Shown here one piece after another: positions 1 to 52,021 of a stretch of DNA of 52,021 bases (position 1 is the stretch's first letter; each line of letters opens with the position of its first letter). Both the position numbers and the translations under genes were made by a program. A model generated the notes under the pieces. That model did no database searches. It saw only the letters and a program-made list of their open reading frames with translations, and had not been told where the DNA came from. The stretch is from an uncultured Pseudomonadales bacterium (GTDB taxonomy: Bacteria; Pseudomonadota; Gammaproteobacteria; Pseudomonadales; Porticoccaceae), in NCBI GenBank assembly GCA_938092205.1, contig CALKMW010000008.1, positions 1-52,021 of the forward strand. Reading direction: 5' to 3'.

Positions 1-42
1 TGTTGCAATAAGCTCCTGAAAAGTCTGAGGAGCAGCCGTCAT
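1..42 (-). CDS. glyQ: Partial 5' end of probable glycyl-tRNA synthetase alpha subunit
   Basis: The reverse strand opens with an ATG preceded by a GGGA-type ribosome site and reads MTAAPQTFQELIAT before running off the window edge. The T-F-Q-x-L-I segment close to the start is typical of GlyQ, the catalytic alpha subunit that charges tRNA-Gly in the alpha2beta2 enzyme. In Pseudomonas a lipid A acyltransferase-like gene also lies near glyQ, which fits the lpxL-like gene at 1115. Only 14 codons are visible, so the call rests on a short match plus context. Confidence 0.55.
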   Translation of the reverse strand, partial: MTAAPQTFQELIAT

Positions 43-173
43 ATTTCCCACAAAAATCACCAAATCGTTAACTTTGTACAATAAGAGCGCAATTATAAAC
101 GTGCAGACTGATAAAGATAGAGCTAAAAATTCTTTAAAAGCGATAATTTGAGCCCCTTAAAGGCCTAGATCAC

Positions 174-181
174 TATATAAT
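174..181 (+). promoter_or_regulatory. Probable -10 element of the galU promoter
   Basis: A perfect TATAAT lies at 176-181, about 40 bases before the galU start. No convincing -35 hexamer sits 16-18 bases upstream, so the promoter may depend on an activator. A GGAG ribosome site (211-214) is spaced 7 bases from the galU ATG and supports that start. Confidence 0.45.
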
Positions 182-221
182 GCAATGAATAAGTTCATAT
201 TTGTCTCGATGGAGTTTTTAA

Positions 222-1118
222 ATGAAACATATCAAACGTGGCGACAAGGTTCGCAAAGCAGTATTTCCTGTGGCTGGAATGGGCTCGCGATTTTTGCCGG
301 CCACCAAAGCTAATCCCAAAGAAATGATGCCGGTAGTTGATAAGCCATTAATTCAATACGCGGTTGAAGAGGCGGTTGAGGCTGGCATTACCGAAATGAT
401 TTTTGTCACTGGCCGCACTAAGCGCAGCATTGCCGATCATTTTGATAAGGCGTATGAATTAGAACACCAACTCGAGCAACGAGGAAAAAAAGAATTGCTC
501 GAAATAGCACAGAATGTTGTACCCAAAGGGGTTAGCTGTACCTATATTCGCCAAAATGAAGCCTTAGGCCTGGGCCATGCGGTAGCGGTGACCTCACATT
601 TAGTTGGGGATGAGCCATTTGCGGTTATTTTGGCAGATGATTTAATTCATCATAAAAAGGGCGCAGTAAAACAGATGGTTGAAGTTTTTGATTATTACAA
701 GAGCTCAGTTATTGCGGTGCAGAAAGTAGAGGGCCCTGAAATATCTGCCTATGGCGTTATAAGCGGCAAAGAACAGTCAGATCATGTACATTTGATTGAT
801 AACATAGTTGAGAAGCCGGCGTTTGAAGATGCGCCCTCAGATATGGGGGTTACCGGCCGCTACGTATTTACCCCGCAAATTTTTGAGCATCTGGCCAATC
901 TAAAGCCCGGTGCTGGTGGTGAGCTCCAACTTACCGATGCCATCCAAACTCTATTAAAAGCAGAGCAGGTGTTGGCCTATGAATATCAGGGAATTCGCTA
1001 TGATTGCGGCAGCAAAATGGGGCTGTTAAAAGCCAATATTGAGCTGGGGCTTGAGCATCATGAGATTGGTGAGGAACTGCGACAATATCTAGCTGACGAG
1101 CTGCCCAACAAGCTATGA
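222..1118 (+). CDS. galU: UTP--glucose-1-phosphate uridylyltransferase
   Basis: Makes UDP-glucose from UTP and glucose-1-phosphate in the cytoplasm, feeding envelope polysaccharide and sugar nucleotide pathways. The 298-residue length is normal for bacterial GalU. The N-terminal nucleotide-binding signature is clear: FPVAGMGSRFLPATK near residues 15-29, followed by PKEMMPVVDKPLIQYAVEEA. The AVILADDLI segment near residue 138 fits the metal/nucleotide site, and the VEKP and GGELQLTDA motifs lie towards the C-terminus. The start has a GGAG site at good spacing. The stop overlaps the next start by 4 bases, so galU heads a tightly packed run into lpxL, ubiC and ubiA. The 101-residue reverse ORF at 931-1236 is a shadow. 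Confidence 0.96.
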   Translation: MKHIKRGDKVRKAVFPVAGMGSRFLPATKANPKEMMPVVDKPLIQYAVEEAVEAGITEMIFVTGRTKRSIADHFDKAYELEHQLEQRGKKELLEIAQNVVPKGVSCTYIRQNEALGLGHAVAVTSHLVGDEPFAVILADDLIHHKKGAVKQMVEVFDYYKSSVIAVQKVEGPEISAYGVISGKEQSDHVHLIDNIVEKPAFEDAPSDMGVTGRYVFTPQIFEHLANLKPGAGGELQLTDAIQTLLKAEQVLAYEYQGIRYDCGSKMGLLKANIELGLEHHEIGEELRQYLADELPNKL

Positions 1119-1999
1119 AATCAGCATTCGTGCTCGGGCTACTGAAAATTATCTCGCTGCTTCCTCTTGGTGTGGCGAGATTTTTAGGCAAAGCCATGGG
1201 CCGGTTAATGGTCATTTTTTCAACCCACTCATTCAAAATAACCCTGCGTAATCTGTCTTTTTGCTTTTCAAATCAGCCACAACAGACTCATCAAAAAACA
1301 GCTAAAAAAAGAATGGGTCATCTTGGGCAGACGTTTTTCGAAACACCTATATTGTGGGGTAGATCGCCCGATTGGCTGCAGAAAAAAATTATTGCGGTTG
1401 AGGGTGAAGCCTATCTTCGTGAGGCATTGGCTAATGATAGAGGCACTATTTTGTTACTGCCTCATCAAGGCAATTGGGAGGTGTTGAATCTGTGGTTGGC
1501 ACGGCAAACACCAGTAACATCACTATATCAGCCGCCAAAGATGGCCGCCTTAGGGAATTGGATAAAAACCTCTAGAGAAAAGACCGGTGCCAGTCTTGTG
1601 CCAACTAATGTGCGCGGCGTTGCGGCTTTACTTAAGGCGCTTAATAACGCTGAAACGGCTTTTATCCTGCCGGATCAACAGCCCCCACGTGCAAGTGGTG
1701 CCTTTGCGCCACTTTTTTCGGCTCAAGCGCTAACTATGACGCTAGCCCATAGTTTATTAAGCCGCTCTAACAGTCAGGCCTTATTTTGTACCGCACTGCG
1801 TGAGAAAAACGGTTGGCGACTTTATTTCTTTCCGGCTGACCAGGCTATTTATAGCCCTGATCAGGCGATTAGCCTCGGCGCTATGAATGCTGGCATTGAA
1901 GCTATCGTTGCTATGGCGCCAGAGCAATATCAGTGGGAATATAAGCGCTTTCGCGCCCAGCCAGAAGGTAGTCCCTCGGTTTATGGCTCAGGAGTTTAA
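1115..1999 (+). CDS. Lipid A biosynthesis (lauroyl-type) acyltransferase, LpxL/HtrB family
   Basis: A 294-residue member of the family that transfers a secondary acyl chain from acyl-ACP to lipid A precursors at the inner membrane. A hydrophobic N-terminal segment (about residues 5-30) would be the membrane anchor. The catalytic HX4E motif is visible as HQGNWE around residue 125, followed by YQPPK and the DQQPP segment near residue 190, both usual in LpxL/LpxM proteins. It overlaps galU by 4 bases and its own 3' end overlaps the ubiC start by 17 bases, so the genes are likely translationally coupled. Acyl chain preference (LpxL or LpxM type) cannot be told from sequence alone, so no symbol is given. 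Confidence 0.88.
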   Translation: MKSAFVLGLLKIISLLPLGVARFLGKAMGRLMVIFSTHSFKITLRNLSFCFSNQPQQTHQKTAKKRMGHLGQTFFETPILWGRSPDWLQKKIIAVEGEAYLREALANDRGTILLLPHQGNWEVLNLWLARQTPVTSLYQPPKMAALGNWIKTSREKTGASLVPTNVRGVAALLKALNNAETAFILPDQQPPRASGAFAPLFSAQALTMTLAHSLLSRSNSQALFCTALREKNGWRLYFFPADQAIYSPDQAISLGAMNAGIEAIVAMAPEQYQWEYKRFRAQPEGSPSVYGSGV

Positions 2000-2549
2000 A
2001 GCATTGTTACCGCAGCAATTGGGCTATTTAAGGGCAATTGATCGTAGTTGGCACTCAATGCTATCCAAAGCAGATGCTAGAGTGCCAAATATGTGGCGCG
2101 ACTGGTTGGCCGATGCTGGGTCATTGACCGCGCGATTGCTCGAGGCAAGCAACGGCGATCTCAGGGTAAGGGTTTTACAACAAAGACTAGAGGTGCCAAA
2201 ATTTTCCGAGCGTCAATTGTTGGCTTTAGGTGATAGGCGGCGTGCCTTGGTGCGCGAAGTTATTCTTTATGGTGCAGGCCAGCCCTGGGTTTATGCGCGC
2301 AGCGTATTGCCCCTAACAACCCTTACTGGCCGGCTGAGAAAACTCAGACAGCTCAGCAATCAACCCCTGGGTGAGTTACTGTTTAAAGACCCAACTATGC
2401 GCCGCCAGCCTGTGCAGTTTGCAAGTTTTGCTGCCGCCTCTGGCGGTGATAAAGCTATTTGGGGTAGAAGATCTGTTTTCACATTAGATAACAAACCATT
2501 GCTAGTAGCAGAAGTTTTTTTGCCAGATTTCAACCCCCATCATGAATGA
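1983..2549 (+). CDS. ubiC: Chorismate lyase
   Basis: Converts chorismate to 4-hydroxybenzoate and pyruvate, the first committed step of ubiquinone synthesis. The ORF track starts at 1887, but that N-terminus is read from inside lpxL. The internal ATG at 1983 gives a 188-residue protein starting MAQEFKALLPQQ, close to the usual UbiC length. The segment REVILYGAGQPWVYARSVLP, with the arginine and glutamate environment typical of chorismate lyases, lies at about residues 89-108. It is followed directly by ubiA with an 8-base overlap, so the first two enzymes of the pathway are coupled. The start is inferred, with no strong ribosome site visible inside lpxL. Confidence 0.9.
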   Translation: MAQEFKALLPQQLGYLRAIDRSWHSMLSKADARVPNMWRDWLADAGSLTARLLEASNGDLRVRVLQQRLEVPKFSERQLLALGDRRRALVREVILYGAGQPWVYARSVLPLTTLTGRLRKLRQLSNQPLGELLFKDPTMRRQPVQFASFAAASGGDKAIWGRRSVFTLDNKPLLVAEVFLPDFNPHHE

Positions 2550-3438
2550 CAAAGACCGTAAAATCATGAAATACACAGACGCAATTAAACAAAACCCTTG
2601 GATACGATTGATGCGCTTAGATAAGCCTATAGGTGTTTATCTTCTCCTATGGCCAACCTATTGGGGGCTTTGGTTTGCCTCTAGTGGCCAGCCCTCGCTA
2701 AAAAATTTCCTAATATTTACCGCTGGCGTATTGGTGATGCGAGCTGCGGGCTGTGTTATTAATGATTATGCCGACCGCTATGTGGATGGCGATGTTGCAC
2801 GTACTCAACATCGGCCAATACCCACCGGTGAAATTGCGCCAAAGCAAGCGATAACACTGTTTTTTGCCTTGTTGCTAATAGCCTTAGTGTTGGTGTTACA
2901 AACCAACGCACTTACCATAATACTTGCCGTAATTGGTGTGCTGCTAGCGGCTATTTATCCGTTTTTAAAGCGCTTAACCCATTTGCCACAGCTGGGCTTA
3001 GGCATGGCCTGGGCCTGGGCAGTGCCAATGGCGTTTGCGGCAGAGCAGCAAGCATTACCAGTAGGTCTTTGGTTAATTTCTGCCGCTATTGTGCTGTGGA
3101 CTATTGCCTTTGATACCTATTATGCAATGGTTGATCGTGAAGATGACTTAAATATTGGGGTTAAATCTACAGCCATTCTTTTTGGCAAGTATGACTTACT
3201 CATTATTGCGGTTCTGCAGATCACTAGCTTAATTTTGCTGGGATTTGCTGGGGATTATTTTAATCGCGGCATTATATATAACCTCGGGCTAGTGATTGCC
3301 GCTGGTTATTTTGTTGCTCAGCACCTACAGGCTCGATCGCGAGATGCAGATGGCTGTTTTAATGCATTTTTAAACAACCACCGCGTTGGTATGGCGATAT
3401 TTATTGGTATTGCGTTGGACTATGGCCTGCCGTACTAG
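2542..3438 (+). CDS. ubiA: 4-hydroxybenzoate polyprenyltransferase
   Basis: An integral membrane prenyltransferase that attaches the polyprenyl tail to 4-hydroxybenzoate, the second step of ubiquinone synthesis. It has 298 residues and about eight or nine hydrophobic segments. Both aspartate-rich motifs that bind Mg-diphosphate are present: NDYADRYVDGD near residue 75 and DREDD near residue 198. The N-terminal RLMRLDKPIGVYLLLWPTYW is characteristic of UbiA. The listed ATG overlaps ubiC by 8 bases. An in-frame ATG at 2566 gives a slightly shorter protein and cannot be excluded, as neither has a strong ribosome site. It converges with yaaA, overlapping it by 4 bases. Confidence 0.95.
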   Translation: MNDKDRKIMKYTDAIKQNPWIRLMRLDKPIGVYLLLWPTYWGLWFASSGQPSLKNFLIFTAGVLVMRAAGCVINDYADRYVDGDVARTQHRPIPTGEIAPKQAITLFFALLLIALVLVLQTNALTIILAVIGVLLAAIYPFLKRLTHLPQLGLGMAWAWAVPMAFAAEQQALPVGLWLISAAIVLWTIAFDTYYAMVDREDDLNIGVKSTAILFGKYDLLIIAVLQITSLILLGFAGDYFNRGIIYNLGLVIAAGYFVAQHLQARSRDADGCFNAFLNNHRVGMAIFIGIALDYGLPY

Positions 3439-4211
3439 GCTTCAGCGCGGCAAAATACCCATTTGTTGCCGTCGCTCATGGCGGAATTAAAGCTGTAACC
3501 ATCCACATTGAACGTTTTAAGCTGTTCGGCGTCAGTGATTTTGTTTTTAATAATGAATGCACTCATTAAGCCACGAGCACGCTTGGCAAAGAAGCTAATA
3601 ATTTTATACTTATCGCCTTTTTGATCCATAAATACAGGAGTGATAATTTCGGCGTTTATGTTTTTCGACTGCACCGATTTAAAATACTCGTTTGAAGCCA
3701 AATTAACCAAGACTGATTTAGCTGATGCAGGGAACAGTTTATTCAGCTGATCAGTAATTATCTCGCCCCAGAATTGATACAAATTCGCACCGCGCTGGTT
3801 GGCAAATTTAGTGCCCATTTCAAGGCGATAGGGCTGCATTAAATCCAGCGGTCGCAATAAACCATAGAGCCCAGAAAGAATACGCAAATTATCCTGCGCC
3901 CAATTGAGCTCGTCAGCATTCATATTGTCAGCATCTAACCCCTGATAGACATCGCCTTTAAAAGCCAATACAGCCTGCTTAGCATTATCGATCGAAAAGG
4001 GCGTCTGCCATTCTTGAAAGCGTTCATAATTAAGCGCCCCAAGCTTATCGCTCAGGCCCATTAGCGAGCATACTTCCTCTGGCGATAACTGCTGCAGATC
4101 TTTAATTAACTGCTCAGAATGCTCCAGCAGTAATGGCTGGGTAAATGCCTGAGTCTCTGCTGGTTGGCTATAATCTAGCTTTTTAGCGGGTGAAATAATG
4201 GTCAGCATCAT
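3435..4211 (-). CDS. yaaA: Peroxide stress protein YaaA (DUF328 family)
   Basis: A 258-residue cytoplasmic protein of the YaaA/UPF0246 family, which in E. coli limits intracellular iron and oxidative damage during peroxide stress. The family hallmark N-terminus MLTIISPAKKLDY is present, with FKGDVYQGLDA near residue 83, LSGLYGLLRPLDLMQPYRLEMG near 110-131 and NLASNEYFKSV near 168. ATGATG at the start leaves a one-residue ambiguity. It is transcribed away from the TRAP genes and converges with ubiA. The shared upstream interval with dctQ holds a perfect inverted repeat (see 4319-4347). Confidence 0.94.
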   Translation of the reverse strand: MMLTIISPAKKLDYSQPAETQAFTQPLLLEHSEQLIKDLQQLSPEEVCSLMGLSDKLGALNYERFQEWQTPFSIDNAKQAVLAFKGDVYQGLDADNMNADELNWAQDNLRILSGLYGLLRPLDLMQPYRLEMGTKFANQRGANLYQFWGEIITDQLNKLFPASAKSVLVNLASNEYFKSVQSKNINAEIITPVFMDQKGDKYKIISFFAKRARGLMSAFIIKNKITDAEQLKTFNVDGYSFNSAMSDGNKWVFCRAEA

Positions 4212-4318
4212 AGCGGTGGTCGCCCTGTTTTTACGTGCATTAAATATTCAGTATCTCTAATACTGCACAATTATATTTTTGGTTTGGTGTTAAACATAGG
4301 GTTATTTTAAGCTAATCG

Positions 4319-4347
4319 CAGAATAAATTTACAATCAATTTATTCTG
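4319..4347. repeat. Perfect 11-bp inverted repeat, candidate operator upstream of the TRAP genes
   Basis: CAGAATAAATT (4319-4329) and AATTTATTCTG (4337-4347) are exact reverse complements around a 7-base spacer. The site lies in the divergent interval between yaaA and dctQ, about 40 bases before the dctQ start. It has no U-run that would make it a terminator for either strand. A dimeric regulator operator is the simplest reading; the regulator is unknown and is not encoded next door. Confidence 0.55.
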
Positions 4348-4385
4348 TCTTCAGAAGATGAGCAATAATCAGGTAGAATGGCCTA

Positions 4386-4922
4386 ATGAACCTATTATCA
4401 AAAATTGCTCTGCGTATAAACCAGTTTAGCTATGGGGTCGGCCAAGTGATTTCTTGGCTAACACTGTTACTAGTTATACTGGTAATGACCGTTGTTATAT
4501 CCAGATATTTATTAGGCGTTGGCTCAATAGCTATTCAAGAGTCTGTGAGCTACGTGCACGCTATTATTTTTATGCTGGGTTTAGCCTTTACGCTGCAACG
4601 TGGCGGCCATGTTCGGGTAGATATTTTTTACCGAGAATTTTCGCCGCGGCGCAAGGCCGCCGTCGATTTAATCGGTGCGACTATATTTCTACTGCCATTG
4701 TGCGGCTTAATTTTGGTGGGTAGCTGGGACTATGTGATGGCCAGTTGGGCAATCAAAGAAACCTCCTCTGAAACAGGCGGTATAGCTGCAGTTTACTTAC
4801 TTAAAACGCTCATGATAATTATGCCTATTACCCTTGGCTTACAGGGCATTGCGCAAATCATAAACAGCATTCTAGTGCTTGCAAAAGCCAATGAAAATAT
4901 AGCGAAGCCCGATAATGGCTGA
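4386..4922 (+). CDS. TRAP transporter small permease (DctQ family)
   Basis: A 178-residue inner membrane protein with four predicted hydrophobic segments (around residues 20-42, 55-75, 92-115 and 138-160), the layout of DctQ subunits. The QRGGHVRVDIFY segment near residues 77-88 is typical of the family: R-x-G-x-H-x-x-x-D after the second membrane span. It works with the large permease encoded next (8-base overlap) to import an organic acid or similar solute using an ion gradient. No substrate-binding DctP gene is present on either side, so the substrate cannot be suggested. A possible -10 (TAGAAT) lies only 7 bases before the ATG, giving a very short leader if used. Confidence 0.9.
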   Translation: MNLLSKIALRINQFSYGVGQVISWLTLLLVILVMTVVISRYLLGVGSIAIQESVSYVHAIIFMLGLAFTLQRGGHVRVDIFYREFSPRRKAAVDLIGATIFLLPLCGLILVGSWDYVMASWAIKETSSETGGIAAVYLLKTLMIIMPITLGLQGIAQIINSILVLAKANENIAKPDNG

Positions 4923-6288
4923 GTGGATTCCATTTATTATGTTCCTAACCGTCTGCCTGGTTTTAATGGCGGGCTACCCGGTCGCTTTTTCATTGGCAGG
5001 TACGGCATTATTGTTTGCTTTTGTAGGCTCAGCCGCTGGAAACTTTGACCCGGCCTATCTACAGGCATTGCCTAATCGCCTCTTTGGCATTATGCAAAAT
5101 GGTACCCTTATTGCGGTGCCGTTGTTTGTGTTGATGGGCATTATGCTCGAAAAGTCGCGTTTAGCAGAGGACTTGCTTGGCAGTATGGCCGCTTTATTTG
5201 GCAGATTTCGCAGTGGTCTTGGCATCTCTGTTGTTTTAGTGGGAGCCCTGTTGGCGGCCAGTACAGGTATTGTTGGCGCCACAGTGGTCACTATGGGATT
5301 AATGTCTTTACCAACCATGCTCAATAGGGGATATTCGTCCTCTCAAGCGACTGGAATTATTGCCGCGACAGGCACGCTGGGACAAATTATTCCTCCCTCA
5401 ATAGCCTTGGTTTTGTTAGGTGACACACTCTCCAGCGCTTACCAGCAGGCGCAGTTAAATATGGGTATCTTCACGCCAAAGACGGTCTCTATAGGTGACC
5501 TTTTTGTCGGCGCCATTATCCCAGGTCTGATACTAGTTGTTTTTTATATTAGCTATGTCATCTTGGTAGCGCGGCCTAAATTAGCAACTACACAGGCGCA
5601 AAGCACGCCGCAGGACCCTGGGCAACTTATTAAGTTACTTAAAGATTTATTACCCCCCGTGTGCTTAATTATTGCTGTGTTAGGGTCAATTCTTGCCGGT
5701 GCCGCGACACCAACAGAAGCGGCTGGTGTGGGTGCATTTGGGGCTATTTTATTGGCAGCGATCAAGGGCCGTTTAAGCCTATCTAGATTGCGAGAGGTCG
5801 CTCAGGGCACGGCGCAGGTGACCTCTATGGTCTTTTTAATTCTAATAGGTGCTGCGGTATTTTCTTTGGTGTTTCGCGGCTTTGGCGGCGAAGAAATTGT
5901 CGAACAATTTTTTGCCAGTCTCCCGGGCGGGGTTTTTTCCGCTACCATCTTAGTGATGCTGATTATTTTCTTGCTCGGGTTTATCCTTGATTTTATCGAG
6001 ATTACCTTTGTTGTTGTACCAATTGTTGGCCCTGTACTCTTAGCTATGGGTCTCGATCCAGTATGGCTTGGCGTGATGATAGCGATTAATTTGCAAACCT
6101 CATTTTTGACCCCACCATTCGGCTTTGCGTTATTTTATTTGCGCGGTGTGGCGCCAGCCTCTGTTGAGACATCAGCCATGTATCGTGGGGTAATCCCATT
6201 TATCCTTATGCAGCTGTTGTTGATGCTAATGTTGGCAATTTGGCCACAGATTGCAACCTGGTTGCCAGATGTGGTGTACGGGCGCTAA
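4915..6288 (+). CDS. TRAP transporter large permease (DctM family)
   Basis: A 457-residue polytopic inner membrane protein with about twelve hydrophobic spans, forming the transport channel with DctQ. Family features include GYPVAFSLAGTALLFA near residue 20, MQNGTLIAVPLFVLMG near 60, GIVGATVVTMG near 118 and GIIAATGTLGQIIPPSIALV near 145. The C-terminal half has PTEAAGVGAFGA and the TPPFGFALFYLRGVAP segment. The long form, with an extended loop around residues 170-240, resembles the mannitol/chloroaromatic type subgroup. The missing DctP partner must be encoded elsewhere, or the pair may share one from another system. It converges with the hydrolase gene at 6300. Confidence 0.92.
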   Translation: MAEWIPFIMFLTVCLVLMAGYPVAFSLAGTALLFAFVGSAAGNFDPAYLQALPNRLFGIMQNGTLIAVPLFVLMGIMLEKSRLAEDLLGSMAALFGRFRSGLGISVVLVGALLAASTGIVGATVVTMGLMSLPTMLNRGYSSSQATGIIAATGTLGQIIPPSIALVLLGDTLSSAYQQAQLNMGIFTPKTVSIGDLFVGAIIPGLILVVFYISYVILVARPKLATTQAQSTPQDPGQLIKLLKDLLPPVCLIIAVLGSILAGAATPTEAAGVGAFGAILLAAIKGRLSLSRLREVAQGTAQVTSMVFLILIGAAVFSLVFRGFGGEEIVEQFFASLPGGVFSATILVMLIIFLLGFILDFIEITFVVVPIVGPVLLAMGLDPVWLGVMIAINLQTSFLTPPFGFALFYLRGVAPASVETSAMYRGVIPFILMQLLLMLMLAIWPQIATWLPDVVYGR

Positions 6289-6299
6289 TTATTAGCCGG

Positions 6300-7244
6300 C
6301 TAGAAATCCATTGCATCAAAGATCTGGTCTCGAAAATCCTCAGACTCATTAGCCATATGGTGATAGGCATCTTTAATTATATGCAATCTCATAGTGGGTA
6401 ATTTTTGCTTAAATATTTTCAGGTTATATTGCCAATCTAGGGTGGTATCGCCAGTCCCCTGAATAACATTAACCGAAAATTGGCTGCCTGCGCAGTGTTC
6501 AAACTCACGCGCCCATTTTTCAGCCGCTACAAACCAAGGCAGTGGCATACTCTTGGGTTGAAAAATGTCTTTTTGACGAATAAAGCTTAAAAATTCATTG
6601 TCGTGAGAGCTGATCCCAAACCGCCGTTTGAGAGATTTTCTGAAGGGCTTTATTGCAGGAAGAAGATGTCTATTTAACCACCAGCCTTTGGGGTGAAGTA
6701 GGGGGGCAAGTAAATTAAGGCTGTTAAACGGATAGTCACCGGCAGGCTCATTATCAAGCAGGTGCTTTAATAAAATAGCGCCTCCTGTACTCTGGCCTAG
6801 GCCGTGGTAGGGGCCAGTAAACTGCTGTTGGCATAGTTGCAGAATCGCATCAAGCGCTGCCGTATAGTCAGAAAAATCATCAATATGAGCATGCTCGCCA
6901 TCGGATAAACCAAGGCCGGGTAAATCAAAACAGACTACGGTTAAATTTTTATTCAACAGGTAGTTAATAAGATGCCCAAATAAGCCCAGATTATCCAAGT
7001 ATCCATGCACAATAATAGCGGTACCCTCAGGCTGTGGCGGTTCCCAGGCAGCGGCAAATATAGATTTTTGATTGGCTTTTAAGGTGCCGCAGTAAAAATC
7101 TGAAGGATTGTTTAAAGCGGGGAGTTTATACAGAGATAGATAATCGTTTAACCAGCCAATCTGTGGCTGCTGTGGGCTAATCTTGCCGAAAGCAGGGAGA
7201 CTTTTTTGCATCTGTGAAATAGAATTTAACGCTAATCTGGTCAT
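6300..7244 (-). CDS. Alpha/beta hydrolase (lysophospholipase-like, Hydrolase_4 type)
   Basis: A 314-residue serine hydrolase of the alpha/beta fold. The strand-turn HGYLDNLGLF near residue 75 supplies the oxyanion region. The nucleophile elbow GQSTG (about residues 148-152) carries the catalytic serine, and the late HH in DAYHHMANE (near residue 295) is a likely catalytic histidine. No signal peptide is evident, so it is probably cytoplasmic. The family includes monoacylglycerol lipases and lysophospholipases, but the substrate cannot be set from sequence. It converges with the TRAP permease, so a functional link is not implied. Confidence 0.82.
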   Translation of the reverse strand: MTRLALNSISQMQKSLPAFGKISPQQPQIGWLNDYLSLYKLPALNNPSDFYCGTLKANQKSIFAAAWEPPQPEGTAIIVHGYLDNLGLFGHLINYLLNKNLTVVCFDLPGLGLSDGEHAHIDDFSDYTAALDAILQLCQQQFTGPYHGLGQSTGGAILLKHLLDNEPAGDYPFNSLNLLAPLLHPKGWWLNRHLLPAIKPFRKSLKRRFGISSHDNEFLSFIRQKDIFQPKSMPLPWFVAAEKWAREFEHCAGSQFSVNVIQGTGDTTLDWQYNLKIFKQKLPTMRLHIIKDAYHHMANESEDFRDQIFDAMDF

Positions 7245-7380
7245 GCATTGCCCTATTTGACTGCCATTAATGATGGTCTTTTTAATTTAGCCTAATAATC
7301 GCACAGCCACAGGCAAAAGCAAGGCTTAGGGTCTAAAGTTAAGTCAAAGGCTAATCAACGGGCCAAAGTTGGCGCTAGAA

Positions 7381-7785
7381 TTATTCAGTAGAAAGAGAAA
7401 TATTGTAGACGCCAGCTTCTCTAGCTTGGTCAGAAATCATTACAAAGACTTCCGTTTTAGCTTTAGGGTGGGAGTTAATTACCACCTTGGCTTCAGGCTT
7501 CTCGGCATGTAAGCGCTCAACATTAGCACGCACAGAGCGAATATCGATTCTTCTGCCCTCAAGAGTAATATCATTACTCTCTGAAACCCTAAATACGATA
7601 TTAGTATTGGCCGAATCTGGTGGTGGTTGATCAGTGGTAGGTGGGCGATCAACATTGAGACCAGTTTCATTGACGAAAGAGGCAGTTACAATAAAGAAAA
7701 TTAGCATGATAAACACCACATCGAGCATGGGAGTTAAATCAATTTGAGAATCATCTTCTCCTTTGCGTCTTTTTCCTAAAGCCAT
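7381..7785 (-). CDS. exbD: Biopolymer transport protein ExbD/TolR family, solitary
   Basis: A 134-residue inner membrane protein. A short basic cytoplasmic start leads into the single membrane span DLTPMLDVVFIMLIFFIVTASF (residues about 16-37), which includes the proton-conducting aspartate. A periplasmic domain with the EVFVMISDQAREAGVYNISLST ending follows. ExbD normally works with ExbB to energise TonB, or TolR with TolQ. Here no exbB, tolQ or tonB gene adjoins it: the neighbours are a hydrolase and mutM. The length and C-terminus fit the ExbD of TonB systems better than TolR. Partners must lie elsewhere in the genome. Confidence 0.88.
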   Translation of the reverse strand: MALGKRRKGEDDSQIDLTPMLDVVFIMLIFFIVTASFVNETGLNVDRPPTTDQPPPDSANTNIVFRVSESNDITLEGRRIDIRSVRANVERLHAEKPEAKVVINSHPKAKTEVFVMISDQAREAGVYNISLSTE

Positions 7786-7940
7786 TTTAGTAAAGCCTCT
7801 GTTAGTCGGTCTTTGGCACTGTTGAGGATTCTACTGCAATTAAAAAAAATTACTAGTCATTCATTCGTCAGGCTAGGGGTTTTCTATGTTATTCTTAATT
7901 TTAATAGCTCATTTTTGCCTGATGGTGACCGATTAAAATC

Positions 7941-8747
7941 ATGCCTGAATTGCCAGAAGTAGAAACCACCCTTCGTGGAATAGCCCCCTATGTTGAGGGT
8001 CAAAAAATTACTGACATAACCGTCCGTCAACCACGACTTCGATGGCCAGTAACTGACAATATTCAAGATATTGTGCGTGAACAAACCGTCAGACAGCTAA
8101 GCCGTAGGGCCAAATATATCTTGCTGCAACTAGATCATGGGTCGATTTTAATTCATTTAGGGATGAGCGGAAGCCTGAGGATTGTTGAGCCCAAGGAAAA
8201 TTGGCGCAAGCATGACCATATTGAAATGCAGTTAGCCAATAATCAAGCATTGCGTTACCACGACCCGCGTCGATTTGGCTGTTGGCTTTGGTCGGCTGCT
8301 GAGCATTCGCAACTGGGCAATTTGGGGCCAGAACCCCTTACTGAGACATTTCATGGCGACCACTTATACAGTGCTTCTCGCAACCGAAAAATGGCAGTTA
8401 AGCCATTTATAATGACCAATTCGATTGTTGTTGGTGTTGGCAATATCTATGCCTCAGAAGCGCTTTTTCGCAGCGGCATTCGGCCAGATCGGGCGGCCTG
8501 CAATATATCGAAAAAACGCTACGATGAGTTGGCAAAAAATATTAAAGATGTTTTGGCAGCAGCGATTTATCAGGGCGGTACCACTTTACGTGACTTTGTA
8601 AATAGTGAGGGGCAACCCGGTTATTTTCAGCAATCACTCGACGTCTATGGCCGCGGGGGTGAATCCTGTAATCAGTGCCAAGCCAAGCTTAAGGAAATCA
8701 GGCTGGGGCAAAGAAGCTCAGTTTTTTGCCCTCGATGCCAAAGGTAA
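7941..8747 (+). CDS. mutM: Formamidopyrimidine-DNA glycosylase (bifunctional glycosylase/AP lyase)
   Basis: Removes 8-oxoguanine and formamidopyrimidines from oxidised DNA and cleaves the abasic site. The mature N-terminus [13 protein letters not shown] carries the catalytic proline and glutamate directly after the initiator Met, which fixes the start. [10 protein letters not shown] (near residue 53) supplies the conserved lysine. The helix-two-turn-helix segment [18 protein letters not shown] lies near residue 160. The C-terminal zinc finger is intact, with CNQCQ and CPRCQR. It has 268 residues, a normal length. It is divergent from exbD and convergent with coaD, with only 13 bases between stops. 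Confidence 0.97.
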
Positions 8748-8760
8748 ATGCCGAAAAACT

Positions 8761-9255
<495 letters not shown>

Positions 9256-9282
9256 CTACCTGCTAAATTTAGGAATTGCATC

Positions 9283-9882
9283 TTACTTAATTAAACCACT
9301 TTGCTCAACGTATGCAAAAAGGCAAAAACGAACATTGCCGGCTGCTTTATCTTTTAATAGCTGCCAATTAGGCGGCATAGGTTGCGGCTCTGTTAGGGGT
9401 AGCTCGCAATAAATTAATGCATTTTTCGCCAGCCACATACCCTCAATTAACAGCTGAACTACGTTTGAATGCAATTTTTTATCAAATGGCGGATCCAAAA
9501 AAACCACATCAAATTGTGACTTTTCTGTGTTTTTCTCAAGAAATTTAAGGGTGTCTGTGGCAACAATGGTTAGACCACCTGCGTTAAGTAGGCCTTTATT
9601 GCTGTTCAATTGAGCAATAGCAGACCGATTATTCTCAAGCGCAACACAGTGTTTCGCTCCTCTGGATAATGCCTCAAAACACAGGGCGCCAGAGCCGGCA
9701 AAAAGGTCAAGGCATCTGGCTCCCTCAATAGAAGGCGCTAGCCAGTTAAATAAGGTTTCTCTTATGCGGCTGCCAGTGGGGCGCAGGCCCTCTGTAGCGC
9801 TAAACTTAAGTAGCCTACTGCGCCATTTGCCAGCAATAATTCGCACAGACTCTGGTGCTTGGTTAGGTGTTTTTTTTGCCAA
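9283..9882 (-). CDS. rsmD: 16S rRNA (guanine(966)-N(2))-methyltransferase
   Basis: A SAM-dependent methyltransferase that modifies G966 of 16S rRNA during 30S assembly. The 199-residue protein has the family N-terminus VRIIAGKWRSRLL, then RPTGSRIRETLFNWL. The SAM-binding loop is CLDLFAGSGALCFEALSRGA near residue 60, and the catalytic DPPF motif (VVFLDPPFDKK) is near residue 128. It is upstream of coaD in a two-gene unit and divergent from ftsY, a grouping known from many gammaproteobacteria. Confidence 0.95.
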   Translation of the reverse strand: MAKKTPNQAPESVRIIAGKWRSRLLKFSATEGLRPTGSRIRETLFNWLAPSIEGARCLDLFAGSGALCFEALSRGAKHCVALENNRSAIAQLNSNKGLLNAGGLTIVATDTLKFLEKNTEKSQFDVVFLDPPFDKKLHSNVVQLLIEGMWLAKNALIYCELPLTEPQPMPPNWQLLKDKAAGNVRFCLFAYVEQSGLIK

Positions 9883-10005
9883 TGAAGCATTCCCCCAGTC
9901 AAAATATGCAGCCCTTTAGATATGGGACTGTTGTTAGGGATAGGATACACTAGATAGTGACAATGCAGTAAACCAACCTTTTAGTCGTGGGAGTTTTTAA
10001 AATCA

Positions 10006-11043
10006 ATGGACCAGCCAGAAAAAAAATCTTTTTTTGATCGATTTAAGCGCAATAATTCAGAGTCAGAAGTCAGTAGCGCTACTGCAAATACCGATCAGGC
10101 AGATTCTGGTGCGACAAAGCCCGCTCAGACCTTTTTGGGGCGAATGCGCAAGGCGCTGGCGCGAACTAGCAGTGGTTTTGGCAGCCTATTTCTGGGTAAA
10201 AAAGTCATTGACGCAGAAATTTTAGAAGAGCTAGAAACGCTCTTGCTAGTTGCCGATGTTGGTATTGAGGTAACTGAATCGATAATTAAAGAGCTTACCG
10301 AGCAAGTGCAGCGCAATCAGTTACAAGATGGCGCCGCACTGCATTCGGCGCTTAAGACATTGCTACATGCCAAATTGCAGCCCTGTGAAATGCCGCTGAA
10401 CACAGAATCAAATAATGGGCCCTTTGTTATATTGGTTGTGGGGGTAAACGGCGTTGGCAAAACAACCACCATTGGCAAAATAGCCAATCGTTTAAAACAG
10501 CAGGGGCAGTCAGTATTGCTAGCTGCAGGCGACACATTTAGAGCAGCTGCGGTAGAGCAATTGCAAGCCTGGGGCGAGCGTAACCAGGTACCAGTTGTTG
10601 CTCAGCACACCGGGGCAGACAGTGCCTCGGTTATTTTTGATGCCATTCAGGCCGCCAAAAGTCGTGGTATTGATGTAGTAATTGCTGATACCGCCGGAAG
10701 GCTGCATAACAAAGCCAACCTTATGGAAGAGTTAGAAAAAGTTAAGCGCGTGGCGGGCAAGCTAGATGACACTGCCCCGCACGAGGTGCTGCTAGTATTA
10801 GATGCGGGAACCGGACAAAATGCTGTGGCTCAAATGAACCAGTTTAATCAATCAGTAGGCGTTTCCGGCATCGCCTTAACCAAATTAGATGGCACCGCAA
10901 AAGGGGGGGTTATTTTCGCCCTAGCCGAACAGTTCTTAACCCCTATTCGCTACATTGGCGTGGGTGAGGGCCAAGAAGATCTTCAAACTTTTGTTGCTAG
11001 CGATTTTATTGAAGCACTAATGGGCACTGAGCAGAGCGAGTAA
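10006..11043 (+). CDS. ftsY: Signal recognition particle receptor FtsY
   Basis: An SRP receptor GTPase that docks ribosome-SRP complexes at the inner membrane. The N and G domains are complete. The P-loop GVNGVGKTTTIGK lies near residue 147, DTFRAAAVEQLQAW near 177, DTAGRLHNK near 229, TKLDGTAKGG near 289, and the GVGEGQEDL closing motif near 319. The acidic A domain ahead of the NG core is only about 50 residues, much shorter than in E. coli. In most gammaproteobacteria ftsE and ftsX follow and lead into rpoH. Here only 222 bases separate ftsY from rpoH and no ftsEX sequence is present. Confidence 0.97.
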   Translation: MDQPEKKSFFDRFKRNNSESEVSSATANTDQADSGATKPAQTFLGRMRKALARTSSGFGSLFLGKKVIDAEILEELETLLLVADVGIEVTESIIKELTEQVQRNQLQDGAALHSALKTLLHAKLQPCEMPLNTESNNGPFVILVVGVNGVGKTTTIGKIANRLKQQGQSVLLAAGDTFRAAAVEQLQAWGERNQVPVVAQHTGADSASVIFDAIQAAKSRGIDVVIADTAGRLHNKANLMEELEKVKRVAGKLDDTAPHEVLLVLDAGTGQNAVAQMNQFNQSVGVSGIALTKLDGTAKGGVIFALAEQFLTPIRYIGVGEGQEDLQTFVASDFIEALMGTEQSE

Positions 11044-11190
11044 ACAATGATTTATTTGATAGCCGCATTGAGCTATTTGACCCAAGATTAAAGGGTTCTG
11101 AGGCTATTAGCTGGCCGTTGGCAGAAATATCAAGGGCATAAACCAAGATATAAATACCATCGTAGAATAGAATGTTACCTGTAATATTTA

Positions 11191-11218
11191 CTTGAAATCC
11201 GCAGATTAGGCACCATGT
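11191..11218 (+). promoter_or_regulatory. Sigma-32-like promoter upstream of rpoH
   Basis: CTTGAAA (11191-11197) and CACCATGT (11211-11218) are separated by 13 bases. The heat-shock sigma consensus is CTTGAAA, 11-16 bases, then CCCCATnT; only one defined position differs. It lies 48-75 bases before the rpoH start and would give a start near 11225. This implies that sigma-32 may drive its own gene here, which is inference. Confidence 0.5.
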
Positions 11219-11227
11219 TTAAAATAC

Positions 11228-11236
11228 TGCTATAAT
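11228..11236 (+). promoter_or_regulatory. Extended -10 housekeeping promoter of rpoH
   Basis: TGC followed by TATAAT forms an extended -10 element (TGnTATAAT), with the start expected near 11243. A good -35 is not seen, as is common for extended -10 promoters. It overlaps the start region of the sigma-32-like promoter, so the two would compete. Confidence 0.55.
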
Positions 11237-11265
11237 GGGCGGCTGAGACAAGAGTTTTTTTAAGT

Positions 11266-12120
11266 ATGAGTAATTCACTTCAAACAATGGACTGGATGAG
11301 TCCTGGCGCTAACCTGAATGCCTACATTCAGGGGACTGCCTCTGTGCCCATCTTATCTTTGGATGAAGAGCGCTCGCTTGGTGAAGCGCTGTACTATGAA
11401 GGCGATCTTGAGGCCGCACGCCGTATGGTTATGGCGCATCTTCGTTTTGTTGTGCATATCGCGCGATCTTACAATGGTTATGGGTTACCGCTGGGTGATT
11501 TAATCCAAGAGGGTAACGTTGGCCTAATGAAGGCAGTTAAGCGTTTCAATCCTGAAAAAGGCGCACGTTTGGTGTCTTTTGCTGTGCACTGGATCAAAGC
11601 AGAGATTCATGAATTTATTCTTCGCAACTGGAGAATCGTTAAAATTGCCACGACAAAATCACAGCGCAAATTGTTCTTCAACCTTCGCGGCGCCAAGAAG
11701 CAGTTGCAATGGTTGTCTGCAGATGAAGCCAAGGCTGTTGCGGATGATTTAGGTGTTGAAGTTAAAGATGTTATGGAAATGGAAAAGCGCCTCGCGGCCC
11801 ACGATACATGTTTTGACGCGCCGGACGATGACGATGACGAAAAAACTGCCTATGCACCGGCACTTTATCTCGAAGATAAAAGTGCAAACCCTGCTGAGCA
11901 GATTGAAAATCAAGATTTTGAAAATGATAGCAACGCGCGACTTGGGTTAGCCGTTCAGGCCTTAGACCAACGCAGCCAAGATATCCTTCAGCGCCGCTGG
12001 CTAGACGACGACAAAGCCACGCTGCATCAGTTAGCCGATGAATACGGTGTTTCTGCAGAAAGAATTCGTCAGCTTGAAAAAAACGCGATGATTAAAGTTC
12101 GTGCTGCCATGGAAGCCTAA
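11266..12120 (+). CDS. rpoH: RNA polymerase sigma-32 (heat shock) factor
   Basis: Directs RNA polymerase to heat-shock promoters. The 284-residue protein has sigma region 2 ([37 protein letters not shown], about residues 53-89) and the -10 recognition segment [23 protein letters not shown]. The RpoH box QRKLFFNLR near residue 132 distinguishes RpoH from RpoD and RpoS. Region 4 ([22 protein letters not shown]) closes the protein. An acidic DDDDDE stretch lies near residue 188. It stands alone with its own two candidate promoters and an intrinsic terminator. The ftsEX genes that usually precede it are absent. Confidence 0.97.
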
Positions 12121-12141
12121 TCAATTAACGAAGAGACGTGT

Positions 12142-12181
12142 AAAAAACCGCATAGGACACTTCTAACCATGCGGTTTTTTT
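12142..12181 (+). terminator. Rho-independent terminator after rpoH
   Basis: AAAAAACCGCAT pairs with ATGCGGTTTTTT around a 15-base loop and ends in seven T. It lies 21 bases beyond the rpoH stop and directly before the DUF423 gene. The A-run on the other side makes it potentially bidirectional. Confidence 0.85.
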
Positions 12182-12187
12182 ATACCT

Positions 12188-12565
12188 ATGAATAAATTAT
12201 TTTGGATAAAAACCGTAGCCATAAGCGGGCTACTATCGGTTGTGATCGGTGCGTTTGCTGCTCATATACTCGATGGCCTGCTATCTGCTCAACGCATGCA
12301 AACCCTAGATACTGCCGTGCAGTATCAAATTTTCCATACGCTCGCGCTACTCGGGCTTATAGGTGCTGATGACAGGTTATTAGCGGTGCGCTGGAAAAAA
12401 TATGCCGCAGGTTTTTTTCTGCTGGGTATGATTCTTTTTTGTGGCTCTTTATACATGCTTATTGCCACTAATATTTCAAAATTTGCCATAATCACGCCTG
12501 TGGGTGGCATATCATTTATGATGGGCTGGATAATGTTGCTACTAGCCGCAATAAGAGAAAAATAG
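12188..12565 (+). CDS. DUF423 family inner membrane protein
   Basis: A 125-residue protein with four hydrophobic segments (roughly residues 8-28, 45-62, 72-92 and 98-120). It matches the DUF423 (YgdD-like) family through its N-terminal GLLSVVIGAFAAHIL and the YQIFHTLALLGL segment. Function is not known for the family. Its stop codon directly abuts the trmB start (TAG-ATG), so the two are very likely co-transcribed and coupled. It begins 7 bases after the rpoH terminator, so some expression may come from read-through. Confidence 0.85.
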   Translation: MNKLFWIKTVAISGLLSVVIGAFAAHILDGLLSAQRMQTLDTAVQYQIFHTLALLGLIGADDRLLAVRWKKYAAGFFLLGMILFCGSLYMLIATNISKFAIITPVGGISFMMGWIMLLLAAIREK

Positions 12566-13255
12566 ATGGAAATTAAGCCAGAGTATCGGGATAAAACTAT
12601 TCGCAGCTTTGTGGTGAGAGCTGGTCGTATGACTAAGGCGCAACGCAGTGCCTTCGAATTAGGTTGGGATGCCTATGGTCTTCGATTGGCTGATGGCGCT
12701 ATAGATCTGGATACTGTGTTTGGGCGCAATAACTCCAAGGTTGTTGAGATCGGTTTTGGTATGGGCGGCTCGTTACTTGAAATGGTAGAGACACAACCAG
12801 ATACCGATTTTATCGGTATAGAGGTACATCCTCCCGGTGTTGGCAGCTTGATTAATGCCGCTCAAGAAAAAAACATTAGCAATCTTAAAGTGTATCTTGC
12901 CGATGCAACCGATGTGCTTAATGAATGCTTTGCCGATGGCAGTTTAGATAGAGTACAAATTTATTTTCCTGACCCATGGCACAAAAAAAAGCATAATAAA
13001 CGCCGAATTATTCAGCCAAAATTTTTACAGCTAATCCGAAAAAAATTACGTATCGGCGGTATTGTGCATATGGCCACTGACTGGCAGCCTTACGCCGAGC
13101 AAATGCTGGAGTTAATCGTTGAGGCAGATGGCTTTAAAAATATGGCCGAAGACTATGTGCCAAGACCTGATTTTAGGCCTTTGACAAAATTTGAGCGGCG
13201 CGGTGAAAGGTTAGGTCACGGAGTCTGGGACCTTATGGCTGAAAGACTACTATAA
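12566..13255 (+). CDS. trmB: tRNA (guanine-N(7)-)-methyltransferase
   Basis: Forms m7G46 in the variable loop of tRNAs using SAM. It has 229 residues. The N-terminal RSFVVRAGRMTKAQ is typical of the proteobacterial family. The SAM site VEIGFGMGGSLLEM is near residue 58, followed by FIGIEVHPPGVGSL near 81. The signature FPDPWHKKKHNKRRI near 134-148 is the substrate and catalytic segment, and TKFERRGERLGHGVWDL lies at the C-terminus. It is immediately downstream of the DUF423 gene with no gap. Confidence 0.97.
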   Translation: MEIKPEYRDKTIRSFVVRAGRMTKAQRSAFELGWDAYGLRLADGAIDLDTVFGRNNSKVVEIGFGMGGSLLEMVETQPDTDFIGIEVHPPGVGSLINAAQEKNISNLKVYLADATDVLNECFADGSLDRVQIYFPDPWHKKKHNKRRIIQPKFLQLIRKKLRIGGIVHMATDWQPYAEQMLELIVEADGFKNMAEDYVPRPDFRPLTKFERRGERLGHGVWDLMAERLL

Positions 13256-13369
13256 TTGTTGTTTTATAGGTTTCGGCGGGCAAAGAAGAACTATTTTAGA
13301 TTTTTTTAGTCATACAAATAGCCTAAACTAATCGTTAGGAAATTTAAATTTAATTATTGGGAAAAAAAG

Positions 13370-14110
13370 ATGAAAAAAATTAGCTTGATTTCAATCATTG
13401 CATTAGGCGTTTCAGCCTGTGGTCACGAGAATGCAACTGAGGCAGAGGTAGCGGTAATTGATACGCAGGACCAAAAGGTAAGTTACCTAATGGGTATGGA
13501 AAACGGTAAGGGTATTGGCTCTACCGGTATTGATTTAGATCTTGCAGCTTATCAGCAGGGTTTTGCCGATGGCGCGGCTAAGCTGGAATCAAAGCTTAGC
13601 GAGGAAGAAACTAGCGCCGCGATTCAGGCATTCCAGCAACAGATGATGGCTAAGCGTGAAGAGATGCAGAAGGCCGAGCGAGAAGCTGCCGAGCTTGAAT
13701 CAGGAGCTAACTTAGAAGAAGGCACAGCCTTCCTTGAAGCCAACGGCGCTAAAGAAGGCGTTGTAACTACAGAGTCAGGCCTACAATACAAAATTATTAC
13801 TGCGGGTACTGGTGCTAAGCCCTCTAAAGAAAGTACAGTTGAAGTACATTATGCGGGAAAGCTGTTAGATGGTACTGAGTTCGATAGCTCGATTAAGCGT
13901 GGTGTGCCTGTGAAATTTGGCGTTACACAGGTTATTCCTGGTTGGACTGAAGCCCTTCAGCTAATGCCCGAAGGATCGAAGTGGGAGTTATATATTCCTG
14001 CAGATTTGGGTTATGGTGCCGGCGGCCAAGGGCCGATAGGACCAAACTCAGTATTGATATTTGAAGTAGAATTGCTGACGGCCGATGTATCAAAGGCTAA
14101 CAAGGACTAA
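13370..14110 (+). CDS. FKBP-type peptidyl-prolyl cis-trans isomerase, probable lipoprotein (FkpA/Mip-like)
   Basis: A 246-residue envelope foldase. [17 protein letters not shown] is a signal peptide ending in a lipobox (VSAC), so Cys17 is probably lipidated. Residues about 33-110 form the helical FKBP-N dimerisation domain ([13 protein letters not shown] and a glutamate-rich helix). Residues about 130-238 are the isomerase domain, with [31 protein letters not shown] and the [22 protein letters not shown] ending. It should act in the periplasm on folding outer membrane and secreted proteins. An intrinsic terminator follows directly. Confidence 0.93.
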
Positions 14111-14128
14111 TTTATCCTTTATGCAATT

Positions 14129-14156
14129 AAAAGCCCCGTTAAAACGGGGCTTTTTT
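14129..14156. terminator. Bidirectional terminator between the FKBP gene and rsd
   Basis: AAAGCCCCGTT pairs with AACGGGGCTTT, followed by a T-run on the plus strand and by TTTTAATT on the minus strand. It serves the FKBP gene and probably also the convergent rsd gene, whose stop lies about 20 bases away. Confidence 0.88.
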
Positions 14157-14177
14157 ATATCAGTGTAAAAATGTTTT

Positions 14178-14678
14178 TTAATTGATAGGCTTTTTGGAAA
14201 TTAGTACCTGCTGATAATGGGCACTGTGCAAAATATTGACCATATTATCTTCAATTTCAAATCTTTGAGCCATATTTTCGCCCAAATTAGACAGGTCATT
14301 TGTCAGTGAAGACAGGTCGTCGGTGGCCAAATATTTGTCATTAAAGTCTAATAAAAGATCAGTTAGATTATAGATGGCGGGCAGAAGTTTTTTACCGGAG
14401 GCTAAAGCCTCGGCATCGTTAAATAGGTGACCTTCATTGATAAGCTGCTCAAAAATTTCAAAATGTCCCTCTGAAATATAATCAACTAATTGCTGGCAAA
14501 AGATTTGTAATAGCTTGCCTTGAGCAGGATCTTCCTCGTGAAAATCCTTGACCTTGCTGAGCTCACAAAAGGTAATAAGAAGCACTCGGCGAGCTTCAAG
14601 CCAATGCTTTAATCGTTCATGCGCCCAAGGCCAAAATTCATTTGGCTGTAAATTTTTATCTTCCATAAAACATTCCAT
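14178..14678 (-). CDS. rsd: Rsd/AlgQ family anti-sigma-70 factor
   Basis: A mostly helical 166-residue cytoplasmic protein of the Rsd/AlgQ family, which binds sigma-70 in stationary phase and favours alternative sigma factors. Typical features are LKHWLEARRVLLITFCEL near residue 22, the FCQQLVDYISEGHFEIFEQL helix near 62 and the LLDFNDKYLA segment near 106. The ORF starts MECFMEDK; the second ATG at 14666 is an equally good start. dsbB lies just upstream on the same strand, as algQ and dsbH do in Pseudomonas aeruginosa, which supports the call. It sits apart from rpoH by three genes on the opposite strand. Confidence 0.88.
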   Translation of the reverse strand: MECFMEDKNLQPNEFWPWAHERLKHWLEARRVLLITFCELSKVKDFHEEDPAQGKLLQIFCQQLVDYISEGHFEIFEQLINEGHLFNDAEALASGKKLLPAIYNLTDLLLDFNDKYLATDDLSSLTNDLSNLGENMAQRFEIEDNMVNILHSAHYQQVLISKKPIN

Positions 14679-14797
14679 AATCCATAGTATTTATCACAGC
14701 TTACTCTTTTTAACATAAGAAAGGAAAATTTTTATGTACTAGCCAATAGCTGCTTTTTGTTAGAAATGTTTTGGCTTAAAGGCATTAATTTTATAAA

Positions 14798-15292
14798 TTA
14801 TGCCTTTCGGGTGAACTGAAGAATTCCCACTAGGGCATAGCCGATAAAGGCAATTAAAACCCATCCGGGCATGCTAATTCCCAATAGTTGCCACTGTACT
14901 TCGGCACAGTTGCCATCGCCGCGTAACAGGTGAGACAGCGCTTCAGATAAAGAGAAAGCATCAAATAAATAATCAACGGGTACGCCGCAGGCAGGTACCT
15001 GATCCTCAGGTAGGCTTTGAAGCCACAGTTGTTTTACAGAAAAATAGCCACCAATCAACGCCATAAGCGTAGACAGGCTGGCGTAGATCTTTTGCCCATA
15101 TTGCCCGGGGTTATGCAGTGCAGCGATTGCGCAAATAACTGCGATGGCGATAACGAATACACGCTGGGTGATGCACAGATAGCAGGGCTCTAAAAGCAAA
15201 TGATTTTGGAAATAAAACACAGCAATAACAATTAACAATGCCCCAGAAAGGCTTTGCAGGATATTAAGGGCTCTATGATTTGCAAGCTGCAT
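14798..15292 (-). CDS. dsbB: Disulfide bond formation protein B
   Basis: An inner membrane quinone reductase that reoxidises DsbA. It has 164 residues and four hydrophobic segments. The first cysteine pair is in the LEPCYLCITQR motif (residues about 31-41), facing the periplasm. The second pair is provided by VPACGV and GDGNCAEVQW in the second periplasmic loop. All four working cysteines are present. dsbA is not in the window. The 119-base interval to rsd holds no obvious terminator, so co-transcription with rsd is possible. Confidence 0.95.
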   Translation of the reverse strand: MQLANHRALNILQSLSGALLIVIAVFYFQNHLLLEPCYLCITQRVFVIAIAVICAIAALHNPGQYGQKIYASLSTLMALIGGYFSVKQLWLQSLPEDQVPACGVPVDYLFDAFSLSEALSHLLRGDGNCAEVQWQLLGISMPGWVLIAFIGYALVGILQFTRKA

Positions 15293-15353
15293 ATTTTTTT
15301 CCTAATACAATGGCTGGCTAATTGTATCTTATTTGATTGTTTTACCAATTAGT

Positions 15354-16931
15354 TTATGAGGATTTCCAGTACTCAGATAAAAATTGATCAAATGAAATCT
15401 GGTCACTGTCTTCTTGTGCCGCCTGCTGAAGATGTGACTGCCGCGCAAGATCGGAATAATGTGCGGTTACTGCCTGATCGGGGCGGGCACTTTGAAAGAA
15501 TCGCCGGTGTTCTTGCGCCTTACGCATGGCCATTCTGAAGTACGTTTCATTGTTGCTCTGCATTTCACCTAGCATAGCGGCAGATGGAGTAATGCTAGGG
15601 TTCTCGATAGCTGACTGCATATGGCGAAGAGCAGACAAATATTGATTATTACCATTATGTGCAGCATCCAATTGTTCAGCTACTGGCTGCATTTGTAGCA
15701 GCAGGTCTGCACCCCATTCTCGAAGGTTTTGCTCTTTACTATCACGACAAAGATTAAGCTCAGGATCGCGCCCTTGATAAACCGTGCGCAACATATTTTC
15801 TGATAGCGCTAAAGATTCAGCGCTAGTGGTCTGCACACTGTCAGAAAACAAGCAAAATAGCAGGAAAGTATCTAGGAAGCGGATGGTTTGCGCGTCTATA
15901 CCGCAGGCAAGCATTGGATTTACATCCAAGCATCGAACCTCAATATATTCAACGCCGCGATGCTCTAGAGCTTGGAGGGGCGTCTCGTCTGGTGTTGCAG
16001 TGCGCTTGGGTCGAATAGCGCTGTAAAATTCGTTCTCAATCTGTAAAAGGTGAGTATTGAGTTGCTTGTAGTTGCCTTGATCGTCTTTAAGTCCAATTTC
16101 ATCATAGGGCTGGTAGGGCTTAGCTAGGGCATCACGTAGGGTTGTCACATATTCTTCCAGGCTATTGTAAGAAATATCCACAGAGCATTGCGCCTGACTT
16201 TGATAGCCTAGATCCCCCATCCTTAACGAGGTTGCGTAGGGTTGGTGAAGGCTGTGACTGTCACTGCCTACAGGGCTTAAGCGATGGTCTCGATTGGCTA
16301 CAAAGCTTCTGCAAACAGCAGGTGCTGAGCCTAAAAGATAAAGCAACAGCCAAGCATAGCGACGAAAATTGCGAATTAGTTGAAAGTACCCCTCGGACTT
16401 AAAATCCTGTAACGACTGAGTATTCTGTTGTTGTTGCTGAAGCTCAATCCATAGCTCGTCAGGCACAGAAAAATTGTAATGAATTCCCGCAATAGTTTGC
16501 ATAGATCGACCGTATCTATGGCCTAAGCCCAGTCGGTATACTTGCTTCATGATGCCTATATTTGAACAGCCATATTTCGCTATTGGAATTTGCTCATCAG
16601 CCCCTAGCTGGCAAGGCATACTGCTCGCCCAAAGTAATTCTTCGCCAATATGGCGATAAGTAAATCGATGAATATCATCCAGCTCGGCAAGCACTTGCTC
16701 AATTGAGCAAGAGGGAGCGGTAATAAATTCTAATAAAGCCTCAGAATAGTCCGTGGTAATTGACGGATGTTTTAAAGCCGAACCCAATGCTTGCGGGTGA
16801 GGTGAATTTGCAATATGCCCGCTTGGCGAAACTCGCAGGCTTTCTTTTTCAATGCCGCGAACAATACCCCGCAAATGTGCGATTGCATGTGGATTTTCAA
16901 ATAATGCCAAGCGATCAGTCAAAGATGCCAT
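15354..16931 (-). CDS. gshA: Glutamate--cysteine ligase (proteobacterial type)
   Basis: First step of glutathione synthesis: ATP-dependent joining of glutamate and cysteine. At 525 residues it matches the E. coli-type enzyme. Visible family segments are RGIEKESLRVSPSGHIANSPHP (residues about 25-46), TTDYSEALLEFITAP, LGADEQIPIAKYGCSNIG near 108, the RGVEYIEVRCLDVNPM motif near 328-343 and the C-terminal SNNETYFRMAMRKAQEH. gshB lies 16 kb away on the same strand, so the pathway is split. It is 11 bases downstream of a small unknown gene. Confidence 0.96.
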   Translation of the reverse strand: MASLTDRLALFENPHAIAHLRGIVRGIEKESLRVSPSGHIANSPHPQALGSALKHPSITTDYSEALLEFITAPSCSIEQVLAELDDIHRFTYRHIGEELLWASSMPCQLGADEQIPIAKYGCSNIGIMKQVYRLGLGHRYGRSMQTIAGIHYNFSVPDELWIELQQQQQNTQSLQDFKSEGYFQLIRNFRRYAWLLLYLLGSAPAVCRSFVANRDHRLSPVGSDSHSLHQPYATSLRMGDLGYQSQAQCSVDISYNSLEEYVTTLRDALAKPYQPYDEIGLKDDQGNYKQLNTHLLQIENEFYSAIRPKRTATPDETPLQALEHRGVEYIEVRCLDVNPMLACGIDAQTIRFLDTFLLFCLFSDSVQTTSAESLALSENMLRTVYQGRDPELNLCRDSKEQNLREWGADLLLQMQPVAEQLDAAHNGNNQYLSALRHMQSAIENPSITPSAAMLGEMQSNNETYFRMAMRKAQEHRRFFQSARPDQAVTAHYSDLARQSHLQQAAQEDSDQISFDQFLSEYWKSS

Positions 16932-16942
16932 ATTATTCCTAG

Positions 16943-17176
16943 CTAAGCCGCATTAGGTGAGTTATCGGAAATAATAATGTTACCCTTTGAGTCGACTTTG
17001 CAGGCAGTTACCTTGGCGCGCAGTTCAATATCCTTGGCATTAAGCTCAATCAGTTTATTAAGCGCAATATCCTGATGCTCGGAATTAAAAAGGGGATTAT
17101 TTTTTTCGTGGGCAGTCCAGGTTAAATCTTTGCCGAGAACACGGCCGTCAGACATTTGTAAGATATATCGAACCAT
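16943..17176 (-). CDS. Small protein of unknown function upstream of gshA
   Basis: I do not recognise a characterised family. From the ATG at 17176 it has 77 residues, beginning MVRYILQMSDGRVLGKDL. The ORF track extends it to a TTG at 17245 (100 residues), but neither start has a clear ribosome site. The alternation of short strand-like stretches with charged residues, and VTACKVDSKGNIIIS near the end, suggest a small soluble mostly beta protein with one cysteine. It lies between the LplT-like transporter and gshA on the same strand with tight spacing, so it is probably in one transcript with them. Confidence 0.6.
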   Translation of the reverse strand: MVRYILQMSDGRVLGKDLTWTAHEKNNPLFNSEHQDIALNKLIELNAKDIELRAKVTACKVDSKGNIIISDNSPNAA

Positions 17177-17260
17177 ATATTTGCCGTGACAGTACCATTT
17201 GATTAATGAATATTTTAACCCATAGGCGCTAGGGATAAAAAGCAAATTAGTACCATAAGA

Positions 17261-18601
17261 TTAATTTAGATTAGCCCAGCGCTTAAAGCGGCGAACAAAA
17301 ACCGGCTCCAAATAGAAGATTGTTCCCATAAAAATGAGGTTTAGAAATGCAAGAATTAAAAAGAACTGAGGAATACTCCAGCCCAGATAGCTCAAAAAGA
17401 ACATGCCCAAAAGACTGCCTGAGACCATAAATAAGGCGCTAAAAATATTATTGACCGAAATGACTCGAGCTCGGGTTATGCCATCAGTATTACGCTGAAT
17501 CATGGCGTAAATTGGCACAATAAATAGGCCGCCAAATATGCCAATAAACAGCAAATCTACAACAACCCTCAAGCCGGCAGACATAGATAAAAAAGCTAGG
17601 GGTAATACCGTGTCACGGGAAGAATTAATCGCCGCATAGGCAGTCGAAGAAAAATATAAATCTATCGCAAAAAGGCTAAGGCCTAATACCCCAATGGGCA
17701 CTAATCCCGGCTCAACTTGACCTCTTGATAGTCGGTTGCAGCAAAGAGAACCCATAGCCACGCCAATAATAAATGCCCCTAACAAAACTGAAATCAGTTT
17801 CGGGTCGCCGCCTAATATAGACACGGAAAAATTAGGCACCTGAGTTAAAAAACAGGCACCATAAAGCCAGAACCATGAGCATGAAAAGATACAGTAGAAA
17901 ACGGTTTTATTGTGTTTGGCTAAGCGGTAATTAACAGCAGTTTCTCGAATAGGGTTGAATGGCACCCTATGTGCGTTAGGTGTTTTTTCTGATGGGGCGT
18001 TGGGGATTTGGCAACTGCTAAGCCAGCCAATAATGGCCACTAATACAATCAACGCACCCAATTGCATTGGACCCTGCGGCTCAGTCACCAGCCAGCCGCC
18101 AATTAGGGTGCCGAGCAAGATAGATACAAAGGTGCCCATGCCAACCTGCGCATTGGCTGCTAGTAATTCATTGTCGCTTATATGCTGGGGAATAATGGCG
18201 TATTTGAGAGGCCCAAAGAACGCAGATTGAACGCCCAGTAAAAATAGCACCAACAACATAAGGTTAATATTTTCCTGCCATAGGGAAAAAAAGCCCATTA
18301 GCATCAGAACGATCTCTGCAAATTTAATACGACGAATCAGGTAGGCTTTATCAAAATGGTCGGCAAGATGGCCTGCCAAAGTAGAAAATAGAAAAAACGG
18401 CAAGATAAATAAGCCTGCTGCCAGGTTGGTGATAAAGTTGGTGTTGTTGTTATCGGCGGCTCCAATAGCGGTGCTAACGACTATAACTAACAGGGCATTT
18501 TTAAACAGGTTATCATTAAGCGCCCCAAGAAATTGGGTGATAAAAAGCGGTAGAAACCGTCGCTTAGTAAAAAGATGAAATTGACCCCTGTTATTGTCCA
18601 C
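17261..18601 (-). CDS. MFS transporter, LplT-like (possible lysophospholipid transporter)
   Basis: A 446-residue inner membrane protein with about twelve hydrophobic segments. The start FLPLFITQFLGALNDNLFKNALLV is strongly reminiscent of LplT and of the transporter domain of LplT-Aas fusions, as is LAGHLADHFDKAYLIRRIKFAEI near residue 80, the MFS loop motif. LplT flips lysophospholipids inward for re-acylation by Aas. No acyltransferase or acyl-ACP synthetase domain follows here, so the partner would be elsewhere and the substrate assignment is tentative. It is downstream of ubiD with a 94-base gap. Confidence 0.75.
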   Translation of the reverse strand: MDNNRGQFHLFTKRRFLPLFITQFLGALNDNLFKNALLVIVVSTAIGAADNNNTNFITNLAAGLFILPFFLFSTLAGHLADHFDKAYLIRRIKFAEIVLMLMGFFSLWQENINLMLLVLFLLGVQSAFFGPLKYAIIPQHISDNELLAANAQVGMGTFVSILLGTLIGGWLVTEPQGPMQLGALIVLVAIIGWLSSCQIPNAPSEKTPNAHRVPFNPIRETAVNYRLAKHNKTVFYCIFSCSWFWLYGACFLTQVPNFSVSILGGDPKLISVLLGAFIIGVAMGSLCCNRLSRGQVEPGLVPIGVLGLSLFAIDLYFSSTAYAAINSSRDTVLPLAFLSMSAGLRVVVDLLFIGIFGGLFIVPIYAMIQRNTDGITRARVISVNNIFSALFMVSGSLLGMFFLSYLGWSIPQFFLILAFLNLIFMGTIFYLEPVFVRRFKRWANLN

Positions 18602-18695
18602 TTTTGGCCTCTAAGGCAAAGTTATTATCATAAGTACAACTTAATCTTCTCGCTCGAGCTATGCAAGCGTAAAAGCAGTTTATAGAACTGATAAT

Positions 18696-20177
18696 CTATG
18701 ATTGGCTGGGGGTGTTTATACCTAATTCCTGCCAAAGGTCATCAATACGCTGTTTAACCTCAGTGTCCATTTTAATCGGCTCACCCCATTCGCGATTAGT
18801 TTCGCCTGGCATTTTATTGGTCGCATCAAGCCCCATTTTTGAGCCAAGACCGGAAACAGGCGAAGCAAAATCGAGATAGTCTATTGGTGTGTTATCGATC
18901 ATAACCGTATCGCGCGTGGGATCCATGCGGGTGGTAATTGCCCAAATAACATCCTCCCAATTGCGAATATCAATATCCTCATCGGTAACAATAATAAATT
19001 TAGTGTACATAAATTGGCGCAAAAATGACCATACACCCATCATTACGCGCTTGGCATGTCCGGGAAATTGCTTCTTCATACTGACCACAGCCATGCGATA
19101 GGAGCAGCCCTCAGCAGGCAGATAAAAGTCAGTGATTTCAGGGAACTGCTTTTGCAAAATTGGCACAAACACCTCATTCAGTGCCACGCCTAAAATTGCT
19201 GGCTCATCGGGCGGTCTGCCAGTGTAAGTACTGTGATAAATCGGCTGCTTGCGATGGGTGATACGCTCAACGGTTAGAACGGGGAAGCGTTCAACTTCGT
19301 TGTAATAACCGGTGTGGTCGCCAAAAGGGCCTTCGTCAGCTTCTTCGCCGGGCTGTAAATAGCCCTCTAATATAATTTCTGCGGTTGCAGGTACCTGAAG
19401 GTCGCTGCCTAGACATTTTACCACTGAGGTTTTTTCGCCGCGCAAAAGGCCGGCAAAAGCATACTCAGATAGGCTATCTGGAACCGGTGTCACAGCGCCC
19501 AGGGTGGTTGCGGGGTCCGCACCTAAGGCAATCGCAACTGGATAGGGTTTGCCGGGGTGCTTTATTTGCCAGTCTCTATAGTCTAAGGCGCCGCCCCGAT
19601 GTGCTAGCCAGCGCATAATCAGCTTATTTTTAGCTAGCTTTTGCATGCGGTAGATGCCTAAATTCTGTCGCTCCTTATCGGGCCCACGAGTAATCACTAA
19701 CGGCCAAGTAATAAGAGGGGCAGCATCTCCAGGCCAACAGGTTTGAATCGGAATTTGACCTAAATCAACCTCATCGCCTTCTAAAATTACTTCTTGGCAG
19801 GGGGCTTTTTTGAGGGTTTTAACCGGCATATTAAGCACCTGCTTAAAATCATGGCGCTTGTCCCAAAGATCGCGAAGGTCTTTGGGCGGTTCAGGTTGTT
19901 TTAAAAAAGCCAGTAGCTCACCAACATCGCGCAAGGCGGCGACGGACTCTTGGCCCATACCCATGGCAACCCGCTTTGGCGTGCCAAAAAGGTTGCACAA
20001 AACCGGCATTGAATAGCCTTTGGGATTTTCAAATAGCAGAGCCGGACCCTTAGCGCGCAGGGTGCGGTCGCTGATCTCAGTCATTTCGAGATTAGGGTCT
20101 ACTTCTTGCGTGATACGAACCAACTCACCCTGTTGTTCAAGGAATGCGATAAAACTGCGTAAATCAGAATGTTTCAT
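18696..20177 (-). CDS. ubiD: 3-octaprenyl-4-hydroxybenzoate carboxy-lyase (prFMN-dependent)
   Basis: Decarboxylates the prenylated 4-hydroxybenzoate made by UbiA, the third step of ubiquinone synthesis, using prenylated FMN supplied by UbiX. The 493-residue length matches E. coli UbiD. It has [22 protein letters not shown] at the N-terminus, LGIYRMQ near residue 172, [13 protein letters not shown] near 283-295 with the catalytic acidic residues, and TRMDPTRDT near 412. It follows rho by 45 bases on the same strand, the trxA-rho-ubiD order seen in related bacteria. ubiX is not in the window. Confidence 0.96.
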
Positions 20178-20222
20178 GGGGCTGGCTCGATAATTGTCAG
20201 TACATTAGTAACTGGGTGCCAA

Positions 20223-21482
20223 CTATTTACGTTTCATCGCACCAAAAAATTCACCGTTGCTTTTGAATCCTTTAAGTTTTTCTATCATAAATTCGATGGC
20301 AGGCAGATCTTCCATATCATGCAGAAGTTTACGCAGTATCCAAACTCTTTGTAGCTCAGCCTCATCCATAAGTAGGTCTTCGCGACGAGTACCTGAGCGA
20401 CGAACGTTAATAGCGGGATAAACGCGTTTTTCAGCGATTTTACGATCAAGAATTAACTCTAAGTTACCTGTGCCCTTAAATTCTTCGTAAATTACTTCAT
20501 CCATCTTCGAGCCGGTTTCTACTAAAGCGGTAGCAATAATACTCAAACTGCCACCATTCTCAATATTACGCGCAGCACCAAAGAATCTTTTTGGCTTTTC
20601 AAGCGCGTGGGCATCAACACCCCCGGTTAATACCTTGCCTGAAGAAGGTATAACGGTGTTATAGGCTCTGGCTAAACGAGTGATTGAGTCGAGAAGAATA
20701 ACCACATCTTTTTTATGCTCAACCAGGCGCTTAGCCTTTTCAATTACCATTTCAGCAACCTGAACATGACGATTAGGCGGCTCATCAAAGGTAGAGGCTA
20801 TTACTTCGCCGCGAACAGTGCGCTGCATTTCTGTAACTTCTTCAGGGCGCTCATCAATTAATAGTACAATGATGTAACACTCCGGATTATTGCGAATAAT
20901 TGATTGCGCAATATTCTGCATCATAATAGTTTTACCGGCTTTTGGCGGTGCAACAATGAGTCCGCGCTGGCCTTTGCCTATAGGTGATACAAGATCGATA
21001 ACACGACCGGTAAGATCCTCGGTAGAACCATTCCCTGCTTCAAGCAGTAGAGGCTCATCAGGGAAAAGAGGCGTTAGATTTTCAAAAAGGATTTTGTTGC
21101 GTGCATTTTCTGGCGCATCAAAATTAATTTCGTCGACTTTAAGCATAGCAAAGTAACGCTCACCATCCTTAGGTGGGCGAATTTTGCCGGAAATGCGGTC
21201 ACCAGTGCGAAGATTAAAGCGCCTAATTTGGCTTGGCGAGACATATATATCGTCTGGGCCGGCTAAATAAGAAGCGCCTGCAGAACGCAAAAAGCCAAAA
21301 CCATCAGGTAAAATTTCAAGCACTCCATCACCATAAATATCTTCGCCGCTTTTAGCATGGCGCTTAAGTAGTGCAAAGATAATATCTTGTTTACGGGATC
21401 GCGCTAAGTTATCCAGCCCCATAGAGGCAGTCATTTCTAGCAGTTCATCAATGGGTTTTTGCTTTAGTTCTGATAGGTTCAT
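20223..21482 (-). CDS. rho: Transcription termination factor Rho
   Basis: A hexameric RNA-dependent ATPase that ends transcription. The 419-residue length is standard, with no inserted domain. The RNA-binding domain has [23 protein letters not shown] near residues 59-81. The ATPase core has the Walker [13 protein letters not shown] near 178-189, the [13 protein letters not shown] segment near 208-220, [11 protein letters not shown] near 265 and the Q/R-loop [24 protein letters not shown] ribosome site (AGGAAG) precedes the ATG. It has its own candidate promoter and a leader of about 140 bases. Confidence 0.98.
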
Positions 21483-21631
21483 AGGAAGTTCTTAGGATAT
21501 ATGTAATTCGGAGAAGTTATGGTCTTGGTCAATGCCAAGGATTGAGTTTGTTTGAGTGTAGTCTATTGCCGCAGTAGGCACTTTGTTTTTTTGTTGTGCA
21601 AGACAGGGCTTAGATAAGGAACAACTACAAG

Positions 21632-21660
21632 ATTATAGGGTTGTGGTTATAAACGCAAGC
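21632..21660 (-). promoter_or_regulatory. Probable rho promoter
   Basis: On the minus strand a perfect TATAAT occupies 21637-21632. A TTGCGT/CTTGCG hexamer lies 15-16 bases upstream. Transcription would start near 21625, giving rho a leader of about 140 bases, consistent with the known autoregulation of rho through its leader in E. coli. The leader has an A-rich stretch and a small CTTGG/CCAAG hairpin but no clear leader peptide. Confidence 0.5.
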
Positions 21661-21666
21661 TGAATT

Positions 21667-21688
21667 TGCGGCCCTGTTAAGGGCCGCA
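21667..21688 (-). other. GC-rich hairpin without U-run after trxA
   Basis: TGCGGCCCT and AGGGCCGCA form a perfect 9-bp stem with a 4-base loop, starting 7 bases past the trxA stop. No T-run follows on the minus strand, so it is not a canonical intrinsic terminator. It could protect the trxA mRNA 3' end or act with Rho. Confidence 0.55.
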
Positions 21689-21694
21689 CGTAGC

Positions 21695-22021
21695 TTAGAT
21701 GAGGCCGTCTACAAATTCTGTTAGCTGTCCTTTAGAAAGAGCGCCTACTTTAGTTGCTTCAACAGCACCGTTTTTAAACACTAAAAGCGTTGGTATACCA
21801 CGAACGTTGAATTTAGCTGCGCTTTCTGGATTGCCGTCTACATCTACTTTGCAGATTTTAATTTTTCCAGCATACTCAATGGCTAGCTCATCTAAAATAG
21901 GGGCAATCATTTTGCACGGACCACACCATGGCGCCCAAAAATCTACGAGCGTTGGTAATTCGGATTGAAGAACGTCAGTTTCAAAGCTGGCATCGGTTGT
22001 ATGGACAATTGAGTCACTCAT
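21695..22021 (-). CDS. trxA: Thioredoxin 1
   Basis: A 108-residue cytoplasmic dithiol reductant. The active site [14 protein letters not shown] is at residues about 28-41, with both cysteines, the buried [12 protein letters not shown]-type start, and the cis-proline segment RGIPTLLVF near residue 74. It lies upstream of rho on the same strand with a 212-base gap that holds a stable hairpin and a separate rho promoter. The two are therefore probably only partly co-transcribed. Confidence 0.97.
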
Positions 22022-22139
22022 TAGGAAATTTCTCCAAAAAAACAGGTTTTAATCATTGTTGTTAAGTAAATCATAATATCATCAGTACCGGCCTGCACCA
22101 ATTAATACTTTATGCTTTACACTATAAATGTGCGATGGA

Positions 22140-23066
22140 TTATTCGAATGTCGCAACCGTCTCTTTGCCGACCACTGATTTTGGATCTATATGAATAATA
22201 ATCTCAGACCCAGGGTAGGTTTTCAAAAGTTCTAGCTCTATTTCGTCGGAGACATTATGTGCATGTACCAATGTAAGATCATCTTCAATTTCTAAATGAA
22301 ACTGAATAAAGGTCATGGTTCCTGAATGCCGTGTGCGCAAATCATGCATGCCCTGTGCTTGTGGGTGCGCCAAAACAACCCTCTTGATATTGGATCTTAT
22401 CTCGTCGCTAAGTTCTCGATCCATCAGCTGATCAAGCGAGACACTAACAATGCTCCAAACGCTATAAAGGATATAGCAAGCAATAATAGCTCCAATAATA
22501 GGATCAAATATATTTTGGCCAATGGTGGTGAGCCACAAGGCGAGTATCACCGCTAAATTCATTAGAATATCAGACTTGTAGTGCAAGGCATCGGCTTGAA
22601 TGGCTACAGATTGTGTCTTTTTAATCACATGGTGTTGGAAGCTAACCAAGAGTAGGGTGGCTGCAATTGAAATAACCATTACCACAATACCTGCAAAGGC
22701 ATGTTTTATCTCTGGCGGATTAAAAAGTGTCTGCGCGGCTTCGAGCAGCAAGAAGAGTGATGACCCGGCAATAAACAGCGATTGACTTAATCCAGCTAGA
22801 GCTTCTGCTTTGCCATGACCGAACCGATGTTCTTTGTCAGCAGGCGTCAGTGCATGCCTAACTGCAACTAAATTAATAACTGAAGCGAATGCATCAAGTA
22901 TGGAGTCAACCAGCGTGGCTAGAAGGCTTACTGAATCAGAGCGCCCCCATGCAATTAGCTTAACAATAATTAAAAATACCGCGACGCTAACCGAGGCATA
23001 GGTAGCTAGCCGCAATAATCTTGCAGTTTCAGCAGGTACATTGTTTTTGTTGTTGCTAGTATCCAA
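22140..23066 (-). CDS. Cation diffusion facilitator family transporter (FieF-like)
   Basis: A 308-residue metal efflux protein. Six hydrophobic segments span about residues 18-200, followed by a C-terminal metallochaperone-like cytoplasmic domain. Metal site residues are visible as SLLATLVDSILDAF near residue 47 (DxxxD) and ALHYKSD near 162 (HxxxD), and HRFGHGKAEALAGL lies between. This matches the iron/zinc exporting FieF (YiiP) group, though metal preference is uncertain. It lies 118 bases upstream of trxA on the same strand and downstream of hemW's convergent-free side; no operon partner is evident. Confidence 0.9.
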   Translation of the reverse strand: MDTSNNKNNVPAETARLLRLATYASVSVAVFLIIVKLIAWGRSDSVSLLATLVDSILDAFASVINLVAVRHALTPADKEHRFGHGKAEALAGLSQSLFIAGSSLFLLLEAAQTLFNPPEIKHAFAGIVVMVISIAATLLLVSFQHHVIKKTQSVAIQADALHYKSDILMNLAVILALWLTTIGQNIFDPIIGAIIACYILYSVWSIVSVSLDQLMDRELSDEIRSNIKRVVLAHPQAQGMHDLRTRHSGTMTFIQFHLEIEDDLTLVHAHNVSDEIELELLKTYPGSEIIIHIDPKSVVGKETVATFE

Positions 23067-23135
23067 TGGAGATCTTATTTTTTAAATTATGTTTTATCCA
23101 TTGTAACAAAAAATACAGTGACTAAAGATAGAAAT

Positions 23136-24275
23136 TTATGAGAAGCGTTGCAAGATAGTATCAAGAAATCGTGCGCCTAAATCGGTTGTGCAGTAGGCTG
23201 AGGGATGAGGCTTTAAAAACCCCTCTTGCTTTAACTGTTCGGTGATAGGCAGAATTTCATCCGCTAAAAGCCCCGCTCGATGATTCAATAGGGACTTATT
23301 TACGCCGGAGGTAAGGCGAAGACCATTCATCATAAACTCTAGCGCCAGTTGGTCTTTAGCAATCGGCTTGTTGGATGATAAGGCTGAGCCGGTATGGCTA
23401 AGGTAGTGTTTAGGTAAGCGTGTTTTTGCTGTGCGAATAATGCTGTTTTGATCTGGCAATGTTATTTTTCCATGCGCACCTGCTCCAATGCCTAAGTAGT
23501 CACCAAATTGCCAATAATTCAAATTGTGTTTGCACTGCTGATTGTTGCGCGCAAAGGCTGAGATTTCATATTGCTTAAATCCTGCCTTAGACAGTGTTTG
23601 CTGGCCTAGATCCTGAATATCTGCAAGCTGATCCTCAACGGGCAAAATGGGCGGCTTGGAATAAAACGCAGTATTGGGCTCGATGGTGAGTTGATACCAC
23701 GATATATGGCTTGCGCCGGTATTTATAGCAGTTTCTAAATCATTTATAGCTTGGGCTCGAGTTTGATTGGGCAGCCCATGCATAAGGTCAATGTTGAAGC
23801 GCTCAAAGCCACAATTTTGCGCCATCTCAATGGCTCTAAGGGCATTGTCGCCATCGTGAATGCGACCCAATGCGCTGAGGTGATCATTGTTAAAGCTTTG
23901 CACGCCAATGGACAGTCGGTTGACACCGGCAGAGTTAAAATCAGCAAATTTTTGTTGCTCTGCGGTGCCCGGGTTGGCCTCTAATGTAATTTCTATATCA
24001 TCTTCAAAGCCAATAAGCGCTTCGGCCTGCTGGATGATTTTTTCTATCGCACTGGCAGAAAACAGGCTTGGAGTACCGCCGCCAAAGAAGATCGAGTGGA
24101 TCTTTCTATTTTGTGCCCAGGGTAAATCATTCTTAAGGTCACGAAAAAGAGCCTGTAAATAATCATTTTCCGGTATTTTGTCGACACTTTCGTGGGAGTT
24201 AAAGTCACAATAGGGGCATTTCTTCACGCACCAGGGTATATGGATATACAGCGATAAGGGTGGCAGCTTTAGCAT
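23136..24275 (-). CDS. hemW: Radical SAM heme chaperone HemW (coproporphyrinogen oxidase-like)
   Basis: A 379-residue radical SAM protein with the 4Fe-4S motif CVKKCPYCDF near residues 16-25 (CxxxCxxC) after PLSLYIHIPWC. FFGGGTPSLFS near 64 and RLSIGVQSFN near 140 are conserved SAM and core segments. The family was long annotated as oxygen-independent coproporphyrinogen oxidase, but HemW proteins bind and transfer heme. Its start overlaps the rdgB stop by one base (TAATG), so the two are coupled. The run metX-metW-DUF4426-rdgB-hemW is conserved in Pseudomonas-like bacteria. Confidence 0.93.
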   Translation of the reverse strand: MLKLPPLSLYIHIPWCVKKCPYCDFNSHESVDKIPENDYLQALFRDLKNDLPWAQNRKIHSIFFGGGTPSLFSASAIEKIIQQAEALIGFEDDIEITLEANPGTAEQQKFADFNSAGVNRLSIGVQSFNNDHLSALGRIHDGDNALRAIEMAQNCGFERFNIDLMHGLPNQTRAQAINDLETAINTGASHISWYQLTIEPNTAFYSKPPILPVEDQLADIQDLGQQTLSKAGFKQYEISAFARNNQQCKHNLNYWQFGDYLGIGAGAHGKITLPDQNSIIRTAKTRLPKHYLSHTGSALSSNKPIAKDQLALEFMMNGLRLTSGVNKSLLNHRAGLLADEILPITEQLKQEGFLKPHPSAYCTTDLGARFLDTILQRFS

Positions 24276-24883
24276 TACAGGCTATGATGCCCAAGCTTTT
24301 CGAGAAGTTTGCTGATGGCCTTGCCGCGGTGACTGATGGCATTTTTGATCGATTTTTCGAGTTCTGCCGCATGGCAGTCGGCATCCAGAGGTTTGAACAC
24401 TGGGTCATAGCCAAAACCTTCACTGCCTTTTTCTTCAAAGGCAATTTCACCCTCCCATGTTCCTTGGCATAGAATAGGGGTGGGATCAGAGCCATGAGTC
24501 ATAACCGCGATGACCGTTTGGTATCTAGCGCTACGTTTATCGGCTGGGGCATCTTGCATTTCGAGCATCAGTTTGTCGAGATTGCTTTGATCGGTTGCGC
24601 CTACGCCAGAAAACCGCGCGGAATAAATGCCAGGAGCCCCCTTGAGATAATCCACCTCAAGGCCAGAATCGTCGGCTATGGCGGGCAAGCCAGAGATTTC
24701 AGCGGCATGACGGGCTTTGAGGATAGCGTTTTCGACAAAGGTAAGGCCAGTCTCTTCTGCATCTTCAATGCCAAGCTGTCGCTGAGGAATAATATTAATT
24801 CCTAAGCCGCCCAACATATCTTGCAGCTCTTTAATTTTGCCTTTGTTGGCGCTCGCTAGCACCAGGTCTTTTATCTCTAACAT
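24275..24883 (-). CDS. rdgB: RdgB/HAM1 family non-canonical purine NTP pyrophosphatase
   Basis: Hydrolyses dITP, dXTP and ITP to the monophosphates, keeping deaminated purines out of DNA. It has 202 residues. The N-terminal LVLASANKGKIKELQDML (SxNxgK type) binds the triphosphate. GLTFVENAILKARHAAEISGLPAIADDSGLEVDYL (residues about 46-80) holds the catalytic acids, and EGFGYDPVFKP near 155 is the purine site. It is joined to hemW by a one-base overlap and follows the DUF4426 gene by 24 bases. Confidence 0.96.
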   Translation of the reverse strand: MLEIKDLVLASANKGKIKELQDMLGGLGINIIPQRQLGIEDAEETGLTFVENAILKARHAAEISGLPAIADDSGLEVDYLKGAPGIYSARFSGVGATDQSNLDKLMLEMQDAPADKRSARYQTVIAVMTHGSDPTPILCQGTWEGEIAFEEKGSEGFGYDPVFKPLDADCHAAELEKSIKNAISHRGKAISKLLEKLGHHSL

Positions 24884-24907
24884 TGCTATAGTCTCATGCT
24901 GCTAAAA

Positions 24908-25339
24908 TTAATTATGGTACATTTTCTTTTGGAATTTGAAGCTGTATGGGCCCAGACTGGCGGGGCTATCCACCGTAATTTTAAACGTTAAGAGGTCTTC
25001 ATTTTCAAATTCAAAGGGGGCTAAATAGTAAATCGTGTTTTGTTCTTTTATGGGCACAAATTCAAGTAGCTGAGATTGCTGGAAAATATTGAATACTCGC
25101 CCAGAAACTTTTGCTGGCTCACCCTGGCCCAGAGTTTTCACTACAGCAATATTAACTAGCCCCTTATCTTTTCCGCGAACAAAGTCGTAGGCCACGGCGA
25201 CCTCAGGCGCAAGAAACGAGCTTTCAAACGCACTGTAAAAAATCTTAGTCTGGCCATGCTGCTTGTAGTGACTTTGCTTCATAGGCTCAGAAATAGCCAT
25301 TGAGGTAAGAAGTATTGATAGCATTATCAGGTACTTCAT
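24908..25339 (-). CDS. DUF4426 family exported protein
   Basis: A 143-residue protein with an N-terminal signal peptide (MKYLIMLSILLTSMAIS, cleavage near residue 17), so it is probably periplasmic. HYKQHGQTKIFYSAFESSFLAPEVAVAYDFVRGKD and a beta-rich remainder match the DUF4426 family, found next to metW and rdgB in many gammaproteobacteria. Its function is unknown to me. Position between metW (28 bases upstream) and rdgB (24 bases downstream) indicates one transcript. Confidence 0.85.
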   Translation of the reverse strand: MKYLIMLSILLTSMAISEPMKQSHYKQHGQTKIFYSAFESSFLAPEVAVAYDFVRGKDKGLVNIAVVKTLGQGEPAKVSGRVFNIFQQSQLLEFVPIKEQNTIYYLAPFEFENEDLLTFKITVDSPASLGPYSFKFQKKMYHN

Positions 25340-25366
25340 TGGAGGTCTCCCTAGTATGGTATTTGG

Positions 25367-25957
25367 TTAGCGACTGAGATGGTATACCGCTGTTTCAGTA
25401 AAAAGGTTTGGCCAAACAGACTTCAAAAGTGTGTCGGGAAGCCCATGGGCCAAAAATTGACGATGCAAAATATTAATATTTCGCTGTTTGCATAGGGCTT
25501 CAAAATCCGCATAGGTGAAGAAATGAATATTGGGCGTGTCATACCATTGATAGGCTAACTGCTTAGTCACCGGCATACGGCCGCGAAAACCTAGATAGGC
25601 TCTAGTGCGCCAGTTGCCAAAGTTGGGGAATGTGACAATGCCTTTGCCGCCAATACGCAATATTTCATCTAGCACTAAATGTGGATAACGCAGTGCTTGC
25701 AGGGTATGGGTCATTAACACAGTATCAAAGCTTTGATCAGCAAAGTTTTTTAACCCCTTATTGAGATCTTGCTCAATAACATTGACGCCTTTTTCCAAGC
25801 AGCGGCTAATTGACTTGGGGTCAATTTCTAGGCCATAGCCTAAAACTTTGCGCTGGTCTCTCAAACTGGCCAGCAGCGCGCCATCGCCACAGCCAACATC
25901 TAAAACCCGCGAGCCCGGCTCAATCCATTGCTCAATAAAGTCAATATTATGATTCAT
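25367..25957 (-). CDS. metW: Methionine biosynthesis protein MetW
   Basis: A 196-residue SAM-dependent methyltransferase-fold protein encoded with metX. Seen features are the SAM loop [15 protein letters not shown] near residue 19, [12 protein letters not shown] near 54 and the [30 protein letters not shown] segment near 92-121. It overlaps the metX 3' end by 4 bases. MetW is thought to assist MetX in making acylated homoserine in many proteobacteria that lack MetA; its chemical role is not fully settled. Confidence 0.94.
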
Positions 25958-27135
25958 TGGCCAGCCTCAATTTTTTCGGCAAGTTTATTTAAGTAGCTGC
26001 CAAGCGCCTGTTCATAACGCTGATTGGGCAGTAAGAATGCGTCATGGCCATGATCGGAATCGATAGCTATATAGGAAACATCTTTGCCAGCTGCTATTAA
26101 TGCATCGGTAATTTCTACAGACCTTGCTGGCGAGAAACGCCAATCGCTACTAAATGATATAACCAAGAATTTACAAGTAGCCTGCTTAAATGCGGCAATA
26201 GGATCGTGGTCGTACTCTCTTGCTAGATCAAAGTAATCGAGCATCTTAGTAATTAAAATATAAGAGTTGGCATCAAAGAAATCAGAAAATTTATCGCCCT
26301 GATAATTTAAATAGCTCTCAATTTGAAACTCAACCGGTTCTGTTTTCCCTTGAAGTAAATCGCCGGCCTTCAAATCGCGGCCAAATTTTTGTCCCATTAG
26401 CTCATCTGACAAATAAGTTACATGGCCAATCATGCGCGCCAAGGCTAAGCCACGGTGTGGCACTTTATTCTGCTGAAGATAGTTTCCATCGCAAAAATCA
26501 GCATCAGATTTTATCGCTTTTCGAGCAATTTCATTAAAGGCGATATTTTGTGCAGTCAGTTTCATAGCCGAGGCAATAACTACCGCATGCTGTAATTTCT
26601 CAGGGTGCTCTAAAGACCAGCGCATAGCCTGCATGCCACCAAGACTTCCGCCTACTACTGCCGCCCAACAATTAATATTGAGGTATTCCATTAACAATCT
26701 TTGAGACTCCACCCAGTCTCTTGCTCTTAATGGGGGGAAGTCAGCGCCAAAAGGCTGGCCAGTTTCAGGGTTGTCAGAGGTTGGTCCTGTACTACCAAAA
26801 CAGCTACCAATGTTATTGACGCATACAATAAAAAAGCGATTACTATCGATAGGTTTGCCCGGGCCAATGTATTGATCCCACCATCCTGGCTTAGCGTCGC
26901 CTTCGTAAAAACCTGCGGCGTGATGATTGCCGCTCAAAGCATGACAGATAAGAATGGCATTGCTGTTGTCTTTGTTGAGGGCGCCATAGGTCTCGTAAGC
27001 CAGTGTGTGGCTAGGCAAAGTAACACCACAGGCTAGTTTGAGCGGCTGCTCAATCACTACCTTTTGCGGCTTAACTAGTCCCACTGAGCTGCCGAGATCT
27101 TTTTGGTTATCTGCTGTTTCTAATGACATAGGCAA
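25954..27135 (-). CDS. metX: Homoserine O-acyltransferase (acetyl or succinyl)
   Basis: An alpha/beta-fold acyltransferase for the first committed step of methionine synthesis. It has 393 residues. The start of the fold reads [32 protein letters not shown]. The nucleophile elbow [14 protein letters not shown] is near residue 164, the catalytic aspartate follows in SSDWRFSP near 325, and [11 protein letters not shown] near 357 supplies the histidine. Whether acetyl-CoA or succinyl-CoA is used cannot be read by family name alone; related gammaproteobacterial MetX proteins often use succinyl-CoA. It is coupled to metW and divergent from the aldo/keto reductase gene. Confidence 0.93.
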
Positions 27136-27321
27136 ATTTTTTCGAAGTTTGGCTTACAAGTCTAAAAGCGCCTAGACGTTTAAGCAATAGTATAGGCTTA
27201 AAGTATTTTTTGTATCTATAAACATCGATACAGATGCACTATTTAGCCGCTGATTTTTACCACTATACCTGATATGGTCAAAGGGTATGACTTAAATTAC
27301 ATTGATCAGAGAGACGCGCAT

Positions 27322-28371
27322 ATGAAATATCGACCCCTAGGTGAAACAGGATTACAGGTACCACTCATTGGTTTAGGTACCATGACTTGGGGTGAGCAAA
27401 ATAATCTTCAGCAGGCCTGTGAGCAAATGGATTACGCGCTTTCTCGAGGGGTCAATCTATTTGATGTGGCAGAAATGTATCCAGTGCCGCCGCGTCCTGA
27501 GACCGTTGGCGAGACTGAGCGCTGTGTTGGCGAGTGGTTGGCGCAGAGTGGCAAGCGCAGCGATGTAATTCTTGCGACCAAGGTCACTGGTCGTGCCGAT
27601 CAAAAAAATTCAGCACTGTCTCATATTCGAGAGGGTGCGCGTCTCAGTAGGGAGCATATCCGACGGGCCATAGAGGGTTCTCTTGAGCGCATGAAAACCG
27701 ACTATATTGACCTATACCAAGTACATTGGCCTGAGCGTGCTACCAACTTTTTTGGCGCGCGCGGCTACAAACATAACCCGGATGGCGACGGTATAGCCAT
27801 TGAAGAAACGCTGCGCGCACTGGCTGAGTTGGTGGATGAAGGGCTTATTAAGCATATTGGTATTTCCAATGAAACCCCTTGGGGCACTATGGAATATCTG
27901 CGCCTGGCGGCCGATCATGGGCTGCCGGCAGTGGCTAGTATCCAAAATGTTTATAACCTTTTAAATCGTCAATTTGAAACCGGTTTGGCCGAGATGTCGA
28001 TAAGAGAAAACGTCGGATTACTGGCCTATTCGCCGATGGCATTTGGCGTCTTAAGCGGGAAATATTTAGCCGGCCAGAAGCCGGCTGGTGCCAGATTAAC
28101 AATGTTTGAGCGTTTTACCCGATACGATAGCCCCCAGTCATCAGCAGCGACCAAAGCCTATGCTGAGATTGCTGAGCAACAGGGTATGAGTCTTGCGCAG
28201 ATGTCTTTGGCGTTTGTATGTCAGCAACCATTTGTGGCTAGTTGTCTTATTGGCGCAACCACCATGGCGCAACTAAAAGAAAATATAGATGCGGTTGAGC
28301 TAACGCTGAACGATGAGGTTTTGACGGAAATAGAAGCTGTGCACAACCGTTATCCAGATCCAGCGCCGTAA
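27322..28371 (+). CDS. tas: Aldo/keto reductase, Tas family
   Basis: An NADPH-dependent oxidoreductase of about 349 residues. The ORF track starts 16 codons earlier, but the ATG at 27322 opens the conserved MKYRPLGETGLQVPLIGLGTMTWGEQN and has a GAGAG site upstream. Catalytic features include FDVAEMYPVPPRPETVGETE (aspartate and tyrosine), the lysine in ATKVTGR, and the YIDLYQVHWPER segment. The EMYPVPPRPET stretch matches E. coli Tas, which can complement prephenate dehydrogenase starvation phenotypes; the natural substrate is unknown. It is divergent from metX and convergent with yggT. Confidence 0.88.
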   Translation: MKYRPLGETGLQVPLIGLGTMTWGEQNNLQQACEQMDYALSRGVNLFDVAEMYPVPPRPETVGETERCVGEWLAQSGKRSDVILATKVTGRADQKNSALSHIREGARLSREHIRRAIEGSLERMKTDYIDLYQVHWPERATNFFGARGYKHNPDGDGIAIEETLRALAELVDEGLIKHIGISNETPWGTMEYLRLAADHGLPAVASIQNVYNLLNRQFETGLAEMSIRENVGLLAYSPMAFGVLSGKYLAGQKPAGARLTMFERFTRYDSPQSSAATKAYAEIAEQQGMSLAQMSLAFVCQQPFVASCLIGATTMAQLKENIDAVELTLNDEVLTEIEAVHNRYPDPAP

Positions 28372-28389
28372 ATACAGCCAGTGCGGTCG

Positions 28390-28953
28390 CTACATAAGTA
28401 GCGGTCGAATTTGCATGGCAATGATAGGTAATATTTGCGCGCGAATAATCATCAGTGTAAAGATCGCTACCATAGGTGATATATCAATCATCCCTAGCGG
28501 TGGAATAAAGCGTCTAAAAATATTGGTATAGGGCAAAATTACCTGACCAATTAGGCGCGCAGCCGGATGAGGTGGAGTGCCAACCCAGCTAAAAATAACC
28601 AAGATAAACACGCCATAAAAATAAACTGTAATCAGCGTTCGCAACAATTCGAATGCTGCTAGGGCTAAAAAGGCAAAGATGCTCGCAGAAAGTAGACCAT
28701 TAGCCGCGGCTATTATCACGAAAAAACTCCATTTAACCAGTATCGCCGCGGCTAAAACAGCCAGATTGAAGCGGCCCATGGTCGGGATTAGCTTTTCAAG
28801 CGGAGTAGTAATAGGCGTACAGATTTTAAGGATACCCTGAGACACTGGGTTGTAAAAATCTGCCTGAGTTAATTGCAATAAAAATCGAATTAACAACAGG
28901 GTGGCAACGATATCGGTGGCATACTTTAGAATAAAAATTAAGGTTTCGTTCAT
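28390..28953 (-). CDS. yggT: YggT family membrane protein
   Basis: A 187-residue inner membrane protein made of two YggT repeats, each with paired hydrophobic segments and an R-F-IPP/IPT type motif. The first is around FYNPVSQGILKICTPITTPLEKLIPTMG (residues about 32-59); the second is around HPAARLIGQVILPYTNIFRRFIPPLGMID (about 128-156). The family is linked to osmotic tolerance and membrane processes but lacks a firm function. It follows proC by 5 bases in the conserved yggS-proC-yggT unit. Confidence 0.92.
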   Translation of the reverse strand: MNETLIFILKYATDIVATLLLIRFLLQLTQADFYNPVSQGILKICTPITTPLEKLIPTMGRFNLAVLAAAILVKWSFFVIIAAANGLLSASIFAFLALAAFELLRTLITVYFYGVFILVIFSWVGTPPHPAARLIGQVILPYTNIFRRFIPPLGMIDISPMVAIFTLMIIRAQILPIIAMQIRPLLM

Positions 28954-28958
28954 AGCGC

Positions 28959-29774
28959 TTAGCCTGCAAAGTCGTCGGACATTTCTTTGGCGCGCTCTAG
29001 CGCGCTGGTCATGGCTGTGCGGAAAACAGCCTCGAGATTCTGATCTTGAAAAGACTCTATAGCAGCTTGAGTGGTACCTCCAGGAGAGGTGACTTGCTTG
29101 CGCAGTTGCTCCGGTGTCTGATCTGATGCCAGAGCTAAACGCGCAGCACCAAGGGCCGTATGCAGGGTCAGCTGTGACGATGTTTGGCTGTCGAGGCCGA
29201 GCTCTTGAGCCACTTTTAACATGGCTTCATAGATTAAGAAAAAGTACGCTGGGCCACTTCCAGAAACCGCAGTAACGGCATCGATATGAGATTCTTGATC
29301 AACCCAGCAGGCATAGCCTACGGCGGCAAAAATACTTTCAATAACCGACTGTTGATCTGCGGCTAAAGATTGGCTTGCAAAAAGGCCTGTAGCGCCAGAC
29401 TGCACCATAGCCGGGGTATTTGGCATAGCGCGAACTATGGTTAACCCCTTTCCCAGCCAGTTTTGCAATGCATTGACCGGAATGCCGGCAGCAATTGAAA
29501 CAATAATGGGCCCATGGCTAAGCGCCGCGGCAAGTGGCTGGGCAACGGCTGCCATAATTTGTGGCTTAACCGCCAGTACCACGATATCAGCTTGAGAAAC
29601 CGCAGCATTGTTGTCTGCCGTGGTTAATACGCCATGAGTTGTTGCCATGCGATTGCGTGAATCCTCATTAGGTTCACTGACGGTAATATCTTGACTGGAA
29701 AACCCATTAGCTAGCATGCCGCCAATCAGGCAGGATGCCATATTGCCGCCGCCAATAAAGACTATTTTACTCAT
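28959..29774 (-). CDS. proC: Pyrroline-5-carboxylate reductase
   Basis: Last step of proline synthesis, NAD(P)H-dependent. It has 271 residues. The Rossmann start is KIVFIGGGNMASCLIGGML, with VVLAVKPQIM near residue 70, IVRAMPNTPAMVQSGATGL near 114-132 and the family signature AVSGSGPAYFFLIYEAML near 168. The C-terminal region has VTSPGGTTQAAI, also typical. Five bases separate it from yggS and five from yggT, so the three form one operon. Confidence 0.96.
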   Translation of the reverse strand: MSKIVFIGGGNMASCLIGGMLANGFSSQDITVSEPNEDSRNRMATTHGVLTTADNNAAVSQADIVVLAVKPQIMAAVAQPLAAALSHGPIIVSIAAGIPVNALQNWLGKGLTIVRAMPNTPAMVQSGATGLFASQSLAADQQSVIESIFAAVGYACWVDQESHIDAVTAVSGSGPAYFFLIYEAMLKVAQELGLDSQTSSQLTLHTALGAARLALASDQTPEQLRKQVTSPGGTTQAAIESFQDQNLEAVFRTAMTSALERAKEMSDDFAG

Positions 29775-29779
29775 GGTAT

Positions 29780-30496
29780 TTAAAGTTCCTTGTTATTTGC
29801 TTTGTCAGTTCTGGGGCCAAAAATATCTGTACCTACACGCAAGATGGTGGCCCCCTCAAGAATAGCCGCTTCTATATCACCAGACATGCCCATGGAAAGA
29901 GTATCTAGTTTTTGAGAATTGTCCAGTTGCTGATTGATTTCTTCTTTAAGTAAGCGCAACTCTCGAAATGGCTGTCGTTGGCTATCAATATCCTGGCGTG
30001 CCATAGGTATAGCCATAAGTCCACGCAAGCGCAGGCGGGGCAATTCGCTCACAGCAAGGGCTAAGTCGATAGCCTCGCTGGGTGCAACGCCAGACTTGCT
30101 TGGCTCGTTGTCGATATTAATTTGTAGGCAAATATTTAATGCCCCCAAACTTTCTGGGCGCTGATCATTGAGCCGTTTGGCAATTTTTAATCTGTCTACA
30201 GTGTGAACCCAGCTAAAATTTTCTGCTACTGGTTTGGTTTTATTCGATTGTAGCGGCCCTATAAAGTGCCACTCAGCATCCAGAGACTCAAGAGTCTGAA
30301 TTTTATTGACCGCTTCTTGCAGGTAGTTTTCGCCAAAGGCATTTAGGCCCATAGAAAAAGCCGATTTAATATATTTTTCATCGCGAGTTTTGCTAACGGC
30401 TAACAGTTGCAAGCTTTGTTGATCCCTTCCGGCGTCAGCCATAGAGGTTTCAATTCGTGCCTTTACAGCTGCAATATTTTTTTTTATGAGTTCCAT
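29780..30496 (-). CDS. yggS: YggS/PLPBP family pyridoxal phosphate-binding protein
   Basis: A single-domain PLP-binding protein that helps balance vitamin B6 and amino acid pools. The ORF track begins at a TTG (30523). The ATG at 30496 gives 238 residues beginning MELIKKNIAAVKARIE, the usual N-terminus, and is preferred, though no strong ribosome site is seen for either. LLAVSKTRD (about residue 32) carries the PLP lysine. FGENYLQEAVNKI, EWHFIGPLQSNKTK and the LSMGMSGDIEAAILEGATILRVGTDIFG ending are all family signatures. It is first in the yggS-proC-yggT operon and divergent from pilT. Confidence 0.94.
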   Translation of the reverse strand: MELIKKNIAAVKARIETSMADAGRDQQSLQLLAVSKTRDEKYIKSAFSMGLNAFGENYLQEAVNKIQTLESLDAEWHFIGPLQSNKTKPVAENFSWVHTVDRLKIAKRLNDQRPESLGALNICLQINIDNEPSKSGVAPSEAIDLALAVSELPRLRLRGLMAIPMARQDIDSQRQPFRELRLLKEEINQQLDNSQKLDTLSMGMSGDIEAAILEGATILRVGTDIFGPRTDKANNKEL

Positions 30497-30686
30497 AGGG
30501 CTAAGTCTACAGTTGTCTGGCAAAAATACGATATTAATTTGCTTGCATTTTATTATGCTATATTAAATGTATTGTTATCGCGGTCGTAACGGTAACACAT
30601 GGAGCATTTTGACGACCATATAGGCGATCGGCAATAACTTTGTAGTAATTGTCTTATACTAATAATTCAAAGGATTGGAAATCATT

Positions 30687-31721
30687 ATGGAAATCTCAAA
30701 TTTACTAGAAATAGCCCTTGAAGCGCGGGCCTCAGATCTGCATCTCTCCTCGGGCTTACCGCCCACATTACGAATTGATGGCGAAGTCCAGATGACGTCG
30801 CTACCGCCTCTAGATCAAGCGCAAATTAAGCGTTTAGTTTATGGGCTTATGAGTGATAAGCAGATTGGAATATTTGAAAAAAACGCTGAAATAGATCTTG
30901 CCTGGGAGCTGCCACAGCGCGCTCGTTTCAGGGTGAATATTTTTAAGCAGCATCGCGGCATAACGGCAGTTTTTCGCGCCATCCCCATAGATATACCGAC
31001 ACTGGCTGAGCTGGGTCTGGGCGGGATTTATCAAAAAATAATAGGTAAGCCAAGGGGCTTGGTGCTCATTACTGGCGCATCTGGGTCTGGTAAGTCGACT
31101 ACTCTTGCGGCAATGCTAAAACATATTAACGATTTTAGCCGCAAGCATATAGTAACTCTAGAAGACCCCATTGAGTTTGTTCATGCAAGCAATAAAAGCC
31201 TAGTGAGTCAGCGTCAAATTGGCCGCGACGCCATTAATTTTGATGGCGCATTAAGATCTGCTGTGCGTGAAGATCCCGATGTTATTATGGTTGGTGAAAT
31301 GCGCGATTTAGAAACCGTAAGGATGGCGCTTTCTGCCGCTGAAACAGGTCATTTGGTACTGGCGACCCTTCATACTGCCGGTGCCGCGGCATCAATCAAC
31401 CGAATTATTGATATGTTCCCTGCGCAAGAAAGACAGCTAGTGCGCTCAATGCTGGCGGAATCCTTGCAAGCGGTTGCTTCACAGACTTTATTGCGTCGTA
31501 AAAGTGGTGGTCGTGTTGTGGCTAGCGAGATCATGGTGGCAACGTCGGCGATCAAGAATTTAATCCGCACTGATCGTGTAGCAGAAATTGAATCGGCACT
31601 GCAGACTGGGGCCGCATCGGGGATGACTACCATGAATCAAAGCTTGAGTAGATTAGTTGGCAAAGGTGTTGTGAGTCGAGAGCTGTTTGCCACTGAAGAG
31701 GTTTCTCGCCAAGCCAGTTAG
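30687..31721 (+). CDS. pilT: Twitching motility ATPase PilT
   Basis: A type IV pilus retraction motor, a cytoplasmic hexameric ATPase. The ATG at 30687, with an AAGGATTGGA ribosome site upstream, gives 344 residues, the usual PilT length; the track's TTG start adds four unneeded residues. ASDLHLSSGLPPTLRIDGE is the N-terminal domain signature. The Walker A is TGASGSGKSTTLAAM near residue 131, the Asp box EDPIEFVH near 159, Walker B VIMVGEMRDLETV near 199 and the His box ATLHTAGAAASINRIIDMFP near 224. No pilU follows, unlike Pseudomonas. It overlaps ruvX by 4 bases at convergent ends. Confidence 0.95.
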   Translation: MEISNLLEIALEARASDLHLSSGLPPTLRIDGEVQMTSLPPLDQAQIKRLVYGLMSDKQIGIFEKNAEIDLAWELPQRARFRVNIFKQHRGITAVFRAIPIDIPTLAELGLGGIYQKIIGKPRGLVLITGASGSGKSTTLAAMLKHINDFSRKHIVTLEDPIEFVHASNKSLVSQRQIGRDAINFDGALRSAVREDPDVIMVGEMRDLETVRMALSAAETGHLVLATLHTAGAAASINRIIDMFPAQERQLVRSMLAESLQAVASQTLLRRKSGGRVVASEIMVATSAIKNLIRTDRVAEIESALQTGAASGMTTMNQSLSRLVGKGVVSRELFATEEVSRQAS

Positions 31722-32173
31722 GGGGTTTGACCCAAGGCAGGCTGATCTAGCCAGCTTTGCAAGATAAGAGCGGCAGCAAGATGGTCAATTTTAGTTAAAT
31801 CAATTCTGCCGCTCTGCCGCTCTGAGCCGGCCTCTCTCAATGTAGATTTTGCATCTTGGCTAGTCAGTCTTTCGTCGACCATTAGCACTTCTATATTAAA
31901 GCGGCCCTGAAGTCGGCGGGCAAATTTTCTGGCTAGGCGGCTGAGCTCGCTCTCACTGCCGTCCATATTAAGTGGCAAGCCGACTAGCAACAAGTTTGGC
32001 TTCCATTCTAGCAGCAATGCTTCTGTTTGGTCCCAATTTGGCACGCCGTCGGACGCTTTTAAAATACTTATGCCTTCAGCACTACAGGTTAGGGTTTGAC
32101 CATGGGCGACGCCAATTTGCCGCAGCCCATAATCAAAGGCGATGACAGTTTGATGCTTATTGGACTCAGGCAT
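31718..32173 (-). CDS. ruvX: Putative pre-16S rRNA nuclease / Holliday junction resolvase-like protein
   Basis: The YqgF family, an RNase H-fold nuclease linked to 16S rRNA 5' end maturation. It has 151 residues. The three acidic regions are visible: VIAFDYGLRQIGVA (residues about 9-22), LLVGLPLNMDGSES near 58 and VDERLTSQDAKSTL near 97. The C-terminal IDHLAAALILQSWL is conserved. The start overlaps the yqgE stop by 8 bases, indicating a coupled pair in the gshB-yqgE-ruvX order. In Pseudomonas a tonB-like gene is also in this run; it is absent here. Confidence 0.94.
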   Translation of the reverse strand: MPESNKHQTVIAFDYGLRQIGVAHGQTLTCSAEGISILKASDGVPNWDQTEALLLEWKPNLLLVGLPLNMDGSESELSRLARKFARRLQGRFNIEVLMVDERLTSQDAKSTLREAGSERQSGRIDLTKIDHLAAALILQSWLDQPALGQTP

Positions 32174-32744
32174 GTCCAGAGTCTAGCGCTAAGCTGTCTA
32201 AATTCAAGCCTATTGAAAGAGCGGCAGCATGGGCTCGCTGTGTGCAATGGGTATTGAAGATAATGGAGGAGTCTGCAGGTATTGTTAACCAGGTATTTTC
32301 TTTAATTTCACGCTCTAACTGCCCGGCCTCCCAGCTAGAATAGCCCAATGTGATTAGCGAGTCTTTTGGGCCGCCTCCAAGCGCTATATCGCCGAGAATA
32401 TCTTTGGATGTCGACAAGCTAACACCGCCGCCAATATGTATTGTGGATTCCCACTTTTGATCACTGGTGCTATGTAAGATAAATCCACGATCCTGCTGAA
32501 TCGGGCCGCCATCAAAGATTAATTCGTCGCCCTGGTTATTTTTTTGCTCAAGCTCGAGTCGATCAAAAACAGCCTTGGCAGGAATATCTAATTGCTGGTT
32601 AATAATCAGCCCCATAGCGCCTTCGGCATTGTGCTCGCAGATGTAAACTACACTGCCAGAAAAGTGTTCATCATTAAGCCCTGGCATTGCCACAAGGAAG
32701 TGATTTTTAAGGCTATTGATAATTTTTTTCAAAGGTACATCCAT
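32166..32744 (-). CDS. yqgE: YqgE/AlgH family protein (DUF179)
   Basis: A 192-residue cytoplasmic protein of the YqgE/AlgH (UPF0301) family, which has no settled biochemical function. The family start LKNHFLVAMPGLNDEHFSGSVVYICEHNAEGAMGLIINQ is intact (residues about 12-50). FDGGPIQQDRGFILH (near residue 84) and LITLGYSSWEAGQLEREIKENTWL (near 134-157) are also conserved. It is in one operon with ruvX, and gshB lies 63 bases upstream on the same strand. Confidence 0.94.
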   Translation of the reverse strand: MDVPLKKIINSLKNHFLVAMPGLNDEHFSGSVVYICEHNAEGAMGLIINQQLDIPAKAVFDRLELEQKNNQGDELIFDGGPIQQDRGFILHSTSDQKWESTIHIGGGVSLSTSKDILGDIALGGGPKDSLITLGYSSWEAGQLEREIKENTWLTIPADSSIIFNTHCTQRAHAAALSIGLNLDSLALDSGHA

Positions 32745-32807
32745 GGGTAATAATATGAGACTTCAATCAATTAAAAACAAGTATAAGTTTTAAGCTGGAC
32801 AGAATTA

Positions 32808-33755
32808 CTAAAGTAGGCGGCGGTTAATGGCCGCAATTAATTTGTCACCAATGGCGGTGTTTTTCGCCCTATCAATTTCTTGCACGCAGGTTGGGCTAGT
32901 TACATTAATTTCGGTGAGATAATCGCCAATAATATCTAGGCCAACAAATAAAAGTCCACGCTCAACCAAAACAGGTGCCACCTGTTCGGCGATCCATTGA
33001 TCTCTTTCGGATAGAGGCCTTACTTCACCCTTGCCTCCGGCCGCCAAGTTGCCTCGAAAATCACTAGCAGACGGAATTCTTGCTAGACAGTATGGAACCA
33101 CCTCGCCATCCACAATCAATACACGCTTATCGCCATCAGTGATTTCGGGCAAGTACTTTTGCGCCATAATGGTTTGGCTACCATGCTGGGTTAGCGTCTC
33201 TAGGATAACATTTAGATTTTGGTCATCAGCCTTAACTCTAAAGATTGAGGCTCCACCCATACCATCCAGCGGCTTAAATACGACATCTTGGTGCTCCTGC
33301 AAAAAGCCCTTTAAGCGCTTTAGGCTGCGGCTAACAAGAAGTGGTGGCGTACACTCAGGGAATTCAGTGGCAAAGACTTTTTCATTGCAGTCGCGCAGGC
33401 TTTGAGGCTTGTTAACCACCAATGTGCCAAGTTTTTCTGCGGCTTCTAGAATATATGTGGAATAAATAAATTCACTGTCGAAAGGCGGGTCTTTACGCAT
33501 TAATACAACGGTTAATTCTGCCAGTGGCACTGCACTTCGACCGCCCAGCTCATGCCAGCAGTCGGGGTTGTCAAATACACGTAGCGGCTGTACCTCGGCA
33601 TAGGGCACGCCATTTTCAAGAAACAAATCCTGTTGTTCCATATAAAAAAGTCTGAAGCCCTGCTGCTGTGCAGCCAGCAGAATACTAAGGCTAGTATCCT
33701 TTAAGTAGTTAATGGACTGTATTGGATCCATCACAATGCCAAGAGATTTTTCCAT
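32808..33755 (-). CDS. gshB: Glutathione synthetase
   Basis: Second step of glutathione synthesis, ATP-dependent addition of glycine to gamma-glutamylcysteine. It has 315 residues with an ATP-grasp fold. LGIVMDPIQSINYLKDTSL at the N-terminus, VVLMRKDPPFDSEFIYSTYILE near residue 82 and VFKPLDGMGGASIFRV near 159 are diagnostic, as is the VGLDIIGDYLTEINVTSPTCVQEID ending that forms the metal and glycine site. It leads the gshB-yqgE-ruvX run and is divergent from rpe with a 202-base interval. Confidence 0.97.
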   Translation of the reverse strand: MEKSLGIVMDPIQSINYLKDTSLSILLAAQQQGFRLFYMEQQDLFLENGVPYAEVQPLRVFDNPDCWHELGGRSAVPLAELTVVLMRKDPPFDSEFIYSTYILEAAEKLGTLVVNKPQSLRDCNEKVFATEFPECTPPLLVSRSLKRLKGFLQEHQDVVFKPLDGMGGASIFRVKADDQNLNVILETLTQHGSQTIMAQKYLPEITDGDKRVLIVDGEVVPYCLARIPSASDFRGNLAAGGKGEVRPLSERDQWIAEQVAPVLVERGLLFVGLDIIGDYLTEINVTSPTCVQEIDRAKNTAIGDKLIAAINRRLL

Positions 33756-33957
33756 AGGTATCTATAAAAGCTCAGTCAGGGGTTAGGTGTTTATTGTTAC
33801 ATAGGTTGTAAGCAAAGTAACAGTTTTTGCCGGCTCTCCTTAAGGCTGCTAGTCATTTGTTGTGAGTTTGGCGCTTAATAACTAATTAAACCGTAAATTA
33901 TTTGCACCTCAAACCATTCTCTAGCATTATTACACCTGATATAAAACATGGTGCTGT

Positions 33958-34629
33958 ATGACAAATTTCTTAATTGCTCCTTCCATATTGGCTGCTGACT
34001 TTGCTCGACTTGGCGAAGAGGTTGAAACCGTCCTAAATGCAGGTGCCGACATTGTGCACTTTGATGTTATGGACAACCATTATGTTCCCAATCTTACGAT
34101 TGGCCCCATGGTATGTAAGGCTCTCAGAGACTACGGTGTTACAGCGCCCATCGATGTTCATCTAATGGTTCAGCCAGTCGATGACTTGATTCGTATGTTT
34201 GCCGATGCCGGTGCCAGCTATATAACCTTTCATCCCGAGGCCTCTCAGCATGTCGATCGATCTTTGCAGTTGGTGCGTGATTTGGGCTGTAAGGCGGGCC
34301 TAGTATTAAATCCGGCGACAGGTTTAGATTCGCTGAACTGGACACTGGATAGGCTGGATATGTTGCTGCTGATGTCAGTTAATCCAGGTTTTGGAGGGCA
34401 GAAGTTTATTCCCTCAACCCTAGATAAACTAAAACAGGCGCGAAAGATTATTGATGACAGCGGCTTAGATATCCGTTTAGAAGTTGATGGCGGGGTTGGA
34501 GTTGGCAACATCCGAGAAGTTGCGGCGGCAGGTGCCGATACCTTTGTCGCCGGCTCGGCAATTTTTAGTCAGCCTGACTATAAGCAGGTGATTGATAAAA
34601 TGCGCTCAGAACTGAGCCTAGTAGGTTAA
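33958..34629 (+). CDS. rpe: Ribulose-phosphate 3-epimerase
   Basis: Interconverts ribulose-5-phosphate and xylulose-5-phosphate in the pentose phosphate and Calvin pathways. It has 223 residues and a TIM barrel. Metal ligands and catalytic acids are visible in [17 protein letters not shown] (residues about 33-49), IDVHLMVQP near 65 and [12 protein letters not shown] near 174. [14 protein letters not shown] near 143 is the phosphate-binding region. In Pseudomonas a gph phosphatase gene sits between rpe and trpE; here it is absent and the trp promoter begins right at the rpe stop. Confidence 0.96.
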
Positions 34630-34658
34630 TTTACGGGCAGCATATTATTGGCTACAAT
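34630..34658 (+). promoter_or_regulatory. Probable trp operon promoter
   Basis: TTTACG (34630-34635) and TACAAT (34653-34658) are 17 bases apart, a reasonable sigma-70 promoter. The start would be near 34665. It begins directly after the rpe stop codon and would give a transcript whose first feature is the ribosome site and leader ORF at 34671-34745. Confidence 0.5.
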
Positions 34659-34682
34659 ACAGCCAAATAAGAGGGTTAGATT

Positions 34683-34745
34683 TTGAAGCAGAATCTCTAT
34701 GCACAGCAGGCACAATGCCGCCAGCGGTGGCGATGGTACCCATAG
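34683..34745 (+). CDS. trpL: Tryptophan-rich leader peptide of the trp operon
   Basis: This 20-codon ORF is too short for the track. It starts at TTG with a GAGGG ribosome site (34671-34675) at a spacing of 7 bases. It reads MKQNLYAQQAQCRQRWRWYP and ends in TAG. Two Trp codons at positions 16 and 18, three codons from the stop, are what an attenuation leader should have. It lies between a candidate promoter and trpE. Attenuation of trpE is known in Pseudomonas. The non-ATG start and the imperfect terminator (see next entry) are reasons for caution, and a chance ORF is the alternative. Confidence 0.62.
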   Translation: MKQNLYAQQAQCRQRWRWYP

Positions 34746-34770
34746 TATCGCCAGGGGCGTTGTACGCCCC
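34717..34770 (+). promoter_or_regulatory. Structured trp leader region (candidate attenuator)
   Basis: Two stable hairpins abut. TGGCGAT (34728-34734), which contains a Trp codon, pairs with ATCGCCA (34747-34753). GGGGCGT (34754-34760) then pairs with ACGCCCC (34764-34770) around a 3-base loop. GCCGCC (34717-34722) can instead pair with GGTGGC (34726-34731), giving an alternative fold that includes the Trp codons. The last hairpin is followed by GTAAATTATCC, not a U-run, so it is not a textbook terminator and the mechanism is open. Confidence 0.5.
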
Positions 34771-34804
34771 GTAAATTATCCGCTTACAGTGCTAGGAATC
34801 TAAA

Positions 34805-36286
34805 ATGACCCCTGAAAAATTCGCAGAACTTGCAGACCAAAACTTCAACCGCATACCGGTTACTCGAGAAGTTTTAGCTGATTTTGAAACGCCGCTGAGC
34901 GTTTATCTTAAGCTGGCCCATGGCCCCAATTCCTATCTTTTCGAATCAATGCAGGGCGGAGAAAAATGGGGGCGCTACTCGCTTATCGGCCTGCAAACCT
35001 CAACTGTACTTAGAGTATACGGTCAGCGCCTCGAAATTATTCGGGATGGTAAGCCTATGGTCGATAGGCATACTGATGATCCTATGGCTGAGGTTGAGCG
35101 TTTCCGTCAGCTTTTTAGTATGCCCGATCTTCCAGATTTGCCTAGATTTACCGGCGGATTAGTGGGCTACTTTGGCTATGATACGGTGCGTTATGTTGAG
35201 CCAAGATTGGCTAAATCTGTACCCAAAGATGAATTGGGGACGCCAGATATTTTATTGATGGCATCTGATGAGGTGGCAATTTTTGATAATTTGTCGGGCA
35301 CGCTAATGCTGGTAGTTCATGTGGATGCCAAGCAAAGCGGCGGCTTGGATCAGGCTAATGCGCGTCTTGATGAGCTACAGCATAAGCTAAAAATGCCTAC
35401 TCCTGAGTTGCCAGAGGCAAAACCATCTAATGATGATCTATCTGAGGCGTCTTTTACCTCTAGCTTTGGTCAAGAGGCATTTCTCAAATCAGTGGGTAAA
35501 ATCAAAGACTATATAATGGCGGGTGATGCAATGCAGGTGGTGCCATCCCAGCGGTTATCTGCACCATTCACGGCCTCGCCATTAAATCTTTATCGATCTT
35601 TGCGGCGCCTAAACCCATCGCCGTATATGTTTTTCCTTAATTTAGATGATTTTCATATCGTTGGCTCGTCACCAGAGGTTCTTGCTCGACTCGAGGATGG
35701 ACAGGTCACGGTTCGGCCAATTGCTGGCACTCGGCGAAGAGGTAAAACTGCAGAAGAAGATTTGGCTCTTGAAAAAGAAATGCTCGACGATCCAAAAGAG
35801 ATTGCCGAGCACCTAATGCTAATCGATCTTGGGCGTAATGATGTGGGCCGTATAAGTCAATCTGGCTCGGTAGAAGTGACAGAAAAAATGGTGGTTGAGC
35901 GCTATTCTCATGTTATGCATATTACCTCCAATGTAGTGGGTGATGTGACTGATAATATGGGGCCAATTGAGGTGCTTAAGGCGACGCTTCCCGCCGGCAC
36001 TCTGAGTGGCGCGCCAAAAATTCGTGCCATGGAAATAATTGATGAAGTCGAGCCAGTAAAGCGTGGTATCTATGGTGGCGCAGTGGGCTATATTGGCTGG
36101 AATGGCAATATGGATACTGCGATCGCCATTCGAACCGCAGTGATTAAAGATGATGTATTGCATGTTCAAGCTGGGGCGGGAGTTGTGGCCGACTCAAAAC
36201 CAGAATTGGAGTGGAAAGAGACAATGAATAAAGCTCGCGCGGTTATGCGTGCTGCAGCCATGGTAGGTGCAGAGGTGAAAAAATGA
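34805..36286 (+). CDS. trpE: Anthranilate synthase component I
   Basis: Converts chorismate to anthranilate with the TrpG glutaminase, the first step of tryptophan synthesis. It has 493 residues. The N-terminal [26 protein letters not shown] carries the feedback-binding LLES-like element (here YLFES). The catalytic half has [13 protein letters not shown] near residue 240, [11 protein letters not shown] near 292, [15 protein letters not shown] near 307 and [13 protein letters not shown] near 336, plus the [13 protein letters not shown] and AGAGVVADS segments. It overlaps trpG by 4 bases and is preceded by the leader peptide region. Regulation by attenuation is inferred. Confidence 0.97.
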
Positions 36287-36861
36287 TTTTAATGGTAGAT
36301 AACTACGATTCCTTCACCTATAACGTGGTGCAGTACTTGGCGGAGCTCAAGGCTGAAGTTCAAGTCTATCGCAATGACCAAATAACCATTGCTGAAATTG
36401 AGCAGCTTGCCCCAGAAAAAATTGTTATCTCGCCAGGCCCCTGCACGCCCAATGAAGCGGGTGTATCGGTTGAGGCGATTAAGTATTTTGCCGGCAAAAT
36501 TCCTATTCTAGGTATTTGCTTGGGGCATCAAAGTATAGGCCAAGCGTTTGGTGGTGAAATAGTTAGAGCCAAGCAGGTAATGCATGGTAAAACTTCAATG
36601 ATTCACCATAATAATAGCGGTGTTTTTTCAGGCCTAACCAATCCATATGAGGCAACTAGATACCATTCGCTGGTAATCAGCCAGGATACACTTCCAGATT
36701 GTTTAGAGGTTACTGCTTGGACGCAAAATAAAGATGGGTCGCGCGATGAAATTATGGGTGTGCGTCATAAGGAGTTGGCCGTCGAGGGGGTGCAGTTTCA
36801 TCCAGAATCAATTCTTACTCAGCACGGCCATGACCTGCTAGAAAACTTTTTAAAGGGTTAA
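36283..36861 (+). CDS. trpG: Anthranilate synthase component II (glutamine amidotransferase)
   Basis: Provides ammonia from glutamine to TrpE. It has 192 residues, class I glutamine amidotransferase. [19 protein letters not shown] is the usual start, followed by [12 protein letters not shown] near residue 50. The catalytic cysteine is in [17 protein letters not shown] near 76-92, and the His-Glu pair is in [16 protein letters not shown] near 168. It could also serve folate synthesis, as in bacteria lacking a separate pabA; this cannot be tested here. The trpE stop overlaps its ATG by 4 bases and trpD follows after 3 bases. Confidence 0.97.
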
Positions 36862-36864
36862 ATT

Positions 36865-37902
36865 GTGGACATAACTCAAGCATTAGACAGGGTGGTGAAT
36901 AACCAAAATTTAGCGGCAGCCGAGATGCGTGACGTAATGCGTCAAATTATGACAGGTCAGGCAACAGCTGCGCAGGTTGGCGCTTTTCTAGTTGCCTTGC
37001 GGATGAAAGGCGAGAGCATTGATGAAATTGCTGGTGCCGTTGAAGTGATGCGCGAATTGGCTACTGGGGTTGAAGTTTCAGGAGATTATTTGGTTGATAT
37101 CGTAGGCACAGGTGGCGATGAGTCCAATTTATTTAATGTGTCTACAGCTTCGAGTTTTGTCGTTGCTGCCTCTGGTGGGCGGGTGGCAAAGCATGGCAAT
37201 CGCTCGGTTAGCAGTAGCAGTGGTGCCGCCGATCTTCTTGAGGCCGCTGGGGTTAACCTTAGCCTGAGCCCTGAGCAGGTTGCTCAATGTGTTGATCAGC
37301 TTGGTGTGGGCTTTATGTTTGCGCCAGCTCACCATAGTGCTATGAAGCATGCCATAGGGCCTCGTCGAGAACTGGGTCTTAGAACAATATTTAATATTTT
37401 GGGCCCGATGACTAACCCTGCCGGGGTTGAGCAGCAGTTGATAGGTGTTTATGACCAAGCACTTTGCCGGCCTATGGCAGAGGTTCTTGGGCGGTTGGGA
37501 GCCAAGCATATCATGGTGGTTAATTCGGCAGATGGTCTTGATGAGATTAGTATTGCCGATGAAACCAATGTGGCGGAATTTAAAGATGGTAAAATAACGG
37601 AATATGCTATTAAGCCTGAAGCGTATTTTGGTAATAGGCAGAGTTTAGACGGACTATCGGTGAGTGATGCAAAGCAATCATTTGATATTATTTCTGATGC
37701 TTTGGGTAAGCAGCAGGGGGAAAATGCCGAAAAAGCAGCAGACCTTATTGCTATCAATGCCGGTGCAGCACTCTATGTTGCTGGCTGTGCGGCAGATTTA
37801 AAACAGGGTGTTGCTATGGCGCAAGATGCCATAGTGTCCGGATTGGCTAGAGCAAAAATTAGCGATTTTGCCGCTTTTACCAGAGCCCAAGCGGACAGTT
37901 AA
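36865..37902 (+). CDS. trpD: Anthranilate phosphoribosyltransferase
   Basis: Transfers the phosphoribosyl group from PRPP to anthranilate. It has 345 residues and begins with GTG; AAAGGG upstream at 8-base spacing supports that start. The PRPP site [20 protein letters not shown] is at residues about 79-98, followed by [58 protein letters not shown] (about 152-186) is diagnostic. The [13 protein letters not shown] segment holds metal ligands. It is in the trpEGDC operon, 20 bases upstream of trpC. Confidence 0.97.
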
Positions 37903-37922
37903 GCGGCTTTAAAGAGAAGATT

Positions 37923-38723
37923 ATGAGTAGTGAAACGCCTACAGTATTAAAGAAAATATTGACCAGAAAAGCCCAAGAAGTTGCCGATCGAAAGGGCTTA
38001 GTCAGTATTGAGCAGTTAAAATCTCAGTTAAAAAATGCTTCGGCACCGCGTGGCTTTGCCAAGGCTCTGCAGGAAAAAATCTCTGCTGGAGAGTCGGCAG
38101 TGATCGCAGAGATTAAGAAAGCATCGCCGAGCAAAGGAGTGATTCGAGAGGATTTTGACCCGATTGAAATTGCCAAAAGTTATGAGCTGGGCGGTGCCGC
38201 CTGTTTGTCAGTTTTGACCGATGTAGACTTCTTTCAAGGCGCCGATCAATACCTTGTAGATGCGCGGGCATCTTGTAAACTTCCTGTTATTAGAAAAGAC
38301 TTTATTATTGATGAGTATCAGCTGTATGAATCAAGGGTCATGGGTGCGGATTGTGTATTACTGATTGTTTCAGCGCTACAGCCAGAAGCCCTTTACAGTC
38401 TGCATGCTACTGCGCTGGCACTTGGCTTGGATGTTCTAATTGAAGTACATGATCAGCGCGAACTAGAAATTGCCCTTGCGGTCGACAATCCCATGATTGG
38501 TATCAATAATAGAAATCTCCATACTTTTGAGGTGTCATTAGACAATACTTTTGAGCTGCTTGGTCAAATTCCTTCAAATCGCATTGTGATTACTGAGAGT
38601 GGCATCCATAGCGGTGGTGATGTGCAGCTTATGAGAGATAATAATGTGCACGCTTTCCTGGTAGGGGAGGCATTTATGCGCAGTGATAATCCCGGCCAGC
38701 AGCTTAAAGATTTCTTTGGGTAA
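37923..38723 (+). CDS. trpC: Indole-3-glycerol phosphate synthase
   Basis: Closes the indole ring from CdRP in tryptophan synthesis. It has 266 residues, a TIM barrel, and is not fused to Trp[22 protein letters not shown] (residues about 60-80) carries catalytic lysine and glutamate. [70 protein letters not shown] and ITESGIHSG follow in order. The gene closes the trp operon; trpF, trpB and trpA are not here, as in Pseudomonas. Its last 20 bases overlap the 3' end of the opposing crp gene. Confidence 0.97.
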
Positions 38724-39393
38724 AAAGAGCCTGAAAGTCGGGCATAGCGCATAATCTTTTGTGATTGTTAGCAGAAATCACAATAGTTTTTCCGTAAAGT
38801 CTAACCAAGTTCTGAACTTCTAAGTCTTTTAATGTTTTTCCTACCATTTCTCTCGAACAGCCAACGAGCCTAGCTATTTCTTGGCGCGTAATTTTAATAT
38901 GGATCGCGGTCTTTTTTTTCAAGGCGTCGGGTTCGTTACATAAATCAATTAATGCAGCAGCTACCCGTCCCCTGACCCCAAGAAATGCCAAGTCGCAGGC
39001 TTTGCGTGATGTGTGTGCAAGGCGTGTCGACATTTGCTGCGCTAGGGCAAACATTAATTCTGGATGTTTAATGCTTAGAGAAAAAAATTTTTGATAACTA
39101 ACTTCTACTAATTCACATTTGGTCTTGGCTCTGATTCGAGCACTGCGGCGATTTTGCTTAAAAAGACCCATTTCGCCAACAAAATCTCCAGGATTAAGAT
39201 AGGCAAGGGTTATTTCTTTGCCATCATTATCTTGCGCTATTGCTGCAACAGAACCGCTTAAAATATAAAAAAGGGAAGAGCTATAGTCTCCAAAGTGGAT
39301 GATAATGTTTTTTGCTTTGTAGCTTCTTTTTCTACAATTATTGAGAATATTTTCAATATTCTCGGAGGGAAAGAAGGGTCGAGTAATGGTCAA
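38704..39393 (-). CDS. crp: cAMP-activated global regulator, Crp/Vfr family
   Basis: A 229-residue transcription factor with an N-terminal cyclic-nucleotide domain and a C-terminal helix-turn-helix. Residues that bind cAMP in E. coli CRP have clear equivalents: [19 protein letters not shown] near residue 73-91 (E, R, S) and [21 protein letters not shown] (T, S) near 128. The recognition helix [15 protein letters not shown] matches Vfr almost word for word. About 20 residues beyond the usual end ([21 protein letters not shown]) overlap the trpC 3' end. The trpC-vfr neighbourhood is as in Pseudomonas, and osmC is divergent, as yhfA is to crp in E. coli. Confidence 0.93.
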
Positions 39394-39494
39394 TTGATAT
39401 CCCCTAGCCTTATGTCTTGAAAATTTAAAAAAGAGAAAGCCATCTGGCTAGCACTGCATCTTTATACTAGTAAACAAAAGTGCTACTTGCGAAG

Positions 39495-39517
39495 ATTCAC
39501 TGGTAGAATATGTGAAT
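39495..39517. promoter_or_regulatory. Candidate osmC promoter with flanking inverted repeat
   Basis: TAGAAT (39504-39509) may be the -10 of the osmC transcript. It lies inside ATTCAC (39495-39500) and GTGAAT (39512-39517), a 6-bp inverted repeat with an 11-base spacer. A dimeric repressor bound here would block the promoter. The spacing does not match the CRP consensus. The -35 is not clear. Confidence 0.3.
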
Positions 39518-39551
39518 TAATTTTATGTGTAAGGTATTAGGGGCTAATACA

Positions 39552-39965
39552 ATGAAAGCAGTAGTAAAGTGGGTAGACGGTGTGATGTTCGTCGGGGAGT
39601 CTGGGAGTGGGCACTCGGTTGTGATGGACGGCGCGCCAGAGCAGGGAGGCAGAAATATGGGTGTACGCCCAATGGAGATGCTTCTTCTAGGTTTGGGCGG
39701 CTGTGCTTCCTATGATGTTATTGCTATGTTGAAGAAAGGTCGTCAGCAATTTGTGGAGTGCCGGGCAGAAATTGAGGCAGAGCGCGCTGATGCAGTGCCA
39801 GCGGTATTTAGTAAAATACATATTAATTTCATAGTTAGCGGAAATGACTTAAAAGAAAAGCAGGTTAAGCGTGCGGTTGACCTATCGGCTGAAAAATATT
39901 GCTCCGCTTCAATTATGCTTGGTGCGGCGGGCGTTGCCATGAGTCATAGTTACGAGATTCAATAG
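39552..39965 (+). CDS. OsmC family protein (YhfA-like)
   Basis: A 137-residue OsmC/Ohr fold protein; the track's ATG at 39525 adds nine residues. The ATG at 39552 is preferred because AGGGGC lies about 10 bases upstream and MKAVVKWVDGVMFVGES matches the YhfA start. The two family cysteines are in LGLGGCASYDVIAML and SAEKYCSASIMLG, suggesting a thiol peroxidase-like site, though YhfA proteins have no proven substrate. In E. coli yhfA also adjoins crp, in agreement with the divergent crp here. Downstream lies the non-coding interval with the two candidate small RNAs. Confidence 0.87.
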   Translation: MKAVVKWVDGVMFVGESGSGHSVVMDGAPEQGGRNMGVRPMEMLLLGLGGCASYDVIAMLKKGRQQFVECRAEIEAERADAVPAVFSKIHINFIVSGNDLKEKQVKRAVDLSAEKYCSASIMLGAAGVAMSHSYEIQ

Positions 39966-39980
39966 AGGGTCAAAATTTAG

Positions 39981-40081
39981 GCAAAAAAAAGGGAGCCAAA
40001 GGTTGGCTCCCTATAAATTCTTTGGATGACTCGCAAAGAGGGGTTTGGGCTAGAGAGCGCTTAGGTAGCTATCTCTCTAGG
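39981..40081 (-). ncRNA. Candidate small RNA A, about 100 nt
   Basis: Read on the minus strand, a TTGGAT (40117-40112), 18-base spacer, TATATT (40093-40088) promoter would start transcription near 40081. The RNA opens with an 8-bp hairpin (CTAGAGAG/CTCTCTAG, 40080-40050). It continues with an unpaired CCCAAACCCCTCTTTG stretch and ends with a 10-bp terminator stem (AGGGAGCCAA/TTGGCTCCCT as written on plus, 39990-40012) followed by eight U. This is the layout of an Hfq-type small RNA. No coding gene on this strand is available for the terminator to serve. The same hairpin may also weakly terminate osmC. Confidence 0.55.
39990..40012 (-). terminator. Intrinsic terminator of candidate small RNA A
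   Basis: A perfect 10-bp stem, AGGGAGCCAA (39990-39999) with TTGGCTCCCT (40003-40012), and a 3-base loop. On the minus strand it runs straight into eight T (39990-39983). On the plus strand the tail is ATAAATTCTTT, much weaker, so the main direction is minus. Confidence 0.8.
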
Positions 40082-40168
40082 GCGCGCAATATAATGTTGG
40101 GCTTGATATTAATCCAATGCATTTTGCGCATGTTAGGCATTACTTTTTGTTATGACCTTTGCGTAGGT

Positions 40169-40243
40169 AAAAAAAAGGACCCTGGGAGGGTCCTAAAAAA
40201 ATCCTTTAGCAAGGATTAAGAGGGGTTTGTTACAAATCACATT
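40169..40243 (-). ncRNA. Candidate small RNA B, about 75 nt or longer
   Basis: The minus strand carries GTGATTTGTAACAAACCCCTC leading into two stacked hairpins: AATCCTT/AAGGATT (40217-40200) followed by five T, then AGGACCC/GGGTCCT (40194-40176) followed by eight T. The 12 bases CAAACCCCTCTT (40229-40218) are identical to those in candidate A. A start near 40243 is guessed from TAATAT at 40256-40251; the -35 is poor, so activation may be needed, and a longer 5' end is possible. The region lies divergent from the LysR gene. Confidence 0.5.
40176..40194 (-). terminator. Intrinsic terminator of candidate small RNA B
   Basis: AGGACCC and GGGTCCT pair around a 5-base loop (TGGGA on plus). On the minus strand eight T follow (40176-40169); on the plus strand only A follows. 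This is a clear minus-strand terminator with no coding gene upstream on that strand. Confidence 0.82.
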
Positions 40244-40282
40244 CTTAGACATATTAATTATTAACTTTTAATCTGCCTTGAC

Positions 40283-40306
40283 TTAACGCTGTACCTCTAG
40301 CGCTAA
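40283..40306. promoter_or_regulatory. 24-bp near-perfect dyad, candidate LysR-type operator
   Basis: TTAACGCT (40283-40290) and AGCGCTAA (40299-40306) are reverse complements at 7 of 8 positions around an 8-base spacer. The dyad lies between the LysR promoter (-35 at 40348) and the supposed start of small RNA B (near 40243), with its centre about 50 bases upstream of the latter. LysR-type activators bind dyads in that general position. Binding by the neighbouring regulator is inference. Confidence 0.42.
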
Positions 40307-40347
40307 ATTTACTAAATCTTTTAAGCTAATCATTCATTGCTTTATGG

Positions 40348-40377
40348 TTGATACTATATGCTGCTTCATGCCATAAT
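40348..40377 (+). promoter_or_regulatory. Probable promoter of the LysR-type gene
   Basis: TTGATA (40348-40353), an 18-base spacer and CATAAT (40372-40377) match sigma-70 well; the start would be near 40384. AATGCA and TGCATT (40381-40397) form a 6-bp inverted repeat across the start site and could serve autoregulation. Confidence 0.55.
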
Positions 40378-40435
40378 TCTAATGCATTGTTTGCATTAAC
40401 ATTATGCGTTTTGGTAATAACCTTAGGAAGCGGTG

Positions 40436-41416
40436 ATGAATCTTCAAAAACTGTCTCGACTTGATTTAAATTTATTGGTTTCACTGCAAGCGCTTTTAGA
40501 AGAGAAGAGCGTGACTAAGGCTGCTGAGCGTCTATTTATTACCCAGCCCGCTATGAGTCGCGTTTTGCAACGCTTGAGGGATCAGTTAGATGATCCTCTT
40601 TTTACCAGAACCGGCAACGAATTAGTGCCAACACCAAGAGCTCGGGAGCTACAAATTCGCTTGCCCGGATTGTTAGACACGGTGCTAGAAATGGTTAGCG
40701 AAGGTGAATTCGATCCAGCAACTTATGTGGGCGAAATAAATATTGCAGTGCCAGAATTTGTAGCGATCTCATTAGTTTCTGAGTTAACCCGAGTAATAAC
40801 TGAGCATGCGCCCAATGTTATCTTATCTATTTCAAGTGAAACTGACTCGGTTGAGGGCGAGCTAGCCGAGGGTATATTGGATTTTGCAATTGATGTAGAG
40901 CGCGGAGTCAGTGAGGACATCTCTTCGAAGAGATTAGCCATTTTTACGCCATCAATCTGGATGCGAGAAGGACACCCACTTGCCAATCATGCTGAAGTTA
41001 CGCTTGATGAAATCTTAGAGTATCCCTTTGTGCAATATTACCTACTTATTGCAAAGCGAGTAAGTGCAAGAACCGACGCGCGTTTTGATAAGGCGCTAAG
41101 AGATCTAGGAAGAAAGCGTAAAAAAGCGTTAGTCACCAACCAGCTAATGACAGCAATGGAAACAGTGTGCGGCACCGACTGCCTTATGGTGGCAGCAAAA
41201 TATGGTATGGCGTTAGATCGCGAGATGTATCGAATTGTGCGAAAGCGTTACCCCGCAGGACTTCCTCATGTTGGCACTATCCCAATGGCACTTTTGCAAC
41301 ACAATAGAACCGCAAGCTCACCTATTCACAGCTGGGTGGCAAATCAAGTTGTACAATTAATCAACGGCTGGCAACAAGACCTTGATGCAGACCGAGAAAG
41401 CATTTCTTTAAAGTAA
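40436..41416 (+). CDS. LysR family transcriptional regulator
   Basis: A DNA-binding regulator of 326 residues from the ATG at 40436. The track's GTG one codon earlier is too close to the TAGGAAG ribosome site. The winged helix reads LSRLDLNLLVSLQALLEEKSVTKAAERLFITQPAMSRVLQRLRDQLDDPLFTR (residues about 5-57). The rest is a periplasmic-binding-protein-like effector domain. It holds two cysteines four residues apart (VCGTDC, near residue 245), but these do not match OxyR's spacing. The effector and targets are not known to me. LysR genes commonly control the divergent neighbour, here the candidate small RNAs. It converges with coq7. Confidence 0.9.
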   Translation: MNLQKLSRLDLNLLVSLQALLEEKSVTKAAERLFITQPAMSRVLQRLRDQLDDPLFTRTGNELVPTPRARELQIRLPGLLDTVLEMVSEGEFDPATYVGEINIAVPEFVAISLVSELTRVITEHAPNVILSISSETDSVEGELAEGILDFAIDVERGVSEDISSKRLAIFTPSIWMREGHPLANHAEVTLDEILEYPFVQYYLLIAKRVSARTDARFDKALRDLGRKRKKALVTNQLMTAMETVCGTDCLMVAAKYGMALDREMYRIVRKRYPAGLPHVGTIPMALLQHNRTASSPIHSWVANQVVQLINGWQQDLDADRESISLK

Positions 41417-41422
41417 CTATAA

Positions 41423-42067
41423 CTATATTTTGTAGCTACTTTTAGTCATAGCCGAAGAGACCAGCGTCATTAAGGACTCGACCGGTTTAGGAAATTTGTG
41501 TCCGCCAGCAGCAAGTGCAGACTCTGCATGATGGGCTTCATCTTTGAGCATTTGTGCAACAATTAAACGACTTTTATCGTCTTCCTCTGGCAGTTGCTCG
41601 AGATGCTTTTCAAGGTGACTGCATACCTGATGTTCGGTAGCAGCAACAAAGCCTAGGCTAAGCTTGTCGCTAATTAATCCGGCGCCTGCTCCAAGTGCAA
41701 ACGACATGGCATACCACGCAGGGTTTAGCGCGCTGGTTTTGCCGCCAAGCTCTTCAATGCGTTGCTCACACCAAGCCAAGTGATCAATTTCTTCCTCAGC
41801 CGATTCGCGCATTTTATCACCAACCTCAGGGAGTTTAGCGGTGAGTGCCTGCCCCTGATAAAGTGCCTGAGCGCATATTTCACCGGCATGATTGACGCGC
41901 ATTAATCCAAGAGCATGTTGACGCTGCTCTTCGTTAAGTTCTGGTTCATCCATGGCATTTGCAGGTGAGGGGCGATTCGGTGTTGGAGCGGTGGCAAACG
42001 TGGTGCGTAGGCCAGAATCAATCTGGTCCAACAAAGTATCAATAAATGTAAGCTTTCTCTGTCCCAT
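41423..42067 (-). CDS. coq7: 3-demethoxyubiquinol 3-hydroxylase (Coq7)
   Basis: A di-iron hydroxylase of late ubiquinone synthesis, found in gammaproteobacteria in place of UbiF. The ATG at 42067 has an AAGGTGAA ribosome site and gives 214 residues; the track's GTG at 42088 overlaps the upstream gene. Iron ligands are visible: [17 protein letters not shown] (near residue 57), [19 protein letters not shown] with EExxH (near 91), [17 protein letters not shown] (near 143) and [10 protein letters not shown] with ExxH (near 173). It joins ubiC, ubiA and ubiD in this window as a fourth ubiquinone gene. It is downstream of a YwaF-like membrane protein. Confidence 0.95.
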
Positions 42068-42084
42068 AGGGTTCACCTTAAATG

Positions 42085-42810
42085 TCACTTTGATGCGGTA
42101 TAGGTCATTTTCTTAACCAGTATAACCGGCAACAGGGCGATAGCAAAAAAGCCCATCACCAAAAATTCCGCAACCACTATGTAAACGGGCCAGGGTCCAA
42201 AATAATCTAGAACTGACGGGTTAATAGGTTTTGCCATTAAATAAAAATAATTAGCATCCAGTATGTAGTTAATAGGCATGAGTACTAATACATAAATATT
42301 AAGCCAGCCAAAAGCGGTAAGCATGCTTTTGGTTGTAGGATAAAGTTCGAAACAAACAAGATAATGGATCACCAAAAGAACTAATCCAACATGAATTATC
42401 CAGTATTTAAAAAAGGCATAACTGGGGAAACCTATATACAGATCTGGGGTGATCACCGCCTGTAAGGTGCCCGCCATAACCAAAAAATAGACAACCACAA
42501 AATAGTTTAACTTAGGGCGCCAAAATAGCCAGGGCGCCAGAATGCAGAAAAGATTACAGGTTGATAGCGGCAGGTCTTGGGCGATAGTGAAGCGCCCTAA
42601 GGCAATTTCAAATAACGTATAGATAACAACAGTTATAGCCAAAAATATCGAGAAAGAGCGGCCAATTAAAAGGTTTTGTTGATAGCTAAGCTTTTTGCGG
42701 GCAATAAATATAGCGGCCAGCAAAAAAAGGCTAATCAGCATGACTACTAGATGGCTCAAGCCGTAAGCAAAGAAGGGAATATCGGCACGAAAAAAAGCTA
42801 AATCGGCCAT
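42085..42810 (-). CDS. YwaF/TIGR02206-like integral membrane protein
   Basis: A 241-residue protein with about seven hydrophobic segments and few charges. [21 protein letters not shown] near the start and the [25 protein letters not shown] segment near residues 71-95 (LPLxxCN type) match the YwaF/TIGR02206 membrane family. Its function is unknown. The stop is 17 bases upstream of the coq7 ATG, so co-transcription with coq7 is likely. purD lies 32 bases upstream on the same strand. Confidence 0.8.
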
Positions 42811-42842
42811 AATTACTTATCGCGCTTCGATAACATTTGGGC

Positions 42843-44144
42843 TTATTGCTCTCTTTGAATGGCACGCCATGCAATGTCTGCGCGAAAAAACATGCCTTCC
42901 CAGCTAATTGAAGAAGCTAATTTATAAGCCTCTTGCTGAGCATCTAGCACAGTGTCGCCCATCGCCGTAGCGCAAAGAACTCGACCGCCGTTAGTGCAGA
43001 TGCCTGCGCCAGTTTTCTGAGTGCCAGCATGAAATATTTTTTCAGAGGTCGGCGCGGCAGAAATGTTTGAGCCTAACTCGGGCAATCCCGAAATAGCATC
43101 GCCTTTGTTGTAAGCATTAGGGTAGCCACCCGCGGCCAATACAATACCAACGGCTGGACGACTATCCCAAGTTGTATGTTGAGAATCGAGTTGGCCGTTT
43201 ATTGCGGCAAGACAGTGCTCGACAAGGTCTGATTGCATGCGCAACATAATAGGCTGAGTTTCAGGGTCGCCGAAGCGGCAATTATATTCAATCACTTTTG
43301 GGGTGCCGTCAGCCATAATCATCAAGCCGGCATATAGAAAGCCAGTGTAACTGTTGCCTTCCTCAGCCATGCCTTTCACTGTTGGGTGAATAACTTCGTC
43401 CATAATGCGTTGGTAGATCACGTCATCAACCACAGGGGCAGGTGAATAAGCGCCCATGCCGCCAGTATTCGGTCCAGTATCGCCTTCGCCTACTCGTTTG
43501 TGGTCTTGGCTAGTTGCCATGGGTAGTACGTTAACGCCATCCGCCATCACAATAAAGCTAGCTTCTTCGCCGTCGAGAAATTCTTCAATAACTACGCGGT
43601 GTCCGGCCTCGCCAAAAGCATTGCCGGCAAGCATATCGCGAACAGCCTCTTCGGCCACAGCGATATCCATTGCTACAATAACCCCTTTGCCAGCGGCAAG
43701 GCCGTCTGCTTTGACAACAATTGGCGCACCAATTTTGTTAACGTAGGCAATAGCTGCATTGACTTCGGTAAAGGTTTCATAAAAAGCCGTGGGAATATTA
43801 TGGCGGGCTAAAAAGTCTTTAGTAAAAGATTTTGAGCCTTCTAACTGTGCGGCACCTGAGCTGGGGCCAAAAATAGCCAGTTTTCTGTCGTTAAAGAAAT
43901 CGACAACACCATCCACTAAGGGCTGTTCTGGGCCAACGATAGTCAGGCCTACATCATTAGATTGAGCAAACTCTGCAAGTGCATCAAAGTCATCTGCCCC
44001 TATGGCTACGTTTTCAAGCCCCGGTTCGATGGCTGTTCCAGCATTACCGGGGGCGACGAATACTTTGCCAGCCTTTGAAGATTGAGATGCCTTCCATGCC
44101 AATGCGTGTTCGCGGCCGCCAGAGCCAATTACTAATATATTCAT
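42843..44144 (-). CDS. purD: Phosphoribosylamine--glycine ligase
   Basis: Second step of purine synthesis, ATP-dependent joining of phosphoribosylamine and glycine. It has 433 residues, an ATP-grasp enzyme. MNILVIGSGGREHALAWK is the standard start. FGPSSGAAQLEGSKSFTKDFLARHNIPTA (residues about 93-121), VVKADGLAAGKGVIVA (about 142) and the signature YNCRFGDPETQPIMLR (about 287-302) are diagnostic. In Pseudomonas it is next to purH in one operon; here a divergent photolyase gene of about 1.5 kb separates them. Confidence 0.97.
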   Translation of the reverse strand: MNILVIGSGGREHALAWKASQSSKAGKVFVAPGNAGTAIEPGLENVAIGADDFDALAEFAQSNDVGLTIVGPEQPLVDGVVDFFNDRKLAIFGPSSGAAQLEGSKSFTKDFLARHNIPTAFYETFTEVNAAIAYVNKIGAPIVVKADGLAAGKGVIVAMDIAVAEEAVRDMLAGNAFGEAGHRVVIEEFLDGEEASFIVMADGVNVLPMATSQDHKRVGEGDTGPNTGGMGAYSPAPVVDDVIYQRIMDEVIHPTVKGMAEEGNSYTGFLYAGLMIMADGTPKVIEYNCRFGDPETQPIMLRMQSDLVEHCLAAINGQLDSQHTTWDSRPAVGIVLAAGGYPNAYNKGDAISGLPELGSNISAAPTSEKIFHAGTQKTGAGICTNGGRVLCATAMGDTVLDAQQEAYKLASSISWEGMFFRADIAWRAIQREQ

Positions 44145-44284
44145 TTAAACGAGCTTTAATGTTAGTTTGATTTTAAGCACGGAATTGTAGCAGAGTAAGC
44201 TGTAATTGCGATAGGCAAGACGACTAATCCAATTCTAAAACCGATTGCGTAGCATTGGGTAATAATCAAAATAGGCAAAGGTCC

Positions 44285-45736
44285 ATGGAATCTAAGTTAA
44301 CCCAAGCATCACCAATTATTGTATGGTTCCGACAGGACTTGCGTCTCCTAGACAATCCAGCATTATCCCAGGCCTGTGAGTTGGGTAACATTATTCCCGT
44401 TTATATCCTCGATGATAAATCAGCAGGAGACTGGTCAATGGGTGGTGCCAGCCGTTGGTGGCTACACCATGCACTGGAGTCATTGGATGAATCACTCGAC
44501 AATAAACTCAATATTTTTAATGCCGATCCGCTAGAGTGTCTGTCACATTTAGCTGAGGTTACTAACGCTAGGGCTGTGTATTGGAATCGTTGTTATGAGC
44601 CATGGCGGCTAGAACGTGACATGCAGCTTAAGGCGGATTTAAAGCAGCTGGGTCTAGAAGTAAAAAGCTTTAATGGTTCACTGCTGTGGGAACCATGGGA
44701 AATATTAAAAAAAGATCAAACGCCCTATAAGGTATTTACGCCCTATTTTAGGCGAGGCTGCCTTGGATATGTGCCGCCAAGAAAGCCGTTGCCGGCACCG
44801 AAAAATATCAATATTCCCGATAAAAGTGAATGCTCACTTACATTAAAAAACCTTGATTTACTGCCTAAAATAAATTGGGACAGTACAATGCAAGAAATTT
44901 GGTCTGTTGATGAGCAAGCCGCGGATAGCCTGCTTAATAGCTTTCTAGCTGAGGGGGTTGCCGACTATCGCGAGGGTAGGAATTTCCCGAGCAAGGCCCA
45001 TGTTTCTCGGTTGTCTCCCTATTTGCACTTTGGGCTTATATCGCCCAATACCGCTTGGTATAAGGCCAAACAACAGGGGCCAAAATCAGCCGATGAAGAT
45101 AATATTGGTGTTTTTCTCAGTGAATTGGGTTGGCGTGAATTCTCCTATTATTTGCTTTATCACTTTCCGCAACTTCCAGACAAAAATTTACAAATTAAAT
45201 TTGATCGTTTTGGATGGGCTAGTGATAGTGGAGAGGCCCTATCTGCGTGGCAAGCCGGCCAAACAGGTTACCCCCTGATCGATGCCGGTATGCGAGAGCT
45301 TTACACAACAGGCTATATGCACAATAGAGTGCGTATGGTTGTTGGGTCGTTCTTGGTTAAAAACCTTCTGATACATTGGCGTGAAGGCGCTAAATGGTTT
45401 TGGGACTGTCTAGTTGATGCTGATTTGGCAAGTAATAGTGCCAGTTGGCAGTGGGTTGGTGGGTGTGGGGCTGATGCCGCGCCATTTTTTAGAATTTTTA
45501 ATCCAATCACCCAAAGTGAAAAGTTTGATAAACAGGGCGACTACATTCGGCAATATGTCCCCGAATTAGCAAAATTACCGGCAAAATATATTCATGCGCC
45601 GTGGCTGGCGCCGACAGAAATATTAGAAGCAGCTAAGGTTTGCTTAGGGGAAAATTATCCAATGCCAATTGTCGACGTTAAACAGTCTCGTGAATTGGCA
45701 TTGGAAGAATTTAAGCGTATAAAAGTTCCAGCTTAG
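44285..45736 (+). CDS. phr: Deoxyribodipyrimidine (CPD) photolyase
   Basis: Repairs UV-induced cyclobutane pyrimidine dimers using light and FADH-. The ATG at 44285, preceded by CAAAGG, gives 483 residues starting [27 protein letters not shown]; the track's TTG adds ten residues. The antenna domain occupies about residues 10-140. The FAD domain has [23 protein letters not shown], the [13 protein letters not shown] segment, [25 protein letters not shown] and [29 protein letters not shown] in place of the NNGGWQWA of E. coli resembles the class III type of Alphaproteobacteria. It sits between purD and purH against their direction and overlaps purH by 4 bases at convergent ends. Confidence 0.93.
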
Positions 45737-47307
45737 TGTCTAAAGTGACGCATGCCAGTGAACACCATAGCCATTCCGTGCTCATTAGCTGCAGCAATCA
45801 CTTCGTCATCACGCATTGATCCGCCGGGCTGAATTATGCAGCTTATACCCGCTTGGCCGGCATTATCTATACCGTCACGGAATGGGAAGAAGGCATCTGA
45901 TGCCATCACCGCTCCCTTGACTTCAAGGTTGGCATGTTCTGCTTTAATGGCGGCGATACGCGCACTATTGATGCGACTCATCTGGCCAGCACCAACACCA
46001 ATAGTTTGGTTATTTTTGGCGTAGATGATGGCATTAGATTTGACCATTTTTGCGACTTTCCAAGCAAACAGCATATCCTTCATTTCTTGCTCAGATGGTA
46101 CTCGCTCACTAACAACTTTTAAGTCATCCTGACAAATCATACCGTTGTCGCGATCCTGAATTAACAGACCACCATTAACGCGTTTGTAATCAAAATCCTG
46201 TGGTCGCTGATCACTCCAATTACCACATTCGAGTAATCGCACATTTTTCTTAGCGCTAACAATTGCTTTGGCCTCTTCGGCAACTGATGGCGCAATAATG
46301 ACCTCAACAAATTGTTTTTCGCAAATAGCCGTGGCCGTGGCAGCATCTAATTCGCGATTAAACGCAATAATGCCACCAAACGCAGATTCTGGGTCTGTGG
46401 CAAAAGCTAATTCATAGGCAGTTGAGATATCTACTGCTATAGCCACGCCGCATGGGTTGGCGTGTTTAACAATGACACAGGCCGGCTCATCAAATTGCTT
46501 CACCGTCTCAAGCGCGGCATCTGTATCGGCAATATTATTGAATGACAGTTCCTTGCCTTGAATTTGCGTAGCAGTAGAGACACTAGCATCCGTAGGATTC
46601 TCTTCAGTGTAGAAGGCGGCCTTTTGGTGGGGGTTTTCGCCGTAGCGCATTTCTTGAGTTTTTACATATTGCACATTGTATGTGTCAGAAAAATCACGCG
46701 CCTTATTGCTAGTGTCGCGACGACCAAAGTGATTGGCAATCATGCCATCGTAGGCCGCAGTGTGCTCAAATGCTTTTACCATTAGTTGGTAGCGCGTTTC
46801 ATACCCAAGTTGTCCCTGATTTTCCTGCATTTCTTCGGTAACAGTTTGGTAGTCGCTAGCATTAACAACAATGGCTACATCGCGATGATTTTTTGCCGCG
46901 GAACGAACCATGGTGGGTCCGCCAATATCGATATTCTCAATAGCAGTTGGCAAATCACAATTTGGGTCAGCAACAGTCGAGGCAAAGGGGTAGAGGTTCA
47001 CTACCACCATATCAATGGCTTTAATGCCGTGCTCATCCATTACCTGTTCGTCGGTGCCGCGTCGGCCTAAAATACCGCCATGAACCTTAGGGTGAAGTGT
47101 TTTTACACGGCCGTCCATCATCTCCGGAAATCCGGTGTACTGGGACACTTCAACAACGTCAATTCCCTGCTGTGTAAGTAATTTAAACGTACCGCCAGTG
47201 GACAGTATTTCTACTCCTTGGTCGTTAAGTGTACGGGCAAATTCAACAATGCCAGTTTTATCTGACACGCTAATTAGGGCGCGGGAAACTTTTCTTAATT
47301 CGCTCAT
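45733..47307 (-). CDS. purH: Bifunctional AICAR formyltransferase / IMP cyclohydrolase
   Basis: The last two steps of IMP synthesis. It has 524 residues. The N-terminal cyclohydrolase domain shows [53 protein letters not shown] and [16 protein letters not shown] near 128-143. The formyltransferase domain has [13 protein letters not shown] near 222, the [14 protein letters not shown] lysine-histidine pair near 278, and [31 protein letters not shown] near the C-terminus. It is downstream of fis by 15 bases and so is likely in the dusB-fis-purH unit. Confidence 0.97.
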
Positions 47308-47322
47308 TTAATCCTCGGATAT

Positions 47323-47619
47323 TTAAAGAAGGTTGTACTGTTTTAATTTTTTGCGCAAAGTGCCGCGGTTTAAACCCAGCAGTGCAGCAGTTTTACTCTG
47401 ATTGTTTCGGGTATATTTCATTGCTGCCATGAGCAGAGGAGGCTCTACTTCGGCCATAACAAGATTGTAAACTTCCTTGGTGTCCTGGCCGTCCAAGTCG
47501 TGGAAATATTGCTGCATAGCCTCAGCCACATGGTCGCGCAATGATTGTTGTTGCGTTATTTCTGGTGCTTCTGTGGCCAGCTGATCAAGGCTATTATCGA
47601 TATCAAATTCTGTGGTCAT
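47323..47619 (-). CDS. fis: DNA-binding protein Fis
   Basis: A growth-phase nucleoid protein and transcription activator. It has 98 residues, the standard length. The C-terminal helix-turn-helix reads PPLLMAAMKYTRNNQSKTAALLGLNRGTLRKKLKQYNLL and is nearly identical to E. coli Fis. The N-terminal half is divergent and acidic, as usual. Its start overlaps the dusB stop by 4 bases. The dusB-fis arrangement is conserved across gammaproteobacteria, with control from the promoter upstream of dusB. Confidence 0.97.
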   Translation of the reverse strand: MTTEFDIDNSLDQLATEAPEITQQQSLRDHVAEAMQQYFHDLDGQDTKEVYNLVMAEVEPPLLMAAMKYTRNNQSKTAALLGLNRGTLRKKLKQYNLL

Positions 47620-48602
47620 GCAGCGCGCTCCTGAGGCAGATATTTCGAGAAAAATTCAGAAAGCTGTTGTTGCTGCTGTAATCGAGTCTCGTGTTGATTA
47701 AAGATTTTAGTGAATGCCTTGCCATCATCTAGCCAGCGGCTGTACCAGCCGATATGTTTTCTAGAAATTCGGACACCGCCAACCTCGCCATAAAACTCAT
47801 GCAAATCAGTCAGGTGTCTGGTCATTACCTGGCCTACGTCCTTAAGTGTGGGGTCTGCTAGCAGTTCGCCATGCTTAAGATAGTGATTAATCTGATTAAA
47901 AATCCATGGATTACCCTGCGCGCCTCGGCCAATCATTACAGCGCAGGCACCGGTCTTGTTGAGAACGGTTTCAGCCTGTGTGGCTGAGGTGATGTCGCCA
48001 TTGGCAAATACCGGAATTGAAATAGCATCAACTACCTTAGCAATGCTGTCATACTCGACTTCACCAACAAAACGACAGGCTTTGGTTCGACCATGAATGG
48101 CCAACGCCAGGATCCCAGACTGTTCGGCAATTTTGGCAATTTCGGTGGCATTGCGATTTTGACGATCCCAACCCGTGCGTATTTTTAAGGTCACCGGAAC
48201 CTCAACCGCATTAACTACGGCAGACAGAATGCGCTCAACCAGTTCTGGATCTCTTAAAAGTGCAGATCCAGCTGCACGCTTGCAGACTTTTTTGGCCGGA
48301 CAGCCCATATTGATATCAATAATTTCTGCGCCCTGTGCCACATTAAATTGCGCAGCTTCGGCCATCATTTGTGGGTCATAGCCGGCAATTTGAACAGATC
48401 GGGGTGAAGGCTCATCGCCAAATTGAATGCGCAAGCGAGACTTTCTTGTTGACCATGTAGTTGGATCTGAGGCAACCATTTCAGATACTACAAGCCCTGC
48501 ACCCATTTCTCGACACAGCTGCCGAAAGGGTAGATCAGTCACTCCAGCCATTGGGGCTAGAACGGTTTTGCTATTAATTTGAAAGGGGCCAATAGTAAAC
48601 AA
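47616..48602 (-). CDS. dusB: tRNA-dihydrouridine synthase B
   Basis: An FMN enzyme that reduces specific uridines in tRNA D-loops. It has 328 residues. APMAGVTDLPFRQLCREMGAGLVVSEM (residues about 17-43) binds FMN. The catalytic cysteine is in DINMGCPAKKVCKRAAGSALL near 96-116. LKIRTGWDR, LAIHGRTKACRF, VFANGDI and MIGRGAQGNPWIF complete the barrel. It leads the dusB-fis unit. A candidate promoter with a C-rich discriminator lies upstream at 48672-48700. Confidence 0.96.
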   Translation of the reverse strand: MFTIGPFQINSKTVLAPMAGVTDLPFRQLCREMGAGLVVSEMVASDPTTWSTRKSRLRIQFGDEPSPRSVQIAGYDPQMMAEAAQFNVAQGAEIIDINMGCPAKKVCKRAAGSALLRDPELVERILSAVVNAVEVPVTLKIRTGWDRQNRNATEIAKIAEQSGILALAIHGRTKACRFVGEVEYDSIAKVVDAISIPVFANGDITSATQAETVLNKTGACAVMIGRGAQGNPWIFNQINHYLKHGELLADPTLKDVGQVMTRHLTDLHEFYGEVGGVRISRKHIGWYSRWLDDGKAFTKIFNQHETRLQQQQQLSEFFSKYLPQERAA

Positions 48603-48671
48603 ATGAATATCTTCGTTAAAAATGGGTTTAACAGTTTAATTGAAAACCAAGATCCATTTGGTAGGGGTGCA

Positions 48672-48700
48672 ATCATACTCCTAACCGAGTTGATTAAAAA
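48672..48700 (-). promoter_or_regulatory. Candidate dusB-fis promoter
   Basis: On the minus strand TTTTTA (48700-48695), a 17-base spacer and TATGAT (48677-48672) precede TGCACCCC. The GC-rich stretch after the -10 resembles the discriminator of the growth-rate-controlled fis promoter in E. coli. The -35 is weak. Confidence 0.4.
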
Positions 48701-48740
48701 GTGATCAATAAAAAAATAATTGATTCTTTATAGGGGCTAA

Positions 48741-49634
48741 CTATTGTGTTTTGGTGGCTGAAAGTTGCATCCAATTATCTTCGACAGCAGCAGGAGCAAA
48801 AATAAACTGATCTGCATAGGCCGCGGACACTTGGTCAACTTGATGACTAAGAATGCCGGAAAGGCAGATCAGGCCTTGGTTAAGGGTAAGCCCGCTAATT
48901 TGGTCGGCTAAGTCTATCAGTGGCTTAGCCAGAATATTGGCAAGCATAATATCTGCTTTTATATCGGCTGGAATCTGTTCCGGAAGCAGGGTAATCAGTC
49001 TATTGTTGGCTATATCGTTGCGTTGAGCATTGTCGCGAGTAGCTAGTAAGGCTTGAGGGTCGTTATCAATAGCCCAGACTTTGTCAGCTCCGAGTAACAA
49101 TGCAGCTATACCCAAGATGCCAGAGCCGCAACCAAAATCAATAACGGTTTTGCCGCTAAGAGATTGTTTTTCTAGCCAGTTAAGGCAAAGCATAGTGGTG
49201 GGGTGGCTGCCGGTGCCAAATGCCAAGCCCGGATCTAGTCGGAGGTTAACTGCCTCTGGCTCAGGGGCGTCTATCCAGCTTGGGCAAATCCATAGTCGGC
49301 CATCGCTACAGGCAATAGGTTTAAAGTGTTTTTTCCACTCTTGAGACCAGTCTTTATCTTCAACTAACTCCCAGACCGCCTGTAAAGAAAATGGCAGAAA
49401 GGCCTGTATTTGCTTTTGCGTTGTTGAGGGGTCGATAGTCGCAGGAAAAAGCGCAGTCAGGATGCAGTTATCCCACAGCGGAGTTTCGCCTACGCCAGGC
49501 TCCAAGATAGGTTGATCTGCGGCATCTTGCAATGTCACAGAAACAGCCCCAGCATCCAGAACAGCATCTTCAATTTGTTCGGTTTGCTGAGGTGTCACTT
49601 CAATATTTAGCTGTATCCACTTGCTTGAATCCAT
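48741..49634 (-). CDS. prmA: Ribosomal protein L11 methyltransferase
   Basis: Trimethylates ribosomal protein L11. The ATG at 49634 gives 297 residues; the track's GTG start adds three. WIQLNIEVTPQQTEQIEDAVLDAGAVSVTL is the typical substrate-binding N-domain. DWSQEWKKHFKPI lies near residue 95. The SAM domain has LRLDPGLAFGTGSHPTTMLCL near 132, VIDFGCGSGILGIAALLLGA near 166 and the catalytic-region motif MLANILAKPLI near 230. It is downstream of accC by 46 bases, the order seen in Pseudomonas. Confidence 0.96.
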   Translation of the reverse strand: MDSSKWIQLNIEVTPQQTEQIEDAVLDAGAVSVTLQDAADQPILEPGVGETPLWDNCILTALFPATIDPSTTQKQIQAFLPFSLQAVWELVEDKDWSQEWKKHFKPIACSDGRLWICPSWIDAPEPEAVNLRLDPGLAFGTGSHPTTMLCLNWLEKQSLSGKTVIDFGCGSGILGIAALLLGADKVWAIDNDPQALLATRDNAQRNDIANNRLITLLPEQIPADIKADIMLANILAKPLIDLADQISGLTLNQGLICLSGILSHQVDQVSAAYADQFIFAPAAVEDNWMQLSATKTQ

Positions 49635-49680
49635 AGTAAGCACTCACTTATATGATTGATGCCCCTATGGCTTTTACCCA

Positions 49681-51021
49681 TTAAAGTCCGAGTTTTTTCT
49701 CCAAATAATGGATATTAACGCCGCCTTTTTTGAATTCTTCGTCGCGCACCAGATCGGCATGCAGATCAATATTGGTTTTAATGCCATCAATCATCATTTC
49801 GTCTAGCGCATTGCGCATGCGTGATAAGGCAGAGTTACGATCGCGGCCATAGGTTATAACCTTGCCAATCATCGAATCATAATTAGGCGGCACGCTATAG
49901 CCATTGTAAATATGAGAATCAACTCTTACACCATTACCGCCGGGTGCGTGATAGGCAACGATTTTACCGGGTTGGGGCAAGAAGGTCTTTGGGTCTTCGG
50001 CATTGATACGGCATTCAAACGAGTGCCCGCGGAAAACAATATCTTCTTGCTTAATGCTAAGCGGCCTGCCGCCGGCAATAGTAAGCTGCTCTTTAATAAT
50101 ATCAACGCCAGTAATCATCTCTGATACGGGATGCTCTACCTGAACACGCGTATTCATCTCAATAAAGTAGTAGTTGCCATCTTCATAAAGGAATTCGAAG
50201 GTTCCGGCACCGCGATAGTTCATCTGAATACAGGCTTCAACACAGCTTGCAAAAACTGCTTGCCTAGCCTCTTCAGGGATTCCAGGGGCAGGAGCTTCTT
50301 CAATAACCTTCTGATGGCGACGCTGCAATGAGCAGTCGCGATCGCCAAGATGAATGGCATTGCCTTGACCGTCAGAGAGAACCTGAACCTCAACATGGCG
50401 TGGGTTCTGTAGGAATTTCTCCATATAAACCGTGCCATCACCAAAGGCAGCTGCGGCTTCTGTTTTTGTAATAGTGACTGAGTTAACAAGGCTTTCTTCA
50501 TTTTCAACTACGCGCATACCGCGACCACCACCACCGGCGGCGGCCTTAACAATTACTGGGTAGCCAATGCGTTTGGCTGTGGCGCGCAATTCGTCAGGGT
50601 CCTCTGAAAGCGGGCCGTCAGAGCCCGGAACTGTTGGTACACCGGCTATTTTCATAGCTTTAATAGCTGCAACTTTGTCGCCCATAGTGCGAATAGTTTC
50701 AGCCTTAGGGCCAATAAATGTGAAGCCACTATCTTCAACCTGTTCAGCGAAATCAGCATTTTCAGCTAAAAAGCCGTAACCAGGGTGGACTGCCTGAGCG
50801 CCGGTCACTTCCATGGCGCTAATAATAGCGGGTACGTTAAGGTAGCTTTGCGGCGATGGGTTGGGTCCAATACAGACGGCCTGATCAGCAAGCTTTACAT
50901 GTTTTAGCTCGGCATCGATTTTGGAGTGAACAGCCACTGTTTGAATTCCAAGCTCCTTACAGGCGCGAAGAATTCTCAGGGCAATTTCGCCACGGTTGGC
51001 GATAAGCACTTTATCCAGCAT
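49681..51021 (-). CDS. accC: Acetyl-CoA carboxylase, biotin carboxylase subunit
   Basis: Carboxylates the biotin on AccB with bicarbonate and ATP, the first half-reaction of fatty acid synthesis. It has 446 residues. [25 protein letters not shown] opens the protein and GFLAENADF lies near residue 83. The ATP-grasp glycine loop is [17 protein letters not shown] near 156-172, followed by [34 protein letters not shown] near 210-243 and the active-site [20 protein letters not shown] near 287-306. It is 20 bases downstream of accB, as usual for accBC. Confidence 0.98.
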
Positions 51022-51041
51022 ATTGCAGTTCCTAGAGGCGA

Positions 51042-51488
51042 TTAAACAATGGTAACTATAGATTGATCGAATTCAACAGCTTCGCCATCTTCGATCAATA
51101 TGGCACCAATGGTGCCGGCTTTGTCAGCTTCAATCTGATTCATCATTTTCATTGCTTCGATGATGCAGATCACATCGCCCACAGCGACTTTTTGGCCAAC
51201 AGAGACAAATGCTGGTGAGCCCGGTGCAGGTGATGCATAGAATGTACCGACCATCGGTGATTTAACAGCATGCCCAGCTGGTTCTTCTGCGGCCGGTGCA
51301 GCTGCCTCAGCTGCAGGCGCGGCTGTCGGCGCAGGTACCGCAGCTACAGGGGCTGGGGCGGCGGCGTAGGTTACCGCAGTGCCGCCGCGACTGATGCGAA
51401 CAGACTCATCACCCTCATTGATTTCTAATTCATTAATATTAGATTGTTCTAATAATTCGATTAATTTTTTAACTTTACGAATATCCAT
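51042..51488 (-). CDS. accB: Acetyl-CoA carboxylase, biotin carboxyl carrier protein
   Basis: Carries biotin between the carboxylase and transferase sites. It has 148 residues. The N-terminal [34 protein letters not shown] is conserved. Residues about 35-72 form a mobile Ala-Pro-rich linker. The C-terminal biotinyl domain carries the modified lysine in [15 protein letters not shown] near residue 113, with the [10 protein letters not shown] start and the thumb region between. It lies between aroQ (16 bases) and accC (20 bases) in one operon. Confidence 0.97.
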
Positions 51489-51504
51489 CCTGCGCTCTCA
51501 ATAG

Positions 51505-51951
51505 TTAGGAGTTAGTTTTTAGTTTAGTAGCTACTGCCTGCATGGCAAGGTTGTAGCTATTTGCGCCGAATCCACAAATAACACCATCGGCAATATCAGA
51601 AAAATAGGAGTGACGACGAAATTCTTCTCTCGCATGGACATTTGAGAGGTGAACTTCAATAAAAGGTATTGCCACACCTAAAAGGGCATCCCGAATAGCG
51701 ACACTAGTATGAGTAAATGCGCCGGGATTAAAAATTATATAGTCGACGCCCTCTTGGTTGGCATCGTGAATACGTTGAATTAAGTCGTGCTCAGCATTGC
51801 TTTGAAAGCAAGTTGCCTTATGACCTTCAGCGGTCGCGGCAGTGGTGAGCTGCTGGTTAATTTGCTCTAGGGTCTCTAGGCCATACTTCTCTGGCTCACG
51901 AGTGCCAAGCAGATTGAGGTTAGGGCCGTTTAGAATAAGTATTGTTGACAT
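51505..51951 (-). CDS. aroQ: 3-dehydroquinate dehydratase, type II
   Basis: Third step of the shikimate pathway; the type II enzyme is a dodecamer unrelated to AroD. It has 148 residues. [20 protein letters not shown] (residues about 5-24) includes the catalytic arginine and tyrosine. [17 protein letters not shown] near 74-90 and [32 protein letters not shown] near 97-128 hold the catalytic histidine and substrate residues. It is first in aroQ-accB-accC, a conserved order in gammaproteobacteria. Confidence 0.97.
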
Positions 51952-52021
51952 AAATCCCCAGACGATAAGTCAATTTGGGACTAGTCTGCACTAAAAATGC
52001 CAAGCTGTCTATGATTTCTGT

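Follow-up and report, generated by a model that had tools for sequence, protein, structure and literature searches.

The minus strand of the lysR-osmC interval encodes two tandem small RNA genes, A and B, in the window (the whole 52,021-nt stretch of Porticoccaceae DNA analysed here). The C-rich seed ACCCCTCTT and a strong terminator are common to both units, and a near-identical 48-nt promoter/operator precedes each of them (Table 1). The conserved gene pair, its seed, its stems and the shared operator can be read directly from the sequence, as can a small open reading frame (ORF) in relatives and the hfq gene. The two genes probably produce Hfq-type, trans-acting small RNAs that are switched by a LysR-type regulator, block Shine-Dalgarno (SD) sequences and descend from a dual-function RNA.

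In the proposed mechanism, the divergently encoded LysR regulator probably binds the same operator at each unit's own promoter. Each RNA would present a C-rich, anti-SD-like seed (ACCCCUCUU), followed by one hairpin or two and then by the U8 terminator. Hfq would bind both RNAs, and the seed would pair with G-rich ribosome-binding sites and lower the translation of those mRNAs, a blocking step that is proposed by analogy. The unit itself would derive from a dual-function RNA in which an ORF for a small membrane-type protein was followed by the seed and then by the terminator.

Table 1. Features of the lysR-osmC interval and the genes beside it, in window coordinates
Feature	Positions	Strand	Remarks
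Flanking OsmC-family gene, convergent to unit A	39525..39965	+	PF02566; kept as neighbour in most relatives
Small RNA gene A (about 99 nt, predicted)	39983..40081	-	covariance model match 40055-39984, E 1.1e-6; MFE -36.6 kcal/mol
Intrinsic terminator, copy A, U8	39983..40011 (stem 40012-39990)	-	double changes in several pairs
C-rich seed, copy A (CAAACCCCTCTT)	40036..40047	-	identical 12-mer
5' hairpin, copy A (CTAGAGAG...CTCTCTAG)	40050..40080	-	similar hairpins by eye in some relatives
Promoter A: TTGGAT 40117-40112, 18 nt, TATATT 40093-40088	40088..40117	-	predicted start near 40081
Operator/promoter element, unit A (CATAACAAAAAGTAATGCCTAACATGCGCAAAATGCATTGGATTAATA)	40107..40154	-	same element as unit B
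Small RNA gene B (core conserved at 40237-40169; primary transcript of about 178 nt, predicted)	40169..40346	-	covariance model match 40237-40169, E 8.7e-17
Intrinsic terminator, copy B, U8	40169..40194	-	compensatory changes in 8/8 pairs across 88 sequences
Hairpin AATCCTT-GCTA-AAGGATT, copy B	40200..40217	-	helix of 6 bp; pairing in 98.3% of cells; double changes in 4 pairs
C-rich seed, copy B (CAAACCCCTCTT)	40218..40229	-	ACCCCTCTTAATCC invariant in 36 copies
Promoter B: -35-like TTAGAA 40382-40377, 18 nt, -10 TATAGT 40358-40353	40353..40382	-	predicted start near 40346
Operator/promoter element, unit B (TTATTACCAAAACGCATAATGTTAATGCAAACAATGCATTAGAATTATG)	40372..40420	-	13-61 nt upstream of lysR start codon; precedes every unit in relatives
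LysR-type regulator, divergent; would activate units A and B	40433..41416	+	PF00126, PF03466

Organization of the Two Units

A first-pass annotation of this DNA had described two minus-strand terminators (40012-39990 and 40194-40176), each stem followed by U8, and the same 12-mer, CAAACCCCTCTT, at 40047-40036 and 40229-40218. Both descriptions are correct. The two terminators are the only strong ones between positions 36000 and 44500, and the 12-mer has no further occurrence in the 1.27-Mb assembly.

Transcription of both units is predicted from their promoters and terminators. For copy A, the promoter places the RNA start at the 5' hairpin (start near 40081, hairpin 40080-40050), in agreement with the annotation. 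Copy B also has its own promoter, of the same design, which probably sets the start near 40346 and not at 40243. The primary RNA of copy B would therefore be about 178 nt long, or it may be processed to a form of about 65-75 nt.

Copy A folds far better than its shuffled versions (z -4.3) and copy B moderately better (z -2.9). The 12-mer had been described as unpaired, which is true in part. In the predicted fold of copy A its final four bases pair with CAAAGA, so that eight of the twelve are free, and in the long transcript of copy B about half are unpaired. The 5' hairpin of copy A finds no support in a consensus fold of 21 sequences. In copy B, the hairpin AATCCTT-GCTA-AAGGATT stands before the terminator as a second hairpin.

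The units could also be cis-acting elements, either attenuators or bidirectional terminators for neighbouring genes, as their location between convergent or divergent genes might suggest. This reading is very improbable. The units face away from lysR and converge on osmC, and hence the minus strand offers no gene immediately downstream that they could control. Moreover, every unit has its own promoter and operator, and the arrays contain from one to four complete units.

Conservation of the RNA

At the DNA level, the element was detected in 34 of 56 genomes, and these all belong to the genus of the window. Going by the names on the matches, this genus falls in the SAR92 clade of the Porticoccaceae. 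The gene order coq7 - lysR - [B - A] - osmC - crp is found in most genomes with the element; the OsmC-family gene serves as a synteny marker and is not proposed as a component of the system. A covariance model made from 36 B-type copies matches 49 of 50 genomes of the genus, including all 30 that are well assembled. At least two RNA copies occur in 44 genomes, counting the matches listed, and three occur in G068 and G007.

The flanking genes, the hairpins and the seed are all conserved in related genomes. The annotation had named the opposite outcome, loss of the hairpins and the 12-mer beside retained flanking genes, as a reason to abandon its proposal. The annotation was thus right about what is encoded, a tandem pair of small RNA genes that have a seed in common.

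The conserved segment is not exactly the shared 12-mer. In B-type copies it is ACCCCTCTTAATCC, 14 bases that are unchanged in 36 of 36 copies, and A copies vary around ACCCCTYCTTTG.

Compensatory changes are extensive in the stems. Among 88 distinct sequences, 98.1% of the cells in the two helices hold standard pairs and 12 of 14 pairs show double changes, in an alignment that was fitted to the structure and is hence biased in its favour. None of 500 shuffles paired as well, and sliding the partner by one column lowers pairing to 60-67%. Despite the structure-fitted alignment, the terminator changes are obvious by eye, for example GGACCC/GGGTCC, GGGGCCC/GGGCCCC and GGGACCT/AGGTCCC.

Exact matches to the core pattern, with one genome taken per species, carry in 46 of 47 cases the names SAR92, HTCC2207, Porticoccaceae, Cellvibrionales, Pseudomonadales or Gammaproteobacteria. 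The remaining match (JAJISJ010000008.1, 2664-2685; L128) lies in an archaeal metagenome-assembled genome (MAG) labelled Thermoplasmatota, and is likely to be contamination or chance. A third copy of the RNA core was seen on another contig of G025 (G025:C49:3233-3302; L174), with ACCCCCCCATTAATCCTATATAGGATT and a terminator; its seed is apparently changed.

Matches of the model outside the family, in a search of the whole order (L064, L066-L068, L070-L082), proved to be plain terminators without the seed, or chance. A match in G418, which is labelled as another family, lies on a contig (G418:C43; L172) that is a near-copy of a G413 contig (G413:C26; L169). It is therefore treated as mis-binning: near-identical contigs in different families probably represent one mis-binned MAG. 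The element had no match in a plasmid collection.

Neither the window nor seven related loci gave an Rfam match at gathering score. The mmgR/suhB family (RF00519) scored 19.9 of 41 bits and ncS54 (RF02871) 20.2 of 43 bits, both below the gathering score. These weak matches and one to RF01697 stem from terminator-like hairpins.

A Small Protein in Relatives

In most relatives, a membrane-type small ORF of 34-40 aa lies between promoter B and the seed and has a ribosome-binding site. It reads MTLVY..IGFTGLAGAAIAKDDF... and ends 19-93 nt before the seed. Among 32 distinct versions, the omega-like ratio is 0.12 and differences by codon position number 2336/491/4901; the ORF thus encodes a genuine protein. 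Its first half is hydrophobic and may be a membrane anchor. The first-pass annotation overlooked this ORF in the relatives' same predicted transcript, along with the shared operator and the link to LysR. Searched with a profile of the small protein, 392 genomes from the order and 369 from the class gave no convincing match outside the family.

Neither the small ORF nor a remnant of one is present in the 5' part of unit B in the window genome, and several related lineages also are without it. The window genome is best read as having lost the ORF while keeping the RNA alone.

The elements might be merely the conserved 3' ends of small-protein mRNAs, that is, an untranslated region plus a terminator, with the C-rich stretch serving mRNA stability or termination. 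The position of the seed behind a real ORF in the same predicted transcript of most relatives is what this explanation would expect. However, the ORF is absent from both window units and from one of the two units in most relatives, and these units nevertheless keep the seed and terminator. Termination also does not need an invariant, partly unpaired 14-nt segment, and the terminator stem varies freely by compensation. The 3'-end explanation is unlikely.

Operator and Regulator

The 18-nt spacing of the promoters accompanies a shared regulatory element. In the full interval of 30 relatives, an element close to ATTACCAAAACGCATannnTnATGCAAAcAATGCATTtGgATTATG followed by a -10 box precedes each unit, and the -10 box (TATATT or TATAGT) keeps an unchanged distance from the operator. 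The operator core ATGCNNNNAATGCATTNG lies at 40396-40379 in unit B and is found only there and in unit A. Of 48 genomes, 47 have it, normally in exactly two places and almost never away from this locus. Extra operator matches in G014, G033, G063, G064 and G066 fall inside coding sequence.

The operator of unit B is directly upstream of lysR. A GCAT-N7-ATGC arm is followed by AATGCATT beside the -35 box, an arrangement that resembles the usual LysR-type layout. Because of this position and layout, control by LysR is the natural inference. Both units would be controlled by LysR, with autoregulation; the proposed binding rests on position and co-occurrence. Against NCBIfam, the LysR protein matches no equivalog at cut-off, the nearest being BsrA at 109 of 480 bits.

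Sites for two other regulators were also sought in the 3-kb locus. No Fur box with three or fewer mismatches was found. Seven weak CRP sites compare with 9.4 expected by chance, and none stands out.

Arrays in Other Genera

LysR orthologues with 46-70% identity are present in all eight genomes tested from other Porticoccaceae genera; at 1e-40, eight other families gave none. In the other genera examined, they are accompanied by units of this kind. C-rich pyrimidine seeds stand ahead of terminators in distant genera (CTACCCCTCCTAACC, TCTCCCTCCTATTT).

The arrangement differs from genus to genus. Genus g23 has one or two ORF-free units with CTCCCTC-type seeds. In genus g24 the arrays reach four units, and every unit has an operator (AATACATT-like core), a -10 box, a small ORF (M.IM..MF.ISGLLGSAIA.DDLK), a C-rich stretch (CTACCCCTCCTAACC, CTACCCCCTCCAATC) and a terminator; the seed has decayed in one unit. 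A small ORF is followed by an A-like RNA in genus g25. In genus g26, a single A-like unit stands beside lysR, and a single unit with an ORF lies elsewhere.

The genome G230 has four tandem units between lysR and osmC (G230:C1:2858300-2861800; L214), each with operator, small ORF and terminator. Each also has a C-rich stretch, except the second, which has lost it. Dispersed copies in the same genome (L209-L213) consist of a highly similar small ORF (FTVTGLLVSAIAADDLKAAR), a CTACCCCC-type stretch and a terminator; L213 has the small ORF and lacks the C-rich stretch. Upstream of the dispersed copies stands another promoter (CTACTTAACATTG...CCATAATGG), and the AATGCATT operator is absent. Some are flanked by repetitive GC-rich sequence, and these dispersed copies may be mobile or repeat-borne.

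The ancestral form was probably an array of dual-function RNAs under a dedicated LysR regulator, since one relative has four units as well as dispersed copies of the small protein and C-rich RNA, and since the small ORF and the C-rich RNA mostly travel together. Alternatively, the small ORF may have been gained. As far as tested, array units are restricted to the Porticoccaceae, and they probably derive from, or alternate with, dual-function RNAs.

The balance of these observations leans towards an undescribed, family-wide riboregulatory system of SAR92 and other Porticoccaceae. In it, a dedicated LysR would control a tandem array of one to four dual-function RNAs that combine a small membrane protein with an anti-SD-like small RNA. 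Single units could lose the protein and be left as small RNAs alone, as in the window, or units could disperse, as in G230.

Targets and Hfq

Small RNAs whose targets are purine-rich ribosome-binding sites typically have a C-rich seed before a terminator with a U-tract. Pairing of the seed with such sites, as the first-pass annotation suggested, is plausible. The seeds here resemble the anti-SD of 16S rRNA (ACCUCCUUA). The hfq gene is present in the window genome (G000:C47, E 4e-30) and in 47 of the 48 genomes searched in total.

Ahead of start codons, the full seed complement, AAGAGGGGT, shows no clear excess. It has 34 matches before ATG, several of which are the RNA genes themselves, versus 22 for the reversed pattern. 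Whole-genome target prediction covered one relative, G018. In its start regions, k-mers of the seed complement are not enriched beyond other purine-rich k-mers, and across the genome predicted duplex energies are no stronger than for shuffled seeds. The top duplex, at the start of an IS-type transposase, is no stronger than shuffled seeds can give.

None of the best single target candidates is conserved past close relatives. The SD of a phosphate-selective porin O/P gene (PF07396) consists of AAGAGGGGT and so matches the seed perfectly over nine bases in G018 (L332) and G017 (L333). The orthologue in G034 (L334) has lost AAGAGGGGT, and the porin is therefore only a weak candidate. A LysR gene with a perfect nine-base match has it in three close relatives only.

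The C-rich stretches might not block SD sequences at all. They could instead capture another RNA, or else a protein that binds RNA, as decoys or sponges, with tandem copies raising the dose. Amplification to three or four tandem units would suit such a role, as would a target enrichment that is undetectable, but the U8 intrinsic terminators and the presence of hfq fit ordinary Hfq small RNAs. Further, known small RNAs use C-rich seeds to pair with ribosome-binding sites (PMC8672173, PMC5362039). A decoy role is quite improbable.

Significance

SAR92 is a common coastal ocean clade, and a literature search found no work on its small RNAs. Dual-function RNAs are, in most cases known to us, single genes. 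The SAR92 system is instead modular, a tandem array in which units with the ORF and units without it stand next to each other. The order of events, from small-protein mRNA to pure small RNA or the reverse, can therefore be tested directly within one family. Such tests are practical, as there are isolates with sequenced genomes (HTCC2207, MOLA455, H231 and H921).

Comparison with Known Systems

PrrF1/PrrF2. These tandem duplicate small RNAs of Pseudomonas are controlled by Fur. The first-pass annotation had drawn the comparison, and the duplicate design is indeed common to both. The window locus differs in its LysR-type setting, its lack of a Fur-box-like site in the 3 kb searched and its lack of an Rfam match.

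NmsRA/NmsRB. In Neisseria, two similar small RNAs in tandem use anti-SD motifs and have an Lrp gene nearby; they are under stringent-response control, and lrp was shown not to matter (PMC5362039). Tandem siblings with anti-SD-like motifs and a nearby regulator gene are features of design that recur in the window. The sequence differs, the window has no Rfam match, and the passages used here describe no small ORF for the Neisseria RNAs. The resemblance is one of likeness and not of membership, because what is shared is the design, with no sequence relation seen.

SgrS/SgrT. This dual-function RNA of enterobacteria is activated by a dedicated transcription factor, SgrR, and its base-pairing part is kept while the ORF is found in only a subset of species (PMC8672173). 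A dual-function RNA with a dedicated regulator, and a pairing part that outlasts the ORF, are points of likeness to the SAR92 units. SgrS is, as far as is known, a single gene, whereas SAR92 units are tandem, and the sequence differs (no Rfam match here).

VcdRP. In Vibrio cholerae, VcdRP is a dual-function, Hfq-bound RNA with a 29-aa ORF, a conserved pairing region that contains four consecutive cytosines, and an intrinsic terminator. The four cytosines are required to repress several mRNAs at their translation starts, and the single gene is repressed by CRP (PMC8672173). ORF-bearing SAR92 units share this order of parts with similar spacing, and the window units have four consecutive cytosines in the pairing region, followed by the terminator. 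Unlike VcdRP, the window units have no small ORF upstream of the seed, although most relatives do. SAR92 units further differ in forming tandem arrays of one to four, in sharing an operator beside a LysR gene and in often losing the ORF. By analogy, the SAR92 units may work like VcdRP and like sibling small RNAs, a likeness that is kept apart here from family membership.
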